The notes under the pieces are model-generated. The model was not told the DNA's origin. It did not search any database and saw only the letters and a list, made by a program, of their open reading frames with translations. Positions 1-64,000 of a DNA stretch of 64,000 nt are shown here, one piece after another. The position numbers were made by a program, and so were the translations under genes. Source of the DNA: Rhizophagus irregularis. Taxonomy: Eukaryota > Glomeromycota > Glomeromycetes > Glomerales > Glomeraceae. Numbering within the stretch: position 1 is the stretch's first letter; each line of letters starts with the position of its first letter. The DNA lies in NCBI RefSeq assembly GCF_026210795.1, contig NC_089444.1, positions 3,214,501-3,278,500 on the forward strand, read 5' to 3'.

Positions 1-792
1 AATTAATCTGGTTTAAAAAATCGTAAAAAAAGATTTTTAAAAACTAGAGAGAATGAAAAAATAATAAATCCGGTTTTCAAAAACCGGGAAAAGAAAACGG
101 TTTTCAAAAGAAAGAAAAAAAAAATCAATTTTGGTTTAACCGTTATCTTGGTTTATCCGTTAAAGAAACAGCCAAAAAAAAAAATTTTTGGTTTAATAGT
201 ATAGCCATCAAAGGAAAAACTGAAGAGAAAAAAAACCAAAAAAATTTTTTTTTTTACTGCAGCGATCGGATTTACTACGAAATTCAACGATCAGAATCCT
301 GTTTTAACACAAACAGTCCTGAAAATTATAGTCACGAAATTCAAAATCCTGTTTGTAATATCCTTATGAATATCATGAATAAAAAATAGATTAAAAAAAT
401 TATATCTTTATATGCAAACATTACATTTTATTTAATATAAAGTAAAAAACTGAAATTTATTTTTTAAAATATAACTTTTAAAATAATAAGATTAATTTTT
501 GTAAAATATTTAAAAATCATATAATATAAAAATTTCAATTATTACAATTATTACTCAATTTTGCGACGTATTAATTAATTTTATAATAAAGACATTATAA
601 TTGTAATATATAATAATCTTAAAATATTTCGCAAGAATTAAAGTGTAACAAAATTATCATGTCTAAAAAAAAAAAGAAGATAATAAGTGTAGGGATAATG
701 AGTGTCAAGATTTTGAATATGATTTGTCAGGATTGTGAGCGTTGGGGATTTGGTTTCCGCAGCGATCCGGAAATGGCTGAAAAAGGAATATG
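1..792. other. AT-rich non-coding stretch
   Basis: I see no convincing reading frame here. The first 260 bases hold degenerate, partly inverted CCGGTTTT/AAACCGG and GGTTTAACCGTT motifs of the kind seen in hAT-type transposon ends elsewhere in this window, so this may be an old transposon end. No terminal repeat pair could be closed. Confidence 0.4.
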
Positions 793-1267
793 ATTAGTAA
801 TATTTATTTCATGGGGAGTTGGGAATAATATGGTTTTTTTTCCGAAGGGAAAAAAACCCCTTCCCATGAGCGTGTCATTCATTAAAGATTAACTTTTTTG
901 CGCAATTTTTAAAAATTAGTATGAAGGTGATCATGAGCACTTAGTGTTACAGGGGATTAAAGAATTAATCCCCTGTCGCACTAAGTGTCACTCATGATCA
1001 CCTTCATACTAATTTTTAAAAATTGCGAGTGATTAGTTGAGTTTATAAATAACCGGGAATCTTCGTTTAGTTATTTCCCGGTCTCATATAGATAGCCGGA
1101 AAATTACTAATTTTAGTTTAAAATAGTTAAAATAGTTAATATTTAATGAGTGACACGCTCCAGGGGATTACCCGTTTATTTCCTGGGAAGGAAAACAATA
1201 GGGCTTTTTTCCCTTCGGGAAAAAAACCCTATTATTTCCAACTCCCCATGAAATAAATAATACTAAT
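793..1267. mobile_element. 475-bp palindromic element (foldback/MITE-like)
   Basis: The two ends are inverted copies. The left end starts ATTAGTAATATTTATTTC and the right end, read backwards, starts ATTAGTATTATTTATTTC. The match continues through CATGGGGAGTTGG, a T-run with CCGAAGGG, and a GAGCGTGTCA motif. A second hairpin sits in the centre (about 900-1027), with arms of about 60 bases on either side of a CAGGGGATTAA/TTAATCCCCTG core. No reading frame is present. I found no clear target duplication, so the class is open. It resembles a non-autonomous foldback or MITE-type element. Confidence 0.7.
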
Positions 1268-1689
1268 TTTTATTTTTCGTCATCGTGATTTATTAAATAC
1301 AATTGCGTCTGCGCCCGTGTTGATTGCTGTAAAGTCATGTGCACGTGCCGATGGCCAATCCGCATCCATTGGCGCAGGAGCCCTCATCTGATCTACTGCG
1401 CAGTAATTATTGCTATTGCATTACATTATTAAGTATAGTACATAGACAATAAAATTCTTGACGCAATAATTCCTTAATCCTTGTTTAGTATTTTCATTAT
1501 TTTTTTCAAGTCTCTTTTTACATTTTTTTTCAAGCGTGTGAGATTAGTCATTAATTCCTTAGACCTTTTCAGTTTTTCACAACAATAATCAAAATCAAAA
1601 AAGATTATACTGAATTTTTTATCATGCCATCCATTATTCTAATAAAATATTTAATAATTTTTTCTAGGTCGTACAAGTGCATTGTATTT

Positions 1690-1860
1690 TTTGTTACGGT
1701 ACGTTTTGCCGAAAGCCATTTTGCTGAAGGGATGTTTTGCCGAAAAGATGTTTCGCCGAAGAGACGTTTCGCTGAAGGGATGTTTCACCGAAGTCGTTTC
1801 GCCGAATCATCTATTTCGCCGAAAGGACATTTCGCCGAAGAAGCCATTTTGGCGAAAATG
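1690..1860 (+). repeat. Degenerate 15-base tandem repeat (TTTCGCCGAAGGGATG type)
   Basis: About ten imperfect copies of a unit like TTTCGCCGAAGGGATG stand in a row. Since 15 is a multiple of three, the run stays open and reads as a repetitive peptide rich in FAEGMF and SPKGHFAE. That is a side effect of the repeat length and I do not treat it as a gene. A related run lies at 2470-2610 in the opposite orientation. Confidence 0.7.
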
Positions 1861-2469
1861 ATAGAAATATCACTTTTATAAAATTATTAATCATGCAATC
1901 ATGAAAATAACATTTTTATTTATTTATTTATTAATCTCATCATGAACCTTAATTCGTAGTCATGTAAGATTATATGATGGTTTTACAATACTGTGAAGAT
2001 GGAAATTTGAGAAATTACTATATGAATAAAAAATTAGATTATTATTCAAAAATTGATAAATTACAACAAATTGCAAGTGGACTTCTGGTTCACACTTTAT
2101 TAATAAGAAATTGCAAGGCATTTTTACTAAAATTTCGTTAATTAACAATTATTTTTCCAGAATTATGAATATCCATAAGGCTCAAAATTTATATTTATAC
2201 ATTTTAACATATATTAATGGATTTTTCAAAAAAAAAGTAATATAAAAAAATAAAAATTATTCCTATTTTAAGGTTAACAGTTTATTTTGTAAAAAAAAAT
2301 TTAAAATTTTTCCAATTATCAACTTTTAAGAATTATTTGTGAAATTGTAAGATTTACAAATGTTACAATTAATACTTGAATAAAATAGATCCGATGTCAG
2401 AGTTTTCTCAATAAAAATTTCAGCCAATTCGGCTAAAAATTGACCGATTTACCTATGTAAGAAACGCAG

Positions 2470-2610
2470 ATTTTCCAAGGTTTTGGCAAAATGTCCTTTT
2501 GGTGAAATAGCCATTTGACAAAATGGCTTCGTCAAAATGGGTTTCAGCGAAACGTCCCTTTGGCAAAATGGCCCTTTGGCAAAATGTCCTGATACCGTAT
2601 TTTTTACAAG
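2470..2610 (-). repeat. Inverted partner of the TTTCGCCGAAG tandem repeat
   Basis: Read on the minus strand, this run shows GGACATTTTGCCAAAGGG and GGACGTTTCGCTGAA units. They are preceded by a flank (TTTTTTACAAG..ACGGTA) that resembles the flank of the 1690-1860 array. The two arrays face each other about 0.6 kb apart and may be the ends, or two copies, of one dispersed repeat. Confidence 0.6.
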
Positions 2611-2661
2611 TAAAAAAATCTTGTTTTTGCGAACCTCTTTATTTTTAGAAAAGCAAAACAT

Positions 2662-5600
2662 GTCAATGAACTTTAAAAATGAAAATCATATCTTTTCCGA
2701 TCTCAAGTAACGGTTTTAAAATTTAATTTGTCAAATGCAAAAAAATTCATATTTTATTCCTTAAATAATGCTCTTCATGTGAAGTATGAACCTATTCATT
2801 ACAAATTGATACTCCTCATGTTGATATTTCCGCACCAGAAAATTCTGTTGATTATGAGCAAAATGATAATATTATTAACAATGGATCGTCAGGTATTGCT
2901 TAATTAAAAGATATTCAAATTAATTGTAATATATTAATGAATCTTTCTCTAGATGGTAGGTTTATCTTCTGTTATATTAATTTTACTTTTCTACTTATAC
3001 TTAATATTTATCTTAATCTTACATTTTAGTAAAATAGCACATCTAGAGACGAAGATAAAATCTAGAATAAATGCTTTCATAAATTAAGATATTTTCTACT
3101 TAGCTGCTAACACTCATATTATATTAAGTATTTGTTTGATTTAAATATTGTTTACAAGATATTCACTATAATTAATAACTTTTAGTATAAGGAGAAGGGG
3201 ATTTAAATTTATTTACTTACATTATAATTAACAGTAGTGCGATTTTTTTTACAAATTAATCAAATGGAATTGGTGAGACCGAGAATAACGTTAAATAGAG
3301 TTTTAAGTTGTAAATTTGCAATGTCCTTATATTATAAATTACACATTTTATTTTATTATTTTTTATACTATACCGATTAAATAAACGTATGGTGTTATAA
3401 TACTGTATTCCTCCAAATGTATAAGTAGGCCAGAATTATACTGATTTAACTAGAATTATGATGGCTATATCATCGTTTACTTTATCCCTACTGACCCTAC
3501 GTCCCTACGCGTTCCTTCAGTGTCAGAATTACATAATGCCGCCTGGAATTATCCAAGAAAGGAAGGATCTGCCCGTTATTTTGGTTTCATTCTACGCAAA
3601 CTCTGTATTGTTGCCTTTTTATGCACCGCTCTTTTTAAGTATTCCTCGGGGTCCTATGTAAATCTTATTTTGCTGGAAATTACTGTATATTATTATATAC
3701 AACTTTTTCAAAACAAACAATAAAAACATGAAAACACAATTTTATAAGAATATCTGTCTGAGTCTGGGCCGGGCCGGGTTTCAAAATATGCCCAAATGCA
3801 AACCTCTACTCCACACGCCAACGTTGAAGATGCTTGTGTGAAAAATAAAAAAGAAAGATTGAACTATCTGATAATGAAAGTGATATAATGAATACGGGAT
3901 CTGGAATGAAGCTATTATTCATATACTCGATCTATACGCAATTTTTTGAACTTCTTTTTTCAGTGCATTTTGGAACTTTAGTTTGCCAAAATTAATTAGA
4001 AAAAACTTCGTTTCGCGCAATCATACTAACTGATATTATTTGGTGGACGCTAATTTTATTTCTTATGAAGTTTTTAAAAATTTGTGCAATAATAGATAAC
4101 ATAAATATGAAACTTTCTAGTTTAATTACAAAATAGCGGGTAAGATTAAATCAATCAAAAGTTTAACTGTTGCATGTGAAGACAGAGTGAAAGTGGAAGG
4201 TTGAGTGTTCAAACCAGAATTTGGTTTAAACTTAAATGATAAATCTTTTTTTCTGAATTCTCACAAGTTTAAGTGATTATTTAACGCCTAATGAACCATG
4301 GCATCAATCACATAATTTAAGATTTTTTTTTTATGCTAGCATTTTATATCCATTAAGTTCATTAATTGCTAAGTTCTGTATAAAATTCAATAAATATTTT
4401 ATAAGCGGGTCAATTAAGAGTCAATTTGTTGCATTCACAATTTATTTATTCTTCAAGTAAATATAAATATAATACGCAAGCATGTTCCAACGTCTCGATT
4501 GCCCTCCGAAACTTAAAGTAAAGAAAGATGAAAGGGAAAGGGTAGGAGAAGGACAGGTAAGAGAAGAAAAAGGGCGAGAATGAAAGAAATTGTTTGGGAA
4601 AAAACCAGTGGTAGCTGCCATAAAAGCTGTTAAGAAGAGTATGAGGACAATTACAATCTAATGAGCAGAAACAATACAATATTTTGATCATTTAATTTTA
4701 TTTTATTTTACAAATAAATATAAATGCAAAACAATTGCTACCCAAAAAAAGAAAACATCAAATTTTAAGTCATATTACAGTATGTCTAATAATAAAAGTA
4801 CTTTTATTATTAACTGTGAGTAAATATATTATATCACGTTATGCACATGATGCTATTCGCCTTTCAATAATTTTACATTAACAAATACTGGAAGTGGAAA
4901 AAGGTGCAAAAGCTATTAAGATTTCATAAACATGATGATGAACAAGAAGAGAGAAAAAAATGATAATAATAAGAAAGATAATTGAAAAATATTTTTGAAA
5001 GAGTTTATAAAAGAACGAAAAAAGAAAAAAAAATAGTGATAAAAGTTTAAAAGTTTCAAGATTAGCTTAAAAAAATTTAGGTTGTACAAATTATGTAATC
5101 ATGTAACGAAATTATTTTTAGTTTAATAATATAATTCTATACATACAGACTTCTTGACATGGAAACCACTTTATTTAACTAATGGAAAATTTATATTATC
5201 TTATAATAATTTACCAATTAATGTTTAATGATATATAAATCAAAATTGATGACATATGATTTGCTAAAGTAAAAATAATAAACTTCTATTACAAAAATTA
5301 ATTAACAAAAATTAAATATAATTGTTAAATTGTTGCTCGTACATGTATTTTTAAATAACTTAACATTTTAGATTAGGCTGTCCATATATGAAAATGATGT
5401 TAATTTGTATAATTTGAATCAATTAATGAAATAGTCCTTGACTCCTTGTTGTACTACAATTTGATAAAATTAATTCATATTACATAAGTACGTTTGTAAA
5501 TCTTGCAATGGAGATCAATGAGAGGCTTATTGTAGAGTAAAAGTTCTACTCCACGTCCACCATCAAATATGCAAGAACTTACAGAAAGCGGCAATATCAA

Positions 5601-6288
5601 TTAGTCAACTTTAAACAATCAACATATAGATATGATAAATAAGCTCCGCTGGTCTTGCTCGGACAATCTGTTGAAGATGAAGAAGGTTTATGACGAAGAA
5701 AGTGAAGATTTTAACTGTTAAAGAAATATTGATATATTAATAAAATTTTTTTATATATTGTATACATATAAAATATTTGCATAACACTTATTTAACCATA
5801 AATTATATATAGATCTATATTTAAATAATTCTATATTCATGCAATTTTATATGAAATATTTATATAAAATTTATGTAACTTTAATTTATAGTGAATTTAT
5901 ATTTAAATGATTCTGTATCTATGCTAATTTTATATAAAAATCTATATAAAAAATAAATTATATCACAGATTTATAAAAATTTATATAATAAATTTACATT
6001 AGATATATATGGAATTACAGATATTACATAGACTCTATAAAAAAGACGAAAATTTTCAATTGAGAATAAAAATAAACAAATACCTAATTTGAAACTAAAC
6101 TATACTAAAAATTCTATACATTTATTGAAATTTTCTATCAGAATATTTTATAACGTGTAATCACGTGACTTTGATTAAGAAATGTAAATTAAAACCCGTT
6201 CGCTTCTTTACTATCTTTAATTATTTGTAATAGTCTTAGTTCTACTACTCTTTAAGAAATAAAATAAAATAAAATAAATTTACCATCT
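2662..6288. other. AT-rich intergenic stretch with weak coding relics
   Basis: No gene can be supported. Short pieces with protein-like composition are visible: about 2784-2899 (a frame containing IDTPHVDISAPENSVDY), about 3515-3660 (GC-richer, with a hydrophobic segment LRKLCIVAFLCTALF) and about 5640-5720 (ends KVYDEESEDFNC then stop). Each is short and has no usable splice context or partner, so I treat them as decayed remnants. Confidence 0.4.
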
Positions 6289-6738
6289 TTAATCTTGCTG
6301 CTTCTTCGTCTTCTTCTTTTCTTTCCTCGTATCCTTCGGCTTGGAGATTTCTAATCGTGGCGATTCCGAAATCGGTCTTTTCTCTCCAATCTTTCTTTCG
6401 TCAGTCAAAAAATTCTCATCCCTGAGTCTTGATGTAAAATCATCGTTGAGCGTTTTATATTCCTGCAGAATCTTGCTTTGTTCCGCTAAACTAATGACTT
6501 TTTGACCCAAGAGCATGAAGTTATTCTTTTCCATTGCCCAATTTTTGAATTCTTGACTCGAATCTTTTAAGTCGAGACCATTTTCTACCTTTATCATTCG
6601 TACGGCTTCCGTGTTAATTTTCTCCATACTGTTCTCCACTATATCACCTTTACTTATTCTCCAAGCTTCTTGTCTCATTTTTCTATAAAGTCTTCTATTC
6701 TTACTATATCTATTATTGTTTTTTTTAATCTTAGGCAT
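6289..6738 (-). CDS. Hypothetical protein, 149 residues, basic ends
   Basis: A single uninterrupted frame starts at an ATG (6738). It encodes a Lys/Arg/Asn-rich N-terminus (KIKKNNNRYSKNRRLYRK), a central charged, mostly helical segment of about residues 30-110, and a very basic Lys-rich C-terminus (KEKKKTKKQQD). There is no signal peptide or membrane segment. Base composition is clearly less AT-rich than the flanks, which supports real coding. I do not recognise a domain. The ends suggest nucleic-acid binding or nuclear location, but that is inference. The upstream side carries a duplicated motif described separately. Confidence 0.55.
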   Translation of the reverse strand: MPKIKKNNNRYSKNRRLYRKMRQEAWRISKGDIVENSMEKINTEAVRMIKVENGLDLKDSSQEFKNWAMEKNNFMLLGQKVISLAEQSKILQEYKTLNDDFTSRLRDENFLTDERKIGEKRPISESPRLEISKPKDTRKEKKKTKKQQD

Positions 6739-6748
6739 TTTTTTTGAG

Positions 6749-6862
6749 AATTTTAAGAATAACGATAACGATGACGTTTTTTGTTGAGAACTGAGAATTT
6801 TTAAGAATAACGATAACGATAACGTTTATTGTCGAGAACCGAGAATTTTTAACTGATCATAA
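6749..6862 (-). repeat. Direct duplication upstream of the 149-residue gene
   Basis: Two copies of a unit of about 48 bases lie directly upstream of the minus-strand start codon. Each contains AAGAATAACGATAACGAT, ACGTTT and a GAGAACTGAGAATTTTTAA-type end. They could belong to the promoter or 5' leader. That role is inferred only from position. Confidence 0.45.
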
Positions 6863-8353
6863 GAAAAAAAAAGTCCCAGTGAGTCTTATATATATATTAA
6901 AAATATGATGCTTAGAAATTTACTAACTGTGACTCAGATGCGGTGTTACAGGCGCTGATATCAATTCGTATAATCATTTCGATTTTAAAATTGTTGTGTC
7001 CAATTGATTTTTTTTACCAATATGACAAATCCAATTTTGGTATCATCAACTCGCTATTCCGCTAATTATTAACATTCAGCCTCTAAACTGGAGTAGTATA
7101 TATTTTTTAATTTATCACATCTCTTTATTCTAAAGTTGCATGTTCGTACAAAGAGATCTACCTCTTTATTTTTAAGTATTTTTAAGCACCAATTAAAATA
7201 AAAAATTTTTTTTACCGGTATGATTTTTTTTATGTTATAACTTATAATATGTTGAGCGAAATATATTATACATGTGATATTGTAATATGTATAGTTTAAT
7301 TTTTACTCAAAATGGATTAATTATTAGACTGAGTGTAAAACTTGGCTGATAGCTGATTTATTTAAATGGATGTATCACAAATATCGTAATCAAATTACTT
7401 AAATGGTTACTATTACATCAATGATGGTAAAATACACAAATAGTTTCGATAAACTTTCGTAAGAAAATTTCTGATATTGATACATGGTATAGTATATCCC
7501 AATAAAATAAATTCTCATTTTTCTAGTTTTTATTTCATTTTTTTGAAAAATTTTTTATAGGGATATTCAATTAAGTAATCTCACGAAAAATTTTTTTTTC
7601 TTTTATTCAAATAATTGTATGTAATTTAAATACTATATGTAACATAAATGAAATTTAATCAAAAAAATAACGTTGTGTATAATGACATAATAATTAATAA
7701 TTTATGTATTTCACTGCATTTTAATTTTCATTATTATATTTACAGTATTTAATGATGTATAATCTTATTATTAATTAATGATTAATTAAAAATTAAAGGT
7801 TGGATCACAATTCACAATAACCACAATATCGTGTTTTGTCTGAACTAATTTCTAAACTTTTGACAAATAATTATTCATTTGTTTTGATATCCCATAATTT
7901 CAAATTTTTCAGATTTCATTATAAATTGGACACTAGTTTGTTGAGAAATAATAACTTTTTTTTAATTGCAACTTTAAAAAAAATGATTATTAAATATTTT
8001 TTAATAATCAGTTTTTCTTTCCCAACTGGGTTCTTCCCAAATGGGCAAGTTTTTTTAATTTTTAGCGGGTTGGGTGTGAATATAAGAAATTTTCAAATGG
8101 AAGAGCTATTTTATTCTAATTTAATATATGAATATAATAATTATTGATTTCTGTTTAACATCTGAACGATTGTACATAATTTATAATTATTTAATAAAAA
8201 ATTAATTTATTATTGATAAAATTCTGTGCTATAAATTTATAAAGATGCGATAATTGACAAAATTTTAAAATGCCAATTCGCACTTGATTATTACATATGG
8301 TAACATTATAATAAGAATCTTTTATGACGCTAAGCGTAAAAATCGTTATTTAT
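6863..8353. other. AT-rich intergenic stretch
   Basis: I see no supported gene, RNA or structured repeat. The longest open stretch (7836-8147, plus strand) begins at a TTG codon and has low-complexity composition. Confidence 0.4.
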
Positions 8354-8439
8354 TCATGGTGTCATCAAATTTGTCCGTTCTACAAATATCAATACTGTAG
8401 CAAAAAAATTGTGATCCACATTTTTAAAAATCTTGCACT

Positions 8440-9238
8440 TTATAGTACTACGGCCCTGCCACAAGGGACTTCCTAAGAAGCGCACTATGCTCCTCCCATG
8501 AAAATTACGCATAGCACCATGCCGTACCACAACCAACCAGCCCTACTGTGAGACTACAGCAAAAGCTGGTACTCACAGGCTTACAAAGTAAGCACACTAT
8601 GCTCCCACCCAACGCATAGCATCATGCTGCTCCAATAGAAATACCCAGCTAAAAATAATGAAGAAATAAAAAAAATCATAAAAAAAATAAAAAATCTGAA
8701 AAATAACAAAAAGTGCACTTACCCTCGGTCCTATCGCAGGACTGCAGCAAAAACTGGTACCCACGAGCTTACTAAAAGTAAGCGTCTATGCTCCAACCCT
8801 CGCATAGTACTATACCGCTCCAAGTTCCCAACCAGCCCTACTGTGAGACTGCAGCAAAAGCTGGTACCCACAGGCTTACAAAGTAAGCACACTATGCTCC
8901 CACCCAACGCATAGCATCATGCTGCTCCAATAGAAATACCCAGCTAAAAAAATGTAGAAATAAAAAAAATCATAAAAAAAAAAAAATAAAAAAAACTGAA
9001 AAATAACAAAAAGTGCACTTACCTTCGGTCCTATCGCAGGACTGCAGCAAAAACTGGTACCCACGAGCTTACTAAAAGTAAGCGTCTATGCTCCAACCCT
9101 CGCATAGTACTATACCGCTCCAAGTTCCCAACTAGCCCTACTGTGAGACTGCAGCAAAAGCTGGTACTCACAGGCTTACAAAGTAAGCACACTATGCTCC
9201 CACCCAACGCATAGCATCATGCTACTCCATCGAAATAC
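8440..9238. repeat. Tandem repeat, period about 295-300 bp, about 2.5 copies
   Basis: The segment beginning CCAACCAGCCCTACTGTGAG at 8533 returns at about 8828 and 9128. Each long unit contains two diverged subunits, one with GCAAAAGCTGGTAC and CAGGCTTACAAAGTAAGC and one with GCAAAAACTGGTAC and GAGCTTACTAAAAGTAAGC. Read on the minus strand, each long unit holds a GTAAGTGCAC donor-like site and, about 75 bases on, a TTTTTAG acceptor-like site. All three minus frames of the putative exon contain stops, so if transcribed it is non-coding. Confidence 0.75.
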
Positions 9239-9294
9239 CCAAAAGACTACTTTCCGGACATTTAAAGTATGACGACGAAAACAAAGTTAATATG
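9229..9294 (+). pseudogene. Left part of a coding region split by a retroposed copy
   Basis: One plus-strand frame reads KRLLSGHLKYDDENKVNM up to 9294, where a poly(A)-tailed insertion begins. The same frame resumes after the right target duplication at 10196 as VPTKYLEVYLNI, so the two pieces were once continuous. I do not recognise the protein. The 300-bp tandem repeat abuts it on the left and no start codon was found. Confidence 0.5.
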
Positions 9295-10183
9295 AATGGT
9301 GATAGCGTATTTTACTGAGCAGGAGACAGTGGTGGGTACTTTACAGGAAGAAGGTAGTGCAGATCTGATATGAAAGGTGCAGAATTTCAAAATTATATAC
9401 AGAAACGGTAGAGCTTCGAAGAAGATAGAAAGGGAGAAGACGAAAACGCCTGATATGCAAACATCAGTTGGCCAATCGGCAAACATTTCTACGCCACTGA
9501 CACCTCCTGATAGAATATACATGGAGTTAGCAAATATGGCGGTCAAGAAATACAAAAAAACTACACCTTTGGTGATAGTGGATATAATTATCAATTGGAG
9601 ATTAGGAGAGGATTCAAACTCGGACTTGGATTCAGTTGACGAAGAACTGAGAGTAGTCAAGGCTGAAGCTTCGACCAAAACACCTCTAAAACAAGATAAT
9701 ATTGCGCCAGAAGAAGTCGTGGTCTCGTGGAGTTATAAAGGATTATCGTGTGACCAAAAAGATAGAGTACGTGTGATACCAAGTGCCCAGCCGAGGAATC
9801 CGAAGGTATAGCAGAGGTAAAAGCGAAGCTGACAGAACTGGAAGAGATCTTTACAACAACTTCCAATGATATGGAAATGCAATATATTAGGATAGAGGCT
9901 TTGTACACGTTGAGCAAAAAACAAGATCTAGGTGGTTGTGAGCTGATTTTAATTTTTTTTTTTGGGATTTCTTCACTTTAGGTTCAACTTTTTGTTATAG
10001 TTATTGTGAGAGAACAAAGTTTATTCATTTGCTTGTTCGTGCAACTGCATATCTTAATGTGTACTCTTGGTAATGTATTTAGATAGGTTATTTTGCTATA
10101 GAGTCGCACAACTATTTGGTTGGCGTCTCTAAGTATTTCTAAATATTATATATGTACTCGTACTAATTTGCAAAAAAAAAAAA
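9295..10183 (+). mobile_element. Poly(A)-tailed retroposed copy with 12-bp target duplication
   Basis: AAAGTTAATATG stands at 9283-9294 and again at 10184-10195. The second copy follows directly on a run of about 15 A residues. A direct duplication plus a 3' poly(A) run is the mark of LINE-driven insertion, either a 5'-truncated LINE or a processed mRNA copy. Inside, one frame (about 9302-9811) reads as protein with a stop at about 9372 and a frameshift near 9780. Past the shift an acidic, coiled-coil-like stretch (AEVKAKLTELEEIFTTTSND) continues. No reverse transcriptase motif is visible, so a processed pseudogene is likelier than a LINE body. The parent gene is not recognised. Confidence 0.7.
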
Positions 10184-10195
10184 AAAGTTAATATG

Positions 10196-10460
10196 GTCCC
10201 AACAAAATACCTAGAAGTCTACTTAAATATTGACAGACGGTGAAAAGGAAAGTTATAAAAATCGACTATGGGCTAGAGGAAGGGGGAGAGTCGACAAAAT
10301 GAAACGTCCGGAACCTACAAAAGAGAAACCCGAAACGTTAGTAAACGTTTCGCTAAATAAAAAAAATGAAAAAATAGAAAAACAGAATTTCATAAGTTTA
10401 CCTTATATATATATTTATATCAAAATTCTGTCCAAGAGGCGTCCAGAGCCGTGGTCCTAG
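10196..10460 (+). pseudogene. Right part of the coding region split by the retroposed copy
   Basis: This continues the frame left at 9294 (VPTKYLEVYLNI). It then needs a one-base shift near 10,230 to enter a long basic frame, TDGEKESYKNRLWARGRGR followed by MKRPEPTKEKPET, with a low-complexity end (YIYIYIK). The insertion and the shift mark it as broken. No domain is recognised. Confidence 0.45.
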
Positions 10461-12359
10461 ACAACAAGAGTGAAAAAAGGTGAGAGAGAGGATAGAGGGT
10501 TTTTATAGTTTTTATACTTTATGAGTATAAAAATTTTTCCATAAAAGATGACTCATAATTATATTGATCGTATTTACGCGTCGCGTATAATTATAATAGG
10601 AAATTGTTAACTTGTCAACTGATCAAAATCATAATTTGAGGTTCCGATTTCCGATTTAGAAAGCTTGTTATATTCAACTGAATATAATAGTAAATATGTG
10701 AATATAATATATATTCTAAAGGAATCACTTAATGATTATTCGAAGTGATGTACTACTGCCACCCTTGGGGAATACTATAAATACTATAAAAAATGGTAAA
10801 AGTTAATGCCGTAAATAGTGATTCTACACTACGGTTGACTTAAATATCATATTAATAAAATTTATAGGTATGTATTAATCCGGTTATTATTAGGATATCA
10901 TTGGAAAAAAAATACTCTAATAGAATTTCAAACAGAAACTTCATTTCACAATATTCTATATTTAGTTACGGTATAGTTTTATCATTTAGTGCGCTGTTAT
11001 GTATTTTTTTATCAAGTACGATTTTACGGTACGATAATTATTTGCAGACCATAATATCTTATTTTTAAAAAATTGATTATTTCAGCCAATTATATTGACA
11101 GGATTTAATTTTATCAAATCATCTGGCCAAAACAATTTTAAAAAATATTTTTGTATTACTTCGAAATTACCCGCCAGAATTTAAACTAAAATAAATTTAA
11201 TATATAACTCTCAATAGTAAAATCACGCTATTCATTTATTCATCACGCTGCATCACATTCTACACTTTTTTATTTTATTATATATTATGGGGACGGTGTG
11301 TGAATCACGCACCCATAAAAAAATTTTTTGGAAAAAAACTCTAATAAATGATCATTTTTCTAGGATGGTATTCGCGTGTTCGATACACGTAACGACGTGT
11401 GAATTAGTGTCTGAAGTATGTCTGCCATAAAATTGGATTTTTTGATTTTACGACCTAGTTCGAAGAAACTTTTATATAAATAAAAAAAAAAAGGTGAAAT
11501 TTATGTTTTAAAATTTTCTTTAATAATTATTATTTCACATAATAATATTTTTTAAATGGCCTTTATATATAGTTAATAATGAATTATTTCATATAAAAAT
11601 ATTTTGTTAAATGCCATTTGATAATTAACAACTTTTTACTAAAACTGTAATAGTTGTTACAATTCTTAACTTTTAAACTACCAAACGAACTTCGGACTCC
11701 ATATTAATTAAAATACGCAACATGCGTCACGTAACTTGTTCATGTAAATTCATACTATACTGAATTTAAAATTCACAAATACTCAGACTAATCGTAAATT
11801 ACGGTAATGGCAATTATTTAATCGATTATTTCAGGAGTATCAGTATCACAAGAAATGCAAGCACGTTAATGATTTGCAACTGCGGTAGTAGATATCGCTA
11901 AAAAGAAATTTTTCGCCTTTCTATAACTTTTAAGGAAAATTTAGCCACAAAGATCACGATAATAAGTCTAATTTAAGGACACGAAAATTCAAAAAAATTC
12001 TAAATATATTACTTTTACTATAAATACAAGCATCAATAGATGATTTTAAAAATTTAAGACCAAAAAAAAAATCAAAAAAAAATGAGTCGTATTATTTTAC
12101 TCCTTGCTCTTTTACCATAACCGGATTTCTGCAAGCGTATCGTTAACGTACGTTAACAATAATGTTAACCAAGTGATTTCCTTTTTTAGAAAGTTAACCA
12201 ACCACTTTTAGCAGCGATTACAAACAAACCTTTCCATTTACAAAATAATGATTTACGTCATGATTACATCAAATATGATTTTACGCCAATTTTCACCCAT
12301 AAAAAAATGTATTTTCTTATAAATAAATGACAGATTGTAACTAAACGTATAGAAACAGA
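10461..12359. other. AT-rich intergenic stretch
   Basis: No gene is supported in any frame. Nothing structured stands out beyond homopolymer runs. Confidence 0.4.
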
Positions 12360-12685
12360 ATGGGCGACCTTTATCAAAATCTCGCTGAACTTAAAAAATG
12401 GTTTGATTAAGGATTAATAAGTGATAGTGAATACCAATCACTTCGCACACTTGCAATGAATTCCTGGACATCAAGTGAGTTAAGAAAAAGGTTAGCTTTA
12501 TTATAAGAATAATATTTGACGTTCTTATCTTGAATATTATTTAACCAATAGCGAATCTGCCTCCACAAAGACAACCAGAAAGGTCGTTCTGGGAAAAATT
12601 GTACGACATGACAGTATACCTTAAAGATAAGTTCATGGAAAATATAATTAAACCAATTATCGAACGTTTTAACCGCCCCTTATAA
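12360..12685 (+). pseudogene. Small two-exon SHOCT-like gene with a nonsense codon
   Basis: Exon 1 is 12360-12474 and exon 2 is 12552-12685, with a 77-bp intron from GTGAGT to CAATAG. Joined, they give 83 codons. Exon 1 reads LAELKKWFD, stop, GLISDSEYQSLR, which matches the short SHOCT-type pattern (L..LK.LFD.GLIS..EY). Exon 2 reads PPQRQPERSFWEKLYD and ends in the helical KDKFMENIIKPIIERF. The splice phase fits only with this donor, which supports the gene model. Codon 17 is TAA in the middle of the conserved motif, so the copy is probably dead, unless the base is a sequence error. Confidence 0.6.
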
Positions 12686-15600
12686 AATTCCGTGGAGGAG
12701 ACAACTAATGTATTTAACATACGTTTAAAAATATATTGTCTGGTTTGTCAGTTTACTTGAAGTCCGAAAATAATTTAACTCTTCAATAGTTAATCATTTA
12801 TTAGTGTTCACAATAAAGGCGTTGTCATTTGTTGGTATATTTGCGAAAGAGAGGAGTCGTATGGATTCTCATATTGGAACATTTCTCATTTTTTTTTGTA
12901 TTTGTCAATCGTTTTTTAACTGTACACTAGTAAATCTATATTATAAAGTCATTGTTTACAATATTATTCATAAGCACAAATTTTAGACTAAATCATTATC
13001 TAATTATTTGTAATTATTAATTATATTATTATAAAGTCCTTTATTATATTAATGAAAACAATGTATTACGTCATTATTAAAGACGAGTAAACAAAAACAT
13101 TCTTTAAGAATTAATAGTGCGTAGGGTGAAAACGAAATAAAATCAAAAGATCATGCGATTACAATAATCGTAAGTAATGGGATAATTCTTAAACATTTTA
13201 TTACATACTATATATCAGATATGTAAAAATTATAAATTAGAAAGAATTCTTTTTTTTTTCTGAATTATTTAATACATTTAAAGCAGTTTCCGATCACATT
13301 AAGGACGGAATTAATGAAAACAAATTTCAATACTTTGTTTACTATTTCATATTTTCCCGCATAATGTGATCAACTTTTCTTTAATTTATTTTGTAAACTC
13401 AATATTATTTTTCAAGTGTAATAGTAATAGTTCCGAAACTTTTTTAAAATTTAATTATTTTTTTAAAATCTTTTAAAATGAAAAAAAAACCAAGCGAAAG
13501 AAAATTAAGATTCAACAATAAAATATACTATATTTATACTCACAATATACTATCAAACACTTACTATTGTGTAAATGGCAGGGGATAAACCAGTTATATC
13601 CTGGCTAATTGGAATAGTAAAATTTACTTATTCCTAATTAGCCAAAATATAACTAATACTTATCATTAAAATAAATATTTCAAACCATTTTAATCTATAA
13701 AAAATTAATAGTCATTTAGTTGTAGTAATAAATCTTTTTATTTTCGACAAATAAGAACAATATACCTATCATTATAAATTGTATTCTCAATAAATTCATC
13801 AATATCATTATTCCAACTGGTTCATCCTTCAAGACCATTATGTGTAAGGTGGATCATCTGTTTTATAACAATTTTTATTATTAATGACTTTGACTTTTAA
13901 TTTTTTAAATAAAGACTAACATCATGAGTATGTCAAATTTGTAAGAAAGGAGTTTCATGTTTGTTTAAATAAAATTAGCGTGCTTATTAATATATATTGA
14001 TTATTTGTTGATTCAATGAAAGATCAATGAGAATAAAAAAGGAAAATCAATTCTCTATATCACAAACATTTTAAACGAGTCTTTTTATTAAGTTAAATAA
14101 TTTATATAGATATTAGCTGTTTTTTTGTGGCAAAAAAAAAATTCAAATATTGATGAACTCATATTATGATATATTTATCAGTTATGTAGTAAACCATGTA
14201 ATTCAAGTTTACCTAATGTGGCAAAGGCAGTTATGAATACCAATTTACTTGCTTGATAAAAACTTTTTTTCGCCATGGAAATGATCGGCAAAGACGATAT
14301 ATTATATTAAAGTCAAAAACCAGTATTAAAGTCTCCTTCGGTCCTTCCGAACTCCAAGCAAGCTCTTATAGCAGTTAAAGATACATCTAGTAAAAATTTT
14401 ATTTTAAAGGAAACTGGAAAGTGCTATGAAACAAGGAGGCTTAGCTTGTCGCACACTTTCAGGCGCCCATGATATTTTAAAATCTTTAACTGATAAATAT
14501 AGACAAAATTAAAAATGAGATTATAAAAATGTTTATAAAAGAATTTTTTTTTTAAAAAAAAAAAAGCAATTTAGAGCTTTGCCCAGTATCCTTTGGCTAG
14601 ATGTCGACACAACTACCTAACCTAATTTTCAAATTTCATTAGATCTTTAATAACGTCAGACGGAATTATGTAATTCCAGCTCTGAAAAATGCGTAGTTAA
14701 TTCATTAAATAATTTTTATCATAATAATAAATGTTAAAGCTATTTCTTTCAATAAATAGTATTTCGCAATATATAAAATTACATTTCATGTAAGACAAAG
14801 TAGCCATAAATTTTATCGTTTTATTTTGCCTTTTGACTTGGAGTAATAAATTCCTTAAAAATTTTACCTAAAAGATATGTTTCTTTCTCATAGTTACATT
14901 TAGTTTTTTTATTTATATACATTTATACTTTAATAAATCCCCTTTTTCGTAATTAAACGCATAGTTAAAATTTCGTAAATATCAGATAGAAAAGTAAAAA
15001 AAAAAACTTAAATTATTGAAACGTTTAATAAAAATGTCAATGATAATATTAATTATTGCAATAATAATAATGATCGTACTCACAATCGATAAGCGTTCTC
15101 AATTGATAAATTTGGAACGCATCTCATAATCGTAATAAATAATGGGAATAATAATAACTATCAGAATTAATAGTAAAAAAATAACAATAATCGTAATAAA
15201 TAATCTCTTATCAACTTAAACAATTTTTTTTCCACATGTTTAAACAACAATTAGTAAAGGTTTAATATTTAATATTTATTTATTTATTTTATTTATTTTA
15301 TTTTATTTTTAAAAAGTGGTAGTAGTACAGCTATCTAAGAGCCAGATCATTGATAAACATCTCGACACGCAGGATCTCATCCTTCGATAGGAACTACTCG
15401 AAAAAAATAGAACTACGCTAAATTGATCAAGTTAATTTAATATTTAAAATTCTTGACTTTAAATCACGTGATTTACTTTCATAAGTATTGATTTTGATCG
15501 AAACGTCAGGGAAACTTTTTTTATGAATAAAAAGAGAACCTTATTTATCATACGAACTAAACTTATAAATCGTACCATTACTATATATAATGAGCTAAAA

Positions 15601-16390
15601 TTAGAAATTCCGTTGATTATTATTTTTTATTTTTCGGGCTATATTTTTTCCGATGCATTGATCTGCATTATGATTACGTTATTAAATCGTAATGTTGGAC
15701 AAACATGCTCGATTGGGAAAATCTAGTGGCACAAAGACCGGTCTAAATTTAAATATTTGTTTTTTCAAGTTCTTAATATATCTTCATATATTTTACTTTA
15801 TTGCTATTGATATTACTGCTGGAAGTATTCAGAAGATTTGGGCAGATTCTATGCATTATATTATATCATTGTATATTTCTGATCATTTTATTCTATATTT
15901 CAATTTTTTCCCAATCTTAAAAATATGTTATAATTGCTTCAAATGATCAATTATTTTATTAGAAGGATTATACATTATAAAGACAAATAAAATCCAGACT
16001 TATTTACTGATATATTGTTGAATATATTAATTAGAGTTGCTCCAAGAAAATTGAATTTAATAATTACTGTAATTTTAAAATGATAAAATTGGATTGGTTT
16101 TAATCATTGTAAGAATCGAAAAATGTTGCATTTGTATTCTATTGTTGATAAATATTCTCATGATTATGTTTATAATTTTATTTATATATAAACGCAATAA
16201 AAATATTAAATTTATACTGCGCCATTTGCGGAACAAACAAGCAATGATGTAACGATTGTAACGTTACGATCGATCTTCAAAATAATAACAATAATAAAAA
16301 AAAAAAGTATAAATTATTATTGACCGCTCATACTTTTTTTGCAATTTTAAAAAAAATTCCATCAAAAAATTAGCATTTGATGCGTTAAAA
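12686..16390. other. AT-rich intergenic stretch
   Basis: No gene is supported. A short open frame starts with ATG at 15523 (67 codons, no recognisable domain). A piece near 14330-14465 reads SPSVLPNSKQALIAVKD in one frame and may be a relic. An imperfect palindrome is listed separately. Confidence 0.4.
13592..13653. repeat. Imperfect 60-bp palindrome
   Basis: GTTATATCCTGGCTAATT on the left pairs with AATTAGCCAAAATATAAC on the right, and the inner bases GGAATAGTAAA and TTTACTTATTCC also pair. The hairpin has arms of nearly 30 bases and almost no loop. Function is unknown. It could be a remnant of a foldback element. Confidence 0.6.
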
Positions 16391-17696
16391 ATGAGTATAA
16401 ACAATGATACCAAAGCTTCTCTGCGGTCTGAATTAAATGTACTAGATTTCAATCATAAAAATTGTTCTTACTGTAATCAGCCGTTTATTGAAGAATTATG
16501 GTGTAAGAAATGTGACCCGTACAATATAATTGAAGGATGGACAAGTGAAAATCCCGATATTGATAAATTCATCAAAGATTCGATGTACTTAAGAAAATAT
16601 GAAATATGGCTTGAATGGGTACCATTTGATAGGTTTACGAATATAGAACGAGTTGGCGAAGGCGGATTTTCCAAAGTTTATTCTGCAACATGGATAGATG
16701 GAAAAGCAAGCTATAAATATGAATATGGAAATTGGATAAAATCAGATTCTAAACCAATTAAAGTTGCCTTGAAAAAATTAATTGGATCACATAAAATGTC
16801 AATTGAATATTTAAATGAGGTATATCCCGTATATCATATTATATTTTTTATATTTTATAATTATGACTGTTTTTATTAATCTGCTTAAAATTTTTTAGCT
16901 TAAAATACATTGGAATGTTCATTTAGAAGAAAATTTTTTTCTGAGATTTTATGGAATGACTAAAGATCCAGTAACAAATGAATTTATTATGATTATTGAA
17001 TTTGCGAGTGAAGGAAGTTTGAGAAGTATTCTTTTAAGTGAATTTAACAAAATTTCATGGGATGATAAAATTAGAATTTTAGGTCATTTAATATTAGGGC
17101 TCAATAACTTACACAAATTAGGATATTTCCATAAAAATCTGCATAGCAGAAATGTTTTAGTCCATTATAATTATGATAAATGTTATAATACTTATATTTC
17201 AGACTTTGGATTGAATGGACCAGGAAATAAATCAAAAAATCAAATATATGGTATACTACCATATATTGCCCCAGAAGTTTTAAAAGGAAAACCATACATG
17301 CTATCTTCTGACATTTATAGTTATGGTATAATTATGGCTGAATTATCATTTGGAAAACTGCCTTTTTGTGATAGAAAATATGACTTAAAATTGGCATTAG
17401 ATATATGTAATGGACTTAGACCAGAATTTGGAAATGGAACTCCTGAATTTTATAAGAAATTAGCTTGTAGATGTATGAATTCCAATCAAAAACAAAGACC
17501 AAAAGCAGATGAATTAAAAAAAATATTATTATTTTGGTATCATTCTATTAATGGAAAAATGTTTGGTTATAAAGGAATCCCTATGAAAAAAGATCATCCA
17601 ATTTTTGTGCAATATTTGTTCAAGTCCGTGCGGAAATCATACAATTATTGCAGTTTTTTGGATAAAAATGGCCATGTCGATTTTATAGTGTATTGA
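16391..17696 (+). CDS. TKL-type protein kinase, C-tail displaced by a transposon
   Basis: Exon 1 is 16391-16819 and exon 2 starts at 16899 (79-bp GT-AG intron, phase 0), giving 408 residues as it now reads. A zinc-ribbon-like CSYCNQPF..LWCKKCDP lies at about residues 26-43. The kinase domain follows: glycine loop VGEGGFSKVYSATW, VALKKL lysine, SDFG, IAPEV and DIYSYG. The catalytic loop reads HKNLHSRN, so the HRD aspartate is Asn. Such a substitution usually abolishes phosphotransfer, which makes this a likely pseudokinase. After codon 396 (GGA AT at 17574-17578) the frame runs into a transposon and ends with 39 unrelated codons at 17696. The true tail lies at 44539. Two tandem relatives follow at 45825 and 48218. 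Confidence 0.85.
17576..17578. repeat. Target duplication AAT, left copy
   Basis: AAT directly precedes the left terminal repeat of the 27-kb element and is repeated at 44536-44538 directly after the right terminal repeat. A 3-bp duplication is usual for CACTA/EnSpm elements. Confidence 0.75.
17579..17592 (+). repeat. Left terminal inverted repeat of the CACTA-class element
   Basis: CCCTATGAAAAAAG exactly matches the reverse complement of 44522-44535. It begins inside what was a kinase codon. Confidence 0.8.
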
Positions 17697-17880
17697 AAAT
17701 GTGCGATCTTTGTACAATTGAAAATAAACTTAAATTAAGTATACAGAAAACGTTCAACTTTTGTGCAATAAAAGTTTAGGATATAAAAATTGTGCGATTA
17801 TTGTACAATATTTGAAAATATACGAAATATACGTTTATTTTAGTACAATCGTTACAATTGTACGATGGGAGATCATTTTA
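17593..17880. repeat. Subterminal motif cluster, left end
   Basis: Variants of TTGTGCAATATTTG, TTGTGCGATTATTGTACAAT and TACAATTGTACGAT recur about seven times in both orientations just inside the left end. Similar motifs (TTGTATGATTGCC, ACTATTGTGTGATT, GCACAATTATTG) cluster just inside the right end (44392-44462). In CACTA elements such arrays are binding sites for the element's own DNA-binding protein; that role here is inferred. Confidence 0.55.
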
Positions 17881-18089
17881 CTTTAATTGTGAATTGTGAA
17901 TGTATTTAAAAAGTAATATATATGACTGTTTACCTACAATGTATTTATTTTAAATTAACTTATAATTTATAATAATATTAGCGATCAAGTTATTTTATTA
18001 TAACAGAACCGCGTTTCTATAATATACATTTAATATCATTTAACCCATTTAACCGTAATTCAACCATATTATAATCGTGTATCAAGTTT

Positions 18090-18251
18090 TTATATTATAG
18101 TAAAACCGAAAATATCTGCAAACATCACAATAATCGCTTCATCACGATCACCTTTTCCGTCTCTATAATTACTTTTTCGATCACTTCCTTTACTACAATT
18201 ACTTCCTCCTCCACCACAATAACCGCCGCCGCCACCATATACACATACCAT
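18090..18251 (-). other. Possible 53-codon Gly-rich reading frame
   Basis: A minus-strand frame from an ATG at 18251 reads VYGGGGGYCGGGGSNC followed by a charged stretch. It is GC-richer than its surroundings. No partner exon or domain was found, so it may be a remnant rather than a gene. Confidence 0.2.
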
Positions 18252-19099
18252 CTGCAACTACCATCACGCTCGCGTTATTTCCTTATCCACCTTCGTCACA
18301 TTCTAAATTTACTTAATTTTTTTACCTTTCCTTAATAATCTTTTATAATAAATATACTGTATTAATATAATTAATTAAATAAAAAAATTTAATTAAATAA
18401 AAAAATTTTTTATGCAATATGAAACTTATTTTATTGATTTTATTGATTTTATTATATACTGTATTACTAAGCAAGTTTTATTATAAAAAAAATTCTTAAA
18501 TAAAATAATAAATAGAAAAATACTTAGAAATTCATTATTATTCCAATTTTTAATAAAAGATCTAGAAAATTAAACTTCGTCGTTGATATAAACTTCGTAT
18601 AAACTTATCATACATAACTTGGTGCTGTTTTAATATCGCTGAATGATACATGATACCTATACCTTGTATACCTTAGTAATATCTCATTATTTTCGTTTCC
18701 TTTAGCTGTTATTTTATTCTATAAAGTTTACCAGTTTATAAAGTAACGCGCCTTTCGGATTGCTGTTACCTCTCATGTCATACTATTTACTAACTAATAG
18801 AAACAAGTTTTACATCAAGTATCGTCGTTATTCATGTTTAGATCTAAAACGATTAGAGATTCTTAGTATTAACGCATTTAATTATTGGTATTAACGAATA
18901 TTAACGCATTTTATTATCACTACTATTCCTACCGATCATTATATAAATGTAATGTAAATTTTTTCATGTTTACTTTTTTTACGAATTGCGAATTAATAAT
19001 ATTAATAAATAAAAAATATTAAAAATAAATAAAAAATATTAAAAATAATATATATGAAAATAAATATATAATTTTATAAAAAAATTTTTTTTTATTATA

Positions 19100-19335
19100 T
19101 TGGTTCGACCCCAATCGAACGTTTTTTAAAAAAATTAATCCGACTCGGACAAAAAAAAATAGTAATCAAAAATTAATTCGACCCCAATCGATCAGACAAA
19201 AAAAAAATAGTAATCGAACATTTTTTAAAAGATTAATATCCGACCCCAATCGGAAAAAGAAAAATATTTGACCCCAATCGAATATTTTAATTAATCTTTT
19301 ATTATCCGACCCCAATCGGAAAAATGTTCGAGAAC
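19100..19335. repeat. Clustered CGACCCCAATCG motif
   Basis: The motif CGACCCCAATCG or a close variant occurs about five times in 230 bases, separated by A/T-rich spacers. Several copies sit in small inverted arrangements (TCCGACCCCAATCGGA). A related CGACCCCAGTCG occurs near the 3' end of the SINE-like insertion at 45550. Confidence 0.6.
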
Positions 19336-19414
19336 ATAACATGATTCAGAAAATAATTTTTAATCTAACTTAAAAAATTAAAAAGATTAGAAAAAAGTTA
19401 AAAAATTAAAAAAT

Positions 19415-19566
19415 TTAGAGCCAAGGCTCTCTTATTTTAACATTATTACAACTCATAACCATATGATCGTCCGCCCAGCAATTAACGCAACGGCCTTTGT
19501 ACTCTTTCGGTATTTGAGTACAAGCGAAGATGTAATGATTATCATTACAATAATAGCAAACAGCTC
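19415..19566 (-). pseudogene. Last exon (CCHC zinc knuckles) of the interrupted FG/poly-Gln gene
   Basis: This exon follows an 80-bp intron (19567-19646, GTAATA to AAATAG). It encodes CYYCNDNHYIFAC and CVNCWADDHMVMSC, two CCHC-like knuckles of the C-x2-C-x4-H-x4-C type, then ends KIREPWL and stop. Its phase (+2) matches exon 3, which ends at 32717, so the two were spliced before a 13-kb Gypsy element landed exactly at the exon-3 border. The donor site still stands beside it, but the rest of the gene is now 13 kb upstream. Confidence 0.75.
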
Positions 19567-19650
19567 CTATTTTTATTAATTTAAAAATTTTATTATTAAA
19601 TAATTTATAAAATTTACTTTTACATTAAATTAATAAATTTTATTACCCGT

Positions 19651-21030
19651 TGTCACCCCCGTCTGCCACCCGGTGGTAAACAAACTTCCCTGCTTTAACG
19701 TATATACGTTCTCCACGAAACATTAATATTCTTGCTTGGTTTAGTTTTATTACTACTTAACTTTCAAATTGCGATAGCTCTCGCCACGATATTTCATCCA
19801 TTATCTTCTTTCAAAATACGATAGTTCTCTTTACAAAAGTTTATATTTTATTCATTTCATAATTCTTGTTATGACATTAAATTCACCATGAATTTGTCCA
19901 ATTAAAATTAATTAAGCGAACATTACAGTAAAGTTTAGGGCGAACCTATTACCTTTAAAATAACATTACGCTTTACTAACAATTAATTAAACAAAATTAC
20001 TTTTTCATCATAAGAAAATAGTAACAAAAACAATCGAAACAATTAATTTTCATATCAAAGGGTATTTTATTTATTCTTCATAAAATTCACAATTAACTAA
20101 TTTACTTAAAGTTTTACATCGTATCTGACGACTGTGGAATTCACTTCCCATTCTGCTCCTATTTAAACCAACTTTCTTATTCTTTCTTTTCCTACTTCTT
20201 ATTTCTTTCTAATATTTTATATGTTATCTTTTATGCGCTATCTTATATGCTATTTTATATGTTATCTTTTCTAATATGTTATACTATTTTAATATGCTAT
20301 CTTTTCTTTAAAATAATCTTTCGCATATTATGTCGTAAAGATATAATCCCTCTTTTGTGGCTGTGCTATCTTTTCTTTAAAATAAAATAATCTTTCAAAT
20401 ATTATATCGTAAAGATCCATCTTTTGTGGCTGTGCTATCTTTTCTTTAAAATAAAATAATCTTTCAAATATTATATCGTAAAGATCCATCTTTTGTGGCT
20501 GTGCTATCTTTTCTTTAAAATAAAATAATCTTTCAAATATTATATCGTAAAGATCCATCTTTTGTGGCTGTGCTATCTCTTCTTTAAAATAAAATAATCT
20601 TTCAAATATTATATCATAAAGATCCATCTTTTGTGGCTGTGTTATCTTTTCTACTGCGTCTCGTCAGCTATTCTTCTACTGCGGCTGCAGTTCATCAATA
20701 TTTTACATGTTCCTATTTTTTTTGTTCCTTTAATTCGCTATCCTTCCTTTTTATATGATTTATCATTTGTGGCTTATGATTACTCCTCCTAATTGTTCCT
20801 ATTGTTGAACTTGATAAACTGGTTGCTAAGCCACATCGATCAACTCCCCACTTGATCTATTGGTTCTCCGTTAATCATTTAATAAACATTACATCATGTA
20901 GATCATTCCTTCTCCTAAAAGTTTATCCTTTCCGGTTAATTTTATCCAATCATGTGACTTTCTATCGTTTGATCTTTTATTCCATATTATTCCTCCATAT
21001 TATGCGATTACTTCAGTATCTATGGCTACA
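19651..21030 (-). repeat. 3' LTR of the Gypsy element
   Basis: This is 1,380 bp and matches 31337-32716 almost exactly. On the coding strand it starts TGTAGCC and ends GGTGACA. It is preceded on that strand by a purine-rich tract (AGGTGGGGGGCAAAC, 21031-21045), the likely polypurine tract. Confidence 0.92.
20330..20645 (-). repeat. 69-bp tandem repeats inside the LTR, about 4.5 copies
   Basis: A unit of 69 bases with CTTTTGTGGCTGTGCTATC repeats more than four times; the other LTR has the same array at 32016-32331. Because 69 is a multiple of three, one minus frame stays open and reads MDLYDIIFERLFYFKEKIA again and again. I read it as a non-coding U3 repeat, possibly an enhancer, rather than a gene. 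Confidence 0.75.
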
Positions 21031-21045
21031 GTTTGCCCCCCACCT
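21031..21045 (-). other. Polypurine tract candidate
   Basis: On the coding (minus) strand AGGTGGGGGGCAAAC directly abuts the start of the 3' LTR, the place where plus-strand DNA synthesis is primed in LTR elements. Confidence 0.65.
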
Positions 21046-21060
21046 AAAATTTGAGTCCCA

Positions 21061-22248
21061 TCAAATTCGAACTATTACTTCAAAATTTGTCCTATCAATA
21101 TATTCCTTCAGTAATTCACCATTCACTGGTGTTTTCAATATCTTCCCTTCCATAGTTTTAATTCTGTATGATCCTTTAGAAATTATCTCATGTACATAAT
21201 AAGGTCCTTTCCATTTTTCTTCTAACTTTCCAGACCATTGTTTCTCTTTTGCTGCATCATAATATAGTACTTTATCTCCGATTTGTAATTTCTGCTTTAT
21301 TCTATTCTTTTTATCATGGTACGATTTTTGTTTTTCCTGAGATTTCCTGACATTTTCTTTAGCTTGATTCCTAATGTTTGGTAATCCTTCGATCAACCCA
21401 TTAACTCTCTCTGCCATGGTAATTTCCTTATCTTCTAAATCTAATAATGTCTTCATTTGTCTCCCATATATTAAATATCCTGGTTCCATTTTCGTTGAAT
21501 CATTCCTTTTAGTTCGATACGCGAACAATACTCCTGGTACTTTCAAATCCCAATCTTCGATATTACTTAGCTTTGCTAATGATTCACATAATGTCTTATT
21601 AAATCTTTCAATTAACCCATTAGTTTTTGGATGATAAGGCGTCGAAAAGTTATGTTTTATCTGAAATTCCTCCATTAATGATTTCACTAATTTATTATTG
21701 AAATGACTTCCTCTATCACTCAATATCTTCTTTGGACATCCATGCCTACATATTATATCTTCATAAATAAATCTTGCAATTTCCTTAGCATCTGCTGTTT
21801 CCAATGCCTTTGCTTCAGGCCATTTTGTAAAATAATCCATCGCTGTAACTATATATCTATTATTTCTCTTTGTTACTGGTAATGGTCCCACTACATCAAT
21901 CCCAATTTGATAAAATGGTTCTATAACTTTGATTACATTCAGTTCATGTTTTCCTATTGGTTTTCCTCTCCTCTGACAATTATTACATGATTTGACATAA
22001 GCTTCTACATCTTTTCTCATCCCTTTCCAATAATACCCATCCTTGATCCTATTATACGTTGCATCTATTCCAAAGTGTCCTGATAATTCATGATCATGAG
22101 CTATGTACATTAACCCTTCAAATTCATATTTTCTTATCACTCTTAGTCTTTTCTCATCTTTTATTTTGTAAATTAATCCTCCTATAATTTCATATTCCCG
22201 TTCGTCGTTGATATTCCTCGCTATCCTATTATATTCTTCCTCTTCCAT
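21061..22248 (-). CDS. Retrotransposon integrase, 395 residues
   Basis: It begins at an ATG (22248). An HHCC zinc-binding domain is visible (H53, H58, C88, C91). The catalytic core has D118 (QIGIDVVG), D178 (ILSDRGSHF) and E214 (GLIERFN), giving the D-x59-D-x35-E spacing of retroviral integrases. A C-terminal GPY/F-type module (EEKWKGPYYVHEI) follows at about residue 344. There is no obvious chromodomain. It would insert the cDNA into host DNA. Unlike most Gypsy elements it is in its own frame after the RT unit, separated by a 145-bp spacer with short TTTACAACACCTTAAT repeats. How it is translated is unclear; splicing or reinitiation are options. Confidence 0.92.
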   Translation of the reverse strand: MEEEEYNRIARNINDEREYEIIGGLIYKIKDEKRLRVIRKYEFEGLMYIAHDHELSGHFGIDATYNRIKDGYYWKGMRKDVEAYVKSCNNCQRRGKPIGKHELNVIKVIEPFYQIGIDVVGPLPVTKRNNRYIVTAMDYFTKWPEAKALETADAKEIARFIYEDIICRHGCPKKILSDRGSHFNNKLVKSLMEEFQIKHNFSTPYHPKTNGLIERFNKTLCESLAKLSNIEDWDLKVPGVLFAYRTKRNDSTKMEPGYLIYGRQMKTLLDLEDKEITMAERVNGLIEGLPNIRNQAKENVRKSQEKQKSYHDKKNRIKQKLQIGDKVLYYDAAKEKQWSGKLEEKWKGPYYVHEIISKGSYRIKTMEGKILKTPVNGELLKEYIDRTNFEVIVRI

Positions 22249-22393
22249 GTCTATGTTGTAATTCTAAAAGCTAAAGTGTTGTAAAAGGTTGAAATGTTAT
22301 AAAGGGTTGAAGTGTTGTAAAAAAAAAATTAAGGTGTTGTAAAAATTAAGGTGTTGTAAAAATAAAGCGTCGTGATAACTGTTCCATATATTT
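22249..22393 (-). repeat. Spacer with short tandem repeats before integrase
   Basis: About five imperfect copies of TTTACAACACCTTAAT (minus strand) fill the gap between the small ORF and integrase. A CTTTTAG acceptor-like site lies just before the integrase ATG, so the spacer could be part of an intron. No clear matching donor was fixed. Confidence 0.5.
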
Positions 22394-22735
22394 TTAATTT
22401 TTATCTCTTGATTTATTTTTGATCCTTGGTATTTCTATCCTTCTTATATATTTTTCGTTCCCTATAATCAATTTAGATTGTACCCATCCTAATCCTTTTT
22501 CTATTGGTCTTTCTTCTATTATCATATTGTTTCCATCTTCCATAATTAATTTCACCTTTTTCTCTTTTAGTCTTATTATAATGTGTACATCTACTAGTAT
22601 GAAGTCTTCTTCTTCTTCGATCCTTAAATGGATAATTGTTTCGTTCTCTTCTTCTTTTATAGTCACTTTCCATATCTTATCGACCTTTACTCGATAGGTA
22701 AGAAACCAATTCATATAACAATCTCCTAATACCAT
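22394..22735 (-). CDS. Retrotransposon ORF of unknown function, 113 residues
   Basis: An ATG-started frame lies between the RT-kinase and integrase frames. It alternates acidic and hydrophobic residues (ETIIHLRIEEEEDFILVDV, KVKLIMEDGNN), which suggests a beta-rich fold, and ends in a basic patch (RRIEIPRIKNKSRDKN). There is no Cys motif or membrane segment. It lies in the same frame as the upstream RT-kinase, only five codons past that frame's TAA stop, so it may be a C-terminal extension made by readthrough or by reinitiation. I do not recognise the family. Confidence 0.6.
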   Translation of the reverse strand: MVLGDCYMNWFLTYRVKVDKIWKVTIKEEENETIIHLRIEEEEDFILVDVHIIIRLKEKKVKLIMEDGNNMIIEERPIEKGLGWVQSKLIIGNEKYIRRIEIPRIKNKSRDKN

Positions 22736-22750
22736 TTTGGAAATATAATT

Positions 22751-25084
22751 TTAAGCTCTTTGGTGTTTTTCTATCTCCTTATATACTTTTCTCCAACTAC
22801 TATCGTCATTCCTAACTTCAATTTGACTGTATCTTTTGGTATCTTTGTATACATCCTGGTTTTCTTTAAACATTTTAACCATGTCCAAATATTCATTTTT
22901 CTTTAATGTTGGGTATGACGATTTCTCCATTTTCTTCATTTCTCTTCCAATATAATTTTCCCAACATACATCGCCATCTTTTTCCAAAAATATCACTATT
23001 GATTCATCTATTGTTCCTTTTAATCTGAATATTTCTTTTTCCATCTCATGGTTCCCATGTGGAGTAATTAATCCTCTGTTGAAACTTTTCGTCTTCTGAT
23101 AATAATATTCGCAATATGGCGATTTGTCTAGAATTATTATATCCGTATCTTCATCATATTCTAATATTCTTCTGTTTATTTGTTCTACTACTTCCTTTCT
23201 AAATTTCCATTCTGTTTCTAATTTTGATTCGTGAAATTCACCTTTGTCTTTTCTTCTCCTTTTGAATGTATTAAATCTTACTTTTAATCCTTGCTTTTCC
23301 CACTCTTTAATCAAATTTTGTACTATACTTGTTTTTCCTAATCCATCCACTCCATCGATTATAATAACTTGTGGCTTATTTTCTCTTCCCAATTTCTTTA
23401 ATAATTCTTTTTCTGTCCTTTCCTCCAAATTCAAAAGTATTGCTTCTTTATTGGTAAAATATTTTTCATCATCCCATCTCCCTTTAAATCTTTTAGCATT
23501 ATACCATTTATTCCTAAATTTGATATATCTCAATTTCCCCTTATTACTTTCTATTTTTGTTATTTCTTGATTCTCGTTCCTTTCTGTTTCTTTTTCTTTA
23601 AATCTCAGTCTTGATAATCCATCTGCATTTTTAATTTTCTTTCCACTTCTATGTACTATTTTAAAATCAAATTGTTGTAATTTCATTACCCATCTTGCTC
23701 TCCTTCCCGTTTGTTCCTTTCCGTCTGTTAATCCTTTTAATGCTACGTGATCTGTTATCACTATAAATTTCCTTCCTACTAAATATTTCTGAAAATGTTG
23801 TATTCCCCAAAATACCGCTAAGCATTCCAATTCTGTTGGTGGATAATTCTTCTCTGCTCCAACTGTACTCCTACTTGCGTAAGCTATTACAACCTCTTTA
23901 TTTTCTTCATTCATTTGAGCTAACACTGCTCCTAGTCCTATCTTAGATCCATCAGTTATCAATATAAATTCTCTGCTGAAATCCGGATATACTAAAATTG
24001 GATTTTCTGTCAATTTTGTCCTTAATACGTCAAATGCTTCTTGTTGTTCTTCTTTCCATTCAAACTTTTCATTCTTTCTTGTTAAGTTAAGCAAAGGTTT
24101 TGCTATCTTCGAAAAACCTTTTATAAATCTCCTATAATATGAACATAATCCTAAAAATGATCTTACTTCTGTGACAGTTTTCGGCCTCCTCATATTTTCT
24201 ATTTTCTCAACTTTCTCTTTATCCGGTCGCAATCCATCTCTTCCTACTATATGCCCTAAAAAATTTATATTTCTCAATCCAAACTGACATTTCTTCAATT
24301 TCACAATCATATTATTCTCTCTCAATTTACTCAATACTTTATCTACATGTTCTATATGCTCCTCAAAATCTTCTGAATAAATCATTATATCATCTAAATA
24401 CACTGTAACAAATTCTCCTATATATTCTTTTAATATTTTATCCATTAATCTCTGAAATGTTCCTGGTGCATTCTTCAATCCAAATGGCATAACATTGTAT
24501 TCATATAATCCTTGTGAACAAATGAATGCTGTTTTCTCTTTATCTTCTTCTGCCATTTCTACTTGATGATATCCTGCTGCTAAATCCAAACTTGTGAACC
24601 AACTTCCCTTTCTAAATTTTTCTAACAATTCGTCTATCCGGGGTAAAGGATATTCATCTGACTTTGTCACATTATTTAGCTTTCTATAATCTATACAAAA
24701 TCTATAATTTCCAGTTTTCTTTCCTGCTAACGTTACTGGAGATGCCCAATTACTCCATGATTCTCTTATCTTCCCCATCTTTAACAATTGTTCAATTTCT
24801 TTCTTTATAAACTTTCCTTTTTCATCAGTTTCTTTATATCTCTTTTGTGCTATTGGTCCTTGATTTTCTTCAATTATTATTTCATGTTTAACTGTATTTA
24901 TCCTTCCCAATTTCTCTTCGTCATATTCGAATATATCTTCATATTCCCTTATCAATTTTTTAAATGCTATTCTCTCCTCATCGCTCATTTCTCCCAGATG
25001 TGTTTTCTTTTCAAATTTTTCTTCTTTGCTCTCATTTAGCATCTTTACCGTCTCTCCTTCATTCAGAAAGCCAAGACCATTCAT
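22751..25084 (-). CDS. pol: Reverse transcriptase-RNase H fused to a thymidylate-kinase-like domain
   Basis: A 777-residue frame. RT spans about residues 80-335, with D167 in SLDLAAGYHQ and the YLDD active site at 229-232. RNase H follows (D378 in ITDGSKIG, E420 in ELECLAV, D445 in ITDHVALK, D488 in NADGLSRL). After a basic linker (about 500-570) comes a P-loop domain of about 205 residues: Walker A GVDGLGKTS at 578-586, IILDKSPY at 651-657 in the place of the DR(Y/W) motif, and FLEKDGDVCWENY at 699. Order, length and the DGxDGxGK(T/S) signature fit thymidylate kinase. The likely role is making dNTP precursors for cDNA synthesis (inference). The start ATG overlaps the protease stop as ATGA. 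Other P-loop nucleotide kinases are the main alternative for the C-terminal domain. Confidence 0.9.
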   Translation of the reverse strand: MNGLGFLNEGETVKMLNESKEEKFEKKTHLGEMSDEERIAFKKLIREYEDIFEYDEEKLGRINTVKHEIIIEENQGPIAQKRYKETDEKGKFIKKEIEQLLKMGKIRESWSNWASPVTLAGKKTGNYRFCIDYRKLNNVTKSDEYPLPRIDELLEKFRKGSWFTSLDLAAGYHQVEMAEEDKEKTAFICSQGLYEYNVMPFGLKNAPGTFQRLMDKILKEYIGEFVTVYLDDIMIYSEDFEEHIEHVDKVLSKLRENNMIVKLKKCQFGLRNINFLGHIVGRDGLRPDKEKVEKIENMRRPKTVTEVRSFLGLCSYYRRFIKGFSKIAKPLLNLTRKNEKFEWKEEQQEAFDVLRTKLTENPILVYPDFSREFILITDGSKIGLGAVLAQMNEENKEVVIAYASRSTVGAEKNYPPTELECLAVFWGIQHFQKYLVGRKFIVITDHVALKGLTDGKEQTGRRARWVMKLQQFDFKIVHRSGKKIKNADGLSRLRFKEKETERNENQEITKIESNKGKLRYIKFRNKWYNAKRFKGRWDDEKYFTNKEAILLNLEERTEKELLKKLGRENKPQVIIIDGVDGLGKTSIVQNLIKEWEKQGLKVRFNTFKRRRKDKGEFHESKLETEWKFRKEVVEQINRRILEYDEDTDIIILDKSPYCEYYYQKTKSFNRGLITPHGNHEMEKEIFRLKGTIDESIVIFLEKDGDVCWENYIGREMKKMEKSSYPTLKKNEYLDMVKMFKENQDVYKDTKRYSQIEVRNDDSSWRKVYKEIEKHQRA

Positions 25085-25671
25085 TTTTCCTCATCCCTCT
25101 TTTCTCTATCAGTTTTTACAATCGATAACAACTCTTCTTTTTCCATCTCCTCATATTCATCTTCAACCTCTGACTCTTCACTAGAATTGCCATCTATATC
25201 ATCTATATTCTTTGGATCTCCATTAAATTCACCCCTATTCCCTGACTCCTCAAATTCAACATTTTTCTTTCCTCTAAAATCAATTGGTATTTCATATATT
25301 CCATTATCCCATTCTATTGTTAACAGACCTTCTTTCATATTTATTATCCCATATCTTAATAAATCAGTTCCTAATATCAAATCTTTTCTTCCCGAGTCAA
25401 TTACTTCGAACTCTAAAGGTATTTCTAAATTTTCATCAATTTCTATTCTAATTTCCACTCTTCCTAATGAAGCTATGTTATTTCCATCTGCTATTGTTAA
25501 TACGACATTACTTTCCTTCGTTATTGGTATATTTAATTCTTTTCTCAGTTCATTCGTTATTACTGAAGGTCCTGCTCCTGTATCAACTAATGCTCTAATC
25601 ATTTTTCCTTCAATTATTATATTACATCTTGTTGCTTGTGATTTTTCTTCTTTCTGATTAATATTCTTCAA
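25081..25671 (-). CDS. pol: Retropepsin-type protease frame, about 196 residues
   Basis: The aspartic protease core is clear: RALVDTGAGPSVI (catalytic DTGA), then ILGTDLLRYGI matching the conserved LG-x-D-L-L element of Ty3-type proteases. The C-terminal third is strongly acidic. The frame has no ATG at its start; it is in phase with the nucleocapsid frame upstream and separated from it only by a TGA at 25689-25687 followed by CTA. It would cut the Gag-Pol precursor. Expression by stop-codon readthrough is inferred from the UGA CUA context. The frame ends in TGA, overlapping the ATG of the RT frame. Confidence 0.88.
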   Translation of the reverse strand: MKNINQKEEKSQATRCNIIIEGKMIRALVDTGAGPSVITNELRKELNIPITKESNVVLTIADGNNIASLGRVEIRIEIDENLEIPLEFEVIDSGRKDLILGTDLLRYGIINMKEGLLTIEWDNGIYEIPIDFRGKKNVEFEESGNRGEFNGDPKNIDDIDGNSSEESEVEDEYEEMEKEELLSIVKTDREKRDEEK

Positions 25672-25686
25672 TTCCCCCGAGTGTAG

Positions 25687-26532
25687 TCAATATCTCAAAC
25701 CATTTAATAATTTCTTCCTTACTTCTGGTCTTTCATTCATCATTTGTCCCCAATTAATTGGTACGCTTGAATTTACAAATTGTTCAAATGGATCAAAATC
25801 TCCAACATTTGGTATATTTCGATTTAACTTCACTTTCTCGTTTGTACATTCTCTAGCAAAATGTCCTTGTTGTCCACAATTGTGACACCTATTATTATTC
25901 TTTCTAGTTTCATATCCTTTCTGTAATTGTTCTTTTGTAAAACCCCTCTTATTATTCTCCTGTGCTTTTTGCTGTTGTCCTTGCCATTGTGCATTTCTTC
26001 TTCTATCTCTTTCATCGTTCATAACCTTGTCTTTATTTCTTTCACTCTTTCTAGGTGGTACTGGGAACATATCATATCTCTCCTCATCTTCATAGTTATT
26101 CACTTCGTATCCATCGAATCCATTATTATAGTTATCATATCCACCACCCTCATTATATCCATCATATTCATCATTATATTCCATATTATACACATTATAT
26201 CCTTCACCATAATATTCTTCATCAAGGTAATTAACTTGATTATTTTGGCTATATGACCCTTTATTATTTCCTCCATATGATCTTCTTTGACCTTCCCTAC
26301 AAACTCTAGAAGTATGTCCTTTTCTTCCACATGTATAGCAAGTCATTCTATCCCAGTTCATATTATTTCTTTGGACATTATTATTTCCGATCGGTCTCCT
26401 ATCATTCCTATTCCTTTGCATTATATACGCTTCATTTCTTTGCATTACATGTGCTTCCAACCTTTTCATTCCATTAATTAACTCATCCCATTCCTCACTT
26501 TTAACTTCTTTTTTTTTGTAATTCTTTCGCAA
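25687..26532 (-). CDS. gag: Nucleocapsid frame with two CCHC knuckles, about 281 residues
   Basis: Two zinc knuckles are visible, CYTCGRKGHTSRVC (about residues 65-78) and CHNCGQQGHFAREC (216-229). They are separated by a Tyr/Gly/Asn-rich, low-complexity segment (about 85-150) and a basic stretch. It binds the genomic RNA during particle assembly. The open frame begins at a TTG and overlaps the end of Gag by about 30 bases in the +1 frame, so it is most likely made as a Gag extension through a frameshift. It ends at TGA, followed by CTA and the in-phase protease. Confidence 0.85.
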   Translation of the reverse strand: MRKNYKKKEVKSEEWDELINGMKRLEAHVMQRNEAYIMQRNRNDRRPIGNNNVQRNNMNWDRMTCYTCGRKGHTSRVCREGQRRSYGGNNKGSYSQNNQVNYLDEEYYGEGYNVYNMEYNDEYDGYNEGGGYDNYNNGFDGYEVNNYEDEERYDMFPVPPRKSERNKDKVMNDERDRRRNAQWQGQQQKAQENNKRGFTKEQLQKGYETRKNNNRCHNCGQQGHFARECTNEKVKLNRNIPNVGDFDPFEQFVNSSVPINWGQMMNERPEVRKKLLNGLRY

Positions 26533-27310
26533 TTGGATTCATTCCTTTATATTCATTTGTCTTTTCTTTCAAAATTTCTTCCATGTTTTTCTCTTGTCCT
26601 ACTCGTTTCATATCTAACCCCGTTGTTTTCATTAACAACTCATCCTTCGCTTCCTCTTCTCTTTTTGCTTCGTTAACTGCATCATTCAGATTCGTCGGAT
26701 TACTTCTCCTAACATGATAACCTAGCATAGCATCTAACCCTTGAATAAAATAATTCACTTGATATAAATCATCTAACGCATGACCTCTAGTTGCAACTCT
26801 TAATATTGACCTAAATCTTCTAGTATATTCCTCAACACTTTCATTTGTTCCCTGTCTAATTCTTGTTAATTCTAACATCTTTCTTCTTTGAACATCATTC
26901 CTAGTAAATCTGTCGATTAATCTTCTTTTTAAATTCCTGTCCTCATTATGGTCACACCAATTCACTAAATTAGCTGCTACCCTTTCTTTTTCCTCATTAT
27001 ACCATTGTAATGCAATTCCTCTTAAACAAGTTATAGCTATGTTTGCCTTATTTTGTCTACATACACCTCCTCCAACATTTCCTTCTGGTCGTCCACTTAC
27101 TGTAAATGCTATCTCAAATTGTCTAATCCAATCATTAATATCTTCATCCTCTTTTCCACTAAAAGTTGGCATACCTACTATTCCCCCTATTCCTGCAGTC
27201 TGAATCCTATCCGCCAAAGTCTGTCCTGCTCCTAACGCATTATCTAATGCATTTGGTGCCAATCCCATAGCATTCTCCATTATTCTTCTTATTTGTGCTT
27301 CATTTGCCAT
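26501..27310 (-). CDS. gag: Gag capsid, 269 residues
   Basis: The frame starts with ATG at 27310. The Retrotrans_gag-type capsid signature is readable: PTFSGKEDEDINDWIRQFE, then ALQWYNEE, then RRKMLELTRIRQGTNESVEEYTRRF-type residues. It forms the shell of the virus-like particle. The frame upstream of the ATG is open for 63 further codons to a single TAA (27502-27500), beyond which the 697-residue ORF0 reads in the same phase. The end of Gag overlaps the nucleocapsid frame at a run of nine A residues. Confidence 0.9.
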   Translation of the reverse strand: MANEAQIRRIMENAMGLAPNALDNALGAGQTLADRIQTAGIGGIVGMPTFSGKEDEDINDWIRQFEIAFTVSGRPEGNVGGGVCRQNKANIAITCLRGIALQWYNEEKERVAANLVNWCDHNEDRNLKRRLIDRFTRNDVQRRKMLELTRIRQGTNESVEEYTRRFRSILRVATRGHALDDLYQVNYFIQGLDAMLGYHVRRSNPTNLNDAVNEAKREEEAKDELLMKTTGLDMKRVGQEKNMEEILKEKTNEYKGMNPIAKELQKKRS

Positions 27311-27499
27311 ATTTACTATATTCTCTTGAAATAATTCTTGTAAATTGTAATCAGATATTTCACTTTCTGTGTCAGAATTTTTAAAATTTAATGAACTATT
27401 CGAATCTGAATTTTGATTCAGACCAAAACCTCCTGTATTTATAACATTTTCGATTTCATTTTCAGATTCTTCTTCTTCAAAATCTTCATCACTTCCGTC

Positions 27500-29593
27500 T
27501 TATATTTCATCCGGACTTAATATTTCTCCAGTCTTTTCTGAATCATCTGTATTATCTTCTTCTGATTCTTCATTATCACTCTTTTCACCACTTTCTTCAC
27601 TATCTATTATTCCTGCTTGTTCTTTCAACAACTTATCTAACTTTTTCTTCAATTCTTTTTCCGACTCATTCTTATTTTCTTGAAAGATTTCAATGAATTC
27701 TTTATCTAAAATTTCTCCATCTGTATATCCCATACTAGTTAATCTTAACAATTCTTCTTCAGTTATCATTGTTCCAATATCTTCAAAAATCTTTTGCAAT
27801 CTTTTTACCCGATCATCAATTTCATCAATATCTTCTTCCTCACAATCTTTGCATATAGTTCCTTCTAATCTAAACATATCATTCATCCATCTTATTTCGC
27901 ATCTTTCGCACCAAGTTGTATTCTCATTTAACCACTTATGAATCTCTTTTCTTAACTCTCTATTTTCTAATTCTATTATTCCCATATACCTTTCTATGAA
28001 TTCTTCTGTTACCATTATTCGATTATTAACTCCAAAATTCTTTATTCTTTGAATTTCCGATACATCCATTTCGTATCCTAATTTTTCTAAGTTGTTTTTT
28101 AGTTCTATTAATTCATCTTGTTCATCTTCCCGTATTTCCCGATTACATTCTTCACATCTGCCATTTTCTTTTGATATTATATAATCTAATTTCTGCTTAT
28201 TGCATCTATTACATATTATCGTACTCAAATCCATCCATTCCTTTATGTCTTCAGACTTATCAAATCTCCCTTCCTGAAAAATATAGTATCTTATAAAATT
28301 ACTTGTTGACAGTATTCCCGTTTCTATCTTTTCTTTTATTCCAAATTTCATTATTTCTCTGACGAGCTTTTCCTTTGGGTTTACTATTAGTTGTCTTAAT
28401 CCTATTCTTATTTCACTTAACTTCCACGTTTTATCTTCTACTATTATTTCTATTTCTTCTTCAGAATCATGTATTTCATTATCTTCTCCTTGCTCTATCT
28501 CTATAAGCTTGAATTTTTGTGTTCTTTCCATCGCTTCTTTTAAATCTGTTACAATCCATTCTATTACTCCATCATCTATTCTCAATATAATAGGATCTCT
28601 TGCGTCTATATCTTCACTATCTTTAAATGTCATGCTATCTGTCAGTTTTCTTACAGTATCTTCTTGCAAATTTTCTCCCTCAGATAACATCTTCTCGAAC
28701 CATTCTGGTGAATCATTTTCATGATATGTATGTATTTGTTTACCTTCATATTTGTCATTCCACCAGTACCTGAATCTTTCAAATCTAAGATATAAACTCA
28801 CATTAAAATTCTTTTTCATTTCATAACTTTCTAAGCTATCTTCACTTTCTGAATCTTCTGGTTCTTTTGTAAAGCCCCTAGTATCTATAAATATTCTTAT
28901 TATCTTTTGTACCATATTCCTGTGATATTCGTGAACATTTTCTATGTCTATATTCCCATATTCCATATTGGACATTAATTCTTTTACTTTCTCCTCATTC
29001 GTAGCTATTCCTTCTTCTTCATAAAGTAATTCCCTGAATGTCTTTATTGCTCCCATCTTTACCCGTAATGGTTTAACTTCTTTCGATGTGATCTTGTACC
29101 ATTGCCAAAATTTTTCAAACCTTCTTTCAACATCCCAATCTTCCAAAATATATTTGTGTTCTATTAATTCAGGATTCCCAATTAATCTATCAAATACTTC
29201 ATTCTCTAAATCTCCTTCAATACAATCTCTTACAATTACTAATATAATTGTTCGTAATCCTTTTTCTTTCATTTTTGGTTGTATTCTATATCTTATTGAC
29301 TCTGTTATTCTATCCATTATGTCTCTACATTTTCCCTTGTGTATTGTATCTTCTCTTTCTGAATTATCTATACTTAATAAATCTATTACTCCCTTGATCG
29401 TTACATTATTATATATTATTATTGTATCTTCGAACTTAAATAATGCATCCCAAAATTTCTTGAATACCATTGGTTCATTTCCTATCGGATGACATAATTC
29501 ACAATTTAAACATTCATCTAATTCTCCCGTTCTTAACTCATGTTCTTCTTTATGTGTCCTATATTCACTTTCCCATTGATGGTACCATTCCAT
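27500..29593 (-). CDS. ORF0: unknown 697-residue protein with two Cys4/helix modules
   Basis: The frame starts at an ATG (29593) after a 1.7-kb leader. The N-terminus has CLNCELCHP. The C-terminal half contains an apparent internal duplication: a Cys4 ribbon (CNRCNKQKLDY..CEEC, and CERCEIRWMND..CKDC), each followed by a helical, Leu/Glu-rich segment (LEKLGYEMDVSEI and FEDIGTMITEEEL). The last 60 residues are highly acidic. It ends in TAA, and the acidic frame continues (DGSDEDFEEEES) into Gag, so ORF0 and Gag may once have been, or may still be by readthrough, one protein. An ORF of this size before Gag is unusual for Ty3/Gypsy. I do not recognise the family. Confidence 0.8.
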   Translation of the reverse strand: MEWYHQWESEYRTHKEEHELRTGELDECLNCELCHPIGNEPMVFKKFWDALFKFEDTIIIYNNVTIKGVIDLLSIDNSEREDTIHKGKCRDIMDRITESIRYRIQPKMKEKGLRTIILVIVRDCIEGDLENEVFDRLIGNPELIEHKYILEDWDVERRFEKFWQWYKITSKEVKPLRVKMGAIKTFRELLYEEEGIATNEEKVKELMSNMEYGNIDIENVHEYHRNMVQKIIRIFIDTRGFTKEPEDSESEDSLESYEMKKNFNVSLYLRFERFRYWWNDKYEGKQIHTYHENDSPEWFEKMLSEGENLQEDTVRKLTDSMTFKDSEDIDARDPIILRIDDGVIEWIVTDLKEAMERTQKFKLIEIEQGEDNEIHDSEEEIEIIVEDKTWKLSEIRIGLRQLIVNPKEKLVREIMKFGIKEKIETGILSTSNFIRYYIFQEGRFDKSEDIKEWMDLSTIICNRCNKQKLDYIISKENGRCEECNREIREDEQDELIELKNNLEKLGYEMDVSEIQRIKNFGVNNRIMVTEEFIERYMGIIELENRELRKEIHKWLNENTTWCERCEIRWMNDMFRLEGTICKDCEEEDIDEIDDRVKRLQKIFEDIGTMITEEELLRLTSMGYTDGEILDKEFIEIFQENKNESEKELKKKLDKLLKEQAGIIDSEESGEKSDNEESEEDNTDDSEKTGEILSPDEI

Positions 29594-31336
29594 CGTATAC
29601 TCTAATTAAATTATTATAAATATTCATCCAGAATTCAAATTGAAATTCCACTCTCTTATATATCATTTTTATCGCTTCTATTTTGATCTTCTAACCATCC
29701 TTTACTATATTGTCCTTTCCTATTACCTATATTGAATGTATAATCTTTCTTTCATTATGAATATTCATTTAACAACTTATTTTTTTTTTCTAAATCTTTT
29801 ACTTATTCATAATATTCTTATATTAATCTTTCAATCTTTAAATCCTCTTTTTTTTTGATTTTCACAAGTTTCTTCTGCTATTCTTATCTTTCATAATTTC
29901 ATGTATATATTTTACTGCGCCATTAATTCAAAAATTATTCTAAGTCCACAATCTCCTCAGACTGCGGAGGTTTTTATTGCGCATTCTAAAAATTCTAAAA
30001 ATTTTCTAAGTTTTTACTGCGCCTCAAAATTTTCTTTTATCATCAAAATTTGTAATTTTCGCATTTCACGAACTTCAAAATTCTCATAACTTCTAAAGTT
30101 TGTGAATTTTTAGTTCTTTTTCATTATATATGTAATCTTTACATCTATATATTCAATATTACGCAAAATATCTTCTTTGTTTAATCTTGTACTAATTCCT
30201 ATTATCACCATTATGTCGACACACAACATATTATACTTTATGCGACACACGCATTTACACTTATGCGACACACGCATTTACACTTATGCGACACACGCAT
30301 TTATACTTATTTAACGGTGTTTCTTCTTATTTATTATCTTTTACAATTTAATAACCTATACTCGGCTTGCCTTTACCTTCACAATGAAGTATAGTAGTTT
30401 CGAGGTTTGCTATTCACATTTTATCATTTGACCAGCAAATATTCCTAAATTTCGCATTATTCCATAACGTTCATCTTCTTTTCGTGAGTTCAATTGCGCA
30501 TTTCCCTAAATGCTTTCAGTTTTATCTGAAGAAGTTATACTCACGATGGTTTCTCTTTTTGCCTTGTGAATTCAATTACGCATTTTCAAAATGCTTTCAG
30601 TAGGGAGATGTTCCACTCACGTCTGAGTCCAATTATTTCAATTCCCATCTGAAGAAGTTATATTCACAGCCGGTGTTTTTGTAATAGGTTCTCACGTAAC
30701 CCTTGTGTTTTAAATAGGTTCCCACGCAACCCTTGTGTTTTGGTAATAGGTTCTCACGTAACCCTTGAGTTTATAGCTTACTCGTCAACTTTTCATTACA
30801 ACATTGTATCCCCAGGAACTTCTGGCATTTGCAAAATACAATGGTGCCCCTCCCAGAATACCACATCTTACGAGGGCTTCCTAAATTTCTCGGTTTTACA
30901 ATTATTAGCGCGAAAACTTCAAAGACGACAACTTTTGTGACTTACTACAATACTTTCCGGATTTTCCTGTAATAAATCTATTATTTTGAAACGAGTTCAT
31001 TATATTCCATCATATCACCGCATCCTTCTTTTTATAATTCCTAAGGTAGGTGTACAATATCGCTATTTCGCCCGTTCCCATTTTAAAGTTTTTCAGGTAC
31101 TTACAACCTTTTTCCCCAATATTATATTTTAATTCTAACACCTCTTTTTCTGAGTTCAGATTCTTCGGAATACCACGTCGGTACCATGATCGGAACGATC
31201 CTTCCCTTCGCGAGTGATCAATTCACTTAGTTGTTAACCGTTTCCTTCTTAATACCGCATAGGTACTTGACTATATGAAGATAGTCAAAATGTCGATGCA
31301 AAGTCGACATTTCCTTTCTCGGAGCATGCACCAAAT
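29594..31336 (-). other. Gypsy 5' leader with primer-binding-site candidate and short repeats
   Basis: Directly after the 5' LTR on the coding strand comes ATTTGGTGCATGCTCCGAG. TGG followed by 13-15 tRNA-complementary bases is the normal primer-binding site layout; I cannot name the tRNA. The leader has three copies of a 23-base unit (ATGCGACACACGCATTTACAC, about 30239-30305), three copies of a unit with GGTTCTCACGTAACCC (about 30685-30772), and duplicated CTGAAGAAGTTATACTCAC motifs. No convincing gene is present in this 1.7 kb. Confidence 0.6.
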
Positions 31337-32716
31337 TGTCACCCCCGTCTGCCACCCGGCGGTAAACAAACTTCCCTGCTTTAACGTATATACGTTCTCC
31401 ACGAAACATTAATATTCTTGCTTGGTTTAGTTTTATTACTACTTAACTTTCAAATTGCGATAGCTCTCGCCACGATATTTCATCCATTATCTTCTTTCAA
31501 AATACGATAGTTCTCTTTACAAAAGTTTATATTTTATTCATTTCATAATTCTTGTTATGACATTAAATTCACCATGAATTTGTCCAATTAAAATTAATTA
31601 AGCGAACATTACAGTAAAGTTTAGGGCGAACCTATTACCTTTAAAATAACATTACGCTTTACTAACAATTAATTAAACAAAATTACTTTTTCATCATAAG
31701 AAAATAGTAACAAAAACAATCGAAACAATTAATTTTCATATCAAAGGGTATTTTATTTATTCTTCATAAAATTCACAATTAACTAATTTACTTAAAGTTT
31801 TACATCGTATCTGACGACTGTGGAATTCACTTCCCATTCCGCTCCTATTTAAACCAACTTTCTTATTCTTTCTTTTCCTACTTCTTATTTCTTTCTAATA
31901 TTTTATATGTTATCTTTTATGCGCTATCTTATATGCTATTTTATATGTTATCTTTTCTAATATGTTATACTATTTTAATATGCTATCTTTTCTTTAAAAT
32001 AATCTTTCGCATATTATGTCGTAAAGATATAATCCCTCTTTTGTGGCTGTGCTATCTTTTCTTTAAAATAAAATAATCTTTCAAATATTATATCGTAAAG
32101 ATCCATCTTTTGTGGCTGTGCTATCTTTTCTTTAAAATAAAATAATCTTTCAAATATTATATCGTAAAGATCCATCTTTTGTGGCTGTGCTATCTTTTCT
32201 TTAAAATAAAATAATCTTTCAAATATTATATCGTAAAGATCCATCTTTTGTGGCTGTGCTATCTCTTCTTTAAAATAAAATAATCTTTCAAATATTATAT
32301 CATAAAGATCCATCTTTTGTGGCTGTGTTATCTTTTCTACTGCGTCTCGTCAGCTATTCTTCTACTGCGGCTGCAGTTCATCAATATTTTACATGTTCCT
32401 ATTTTTTTTGTTCCTTTAATTCGCTATCCTTCCTTTTTATATGATTTATCATTTGTGGCTTATGATTACTCCTCCTAATTGTTCCTATTGTTGAACTTGA
32501 TAAACTGGTTGCTAAGCCACATCGAGCAACTCCCCACTTGATCTATTGGTTCTCCGTTAATCATTTAATAAACATTACATCATGTAGATCATTCCTTCTC
32601 CTAAAAGTTTATCCTTTCCGGTTAATTTTATCCAATCATGTGACTTTCTATCGTTTGATCTTTTATTCCATATTATTCCTCCATATTATGCGATTACTTC
32701 AGTATCTATGGCTACA
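31337..32716 (-). repeat. 5' LTR of the Gypsy element
   Basis: This 1,380-bp copy is nearly identical to 19651-21030. It begins, on the coding strand, directly after ACGG, the last four bases of exon 3 of the host gene. It would drive transcription toward lower coordinates. Confidence 0.92.
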
Positions 32717-33895
<1,179 letters not shown>

Positions 33896-34496
33896 TTTTT
33901 AGAATTAGAAGCGAGGTGAGAGATACGAAGAAGGTGAGAGACGCGAGAAAGGTGAGAGACTTGAAATAAAATCCATTTTATTTTATTTTATTTTTTTTTT
34001 TAAGGAGGTAAAAAAAAATTAAAAATCATGGAATTAGGGGAATTTTTTTTTTAGTAAAAAATCATGGAAAAAAATTTTTTTTGTACGGAAAAAATTTTAA
34101 AATCATGGTAAATTTCTAAATTAAGGAATATTCCATTATATATATATACGTACATAGTATTTTTTAGAATTTTGGCGTAATAATTGATAATCTAGTATTA
34201 TAAATTTAACCATATAAATAAAATAATGGGCTAACTGCAGAATACACATATAGTGCAAAACGTTTATTAAAATATCACATGCAATTTTGCATATCGGTCA
34301 TATAAGAAATCCAATTGTGAAATAAATAGTAGCGCAAAAATAATAAATGGCGCATTTAAAAAATCAATGACGCAAAAAATAATGGTAGACCAGTTGTCAG
34401 GTCAAATGCTTGTACATTTAGTTATGAAGTATTACATTTTGTTAAAAACTAAACCAAAATCATTGAAACGTCTAGCGAGCACTTAAGGTAAATTCA

Positions 34497-34610
34497 TCAT
34501 TTTGTTATCACATACCATTCGAATATATTTGAATTGAGGCGGCCGCTGTTGAGTATTAGATCATCATTTTGTAATCACATACCATTCGAAATTGAGGCCG
34601 CTGTTGATAA
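34497..34610. repeat. Direct duplication in the divergent promoter
   Basis: Two copies of a unit of about 60 bases contain CATCATTTTG, TCACATACCATTCGAA and GAGGC..CCGCTGTTGA. They lie between the divergent FG/CCHC gene and the Myb/SANT-like gene. Confidence 0.6.
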
Positions 34611-34714
34611 AGTAATAAGTGATTAAATTCTTTTTTTCAATTGATAAAAAGGTTCAAATTTGTGTAATTTTTTTTATAGAGAGATGGTTATAAAGTGTTT
34701 AGTAATGTTGCGAG

Positions 34715-34800
34715 TGAGTCACGGGGTGAGTCACGGGTGAGTCGCGGTGTTCAGTATATTATAAGTATTATATTATTGCGGGTGAGTCACGGGTGAGTCG
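34715..34800. promoter_or_regulatory. TGAGTCA cluster between divergent genes
   Basis: TGAGTCA occurs at 34715, 34727 and 34783, and TGAGTCG at 34738 and 34794, in a GC-rich island within AT-rich DNA. TGAGTCA is the consensus of AP-1/Gcn4-type bZIP factors. Placed between two divergent genes it could serve both. Binding is inference. Confidence 0.45.
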
Positions 34801-35077
34801 CGGGTAAAATTGCAGAATTACACATAAACATAAGTAATTCAATTTGATCAATCAGCGTAGTAATTCATTACATCATTAATAAGTAATATTATTTATTAGA
34901 CTTTTTTTTAATTTATTGATATTTATTACATCATTAAAACGTAAGTATTATTTAATTTATGAAAAAAAAAATTAAATCAAATTCATTCGTTTCCATTTTA
35001 CATTTTTTTTTAAAAAAAATTAATTCAAAATTTTTTTTCTTCAAAAAAAAAAAAATATTTCAATTTCAATTAACATT

Positions 35078-35908
35078 ATGTGGACTGACGACAAAGTAAG
35101 AATGCTCATCGATGAAAGGAAAGAAGGTAATGCACATTACCACTCGCTTGGCGGTGGTAATTGCAAGCGAGCTTGGTGGATCTCAACCGCTGGAAAAATC
35201 AACCAAAGATTCAAAACAGTTTATACTGGACGTCAAGCGAGCGAAAAATTCCATGGTATTGTAAAGGATTGCCGGGTAAATATTCAATATAATATTATAC
35301 AATATTGTCATTATCTCTTCAAATGTAGGCTAATTTACTAATTTATAATCTTTAGAGTATGGAATTATCTATTATTAAGGATCTGAGGGGAAAAATAACA
35401 AGAAACGGGGAAAGATATTATTTAGAATTCAGAAATAAGTTTTGGAAAAAACCAAGTATTAACTTTTGAATCATCTTGTAAAGTGTTTTAATTTCTTTTT
35501 TAAATTCTAAATAATATTAAATTCTAAATAATATTTTTAGGATTGCAATTCCAACGGTCACAAACACAATTGCAACGGCAACGGTCACAAACACAACAAC
35601 AGCAACAGCAGCGGGATCAGAATCGGCAGTATCGGGATCGGGATCGGGATCAGAATCAGGATCAAGATCAGGATCAAAAAAAATTACTTAGCCAACAACA
35701 ACAGCAGCAGGATCAAGATCAGAATCAGGAGGATCAGGATCAAAAATTACAAAGGCAACAGCAACAGCAACAGCAGGATCAACAAAGGCAACAGCAACAG
35801 CAGCAGCAGGATCAGGAACAGGAAGTGGTTCAAATATTTGAGGAAGAAGAAGGAGGTTCTCAATCAAGCCTCGCAAGCCTCGCAATTTGGGAAATCGACG
35901 ATGATTAA
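35078..35908 (+). CDS. Myb/SANT-like DNA-binding protein with poly-Gln tail
   Basis: Exons 35078-35275, 35356-35455 and 35541-35908 join in phase to 221 residues. The N-terminal 65 residues (WTDDKVRMLIDER, KRAWWISTAGKINQRF, YTGRQASEKFHGIVKD) have the spaced tryptophans and helices of Myb/SANT or trihelix-like domains common in fungal transposons. Exon 2 adds a basic stretch (EFRNKFWKKP). The C-terminal half is Gln/Arg/Asp-rich low complexity with an acidic end (FEEEEGGSQSS..WEIDDD). It is divergent from the FG/CCHC gene and convergent with the transposase. By analogy with TnpA of CACTA elements it may bind the subterminal repeats; that is inference. Confidence 0.75.
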
Positions 35909-35934
35909 TTAATGTTAATTAAATTGCGAGGCTT
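35875..35934. repeat. Inverted repeat over the 3' end of the Myb/SANT-like gene
   Basis: AAGCCTCGCAATTT (35875-35888) pairs with AAATTGCGAGGCTT (35921-35934), spanning the stop codon. It may shape the mRNA end between convergent genes. Confidence 0.5.
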
Positions 35935-36499
35935 GATGTTAATTAATTAATTTCATATTATTATAATTATTGCTTATTTCTTAGTATATATTAACGTTTT
36001 AATAATTAATTAATTAATATTATTCATTTTAATAAAAAAAATTTTTATATTATTATCATTGCTATAATATTAACGCGATTTTTATTATAAAGGCTAAATT
36101 GGCCAAATGAATGCCTGCCTAATTGTTATATTTAACTATAAACAATTTTATTTATAAACGTTATTATAATACATTACAATACGTCGTCTATGCAGTCTGT
36201 TATAATAAATACGTCTGTTATTAGTCCAGATATCGGTAAAGAATTCTATACTTATTTGAGAACTATTGCAAATACTTATTCAGATTTTAACGGCAAGTAA
36301 GGCAGACGTTTATTTCTAATTTTATTAGATTGAAATTACGTATAATATAGGGCGTTATAAAATTTACAATACAAAAAGAACTAATAAGAATTTTCCCTAC
36401 AGTTTTATTTAAGAAAGTTTTATTTAAGAAATCCGACATACACATCGCGCGTAATACAATTTCAGATTATTTGACAATTTTTAATTAAATTGTTTATTT

Positions 36500-39400
36500 C
36501 TATTCTTCCATACATTCCTTATCAATAATATATGTTTTACGTCCCAATTTCATAAAACCTACACATCTATTGATTGCAGTAACATCAATAAATTGTGTAG
36601 AACCATCACCTACAAAGGAAGTTGTACCTAATGAATCTTCATTAACTTCATTTGTCCATGTTACGTTCGCTAGCATTATTTTCTGATCCATATACCCGTA
36701 TAAAAAATAATAATTAACCTGGGCGTAAAATGATTTAGTTACGAATTCTGGGATTGCACTTGGTAAGTGAGCCCATTTGTCAATTTCTAAACGGGTCTAA
36801 AATGAAAATTATTAAATAAAACTTACAAAATTAATAAATGATTATATTGCATTAAATACTAACCAAAACAGTGTAATTAATTCGTGCCCAGTCTTTATTT
36901 CTACGTATCCATTCTGACCCAATTACTCGACCATCGGAAGTTATTAAACGACCAAATTTTGTTCCGTTGGTTTCAAAATCCTAAAAAATGTAAAAAATGT
37001 AAATATTAGTCAATATTTAATTTTAAAATTGAAAATAAAATAACATAAAATAAAATAATACATACATTTAATCGCATTTCTGATGCACGATCATCTATTA
37101 CACATAAATGATCTTTTATTTTTTTAACTTCTTGGAATGTAAGAGTATATGGTTTAGAAGGCCATTGAAATTCTTCTTCATAATTCTCATTTGTATAAAC
37201 CAAGTGCTCTTTATATTTTTTATCAGATATAGGAGGAAAGATCTGGTCATAAAATTTTCTAAAATAACACAAATTATTAAATAATTCTAACAAATATACA
37301 TTGTTTGTTAGATTTTTATATGGATGGAGGCGTGATTTTGCTAGCGGTTGTAACATTCCACAAGTACGTTCCATAGGAAACTGCCATGTTGACCAACATG
37401 GTCCAGTATCCTGAATACTATCAGCAACATGTAAAATATAATGAAAGCATACTTTCATTACACTTAGTCGGGCAGCCAAAAACTGATAATAATAACTAAA
37501 AATAATATTATTTTAATAAAAGAACAATAATTCAATAAATAAAATAAATGTTGTAATATATATACCGTTCATAATGTTGATAAAATAGCAATAATAATTT
37601 CCTTATTTCTTCTTGATCATGTAAAGATAATACTCGTTTTTGACAAAGCTGAACAGCTTTAACAAAAAAGGACCAACCTTTAAGATAATTTGCCGGCAAA
37701 CGATCTTTTAATAAAGGTAAAGAATATAAGGTTATCCATGAAGCCCACTCCTCTGCTTTGTAACCATTATGGTGATGTAAGATATTTCGTGGTGGTCGAC
37801 CAAAATCAGTTGGAATGGATTTTCTTACGGTTTCCATTTCAATCCCAATCTCAGTCCATTGTTTGTTGTTAATTACATATGGCTGATCATTAAGAATAGA
37901 ATCTTTAAAAAAACAACCCATCCAATGTTTTAACATATATAATGCGATGTTTTCATAAAACAAATGCATAATATCTATTGGAAAACATGTAGGAAATTGA
38001 GTTGTTTCTATTTCTAATAAAACACTACGTCCTGTAACACCTATTTCAAAATAATAATTATTAATTTTATAGTAAAAAAAATTATGTTGCAATAGATTTA
38101 TTATTTACCTAAATCAGAAATTAATGTATCGCGTGTTCTTGATGGCGGTATTGTCGTTATTTGTTCAATTCTTATCATATAATCTCTATGAGTTCTTTTT
38201 GGTAAATCTGATGGATTATAAGTTTTATATGTTTCAATTGATGGTGGTGGTGTTGTAGGATAATATACATGATTATTATATATCCCACGAAGATCACAGT
38301 AACGACATGCCATGTATGAATTATGTCCAGTTAAGCAAGCAAGTTTTGACAATCCGGGAGTATCTCCAGACCAGGAAAGTACCGTAACTTTTAAGAGGAA
38401 ATTCTCATTCGTAGCACCATCATAGCATTCAACACCATCTACAAATTTACAAATTTACAATTATTTTTAATATATTTTTTTTATCATTAAGTTTTATCAT
38501 AATGTATGTAATTAAAATTACCATTTAATAAGCATAATTCTTCAACTATTGGTTTCATAAAAGAATTAAAATTTTTTGGAGCTTTAGGACCCGGGATGAT
38601 TGAAGTAATAAGTAAATTTTCTTTTTTTACACGTTGATGGGGTGGCAAATTAGCATTAATAAATAAAACTATCCAACAATCATCACATTTTTGTTTGAAT
38701 AGTTGATAACCGTCAACAGAACCTAAAAGTGCAATATCACGATCGTCTTGAAAATATCCCTCTTGGGATAGATATTTATATTGTGAGCCGTCAAATACAT
38801 CGCCAATAGCACCATTATCTTCTCTGGTAATATATTCAGAACGATAACGTAATTGTTTTGCGCGTGTTGGATCTTGATATTGAATTTTAAATCGATTCTG
38901 AATTGAAAAATATGCTACTTGTGCTCTTGGTCGTCCTCCTTCTTGATAACGTTCAGCTTTACAATAGGTACATTTATTTAATGTTTCCAAATTACCAGTA
39001 AAAGCGCAGCATGAATTTATGCACATATCAACCCAAATTGGTTTAATAGGAACTATATTTTTAAGTGTTTTTATTAGTGTATATTGACTTGTAAAATTAC
39101 CACTAGCTGCAGTAACAATTTCTTTAAAGGCTGCATCAGTAATATTTCGTCGAGTTTTTACTTCAAGAAGATGTAAACCTCTAGCAACTTCATCATTAAT
39201 ACTATTAATATTAGACCCTACAATATTAGACCCTACAAATAATATGTATTTGCATTAATAATAAATAATTTTAAATAAATAAATAAATATTGCGTATATT
39301 ACCTTCTGTTAAATTAATACCGTCATCAGATGATTCATTATCGCTACTATATAGTCCTTTTTGTAATACTTCAAACGTATTATTATCATCAAAAGAATCA

Positions 39401-40028
39401 TATAAACTTTCATAAGATTCAGATTCAGTTGCAGTGGATGATTCTGTTTTTTCATCAGAATTGTCACGATTGTCATGGTGTTCTTGATTGTCATCATAGC
39501 AATCATCATCAATTACCATGAGAACGGGAGTAGGAGATCTTAAAGATCTATTATCAAATTCATTCCTCCTATCATCATTACAATTAAAATATAATATAAA
39601 ACATTTAATAATCATTATTAGTTAACGAATAACAGAAATATTCTCCTTAATACTTACTGTTTATATTCTACATCATTATCATCATGATTATTATCGTCGT
39701 AGTCGTTATTATTATCATCATTATCGCCATCATTATCGTGGTCGTCATCGTGATCGTTATCGTCATCGTGGTCTTTGTCGTGGTCGTTATTATTATCATC
39801 ATTATCGTTATCGTTATTATCGTCCTCATGATCGTTATTATTATTATTATTATCATCATTATCGCTATCGTCGTCGTCGCTATCATCATCGTTGTCGCTA
39901 AAATTATAATTCTTTTTTGCATTTTTAATATGTCTCCATTTGGTAGTAGGATGCACATATTTACCAATATTATCTGATCCTTTTTTTTTACATTTGGAAC
40001 ATATACATAATACTTTATTATTCGACAT
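36500..40028 (-). CDS. TNP2-type (CACTA superfamily) transposase, 998 residues, 8 exons
   Basis: Exons (minus): 39658-40028, 39303-39568, 38522-39232, 38109-38438, 37566-38040, 37066-37495, 36864-36980, 36500-36796. All junctions are GT-AG and keep phase; the sum is 2,997 bases with no internal stop. The start ATG at 40028 opens MSNNKVLCICSKCKKKG, a Cys-rich N-terminus, followed by a long Asp/Asn tract. Conserved blocks: MCINSCCAF..CTYC, LLGSVDGYQLF, IIPGPKAPKNFNSFM, SGDTPGLSKLACLTGH, CRYCDLRG and PMERTCGMLQP. The likely catalytic triad is Asp in SVDG, Asp in SGDTP and Glu in MERT, as in CACTA transposases. It cuts and joins the element ends. Being intact, it could still be active. Confidence 0.88.
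39690..39910. repeat. GATGAT/AATGAT-type codon repeat (Asp/Asn tract)
   Basis: A low-complexity run of Asp and Asn codons on the minus strand within exon 1 of the transposase. In the other frames it gives spurious Ile/Val- or Thr-rich readings. Confidence 0.8.
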
Positions 40029-40199
40029 TTTTTTTCCAATACTTTTTTTCACAATTTATAAAAAATAAACACTTTTTTTTACACTATACAAGATTTATAA
40101 AAATTAAAAACTAAAATACTTTTTTTTTTTTCACACTGCATAAAATTTATGTTTCAGATTTTATAAGCTAAAAAATTTTGATTTATCTTTATTCGGAAT

Positions 40200-41123
40200 A
40201 ATTTGTACACAAATATTCCTGTCGTTTTAAGATGGCTGTGTAATTTAAAAATAGATGAAAACTCCTTTTGTATTCCTTTTTTGTACTTCGAATATTGTAT
40301 TAAAAAAAAAGATTTTTTTTTTTAAGAACAATTGATAATGTTTCTGCCTATTTTTTTTTTTAAAAAAAAAGCATTATACATATCTCTTTACATACATCTT
40401 TACACCAGTGTTACACACCCATTTATTTCGTTGCGATTAATGACGGATTAATCATCTTAAAAAAAATTATCCTCGTTCGAGGATCTAACACTTAATCTAC
40501 AGTAATACTATCACTATTTTTTTGTCGTCAAAAAAAATATATTTTTACGTCAACAATTATTCATCAAATTAAATAACTATTATTTTAAATAAGTATTACA
40601 TTCCTGTAAAAATATGATCCGTATTTTATCTTTCCATGTTTTTTTTTATGAATGTATCATTTTAATAGAATTAATAATAGCTTTAAATCATGGAAATTTT
40701 CATCTCGATATCCGTGAATGTATCATTTTCACGGAATTTTTACGGAAGACACGGAAGACACGGAGAAATAATGGAAAAATTCGGATAAAAATTTTTTATA
40801 GGGGTTAAAATCTTATGATAAAATGGCTGTGTAATTTTAAAATAGATATGAAAACCTCCTTTGTATTCCTTTTTTGTACTTCGAATGCTGTCATTTTTTA
40901 AAAAAAAGATTGTTCTTTTTTTTTTAAAAAAAAAAAGATCGCTTTAAGAAACTTTGGTCTTCGGTTGAAGTCTTATGATGAAAAACCCCTTTTTGTATTT
41001 TTTTTTGTATACAATATTACTGTCAAATATTGTCACTTTTGTATTCCTTTTTTGTATACAATATTGCTGTCAAATATTGTCAATTTTTTTTAAAAAATCT
41101 TAAGAAAATCGATAATGTTTCTA

Positions 41124-41156
<33 letters not shown>

Positions 41157-41560
41157 ATAGGAAACAACTTCCCAAAAAATATTAATACTAAATCTAGTGT
41201 GAAATCTTCATATTTTTATTAAGTCACGCACGATTATAATAATTTGTTATAATAATTTGTATCGTTTATTCATTTTATTATTCTTTATTTAAAAAACTCT
41301 ACCGTAACTGTTGAAATAGCTAAAAATAGATGTTATAAAAACCCTTTTATATTCCTTTTTTGTACACAATATCGCTATCAATTTTTTTTAGAAAAAAAAT
41401 TTGATCGTTGTATTTTTCTTTTTTAAGAAATGTCGATGATGTTTCTGCCTTTTTTTTTTAAAAAAAAATTATTCGTTTATCTTTCCTTTTTAGGAAAAAT
41501 CGCTAATGTTTCTACCTTTTTTTTAAAAAAAAACCTCGTCAAGTTAATATAAATTCAGAG
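40200..41560. promoter_or_regulatory. Divergent promoter with about five degenerate repeats
   Basis: The 1.6 kb between the transposase start and the Lys-rich gene start has about five imperfect copies of a unit with TTTTGTATTCCTTTTTTGTAC, AATATTGCTGTCAA, GATAATGTTTCTACC and long T-run/A-run hairpins. Copies lie near 40,260, 40,860, 41,035, 41,350 and 41,500. Repeats shared by a divergent pair suggest common control or transposase binding; this is inference. Confidence 0.45.
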
Positions 41561-41638
41561 AAATTTAATTCATTCTTTTTTTCTTCGTTTTCTTCGTTCT
41601 ATCTGAATTTCTCTTCATTACATTTGGATTTTTTTGTT

Positions 41639-42880
41639 ATGGCTACTAACAAAAAATTAAATAAAATAACCGTTCTTAATCAATCAAAAAAATCGTCAGA
41701 TCTTCCTGTTCAACAAAATGTAAGTTAATTTTAGCATTTATATTGCAGTTTGATCTCTTTTTAACATTAAGTTTTAATTATAAATATAGAGAATTCTAGA
41801 AAAAGTGGTGGATGAAACTGTATCAATTTCCAAACCAACCGGTGCTTACATTAATATTGCAAAAATTTTAAACCTGACTAATGAGGAATTTAATGGTTAC
41901 AAAGTTTGTAATATATAAATATGTAATTGTTGATATAATTCATGTATTATCATTTTAGGATTTAACTTTTATATATTTTACTAGTCAAGTATACGTGACC
42001 TAATTGAAGCGTATATCGATGTTGAAACGTCCTGGGAAAAGCAGGAGAGGAGAGCAATATTAAAAATTATCGAGAAGGTGAGTATATTGTAAATTAATCA
42101 TACTTTAAATCAATACATTTATAATACATTTAACAAAATTTTTTTTTCAGTTCAAAGGGAATAATAGTCATTTTCCCAAAACAACAGGAGATTGGGCTAT
42201 CAAAGAATTATTTCGCCGCTCGATGAACAATAAACGTAAATAATAATTTCATCTTTTGAATTATATTTATTTATAAAAATAAATACGTATTAATTTTTGA
42301 ATTTTATAAAAGGTGCCCACCAAAAAAAACTAAAGAAGAAGGAAACGGAAGTTATTTTAAAAAAGAATAAATCGGTGATCACTAGAGATAAAATTAAAAA
42401 CAAAGTGGTCATTAGTAGTAGTGGAACTGCAGATGATTTATCAGATAAGGTATAATATATATAGTATAAGCATTTTGTTAAAAACATATTTTTAACTTCA
42501 GTTATATCTCTTTTAAACTTTTCTTGAAGTCTGATAATAACGATAATAATACAGACGTTGACGATACCAATACAAATGTCAGCGGAAAGAGCAGAAAGAA
42601 AAAAAATGATAATAATACAGACGTTGACAATACCAATACAAATGTCAGCGGAAAGAGCGGAAAGAAAAAAATGATAATAGTACAGATGTTGGCAATACAA
42701 ATGCCAGCGAAAAGAGCGGGAAGAAAAAAAATGAAAGAAAAAAATCTGGGCGGATTTCCAATCAACCGCGAAAAGGTAATAATTAATATTTATTTTTTCA
42801 TTTTATATTACAAAAAATTTTTTATAATAATCAATTAATTTTTATTTTTATTTTAGATTATAACGAAAATAATAAAGTAA
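41639..42880 (+). CDS. Lys-rich protein of unknown function, about 259 residues, 7 exons
   Basis: Exons 41639-41719, 41790-41903, 41985-42077, 42151-42235, 42313-42449, 42530-42775 and 42857-42880 join with GT-AG introns in phase. The first half is helical and mixed-charge (ISKPTGAYINIAKILNL, IRDLIEAYIDVETSWEK, PKTTGDWAIKELFRRS). The second half is very Lys-rich with two copies of NTDVDDTNTNVSGKS-like repeats; a third copy is read out of frame because an A-run is 7 instead of 8 bases long. Both frames reach a stop in exon 7, so the end is uncertain. It is divergent from the transposase, near the right end of the transposon. No known domain is recognised. Confidence 0.65.
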
Positions 42881-43199
42881 GTTATTTAATTTGAAATTAA
42901 TTAGTTACAAATACTAATATTTTATTTTATTTCATAAATTAGAGATAACATACATAATATGCATATATATTTTAAATAAAGTAAATTTTTGTGTTGTCGT
43001 ATTGCTTTTGTAATGAAATTTTGTAACTAATACAAAATTAAAGTTTAAAAGTTCATTTTTCGTTAGTTAAAATTTTGTGTCACTACTTATCCGGTTAGTT
43101 TGGAAAATAAAAGAAATTGTCCAATTAAAATTATGTATATAATACACGTGATCTGATCGTCCAATTAAAATTAAATTATATTATACCACGTGATCTGAT

Positions 43200-43880
43200 C
43201 ATCAAAATAAATAATAAATATAACGCAGAAAATATTTGTTTATTTTTTTATTTCTTCAAACTTTTTTTCTTTTTTCTTCAAACTTTTCTTTTCGTTTATT
43301 TATTTTTTAACTTTTTTACATTACTAACTTACTTTTTTCACTACGCAGAATTTATTTTTTAACTTTTTTACATTACTAACTTACTTTTTTCACTACGCAG
43401 AAAATATTTGTTTATTTTTTTTAACCTTTTTTTTTCTTCAAACTTTTTTTCTTCAAACTTTCTTTTCTTCAAACTTTCTTTTCTTCAAACTTTTTTTCTT
43501 CAAACTTTCTTTTCGGTAAGAAAATTTATTTTTTTTTATCCTTTTATTTATTTTCTAACTTTTTTACATTTCAATTACTAACTTGCTTTTTTCACTAACT
43601 TTATACTTTTTTTTATTATTACTAACGCTAACAAATGCTAACAATTACTTTCCATACTACTTACTAATTTGCTTTCTTTATTAACTTCATACTTTTTTAT
43701 TTTTAATATTAATAATTTACTTACAATAATTTATTTTACTTTCTTTTTTTTATTATTACTAACGCTAACAAATGCTAACAATTTACTTTCCATACTACTT
43801 ACTAATTCTAATTTTGCTTTCTTTACTAACTTCATACTTTTTTATTTTTAATATTAATAATTTACTTATACCAATAATTT
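43200..43880. repeat. Several tandem duplications near the right end of the CACTA-class element
   Basis: CTTCAAACTTTCTTTT repeats several times (43,250-43,515). A unit with AACTTTTTTACATTACTAAC..CACTACGCAGAA is doubled (43,310-43,402). A unit of about 120 bases with ACTAACGCTAACAAATGC and CTTCATACTTTTTTATTTT is doubled (43,620-43,870). No coding potential is seen. Confidence 0.65.
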
Positions 43881-44146
43881 ACTTTACTTTCTTTAATATT
43901 TGATTTTATTTTCTTTATACATTTATAGTTTTAATTTATAGTTTATATCTAATACAGCGATAGTATATTATTTATGAATTATTATATATATATATTTATA
44001 TTTTTTTATAGTTTTCTACATTTATAATTCATATCAAATATAGTGTTTTATTTTGTATATTAAATTAATAAAAATCCATAATTTCACTTTATAAATTTGC
44101 TTGTCGTTAATCGTTACTGACCAAATTTTAACTTACTGTAATCATA

Positions 44147-44360
44147 ATTCCTAAAATTCGGCCCACAATAATTCCTAAATTCGGCTTACAATAATTCCTA
44201 AATTTGCCATAATAATTCTTAATAATTCGGCCCACAATAATTCCTAAATTCGGCCATAATAATTCCTAATAATTCCTAAAATTCGGCTCACAATAATTTC
44301 TAAATTCGGCCCAGAATAATTCCTAAAATTCGGCCCAAAATTTGGCTCAAAAATTAGACA
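44147..44360. repeat. CCTAAATTCGGCCCACAATAATT tandem array
   Basis: About nine imperfect copies of a 20-25 base unit built on CCTAAATTCGGCC and CACAATAATT. It lies about 180 bases inside the right end of the CACTA-class element, so it may be part of the subterminal binding region. Confidence 0.7.
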
Positions 44361-44521
44361 ATAATTATATAAAATCAGGTCATAAATTGGATGATTATTG
44401 TATGATTGCCATACAACTATTGTGTGATTTATTGCAATTTTTAGCACAATTATTGTATGGTCAAATATACAGAAATCATAGTGAATTTAATTGGATTTTT
44501 TTTCAACAAAAATCACACAGG

Positions 44522-44535
44522 CTTTTTTCATAGGG
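44522..44535 (-). repeat. Right terminal inverted repeat of the CACTA-class element
   Basis: CTTTTTTCATAGGG is the exact reverse complement of 17579-17592. It is followed by the second AAT (44536-44538). Confidence 0.8.
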
Positions 44536-44676
44536 AATGGAAGTTGAAGCTATATTTAAAAAAGCTGATAAAGAGATACCAAATGTTCCAATTTTTCATG
44601 GAAAGAATCCTGATACTATATATATTAGCCAAACATTTTCATTTAACAATTTACCGAATCCTATTAATTCTTCTTT

Positions 44677-45732
44677 TAGAGTTTGGAACCGGATGCACCA
44701 TCCGGTTTTTAAACTGGTTCCACCCATTTTTTTTACGATTTGGTTCAATCCGGATTCATGCTGCAAAAACTGGTTTGCGTTTAAAGCGAGTGCAACCGGA
44801 TGCTCAACCCGGTGTGATATCGAAACTTTATAGTGCCGGCCTGAATTACGAAATTATAAATCACGTGATACCGGATAAATAGTTTAGCCACCGGGATTTT
44901 TATCAGTTATAGAAAATTATGCTCTGTAATTGTGTTACACAAGCTTTGTAATTCTGCCGAAATTATAAACTTGGCCAATTATATGCCGATCCCATTTAAT
45001 TCTGGCCAAAATTACAGTGTACTGTACACTTGACAAATTCATGCGGGTTGTCGGCAAATAGAATTTTGTAATTTGTCACGTGTCCCGTACATTTTGAAAT
45101 CAGTGTAAGCCAAATGCAAAAATGGAAACTCTAATCCAGGATGTAGATCATAGTAGAATTCCATAAGTTAACTGTTAATAATTGAAAACCAGGAACGTGA
45201 CTTCAGATGCGGCTAACTATTACTTTATTATTTATTTATTATAATTAAACAACCTATGGTGGTCCACCAATTTGTGTGAGCCTTGGATACATTGCAGTCG
45301 GCTCATACCTAGTGTAGTGTACATGGGTAGCGGGTCCCTAGGGACTTTGAATAGAAACGAACTACCATTGCACTACGCCTGCCATAAGGTGGGTACTGGT
45401 ATGAGAGCAGATTTAGGGGTCCACGCTATGCGTGGGTCCCCTAAATCTCTAGAGGCAAGATGACCCCTTCGGGCTCCTCCCAAGAGGTTGGGTCCATCAT
45501 TAGCTTAGAATTTATTGTTCTTTTAGATCATGTTTATTCTTATTTAGCGTTCGACCCCAGTCGAGTCTATATTTTAAAAATAAAATAAAATAAAAAATAT
45601 AATTAAACAAATATAAAACTGGGTACAAAAATTGGTTTCAACCGGGTTTGTAAAAACCGATTTGAAAAGGGTCGAACCGGTTGCACCCGTTTTAAATCCG
45701 GTTTCCAAAAATACAACCGGTTCCAAACTCTA
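44677..45732. mobile_element. hAT-type non-autonomous element, 1,056 bp
   Basis: The terminal repeats are TAGAGTTTGGAACCGG at the left and its exact reverse complement at the right. The 8-bp duplication TCTTCTTT (44669-44676 and 45733-45740) is the usual hAT length. Subterminal AACCGG/CCGGTT motifs recur at both ends. It has no transposase frame. It carries a nested SINE-like insertion. Excision restores the kinase-tail frame. Confidence 0.85.
45253..45597 (+). mobile_element. SINE-like insertion, 345 bp, 13-bp target duplication
   Basis: TATAATTAAACAA stands at 45240-45252 and 45598-45610. The insert ends in an AAAATAAAATAAAATAAAAA tail just before the right copy, as expected of a short retroposon. 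The body is unusually GC-rich for this window and includes a hairpin (GATTTAGGGGTCCACGC with GCGTGGGTCCCCTAAATC, about 45411-45448). A GTTCGACCCC motif near the 3' end resembles a polymerase III B box, but its position is not typical, so the RNA ancestor is unclear. Confidence 0.65.
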
Positions 45733-45824
45733 TCTTCTTTTATTAAATTATATTTTGAAGAAAATATAAATAATGAAGGTATTATATTTCAACTTAAGAA
45801 GTTTAATTGTTTCTTAATGATAAA

Positions 45825-47384
45825 ATGATTACTAATTTTATTTTTGTTTTAATATGTTGTAAAGATGTATCAAGTAAACATAAGGTTTGTTCTTATTGCA
45901 ATAAGCCAATTAATGAAGAATTATGGTGTAATGAATGTGATCCTCACTATATGATTGAAGGATGGACTAGCGAAAATTCAAAAGTTGATAAATTTATTAA
46001 AGATTCAATTTATAATGCAAGAAGTATAGATGGTAATCCTATATTTCTTGAATGGGTATTATATAACAGGTTTGTTGATATAAAGTTAATAAGTGAAGGT
46101 GGATTTTCCAAAGTATATTCAGCAACATGGTTAGATGGTAAGTCGGAATATGAAGAACTAAATAATGGTAGCTGGAAAAAATTAGATTCTAAACCCATGA
46201 AAGTTGCATTGAAGAAGTTAAATGGATCACAGAATATATCAGATAAATATTTAAATGAGGTATTCATTATTATTATAATTGTTTCAATATCTAATTATAC
46301 TGTATACTTTTATTAATTTATTTAAATAACAGCTTAAAATATGTTGGAATATTTATTTAAAAAGTCATTATTTAAGTTTCTATGGAATGACTAAAGATCC
46401 AATAACTAATGAATTTATAATGATATTAGAATTTGCAAATAATGGAAGTTTAAGGAATATTCTTTCCTATAATTTTAATAATATGTTATGGAAAGATAAA
46501 ATTAAATTATTATATAATTTGGCTATTGATCTTAAAAATATGCATGAGTTAGGATATTTTCATAAAGATTTTCATAGTGGTAATATTTTACAAAATAAAA
46601 ATAATTATTACATTTCAGATTTTGGATTATCTGGAAAAGCTAATGAACAAAAATCTGATAGTAAGATATATGGTGTCTTACCATATATTGCCCCAGAAGT
46701 TTTAGATAAAGATCCATATACACTATCTTCTGATATTTATAGTTTTGGAGTAATTATGGCCGAATTGTCATCTGGAAAACCACCTTTTTATGATAGAAAG
46801 CATAATTTAAGTTTAGCATTAGATATATGTAATGGACTCAGGCCAGAATTTGAAAAGGGAACACCTGAAATTTATAAGAAATTGGCTTATAGATGTATGA
46901 ATGCTGATCCAAATCAAAGACTAAAAGCAAGTGAATTAATGAAGATATTAGTGTTTTGGTATTATTCAATTAGTCAAAAAATTTTTAAATTTAACTCAAG
47001 GGAAATTGAAGCTATATTAGAAACTGATAATGAGATACCGAAAATTATAATCTCATATAAGAAGGATACTGATAAATATACTTATAGTAAAGGAGAAATT
47101 AAAACTATATTTGAAGAAGCTGATAAAGAGATACCAAATATTTCAACCTCATATAAGAAAGTTCCTGATGCTATATATACTAGCCGCGCATTTACATTTA
47201 GTAGTTTACCAAGACCTGTTAATTCCATTACTACTACTTCATGTGTTCAAGGAGATGAAGAAGGTATTGATTTTAACTTAAGTTTTATTACAAATATAAT
47301 TAAGTAATTATTAAATTTTGTTATTTCATTATTTTAGTTTATTGTCATGATTCTCAATTAGTTGACTTAGATGTTAAGAGGTAA
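45825..47384 (+). CDS. TKL-type protein kinase, second of the tandem set
   Basis: Exons 45825-46259, 46333-47263 and 47338-47384 give 470 residues; without the last splice the frame stops at 47307. A Cys-x2-Cys pair (CSYCNKPI..LWCNECDP) precedes the kinase domain. Visible motifs: EGGFSKVYSATW glycine loop (first Gly is Ser), VALKKL, HKDFHSGN catalytic loop with Asp present, SDFG, IAPEV and DIYSFG. It is thus likely active, unlike the first kinase. The tail has two ADKEIPN-like repeats and, with the last exon, ends VYCHDSQLVDLDVKR. The N-terminus is doubtful: the ATG lies inside the stop of the first kinase's tail and opens into a hydrophobic stretch. An acceptor just before 45865 would suit a different 5' exon. 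Confidence 0.85.
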
Positions 47385-48217
47385 CGTAATTTATAATATG
47401 CACTTTTTACATTTTTTTTATAGTGATTATATACTTATTTATTCAATCAAAATGACAGATTTTGGTGATAAATATCATAAGTAATTCCAAATACAAAGTG
47501 ACTATCATATATAAAACGGATGTCGTATATAGACGCTTCACTTCAGTAAATACCTGATATATCGTGATTGTTTTAAATGAAAAACTTATAAATTATAAAA
47601 GATTTTTTCATATCAGAGGAGTAACTTATTATAAGTTAAACTTTTTATTAAAGTTAAACATTTGACTTTTGATTATTTTTGGATAGTCATCCTTAAAAAG
47701 AAATATTATGAACATTTTTATATTACAATTTTTAACATATATAAATATAAAATGTTAGTTTATCAATTTAACTTTCTTCTATCAATCCTTATGTACATTA
47801 AAATCCAAATTTAATTTGTCTAATATATTTTAATGGTATAAATTTCTGATGTATAAATATTTAATAGTCACAATATTTACGATCGTTAATTGCTGCGTCT
47901 TTAGATAAATAATAAATTTTTTTTTTTGAAATCCTTTAAAATAAATGGTAAAGTTGGATTAATTAATTAAAAAATTGAAAATCAAAAAATAAAAATTTAA
48001 ATAAAAAAAATTATCGTACTTTTTGGTTAAAATTAAATTTTTGATGTATCGGAAAGAAATTTTTCCTTAACAACAAATCATTGACTAGACTAATTAGGTT
48101 TGAGTACAGGAGTACATACGCAGTCATTGTTACACATAATTGACTTTATAAGTAGACCGTTTCCGAAAATTTTTTTTTTAAATTTATTTAAAAAAATTTA
48201 CAATAAAATATTTCATT
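47385..48217. other. AT-rich spacer between kinase genes
   Basis: There is no supported gene. Runs of T and A occur before the next start codon, and nothing more specific can be read. Confidence 0.4.
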
Positions 48218-50394
48218 ATGTCTGTTATTAGAAATGATTTAATTAATAATACACTTAATAAAGCAACTGCACTAACGGATTATAATATTCACAATGATAT
48301 ACACAAACAATTTGAATTTCAAAAACAAACAATTCTTGCTGATGAATCACTTACAAAAGATGAAAAATCCGAAGCAATAAGAATATTAACTATATGTTAT
48401 GATAAGGATAAAATTTTTTATAATGAAGGAACAAGAAGAGTTTGTGAAAATTGTAACCAAAAATGTTTAGCTACATTATATTGTGAATATTGTGTTCGAA
48501 ATTATTTAAAAAATAATTTTTCAAATTGGACTTCTGGAAATGATGATATTAATAATTTAATACAAGAATGTCAGATAAATACACTTGAACCAGATGGTAT
48601 AATTGAATGGATTCCATATAATAATTTAAAAAATATTAAATATTTAACAAAAGGTGGATATTCTGAAATTTATACAGCAAATTGGATTGATGGATATTTT
48701 ATTGAATGGGATTCTAACCAACAACAATTAAAAAGATTTGGAGGGCAGTATGTAGTACTTAAAAGATTAGAAAATGTTGATAGTGCAAATAAACGTTGGT
48801 TTGAAGAGGTTTGTAATCTAAAATGGTATAGTAATTTTTCATTTAAAATTTTTTATAATATATTCTTTATTTTATAGGCTAATTCGCATTTAAATATATG
48901 TAATAAATGGGCAGAGATTGTCCAATGTTTTGGTTTGACAAAAGATCCATTAAATGGAGATTATATGCTTGTAATGAATAAATTGGATACAGATTTAAGA
49001 AAATATTTACAACAAAATCATAATCAACTTACATGGAAAGAAAGAATTCAAATTGCTGCTGACATAATATTGGCACTTTTACGAGTTCATAAAGAGAATG
49101 CGATTCATAGAGATTTGCATTCTGGAAATATACTATTTAAAACCCAATTTTTTATTGGTGATCTTGGATTTTGTGGGCCTGCAGATAAACCATTAAAGAG
49201 TGTATATGGAAATCTTCCTTACATTGCACCGGAAGTTATTGCAGGAAAAGTAACTACTTTTAAATCTGATATTTATAGTATTGGCATACTTATGTGGGAA
49301 ATTTCATCTGGACAACACCCATTTATTAATTACGAACATAATTATGATCTTGCTATGAATATTGTTAATGGTATAAGACCAAAAATTGTATCAGGAACTC
49401 CTTTAGAATATAAAAATTTAATGAAACAATGTTGGGATGCTGATCCATCAAAGCGACCTGGTACACTTTGGGAAAAAATAAGAGAAATTTATTTATTTTA
49501 TCAAAATAAACCAAATGAATTGTTAACTAAATTGAAAGAAGATAATAGTTTGGAAATAGGTGATTTAGAAAACTATACAAATAGTAGCAAATTATTTACG
49601 AGTAAAGTTCATCAATTTGAAAATTTTCCTGAACCAAGAAATGCAACAGAAGGTATTATTGAAATTTGTTATTTGATTTTTAATATATATGGTTGATATT
49701 AATAATTAAAATCTTACCTATTTAATTAAACAATAATGCAGAAGAACAGGAAGGTATAAATTAACCATACAAATTTATATGTATTTTTTATTTTAAATCA
49801 TTAAATAATAAATTATTTTCTTTTATTAGCATTTCACAGTAATAAATCATACAACTTTCATATTCCCAATAACAGTAAGTATATCAGATTTATGTCAATA
49901 TAATAAGATACTTTATTTGATTTATTTTTATCTATCATTAGTTGATGATTTTGATAAGTTGAATAATCAGAAGAATAGTTCAAAAAAAAATAGTATTTTC
50001 AAAGGTAATTTGTAAAACATATTTAATATTATTTCCTTTAAAATATAAATATTAATTTGTTGGTAATCTAAATTTTTTAGTTAGTACTAAAGAATCATTA
50101 AAAGGGAATTCAAAAAATGGCAAGTAGGATGATTAATATTATCAATTTAATTGTTTAATATTGAACATAAAGTTATTTTAATTTTTTAGATATTCAAGAA
50201 ACAATGCAATAACAAATAAAAAAATATCATGATGATATTGATGGTATGTAATATAATTATTTAAACTGATTATAATAATTATAATAATAATTAATTTAAT
50301 ACTTTCTAAATAATTATTTTATTTGTAGATGATGAAATACATAATAATCCAAATCTTCATTCGAAAGAACAAGACGAATTGGAACTTCCGGATA
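48218..50394 (+). CDS. TKL-type protein kinase, third of the tandem set, with micro-exon tail
   Basis: Main exons are 48218-48808 and 48878-49652. A helical N-terminus of about 80 residues is followed by a Cys4 motif (CENCNQKCLATLYCEYC), then the kinase: GGYSEIYTANW, VVLKRL, IHRDLHSGN catalytic loop, DLG in place of DFG, IAPEV and DIYSIG. It is likely active. Small in-phase exons follow (49742-49753, 49830-49874, 49942-50004, 50081-50123), after which the splice phase fails and further exons (50190-50243, with a TAA in the expected frame, and 50329-50394, reading NNPNLHSKEQDELELPD) look degraded. Reading through the working junctions gives about 523 residues. Without the tail splices the frame stops at 49696. 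Confidence 0.82.
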
Positions 50395-51894
50395 GTAAGG
50401 ATTCTTTATTTTTAAATTTGAAATTTTAATTAATTTAAAAAATCACTACTAAAGTCTTTTTTTAAATAAATTTTTAGATATAGATAAATAATCATGAAAA
50501 ATGCTATCTTCTATGTAATACTATTATTACACATGATGTATTTTTATATAAATTATTTAAACACTAGGACTAGAGTAATAAGATTAAATATTTCTTAGTT
50601 TGTAATTTAAATAATTTGTTTATTTATTTATTTTTTTTTGTTTTTATATTATAACTTATCAATAAATTACTTTATAAATTTATTCAATTATATATTATGA
50701 TTAGAATTTAAGATGATTTTAACTGAAAAGAATTGACATAATGAGCCTTTAATAGTTATCTGAGAAGTATGTTTAAATAGTATATCATCAAGTTGTGAAA
50801 TCACTGAAATTTTTATGAATTATGAAATCATATTGTAGTATTATCTAACAAACACCGTATTATATTAGGGTGAGACGTCGCCTAATTAATTAATCAAAGC
50901 TATGTCAGCAACATTGGTTATTTTACTATAATCAGATTTTTCATGTTACACGGATCAATTTTTTTTAAATTTTTAAATTTGTCCGTTAAGCAAATTTTAA
51001 ATGATCACTTTTAACGTAAAATTAAATTATTTTTGACCAAATAAATTATCAAATAATATGTTTGCTTTTTTTTCACGATCATTATCTTCAATATTTTCCT
51101 GAATAGCATCATATTACAATTGACAAATTTTAAAATGTTTCACCGCATGATGAAAACATGGTTTTACCTTCAAATTTACATGACAAGTCTATAGATGGTT
51201 TAAGAACAAAGTTACATTCAAATATTTCTCTTTATCATATAAAACTTTAGAGATTTGGTGCTTTATTAGTTCAAATTTTCTTTTAAGCAAATATATCAAA
51301 TCATTTTTAAAACCTTTGTAAAAAAAAAAACGTAATTACTTTGAGATGGTTCTTAAGAACAGTTTTCAACCAAAAGAAAGTTGAAAAATGTACACAATAT
51401 TCGCAAGAAACTTTTAGAGTCTTGAGTTTTGCAATAATCTGAGTTATTATTTAGTGCTATTTCTCTTTTATACTGGTCATCAGTAAGGATTAAGGATTTA
51501 ATATTGTATATTTCTAGTACTTTAAAATGTTCAGAAATGTTTAAATATCTTATTGCTAGGATGAGTATACTAAGAATGAAAAACTCTGGACAGGTATATA
51601 TATATAAATAATGAAATTTAAAATGTAGTAATTAGAAGAATAAATAAAATATTATATTTTATAGATTTTAGATTCTATCTGGTTGCAACTTTTAAAGTTA
51701 AAGTTTGCTTAATAACTGAATATTAGAGTTCTAAGAATGAAGAATTCTAGATAGGTATATTATGAATAATAAACTTTCAAATATTTGTTCTATAATAATT
51801 AAAAACAACAAAGTATTATATTTTAAATATGGTAATGCAATTTTGAAAATAGTACTGTTTGAAATATGAATTATCGTAATGTTGGCTACCTGGT
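50395..51894. other. AT-rich intergenic stretch
   Basis: No supported gene, RNA or repeat array was found. Confidence 0.4.
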
Positions 51895-52040
51895 CGAAGA
51901 ACTGTTGTGGGGTATAAAGCCTGACCATCTTATTAATTGGAGCTGTAACTATGAGTTTCTTTTTGGTATTCTTTTGCAATACCCTTTTTTGTTCTGTCCT
52001 TCTTGATTCCACAGTTTTTACGGGTTGTTTCTTTTTTTGG
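51895..52040 (-). pseudogene. Short coding relic (basic, VTAPINKMVRLYTPQQF)
   Basis: One minus-strand frame reads KKKKQPVKTVESRRTEQK through VTAPINKMVRLYTPQQFFD and then a GTAGCC donor-like site. The composition is protein-like, but there is no start codon and a TAA lies directly upstream. It is probably a leftover exon of an unknown gene. Confidence 0.3.
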
Positions 52041-53130
52041 ATTAAATTGCGTAGCCCATATCTGATACTATGAAAGAATTATAACTCTTCAGGTATTCAT
52101 AATATTTTTAGTAATTGATAAATAATGATTATAATAACTGGTATTAAATAATAAAGATGATTGAATTCTAAAATTTCTTTTTAAATTCTGAATTATAGTT
52201 TTAAGATAGAAATTTCCTTCCTATCATCGTATTTTTTCTTCTTTATATATAGATATTTTCATTTTTTATTATTTAATTTGTTTTATAAAAAATTATGCAT
52301 CTAATTATAGTAAATTCCAGTTTAAATAACTCAATTAAGGTTTATTGGAATTAATGTTTGAGAAAGAAGATCTCTAAGCTGGCTATTCTGGTATTATACT
52401 TTAATCCTCTTTGAATTCATCTTATCAGTTTTATTTGGAAGTAAATAAAGTAAATAGTAATATATCTTTATTAATGTATTTAATATTAGTGAAGTGATAT
52501 AAAGACCAATTTCTTTTAATTCTTTAACTATTTGTTAACTTTAGTTCTTTTTTTAATTTTGCTTAAATATTCAAATTGTTCCTTTAATGTCTTAATTGTA
52601 AATTGGTGCTAGTTATAATAACTTTGGAAATCTTCCAAGTAAAAGTAAACCATGTGTTGTAATATCAGCATAATTTTTATACTTGCATATTATATTATGG
52701 ATATTTCTATATACATGTTATTTTACAATATTCTTGTATATATTATACTTGCTGTCGGTACACATTATATTTTTCTTTTTGCTTAAAGGTTAATCATAAA
52801 ACTTAAATAAATATGATAGCAGAATTGCAACCATATATAGAAATCAAGCATGTACAGTATATATATAGTTATAATAGCCTTTAGATTCAAATTTTTTTAT
52901 AAATATTATTGATCCATTCATCCATCTTTAAATCTGTGATTATAAAATAAAATATCCAATTATTCCAGTATTATTATTGTATGATTAATACTAATTTTAA
53001 GTTGCAATTAGATTTTTTCTACTAATGGAAACAATATCAAAGTTTTAAGAATGAGAAAAAACTCAAGATAGAAATATTGATGGATTAGTCTTTTTATTTG
53101 ATTATTATTATATCATGTGCCCGTTTATTT
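52041..53130. other. AT-rich intergenic stretch
   Basis: No supported gene or repeat array was found. Confidence 0.4.
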
Positions 53131-53134
53131 TAAG

Positions 53135-53590
53135 GCTTGGTTTCAGTTGGCTTAGTTTAACTTAATTGTTTTAATTGGGCTTAGTTGAGCTTACTTATTA
53201 TTTGGAGCTTATTAGGCTTATAGCCTTATACCTTTATTATGTGGTTAGAAAACAACAAAATTATTTTGGTTTAACTTAATTGTTTTAATTGGCTGAATTG
53301 GGCTTACTTATTAGTTGAGGCTTATTAGACTTATAACTTTTATTATTGGGCTTAGAAACAAATTATTTTAGTATAACTTAATTGTTTTAATAGGGCTGAA
53401 TTGGGCTTATTTATCATTAGTTGAGGCTTATTAGACTTGTAACCTTTATTATTGGGCTTAGAAACGAAATTATTTTAGTGTAACTTAATTGTTTTAATTG
53501 GGCTGAATTGGGCTTACCTATTAGATAGTTGAGGCTTATTAGACACCTTTATTATAGGGGCTTAGAAAAAATAAATTGTTTTGGTAAACA
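53135..53590. repeat. Minisatellite, period about 102-114 bp, four copies
   Basis: Units begin TAACTTAATTGTTTTAATTG near 53158, 53272, 53374 and 53481. Each includes GGCTGAATTGGGCTTA, GAGGCTTATTAGACTTATA and TTATTATTGGGCTTAGAAA. No frame is open across the array. Confidence 0.8.
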
Positions 53591-55339
53591 GTAGTTTTTC
53601 ACATGCAAATACAGTTACACAAGAATATAATACCGATGGTAAATAAGGATCGAAACAGTAGGAAAAATATTATACAAGATGCAAGAGAGAATTTTTACTA
53701 TTAACTTTTCTTTAAGCCTTTTTACAGGTAAAAAAGATCAAAATATAATAATTTTCGATAAGAGATCTACTAGAGATAAAGTATTTATAGAATTTTGTTA
53801 GGAGAGAAATTTAACCTCGTTAAAAAGTTGCAGTATTTTACTATTAGAATTATTTACAAGATTGATGAGAAATATTTCAATTATAGATTTTCAACTCATT
53901 GTTTTTTCCGAATAAGTAATGATCAAATTGGACGGTCAGATCGCACGTTTTTAATGGTCTAAAAAATCAAATTGAAGGAGTCGCGAAAAAAATCATTTTC
54001 CTATAGTAAGAGAATGAGAATTTTTTTAAAAAAAATTCTCTTATTTCTCTTGTTTCAATCATTATTCATCATGAAGAGATGGGTAAGGTTATACTATATT
54101 TAATCGAGTTGACATCTAATTATTTATTAGTGTCAAGAGGTGGTTTAAAAATCAACTTTTGATATTTGACAAATAAACTATTGAAGTTAATACATTTATT
54201 TTCAAACGGTTGTGTATTATAACCAATGGTTATTCTTGTCTCAAAATAATCGAAATTAAGTACCATCATGCTTTTTGGTAATAATACCTATAAATTTGCA
54301 ATGGATAATTCGCCATTACGCTTTGGTATTCAAAAAAAATACATTTTTTCTAAGTTAAATGTTTCCAATTTAAAACATTTATGTGCAGCAGTAATAATAA
54401 GATTTTGGACAGTATATAGAAAAATGTGGAAGGAAATATTATTAAAATTCTGTATCTAGTACTTTATGAAAAAAATTATAAATTTACTCAAGTTTGCAGA
54501 TTAGTAAATAAAAATATTTTATTTATTTTTTTTCTAAGTACCAAAAAGTATTGATAAATTCAATGCATATTAAATTATAATGAACAATATATTTACATAT
54601 ATATAATTAATATCCGAAATAAAAATGATACAATATTTTGTTTGGATATATATATAACCTGAAATTTTTTATTATATTCATTCTTTCTACTATTTTTTTA
54701 TTTACTTCATTTTATCTTAAAGACCTCAGTTTTTTTACCTAACCTTTAAAAAAAAAATTTAGAATTTTACCTCATTTAAAATTATTTATCAGATTATAAA
54801 CATATTATTAAATATTATTGAATATATTAAATGTCTGCTTCTACTATTGAACTTTAAACTCATACATATATACTGTATATAATATATATATAATAGTACA
54901 ATAACAAGTTCATAATGTCTATCTGTATTGTAATTTGTAATCTAAATTGCGTGTAACATTGTAAACTGGGACCAAGAAATATACTTACCTCATGGCAAAA
55001 AAATTTACTATTAGGTGTAGATGACCATGCCAATCATGGGCAACTCTTACCCTCTATCACCATCAATCCAAAGGTTATCCCTAACGCATTAATTATTAAT
55101 TTTGGGAGCAGTATTATATTTAATTTAAGTATATGAAGCATTTTAAATGTACTGCGTCCATAATGACATAACACTACTGCGTCCGTAATGACGTAAAACT
55201 ATTCTTGAAATTTTATCAGTTACTATATTTGTCCAAAGTTACGTCAAAAGATCTCCATCCTTAAAAAAGGTCATTCCATATGCAGTTTAAGCAATGAGAA
55301 TAATACTTTTTTATCATAATTGGAGTATTAAAATTCAAT
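53591..55339. other. AT-rich intergenic stretch with one short ORF
   Basis: An ATG-started frame of 63 codons lies at 54268-54459, with no recognised domain and a weak coding look. Otherwise nothing is supported. Confidence 0.35.
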
Positions 55340-56650
55340 GATTTAATGATTTATAGTAGGAGGCAACTGAAACTGCCACCCCTTATGACTACTTCTAAAC
55401 AAGAACACATCATATCAACACTCCCACCCTTATTTCAATTTATAAAGGATTCCTTTCCATTCAAGAATTTTATAATGCTTATGTTAATAGCTGTGATATC
55501 CATCATATTACACCTTTATCCAAGATTAATGTTGCCCAAATACTTTTAAATGAGTTGGATATAAATAGTAACTGAATGTATATTGATGGTAAAAAAACTA
55601 GAGTTCTTAATATAACCAGAGTTATTACAAATCAATTCCTCTACTAAAGTCTAGAATGTTAGGAGCTATGAATGATAAAAGTATATGAAATTTCTTTACG
55701 CTTTTACGCTTTACGCTTTTACATTTTACGCTTTTACGTTTTTACATTTTTATGTTATGCTTTTATGTTTTTACACTTCTACCTTTTTTAACAAATTATT
55801 TTATTATTATTTTAGCGACAAAAAAAAAGGAAACTAGTGTGTTGTCCATCAGAAAGGTCAGTGTTTGTCAGAGGCAACGATCTCAGTAACATTAGCTATC
55901 GACAGCTAAAAGAAACTATTATGAGATATTCAATCATTCAAAGACATAATCTCAACTTTCATATTCTCAAAAATTCAGACTTGCCATAAGAAAAATAATA
56001 GCTATATTTTTATATTATTTTATTATTACTAACTAATTATTTTAATATCATTAATTAATGTTTTTAGTTACAGGTACATTCATTTTAAAGCGAAGTATGA
56101 GACATCAATTTTTTATTATGCCGTCCATAATCAGAATTTTACTGGACCAATGGAACCCAAATAAAATTTTCACCATCTAGAAAGACAGGCTCAAATAAAT
56201 TTACTAAATATAAAGTTTATAAGGTATTGATCAAATAATATCTATAGTATCCTTGAAATATTCACATACATTTCATATTGTTAAATTGTTAATACAGGAT
56301 CCTCCATCACTTGAACAAGAAGAACAGCCACTACCACCGCTACCTCTGTCACCACCGCTACCTCCACTTGAACAAGAACAGCAACCTCCATCTTCACCAG
56401 ATCAACCTCTACCAGATCAATCTCCACCACCTCCAATGTATGTTGTATATGAACGAAGGTAATAAATATATTGCAAATTGATTGATATTATATATACACA
56501 GTTAATTGAATGAAAGATTTTATTTACATAAAAAGCAAAAGAGTATGTTATCGTAATTCAAGTCCCCGAATTATCCAATGAAGATGATCAAACTGTCAAA
56601 AGAAACTCTAACCATATTAGAAAATTTCATTAGGAACAAAGATATATAAT
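55340..56650 (+). pseudogene. Decayed multi-exon gene of unknown family
   Basis: Several protein-like blocks appear in order on the plus strand. About 55,410-55,566 reads TPTLISIYKGFLSIQEFYN and INVAQILLNELDIN. About 55,817-55,988, after a TTTTAG acceptor, reads KLVCCPSERSVFVRGNDLS. About 56,075-56,223 reads HFKAKYETSIFYYAVHNQN with a stop inside. 56,300-56,459, between CAG and GTAATA, is Pro/Glu/Gln-rich (PPLPPLEQEQQPPSSPDQP). About 56,542-56,640 reads IQVPELSNEDDQTVKRN. Stops and shifts between blocks mark it as broken. No domain is recognised. Confidence 0.45.
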
Positions 56651-59600
56651 AACTGGATCATGAGAAAATGTCCATTAAGTTTTGAACTTAAAGAAATGTA
56701 AGTTGCATAGCTTAAATGTGTCTTTAATTTTCTTTTAAAAAATAAAAACAATAGGTTAAATACTATTTTTTATGTAGGATTCGGTCAATTTTACTGTTGT
56801 ATTGATTTTTTTTTTAAAAAATAATTTTGTAAATATATTTAATAATAATAAAAAAAATTAATAATCAAAAAAAAATTAAGGCAAAATTTTATTAACTGAA
56901 ATTGGATTAGTTGATTGGAGTGCACACGGATCGAATAGTTTTTGATTGATCTCACATCGAATAATAATTCTATTAACATATAAAATGGATAATCGGTTAC
57001 CATTATTTTGAAGTTTTTCTCAAAATCGCTGAAGTTGAGAAAAGCATAAATACAAATTTTACTCAAAGTCATATAATTAATTCAAGACTAAATAAATGTT
57101 GATTTTGTTTTAATTTGAATTATTCTTTAATAATAAATCCGATATATATTGATATTTTAACTGAATGTACAGTATTATATTTTAATAGACCATTAATTGC
57201 ATTTATTGCATTTACTGTATTTCAAATGTAAAGAATAAAAATAAATAAAATATTAAAGATTATACTCATTTAAATGTCAAGTACAACATTTTATGATACT
57301 AGTAGATACTCTATTTCTATTTTAAAATATTTTGTTAATAAGAAATTGAAAAAATTAAGATGAACTTCATAAAAGTCAAGATAAAGCTCATATAATTTTC
57401 ACATTTCTTTATTAATTGCACAAAATGAATAAACGGTAAAGGAAGTGTATTTTCAAATGATATAATACATTTGGCGTAATATATTGTTTCAATATAAATA
57501 TTTTTCCTGTTTAATTATTATATAGTACAATATTACTAATATTTTTCTATTAATGGTTAAGGTTAGTAAAATATAAGGAGATTATTAAATATCATAAACT
57601 ATTATCAAATTAAATATATTATTTTACGTGACAAATACACAACGCAATTTAATTAATAAAATAGGTATCTTGTTTATTCAAATTTGGAAAAGGAGTTCAT
57701 TTGTTTGTTAATTATTATAATTTATCATAATAGACTTTGTAAAATATTATTATAAACAGACGGATTTTTTTTAGCAAGATACGTTTTACATAAATCTAAA
57801 AGAATCTCGGAAATGATCTGCATATTGTTTTCCATTCTTAGTTGATAATTAATTTATTTCGTTATTGATTTTTTTGTCTTATATTTTAAATTTTTAATAA
57901 CAAAAAAAATTATAATTTTTATTAATATGTCTTAAATAAAATAAAAAGAAAGAATAAAATATTTTGTTTTAAAAAAAGGTGATATTATAATAGACTTTAT
58001 AAAATATTTTTTTTTTTTAGCAGGATTTCGGAAATGATCTGCATGATGTAATTATCATTGTTTTCCATTTTTATTTAATAACTAGAGGATTATAATGTGC
58101 GGTGACTTCGTCACTGCCAATTGATCTGTTTAAATTGAAATGTATAATATAAATAGTATAATAATGTATAATAGTGTAATATTAATTTTATTATTGTTAT
58201 GAACTTATTTATAAAAGAGATAGCAAATAGGTTAGAGATAATTGCAGTGTAATAGACCTTAAAGAAGATACTTCAATTGACATATGAAATCTATTGGATC
58301 AAAGATTTTATAAGGTATTATAATGGATGAAAATATATTCATTATTTTATTTTTAAAATTTTTAAATTATTTGTTGCCATTGTAAAAAAAATTTTTTTTA
58401 TTAATTAATCATTTTATTTATATTAATAAAATAAATAAATAATCTTTTTGTCTATTCTTACATTTTATTTTTATTTTATTATTTAATAAATAAATAAAAT
58501 ATGAAATAATTTTGGGTAAAAAATCAAAATTTTTATCTAAAAAATAAATAAAAAATCAGAATTTTTTTAAAAAACATTTTTTTTTTTTTGATATCTAAAA
58601 TATTTTATCTAAAAGAGCAATAAAATTTGATTGATTAGTAAAAAAATAAAAAAATGAAGAATACTGATACTGTAATAAAAATATCACCTACTTGTAGCTT
58701 CCACAATCATAATTAGTCCCTTCACTTTAAGCGGACCTAAAGTAAGAAAAATAATTCTTCCCTTATTTTTAAAGTAAAAAAAAAATAAATATAAACTAAC
58801 AATTAAAAATTACTATTATCATAGAATTGCCCATTTGACCTTGCTATTTTGAGCTAGTATAATTTAGTTTTTCCGAAATTGATTATATAATAATTATTAC
58901 TAAATAACAATAATTAGAAAAAATATAGTAAATTTACAGTTATGTAAACAACCTTTATTTAAGATTTTAAGGTAAAAAAATTTTACTTCTCTCCTAAATC
59001 TTAATTATTTAATAATTATATAAGTAAAATATATTATAATAAAAATCAAAATAGAAATCAATATAATCAATATAAAAATCAATATAAAGATTGAAATAAT
59101 AATAACATTGGTTAAAAAAATATAATTTGCCGTAACATGTCAATCTGGTTGATCATTTTTTTGATCGCAAAATAATTTACACTCATTAATAATAAATAAT
59201 ATTTAAATATTTAAATAATGTTTATATTTTATAATTAAAAGTTGTTTTTTTTAATCATATTAATAAAAAAAATGGTATAAAGTATTAATATTAATATTAA
59301 TTTAATAGTTAATAATCATATTGTACCGATTTTTACCATAGCATATTAATCCGGGTTGATCATTTTATTTGTTACAAAATAATATTTTACTAGCCGTAAC
59401 CTGTTGCGCTGCGCTGGGATATATATTAATTGCATATTATAGTATTATGTATTGAAAAGAAATTATGTTTAGAAATTTTGTTACTTATATAATACTAATT
59501 TTGTTTGTAATTAGAAATTTGAAGAATTGAAAGTAAATAAATAATTCAAAGTAAAATAAATAATAAAATTAAAATAAAATAAAAATTTAAAAAGGTGAAA

Positions 59601-59699
59601 TAGAAAAATTCTTTTACATATTAGAAAAGTTTTTTGCATGTTAATAAAAAACTGAAGTAGTAATGTAGATTTGTATTTAATATTAGACTAACAATTAAT
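56651..59699. other. AT-rich intergenic stretch
   Basis: No gene is supported. A short exon-like piece on the minus strand (about 57,004-57,072, MTLSKICIYAFLNFSDFEK) ends at a GTAACC donor-like site but has no partner. Confidence 0.35.
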
Positions 59700-59717
59700 T
59701 TTTGTATATATTCAGTA

Positions 59718-59996
59718 TTCTGCACACCGTATCATATATATGGTTTGCGTACAGTATATTTTTCCAGTTTTACCCGTATGTTTTATACTTGTAAACAGTA
59801 GAAAAACTGTATGTTTTATACTAATAAACAGTATATTATTTTATATTTTATATTGCGAACAGTATACTTTTCCAGGATAAACCGTATATTTTATACTGAT
59901 AAACAGTACTTTTTTCCAGTTTAAACTGCATATTTTGTACTAATAAATAGTATATATTATTCAATTAAATCGTATATTTTATATTTGCAAACAGAA
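59718..59996. repeat. Degenerate repeat of GTATATTTTATACT..AACAGTA units
   Basis: About five imperfect units of about 50-60 bases carry CAGTATATTTTTCCAG, CCGTATGTTTTATACT and AATAAACAGTA. Each unit is partly self-complementary (TATACT/AGTATA). Confidence 0.6.
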
Positions 59997-60093
59997 TTTA
60001 AAATGCATTTATAATCAATAAAATTTTTTATAAATAATATAAATAAAAAACTAGTATAAAATAATATACTATTTGTAAAAAAAATAATATTAG

Positions 60094-60245
60094 CAAAATA
60101 TAAACAAAAAAAAAAGAAATTTAATTAGTAATATTATCATTATTTTAAATATAAAAAAGGAATAATAAAATTTTAGTAAAAAAAAAGAAATTTAATTAGT
60201 AATATTATCATTATTTTAAATATAAAAAAGAAATAATAAAAAGTT
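60094..60245. repeat. Tandem duplication of about 72 bp
   Basis: GAAATTTAATTAGTAATATT and the following ATCATTATTTTAAATATAAA are repeated almost exactly after about 72 bases. Confidence 0.7.
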
Positions 60246-60859
60246 AGTAATATTATTAATATATTAGTTAGATATAAAAAAGTAATAAAATGATAGTAGT
60301 AATGTTAGTAATATATTAAAAAAATTAAATAAAATACATAAAAGTAAAAAAAAAATATAATTAATATATGTTAACATATAATATTAATATAAAAATAAAA
60401 ACATAAAATGGTGTACATATAGTTGTTTAATTAATATTGTTAAAATTCATCATTACAATTCCAGAAAGATATTAGTGAAAGTAATTGTTGATATACGTGC
60501 ATATCACTTTTTGTATAATTAGTAGTTTGGTACAAATATATATATTATATATTATCAAAATAAGTTTTTTATTTAATTTTTATTATTATATGTTAAAATA
60601 ATTTTGGTATTCATTTTTATTGTCTTTTTTTTTCTAAAAAAAAAGAAAAGAAAAGAATATTTTTGAAAAAATAAACAAAAAATAAACAATAACGTGTTAT
60701 TAATGCATGTGATCAGCGATCAGCTGAATTTTAATTGGTTAAATATAGAAATGCGAAAATTAAAAAGCAGAAGTATTTTTTTAAAATTTAAATCATACAG
60801 ATTGTTTTTAAAGTTTAATTAGTAATTTAAAAGTTCTTTTTTTTTTAATAAGAAAATTT

Positions 60860-61045
60860 GTAAAAATTTTTCTTAATACTGCTTAATTTTTAAATTAAAG
60901 CCTTAATACTAAATTAGCTAAATTAGAATTAAGAAAAATTTGTGAGAATTTTCTTTGATACTGCTTAATTTTTAAATTAAAGCCTTAATATTAAATTAGT
61001 TAAATTAGAATTAAAGCCTTAATACTACTAAATTAGTTAAAGAAG
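60860..61045. repeat. Copies of the TTGATACTGCTTAATTTTTA repeat, left array
   Basis: Two partial units with ATACTGCTTAATTTTTAAATT, AAGCCTTAATACTAAATTAG and TTAAATTAGAATTAA. The same unit forms a larger array at 63,385-63,710. Confidence 0.7.
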
Positions 61046-62150
61046 AATTAATATATGGGCTGATTTATGGAATTAAGTTTTTATATTCAAAAAACTAACT
61101 TTATTAAGAAAATGCAAATACAAGTTACATGAAAATGATAGATTCACACCGCTAATATAAATAAAATTGATTTGATTATATTATTTTTTGATTTTTTTTA
61201 ATAATATCATTAAAATTAAAGAAAATTAAATATAATTGTCATGACAAAATATTGAATAACTTAACATGTATGTGTGCTAGATGAATGAATTTATATTCAT
61301 TAGAAAGAGGTAATCAAGAGCTATCCATAAACCAAATATCACATGAATTGGATCACAAGTTGCTGAATAATTATGTTCAATATATTTATTTTTAACATTT
61401 GACTTTAATCGTTAATATCTTCACATCTAGTCATTCAATTTGAATAATCTTTTTTCGTTCAGGTAGAGTAGATTCTGGGCTTTCATATGAATATAAATAT
61501 ATGTGTTTAGCATACACGTACGCCGAGATATTAACGATTTTGTTAATTGAATAAAACTCTGACACAAAAATTTTTAAAATTATAATTCTTACCAAAAGAT
61601 GATCTTTACAGGTATTATTGGGCTCTTTTTACTTTACTTAACAAGTTTTTATTTGCCATTTCTGTTTTAAATTGAATAAATTAATAAAATCAATTTTAAA
61701 AAGTAATTAACAAGTAGAATAAAATTACTAGTATAGTAAAAAACAAAAAAAATATCTCAAAAACTCTAAATCATAACTCACATTTTTATTTTGTATATAT
61801 TTTTACTAAAAAAAAGAAGGAACTAAAGTTAAAAATAAATGAAAAAAGATTTTTCTTATTAATAAAAATTATTAATATTTGTTTTCTTACTTACTGATTA
61901 AAAAAAACCTGCTATATATGCCTATAAACTTTTCTAAGTCACCTAACAAAAATCTGATTGAAAAGTAATTGAAAAGTGATTGAAAAAGAAAGTAGTTGCC
62001 ATTGTTATTTTTGAATAAACGTTAAAAAATTTTTTTTTATTTTTTGATAGATTTAGATCATCTGATTATGTAACACATACAATTTAAGCTTGTGAAACAT
62101 AATTCTTGTTAAAATGTGCAAATCTTTATATTTGGCTAATTTCACGAATT
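61046..62150. other. AT-rich intergenic stretch
   Basis: No gene is supported; nothing structured stands out. Confidence 0.4.
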
Positions 62151-62158
62151 GGCAGTAT

Positions 62159-63369
62159 TAGTGTTTCGATCCGGGCAGAAATCGTCATCCGGATAAATTA
62201 AAAAAATATCCGGTTTCTACCCAGATTATCTGACTCGGATAAAAATCCGGATATATCCAGGTAGAAACCGAAATCCGGATAAAATTATTTAAATTTTTTT
62301 TACTGTAGATCATTTTAATAAATAAAATTCGTGGCATTCATTTAATTTAATGTGGCATTTAATTAATTAAATATATGGCATTTAATTAACTACTAAATTC
62401 GTGGCATTTATTAAATTTATGACAATTAAATTTCGTGGGATTGATATAAAAATTTATTTATAGCATTTATTTTTTTATTTATAAATTTAAGTACAGTTAG
62501 TTAATGTAGTCCTAAGCCCTAACCAAAATAAATAAATACTGTAATCATTTTCTTGGATTTTTTTGTAATTTCACTTGAAACATATTTTTGAATAGTGGAA
62601 AATAATTCATAAAATTATGGAAAACAGTAACGTTCAAGATTATATTACTTTAAGTGAAAATGAAGAGTCCAGTGATGAAGTTACAGAAATTGCTCTAATA
62701 CTAAAAAGAGGATAACCTAAAAAATTATCTAGGACACTTGGAAAATAAAGGATGATAAGTGCTAGTAAAATAAGTTAACTGTACTTGAATTAACAAGTCA
62801 AATATCAAATAATCCAAATCCCTTTAAACTAACTACTACAATGACTAAACCACAAACAAAAGTGAGTTGGGTACTATGGGAATATTTTGTTAGAAAACAA
62901 AGTGAAAATGGAGAAATACGTGCATATTGTCAGTTTATATCAGATAATGGAGAAAATGTACAAAAAGTTATAAATATGATGGATCTGTTGTTAATCACCA
63001 CCCACAGAACACATTATATCTGAAAACAAATCAATAATAAATGCCGCAAATTTAATATATTAAATTCAAATTATGTGACAAATCTTGTGACATAACTTCT
63101 AATTTTTCCTTGTGGTTAACGAATAATTAAAACAATAAAAAAAAATATTTAAAGTAATCATATATAATATTTTAACTCATCTGAAAATATATGAAATGTT
63201 ATGATTTAAATTTTTTTAAAATTTTTTTTTATTTTTTATCTGGATTCCGGGTCAATCTGACCATTTTTATCCGGATATTTATCCGGGTAAAACCCGTAAT
63301 TATCTGGATACCTAAAAAAAAAATTATCCGGGTTTATCCAGTTGAACCCGGCAACGGATCAAAACACTA
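62159..63369 (+). mobile_element. hAT-type element, 1,211 bp, with BED-finger remnant
   Basis: The ends are TAGTGTTTCGATCCG at the left and, reversed, TAGTGTTTTGATCCG at the right. The 8-bp duplication GGCAGTAT is at 62151-62158 and 63370-63377. Subterminal ATCCGGATAA motifs repeat at both ends. This fits hAT. It landed in the TTAAGCAGTATTAAG repeat array. The inside keeps part of a transposase gene (next entry). Confidence 0.85.
62618..63023 (+). pseudogene. Remnant of a hAT transposase N-terminus with BED-type finger
   Basis: An ATG at 62618 opens MENSNVQDYITLSENEESS, which soon hits stops. A second frame from about 62,841 reads KVSWVLWEYFVRKQSENGE then RAYCQF, the start of a BED zinc finger (aromatic VW.YF, then the first Cys). 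The second Cys is replaced, the His ligands are missing and the catalytic core is absent. The element therefore depends on another copy for movement. Confidence 0.6.
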
Positions 63370-63384
63370 GGCAGTATTAAAAAA

Positions 63385-63710
63385 AATTCACAAGAATTTT
63401 CCTTGATACTGCTTAATTTTTAAATTAAAGCCTTAATACTACTAAATTAGTTAAATTAGAATTAAGCAGTATTAAGAAAATTTTGCAAGAATTTTCCTTG
63501 ATACTGCTTAATTTTTAAATTAAAGCCTTAATACTAAATTAGTTAAATTAGAATTAAGCAGTATTAAGAAAAATTCGCAAGAATTTTCCTTGATACTGCT
63601 TAATTTTTAAATTAAAACCTTAATACTAAATTAGTTAAATTAGAATTAAGCAGTATTAAGAAAAATTCATGAGAATTTTTCTTGATACTGCTTAATTTTT
63701 AAATTATAAT
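63385..63710. repeat. Tandem repeat, period about 92-100 bp, about four copies
   Basis: Each unit reads CTTGATACTGCTTAATTTTT, AAATTAAAGCCTTAATACT, TTAGTTAAATTAGAATTAAG, CAGTATTAAGAAAAATTC, and then GCAAGAATTTTC. Within a unit, ATACTGCTTAATT and AATTAAGCAGTAT are inverted, so single strands could fold. Confidence 0.85.
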
Positions 63711-64000
63711 TTATAAAAATGATTTATAATTGAGTTTTGAATTTAGTATTATTAATCAGACTTTGAACTTAAAAATTAAACAGTATTAACAAAAATTCTT
63801 GCAAATTTTTTAATAATTGTGATTTTACATCAGTGAGTTTTTGGGTAGTACATATTAGCGGATACTAGTATTGTTTGATGCTTTAAAGTGTAGAAAAACT
63901 TACCCTATCACACGTCAAATAAATAAAAATTGGCGAAAAAACCAGATAGCCAATTTTTGGCTATATTTGTCTGATTTGTAGCTTTTTGTAGCCGATTTTT
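63711..64000. other. AT-rich end of window
   Basis: No gene or repeat is supported in the last 290 bases. Confidence 0.4.

What the first reader, a model, noticed from the sequence alone, without database searches (positions are those of the whole stretch)
22751..25084. Thymidylate-kinase-like domain fused to RT-RNase H in a Ty3/Gypsy Pol
After RNase H, where a Gypsy Pol would normally go on to integrase, about 205 residues carry a Walker A GVDGLGKTS (578-586), a DKSP motif at the place of the DR(Y/W) of dTMP kinases, and a matching order and length. Some retroviruses carry dUTPase in Pol to adjust nucleotides, but I know of no Ty3/Gypsy element with an in-line nucleotide monophosphate kinase. 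It could raise local dTTP, or dNTPs in general, for reverse transcription in AT-rich cDNA. Seen: motifs and fusion. Inferred: substrate and role.
Basis: partly seen in the sequence, partly recalled or inferred. Interest (0 to 1): 0.92.

Follow-up and report, generated by a model that had tools for sequence, protein, structure and literature searches.

The report
Nucleotide-kinase module inside fungal Gypsy Pol
A group of jumping genes in an arbuscular mycorrhizal fungus carries, inside its copying enzyme, an extra enzyme-like part of the kind cells use to make DNA building blocks, kept intact by selection in many copies, which suggests that these elements may help to supply their own raw material.

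Summary
Window 22751-25084 (minus strand) is one 777-aa ORF: RT, RNase H, a 75-aa linker and a 209-aa P-loop domain, within a young full-length Ty3/Gypsy element (LTRs differ at 3 of 1380 positions); integrase follows as its own ORF. The domain matches PHROG thymidylate kinase over its length (E 2e-15); its model (pLDDT 91) is nearest S. aureus thymidylate kinase, deoxynucleoside kinases tied. It is no one-off: 16 of 18 near-identical Pol copies have no stop, the genome search counted 151 kinase matches, and representatives of four element families carry it between RNase H and integrase. A sister family without it runs straight from RNase H to integrase (12 of 12 loci). Selection is purifying (pN/pS 0.05-0.11), active-site residues are nearly invariant, and one family took its kinase alone from another, as a cassette. 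It does not look like the host's own thymidylate kinase. Most likely it is an active (d)NMP kinase raising dNTP, chiefly dTTP, for reverse transcription. Activity, substrate and role are inferred: DKS replaces DRY, and this copy fails Pfam's and NCBI's cut-offs. Nine searches of an open-access library found no report of such a fusion.

The parts
19651..21030 (-). 3' LTR (1380 bp, TG...CA), holding about four 69-bp tandem repeats
   Evidence: 3 mismatches to the other LTR
31337..32716 (-). 5' LTR (1380 bp)
19647..19650 (.). target-site duplication CCGT (left copy; right copy 32717-32720)
   Evidence: and the flank letters
27500..29593 (-). ORF0, 697 aa, two Cys-pair motifs, function unknown; same frame as the capsid ORF, one TAA between; a homologous part is in one open frame with Gag in family D (L033)
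26501..27310 (-). Gag capsid-like ORF (Retrotrans_gag 5.3e-13)
25687..26532 (-). Gag nucleocapsid-like ORF with zinc knuckles; ends in UGA followed by CUA CAC
25081..25671 (-). aspartic protease ORF
   Evidence: Asp_protease_2 1.3e-11
22751..25084 (-). Pol ORF: RT - RNase H - linker - kinase (777 aa and stop)
23381..23605 (-). linker, residues 494-568 (75 aa); residues from 515 on are modelled confidently as a folded N-terminal extension of the kinase; 75 aa in A, 79 in B, 5 in C
22754..23380 (-). kinase domain, residues 569-777
23327..23353 (-). Walker A GVDGLGKTS (578-586)
   Evidence: Lys kept in 148 of 152 rows with a letter
23117..23128 (-). DKSP (653-656) at the place of the TMPK DR motif
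   Evidence: aligned to the DRS of a phage TMPK; conservation
22394..22735 (-). 113-aa ORF, unknown, in the ~500-bp stretch between kinase and integrase; the stretch is in 8 of 8 family A loci
21061..22248 (-). integrase ORF (H2C2 zinc finger, rve core)

Best explanation
A group of Ty3/Gypsy retrotransposons of Rhizophagus and relatives has captured a thymidylate-kinase-like P-loop phosphotransferase and carries it in Pol between RNase H and integrase. Made in one chain with RT-RNase H and presumably packaged in the particle, it phosphorylates a deoxynucleoside monophosphate (best guess dTMP) with ATP, so that dNTP, above all dTTP, does not limit synthesis of the A+T-rich cDNA in a fungus whose nuclei are often not replicating. 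Shown here: the domain, its fold family, its place, its recurrence, purifying selection, conservation of the presumed active-site residues, exchange between families, and its absence from one sister family. Inferred: that it is catalytically active (about 0.75), that the substrate is a dNMP (about 0.65; dTMP in particular about 0.45), packaging, and dNTP supply as the benefit (about 0.55).
Against: The window's own domain scores 24.6 against Pfam's cut-off of 27 and 20 against 83.25 for the dTMP kinase equivalog. A scan of the whole genome with Pfam's Thymidylate_kin model rang at four places only and at none of the family A copies. By sequence alone the best solved structures are FtsY (1.9e-4, P-loop part only) with thymidylate kinase at 0.13, and NCBIfam's ftsY matches 22 of 26 members against 24 of 26 for dTMP kinase. 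DR is DK. dGK and dCK lie within 1 Z unit of TMK, and in the first, weaker model dCK ranked first. The FRK arginine meets the LDR arginine of phage TMPK in one alignment but not in the deeper one. The kinase evolves about 1.4 to 2.3 times faster than RT-RNase H by pN/pS. Kinase-less family E is present in the same genome (12 loci read), so the module is not essential to such elements. No expression, activity or packaging data.
Confidence: 0.55

Rival explanations
1. The module is an active kinase of the same fold but for another substrate: a deoxynucleoside kinase (salvage of dN to dNMP) or a broad (d)NMP kinase. It still feeds reverse transcription, but not through dTMP.
Against: Sequence profiles prefer TMPK: 24 of 26 vs 2 of 26 for dNK at E <= 0.001, 11 of 11 vs 4 of 11 at E <= 0.1. 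The GVDGxGK P-loop is TMPK-like, and the basic FKRRR stands where dNKs have the catalytic Glu of the EP motif (dNK and TMPK features recalled).
Confidence: 0.25
2. The P-loop domain no longer makes nucleotides: it acts on RNA (a PSTK/KTI12-like tRNA kinase, perhaps on the primer tRNA) or as an ATP-gated spacer or chaperone between RNase H and integrase.
For: KTI12 profile matched by 15 of 26 members; one of 26 matches PSTK; FtsY/SRP P-loops match the N-terminal part.
Against: The best KTI12 value (8.3e-7) is weaker than Thymidylate_kin (8.5e-8), and the FtsY matches end at residue 37-56 of the kinase; the phrog_761 and Thymidylate_kin matches run over nearly the whole domain. Residues beyond the P-loop (DK, FRK, GRE) are as conserved as the P-loop, more than a mere ATP switch would need.
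Confidence: 0.13
3. Passenger or artefact: a chance capture or assembly artefact without function.
For: Extra ORFs without a known domain are described in plant Gypsy lineages (PMC9289625, passages).
Against: Copies on many contigs, other Rhizophagus and Glomus proteins and metagenomes, purifying selection, reuse as a cassette.
Confidence: 0.03

Closest known systems
dUTPase-bearing Ty3/Gypsy elements of fungi (PosPlaTy3 and others), LTR elements of bdelloid rotifers, planarian Burro; dUTPase-bearing retroviruses
   Same: A nucleotide-metabolism enzyme in Gag-Pol, captured more than once, at varied places (PMC2864245, PMC5408684, PMC6431247: passages only)
   Different: dUTPase is a hydrolase that removes dUTP; here it is a P-loop phosphotransferase that would make dNTP precursors, and it lies between RNase H and IN
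Thymidylate kinases (PF02223; S. aureus TMK; phage PHROG 761)
   Same: Fold, P-loop type, order of motifs, YQ after the DR position, a candidate LID arginine
   Different: DK instead of DR, below curated cut-offs in this copy, fused to RT-RNase H or to IN
Host thymidylate kinase of the same genome (contig C13, about 3242213-3242981)
   Same: Family PF02223
   Different: Host gene has the CDKAGKST P-loop and DRYAYSG in separate open stretches, as exons would be; the element's GVDGxGK and DKSP are not copies of it
Orchid Gypsy with AlkB-like m6A demethylase
   Same: Captured enzymatic domain retained over rounds of replication (PMC9289625, passages)
   Different: Separate ORF, different function

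Membership tests
Ty3/Gypsy LTR retrotransposon | LTRs with TG...CA ends and a short target-site duplication | tested here: met
   1380-bp LTRs, 3 mismatches, CCGT on both sides
Ty3/Gypsy LTR retrotransposon | Order PR-RT-RH-IN | tested here: met
   with the kinase between RH and IN
Ty3/Gypsy LTR retrotransposon | Primer-binding site matching a host tRNA | tested here: inconclusive
   TGGTGCATGCTCCGAGA lies a few nt after the 5' LTR; not compared with tRNA genes of the genome; no tRNA gene in the window
Thymidylate kinase (PF02223) | Profile match above the curated cut-off | tested here: not met
   24.6 vs 27 bits for this copy; several relatives carry the family in precomputed annotation
Thymidylate kinase | P-loop [DE]GxDGxGK[ST] (recalled) | tested here: met
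   DGVDGLGKT; Lys 148 of 152 rows with a letter
Thymidylate kinase | DR[YFH] motif (recalled) | tested here: not met
   DKS in 11 of 11 of A1; Lys in 159 of 160 rows with a letter
Thymidylate kinase | LID arginine | tested here: inconclusive
   A nearly invariant Arg (GRE; 148 of 149 rows with a letter) lies in the expected region; the profile alignments did not reach it
Thymidylate kinase | TMPK fold | tested here: met
dTMP kinase equivalog (TIGR00041) | Score over the equivalog cut-off | tested here: not met
   20 vs 83.25 bits
Thymidylate kinase | Phosphorylates dTMP with ATP | not testable with these tools
   needs an assay
Deoxynucleoside kinase (PF01712) | Profile match | tested here: inconclusive
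   2 of 26 members at E <= 0.001, 4 of 11 at E <= 0.1

The most novel reading that the evidence does not exclude
A group of retrotransposons that make part of their own dNTP: a (d)NMP kinase built into Pol works on site in the particle, so that reverse transcription is uncoupled from the host's S-phase nucleotide supply; the module is shuffled between families as a selectable cassette.
Probability: 0.42. Interest if true: 0.87.

Novelty: new variant of a known kind. Interest (0 to 1): 0.74.

Why it matters
Reverse transcription depends on dNTP supply. The adjustments by retroelements that I know of are dUTPase in Gag-Pol and, in some lentiviruses, removal of a host dNTP-lowering factor (recalled). 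A nucleotide kinase inside Pol would be a positive, biosynthetic solution. It also gives a testable system: families with the module, a sister family without it, and a family with a swapped module, all in one genome. Several public gene models of these Pol pieces bear names that do not fit.

Tried and rejected
Origin of the kinase: the 95 hits (E <= 0.001) of the kinase-profile search bear, where named by organism, Rhizophagus or Glomus cerebriforme names, and the rest are metagenome or unnamed proteins (candidates must share 5-residue words, so distant donors are not excluded). Viral contigs: 60 pattern matches, none confirmed. Phage records: one weak hit, Vibrio phage vB_pir03 thymidylate kinase, E 0.5. 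The donor is unknown; a phage or bacterial TMPK is only a lead. Descent from the host TMPK was judged unlikely from its different P-loop and DRY type; no tree was made of it.

Whether family E lost the module or never had it: the RT-RNase H tree leaves the branching of families A-E open. P0139, an RT-RNase H protein of another isolate that ends after RNase H, has no close copy in this genome (best 75%), so what follows it could not be read.

Splicing as the way to express integrase past the Pol stop was considered (predicted proteins P0026 and P0028 join kinase to IN) but not tested.

Literature: nine searches. Four gave no paper; of the others I saw only the listed titles and abstract starts (6 of 6, 2 of 2, 15 of 57, 12 of 111, 15 of 54), and seven papers by term passages. 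None seen describes a thymidylate or nucleoside kinase in a retrotransposon. Most subscription journals and all preprints are outside that library.

Counts: motif counts were first made with the six commonest letters shown per position and one later protein counted in; one search recounts them in full (175 rows: 133 proteins and 42 loci, many partial, related, or the same copy twice: L001 is the window's element, L034 overlaps L022, L035 overlaps L010).

Full report
WHAT IS THERE. The ORF at 22751-25084 lies on the minus strand and reads 777 codons without a stop. Pfam finds reverse transcriptase (122-280), RNase H (368-472) and, beyond them, Thymidylate_kin (576-742, E 0.0034, below cut-off), besides P-loop families such as NB-ARC that match the start of the domain. 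Walker A GVDGLGKTS is at 578-586 and DKSP at 653-656. The ORF belongs to a full-length Ty3/Gypsy element of 13,066 bp on the minus strand: LTRs 19651-21030 and 31337-32716 with 3 mismatches in 1380 bp, TG...CA ends and a CCGT duplication; Gag, zinc knuckles, protease, Pol, and a separate integrase ORF at 21061-22248. So the finding is right on the fusion; integrase is not lost but follows the kinase. The near-identity of the LTRs says that the insertion is young.

HOST. The window lies in an assembly of 146.7 Mb in 32 contigs. The proteins nearest to this Pol are from Rhizophagus irregularis DAOM 181602/197198, so the organism is very probably R. irregularis (inference).

NOT A ONE-OFF. Searching the genome with the whole Pol gave 86 matches: 18 rows cover residues 1-776/777 at 98-100% identity (family A, the window's included), 16 of them with no internal stop. 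The kinase alone gave 151 matches (not all are listed, some are two pieces of one broken copy). Reading representatives shows three more families. B: RT-RNase H-linker-kinase, then IN (L035). C: RT-RNase H-kinase in a frame of about 704 aa without the linker, then IN (L034; L065 and L066; in L068 no IN frame of 200 aa or more was listed). D: RT-RNase H in one ORF, kinase-IN in the next (593 aa, L033). Proteins of R. clarus, Glomus cerebriforme and metagenomes carry it too. Some look like free-standing ORFs of about 250-265 aa; two of these share a contig length with an RT-RNase H protein (P0064 and P0150, 4010; P0061 and P0155, 9392), which suggests, but does not prove, the same contig. In the window and the five other loci read across the whole stretch (L033, L034, L035, L065, L066) the module lies between RNase H and integrase; the ORF breaks move.

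A CONTROL WITHOUT KINASE. Family E (RT-RNase H about 60% identical to the window's) has integrase about 200 bases after RNase H and no kinase match in 12 of 12 loci. The module is therefore an accessory, and E does without it.

SELECTION. Nei-Gojobori counts along minimum spanning trees give kinase pN/pS of 0.113 (A, 8 copies), 0.090 (B, 7), 0.053 (C, 10) and 0.089 (D, 7), against 0.049, 0.057 and 0.037 for RT-RNase H in A, B and C. Binomial P against neutral site counts is 4.7e-7, 2.7e-36, 6.8e-58 and 1.9e-12 (transition bias and base composition ignored). Between A and C the kinase has dN/dS 0.094; between most other families dS is near or past saturation. In 175 rows (133 proteins, 42 loci, many partial and related), of those with a letter, the P-loop Lys is kept in 148 of 152, Asp and Lys of DK in 157 and 159 of 160, the FRK Arg in 157 of 160 and the GRE Arg in 148 of 149. 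The kinase evolves faster than RT but is clearly constrained, residues beyond the P-loop included.

A CASSETTE. In trees of 12 rows the RT-RNase H joins A to B (100/99), the kinase joins A to C (99/98). Protein identities of one representative each agree: RT-RNase H A-B 75, A-C 66; linker A-B 65, 5 residues only in C; kinase A-C 86, A-B 63; integrase A-B 82, A-C 59. So family A most simply took only the kinase from the C lineage (or the reverse), with breakpoints close to the P-loop and the stop codon. L017 still has a family A RT-RNase H (98%) with a kinase nearer to B's (87/89 in the tree); L016 is similar. Exchange of just this piece, presumably by template switching between co-packaged RNAs (inference), fits a selectable unit.

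NOT FROM THE HOST. The fungus has a TMPK gene on contig C13 with CDKAGKST and DRYAYSG, unlike the element's GVDGxGK and DKSP. The donor is unknown.

HOW IT MOST LIKELY WORKS. Kinase and RT-RNase H are made as one chain, so the kinase should reach the particle with RT (inference). With ATP it would turn dTMP, or dNMPs in general, into diphosphates; host NDP kinase would finish the job. The 20-32 kb part of the window that holds the element is 30-32% G+C, so the cDNA needs mostly dATP and dTTP, and TMPK is a step special to dTTP (recalled). Two papers report transposon expression in R. irregularis spores and, higher, in colonised roots (PMC8647823, PMC11075540; passages); that nuclei there often do not replicate is my inference. 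Known Gypsy relatives carry dUTPase at several Pol positions (PMC2864245, passages), which makes nucleotide-pool adjustment a plausible common theme.

NOVELTY. Nine searches of the open library showed no report of a thymidylate or nucleoside kinase in a retrotransposon among the listings seen. Nucleotide enzymes in Pol are a known kind; a P-loop nucleotide kinase between RNase H and IN is a new variant of it. If on-site supply of dNTP were shown, it would be more than that.

Noticed in passing
window 25681-25689, - strand; L033, L034, L035, L048-L059, L065, L066, L068: Gag and protease are in one frame, separated by a UGA followed by CUA CA: 8 of 8 family A loci (one is the window's own), B, C and D one locus each, 8 of 12 in family E (one more has UAA CUA CAC, three differ). 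The same UGA CUA CAC ends the frame before Pol in 3 of 3 further C loci (the frame after it not checked). UGA-CUA is a known leaky-stop context (recalled): a likely conserved programmed read-through of Gag into protease.
   Followed up: partly
window 27500-29593, - strand: A 697-aa ORF with two Cys pairs upstream of Gag, in the capsid ORF's frame behind a single TAA; parts of it match family D (L033, in one open frame with Gag) and C (L034). No Pfam family over its cut-off.
   Followed up: partly
window 22249-22750, - strand: A ~500-bp stretch between kinase and integrase with a 113-aa ORF, in 8 of 8 family A loci; no match in the other loci then held, of which few reach that place.
   Followed up: partly
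window 26490-26545, - strand: The capsid ORF runs into nine A's before the overlapping zinc-knuckle ORF in another frame: a possible frameshift site.
   Followed up: no
window 20208-20721 and 31894-32407: 69-bp tandem repeats inside each LTR, open on the minus strand as a 23-aa unit repeated four times.
   Followed up: no
L016, L017, L043: Mosaic copies with RT-RNase H near family A and a kinase nearer family B (L016 and L017 also).
   Followed up: partly
L029 (contig C24, 3288271-3288729): The genome's best match to Pfam Thymidylate_kin (47.9 bits) has two stops inside; it showed none of the motif patterns tried and was not identified.
   Followed up: partly
proteins: Public gene models of these Pol pieces bear names such as phosphodiesterase-like, KRAB-A domain-containing and NYNRIN-like, which do not fit.
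   Followed up: no
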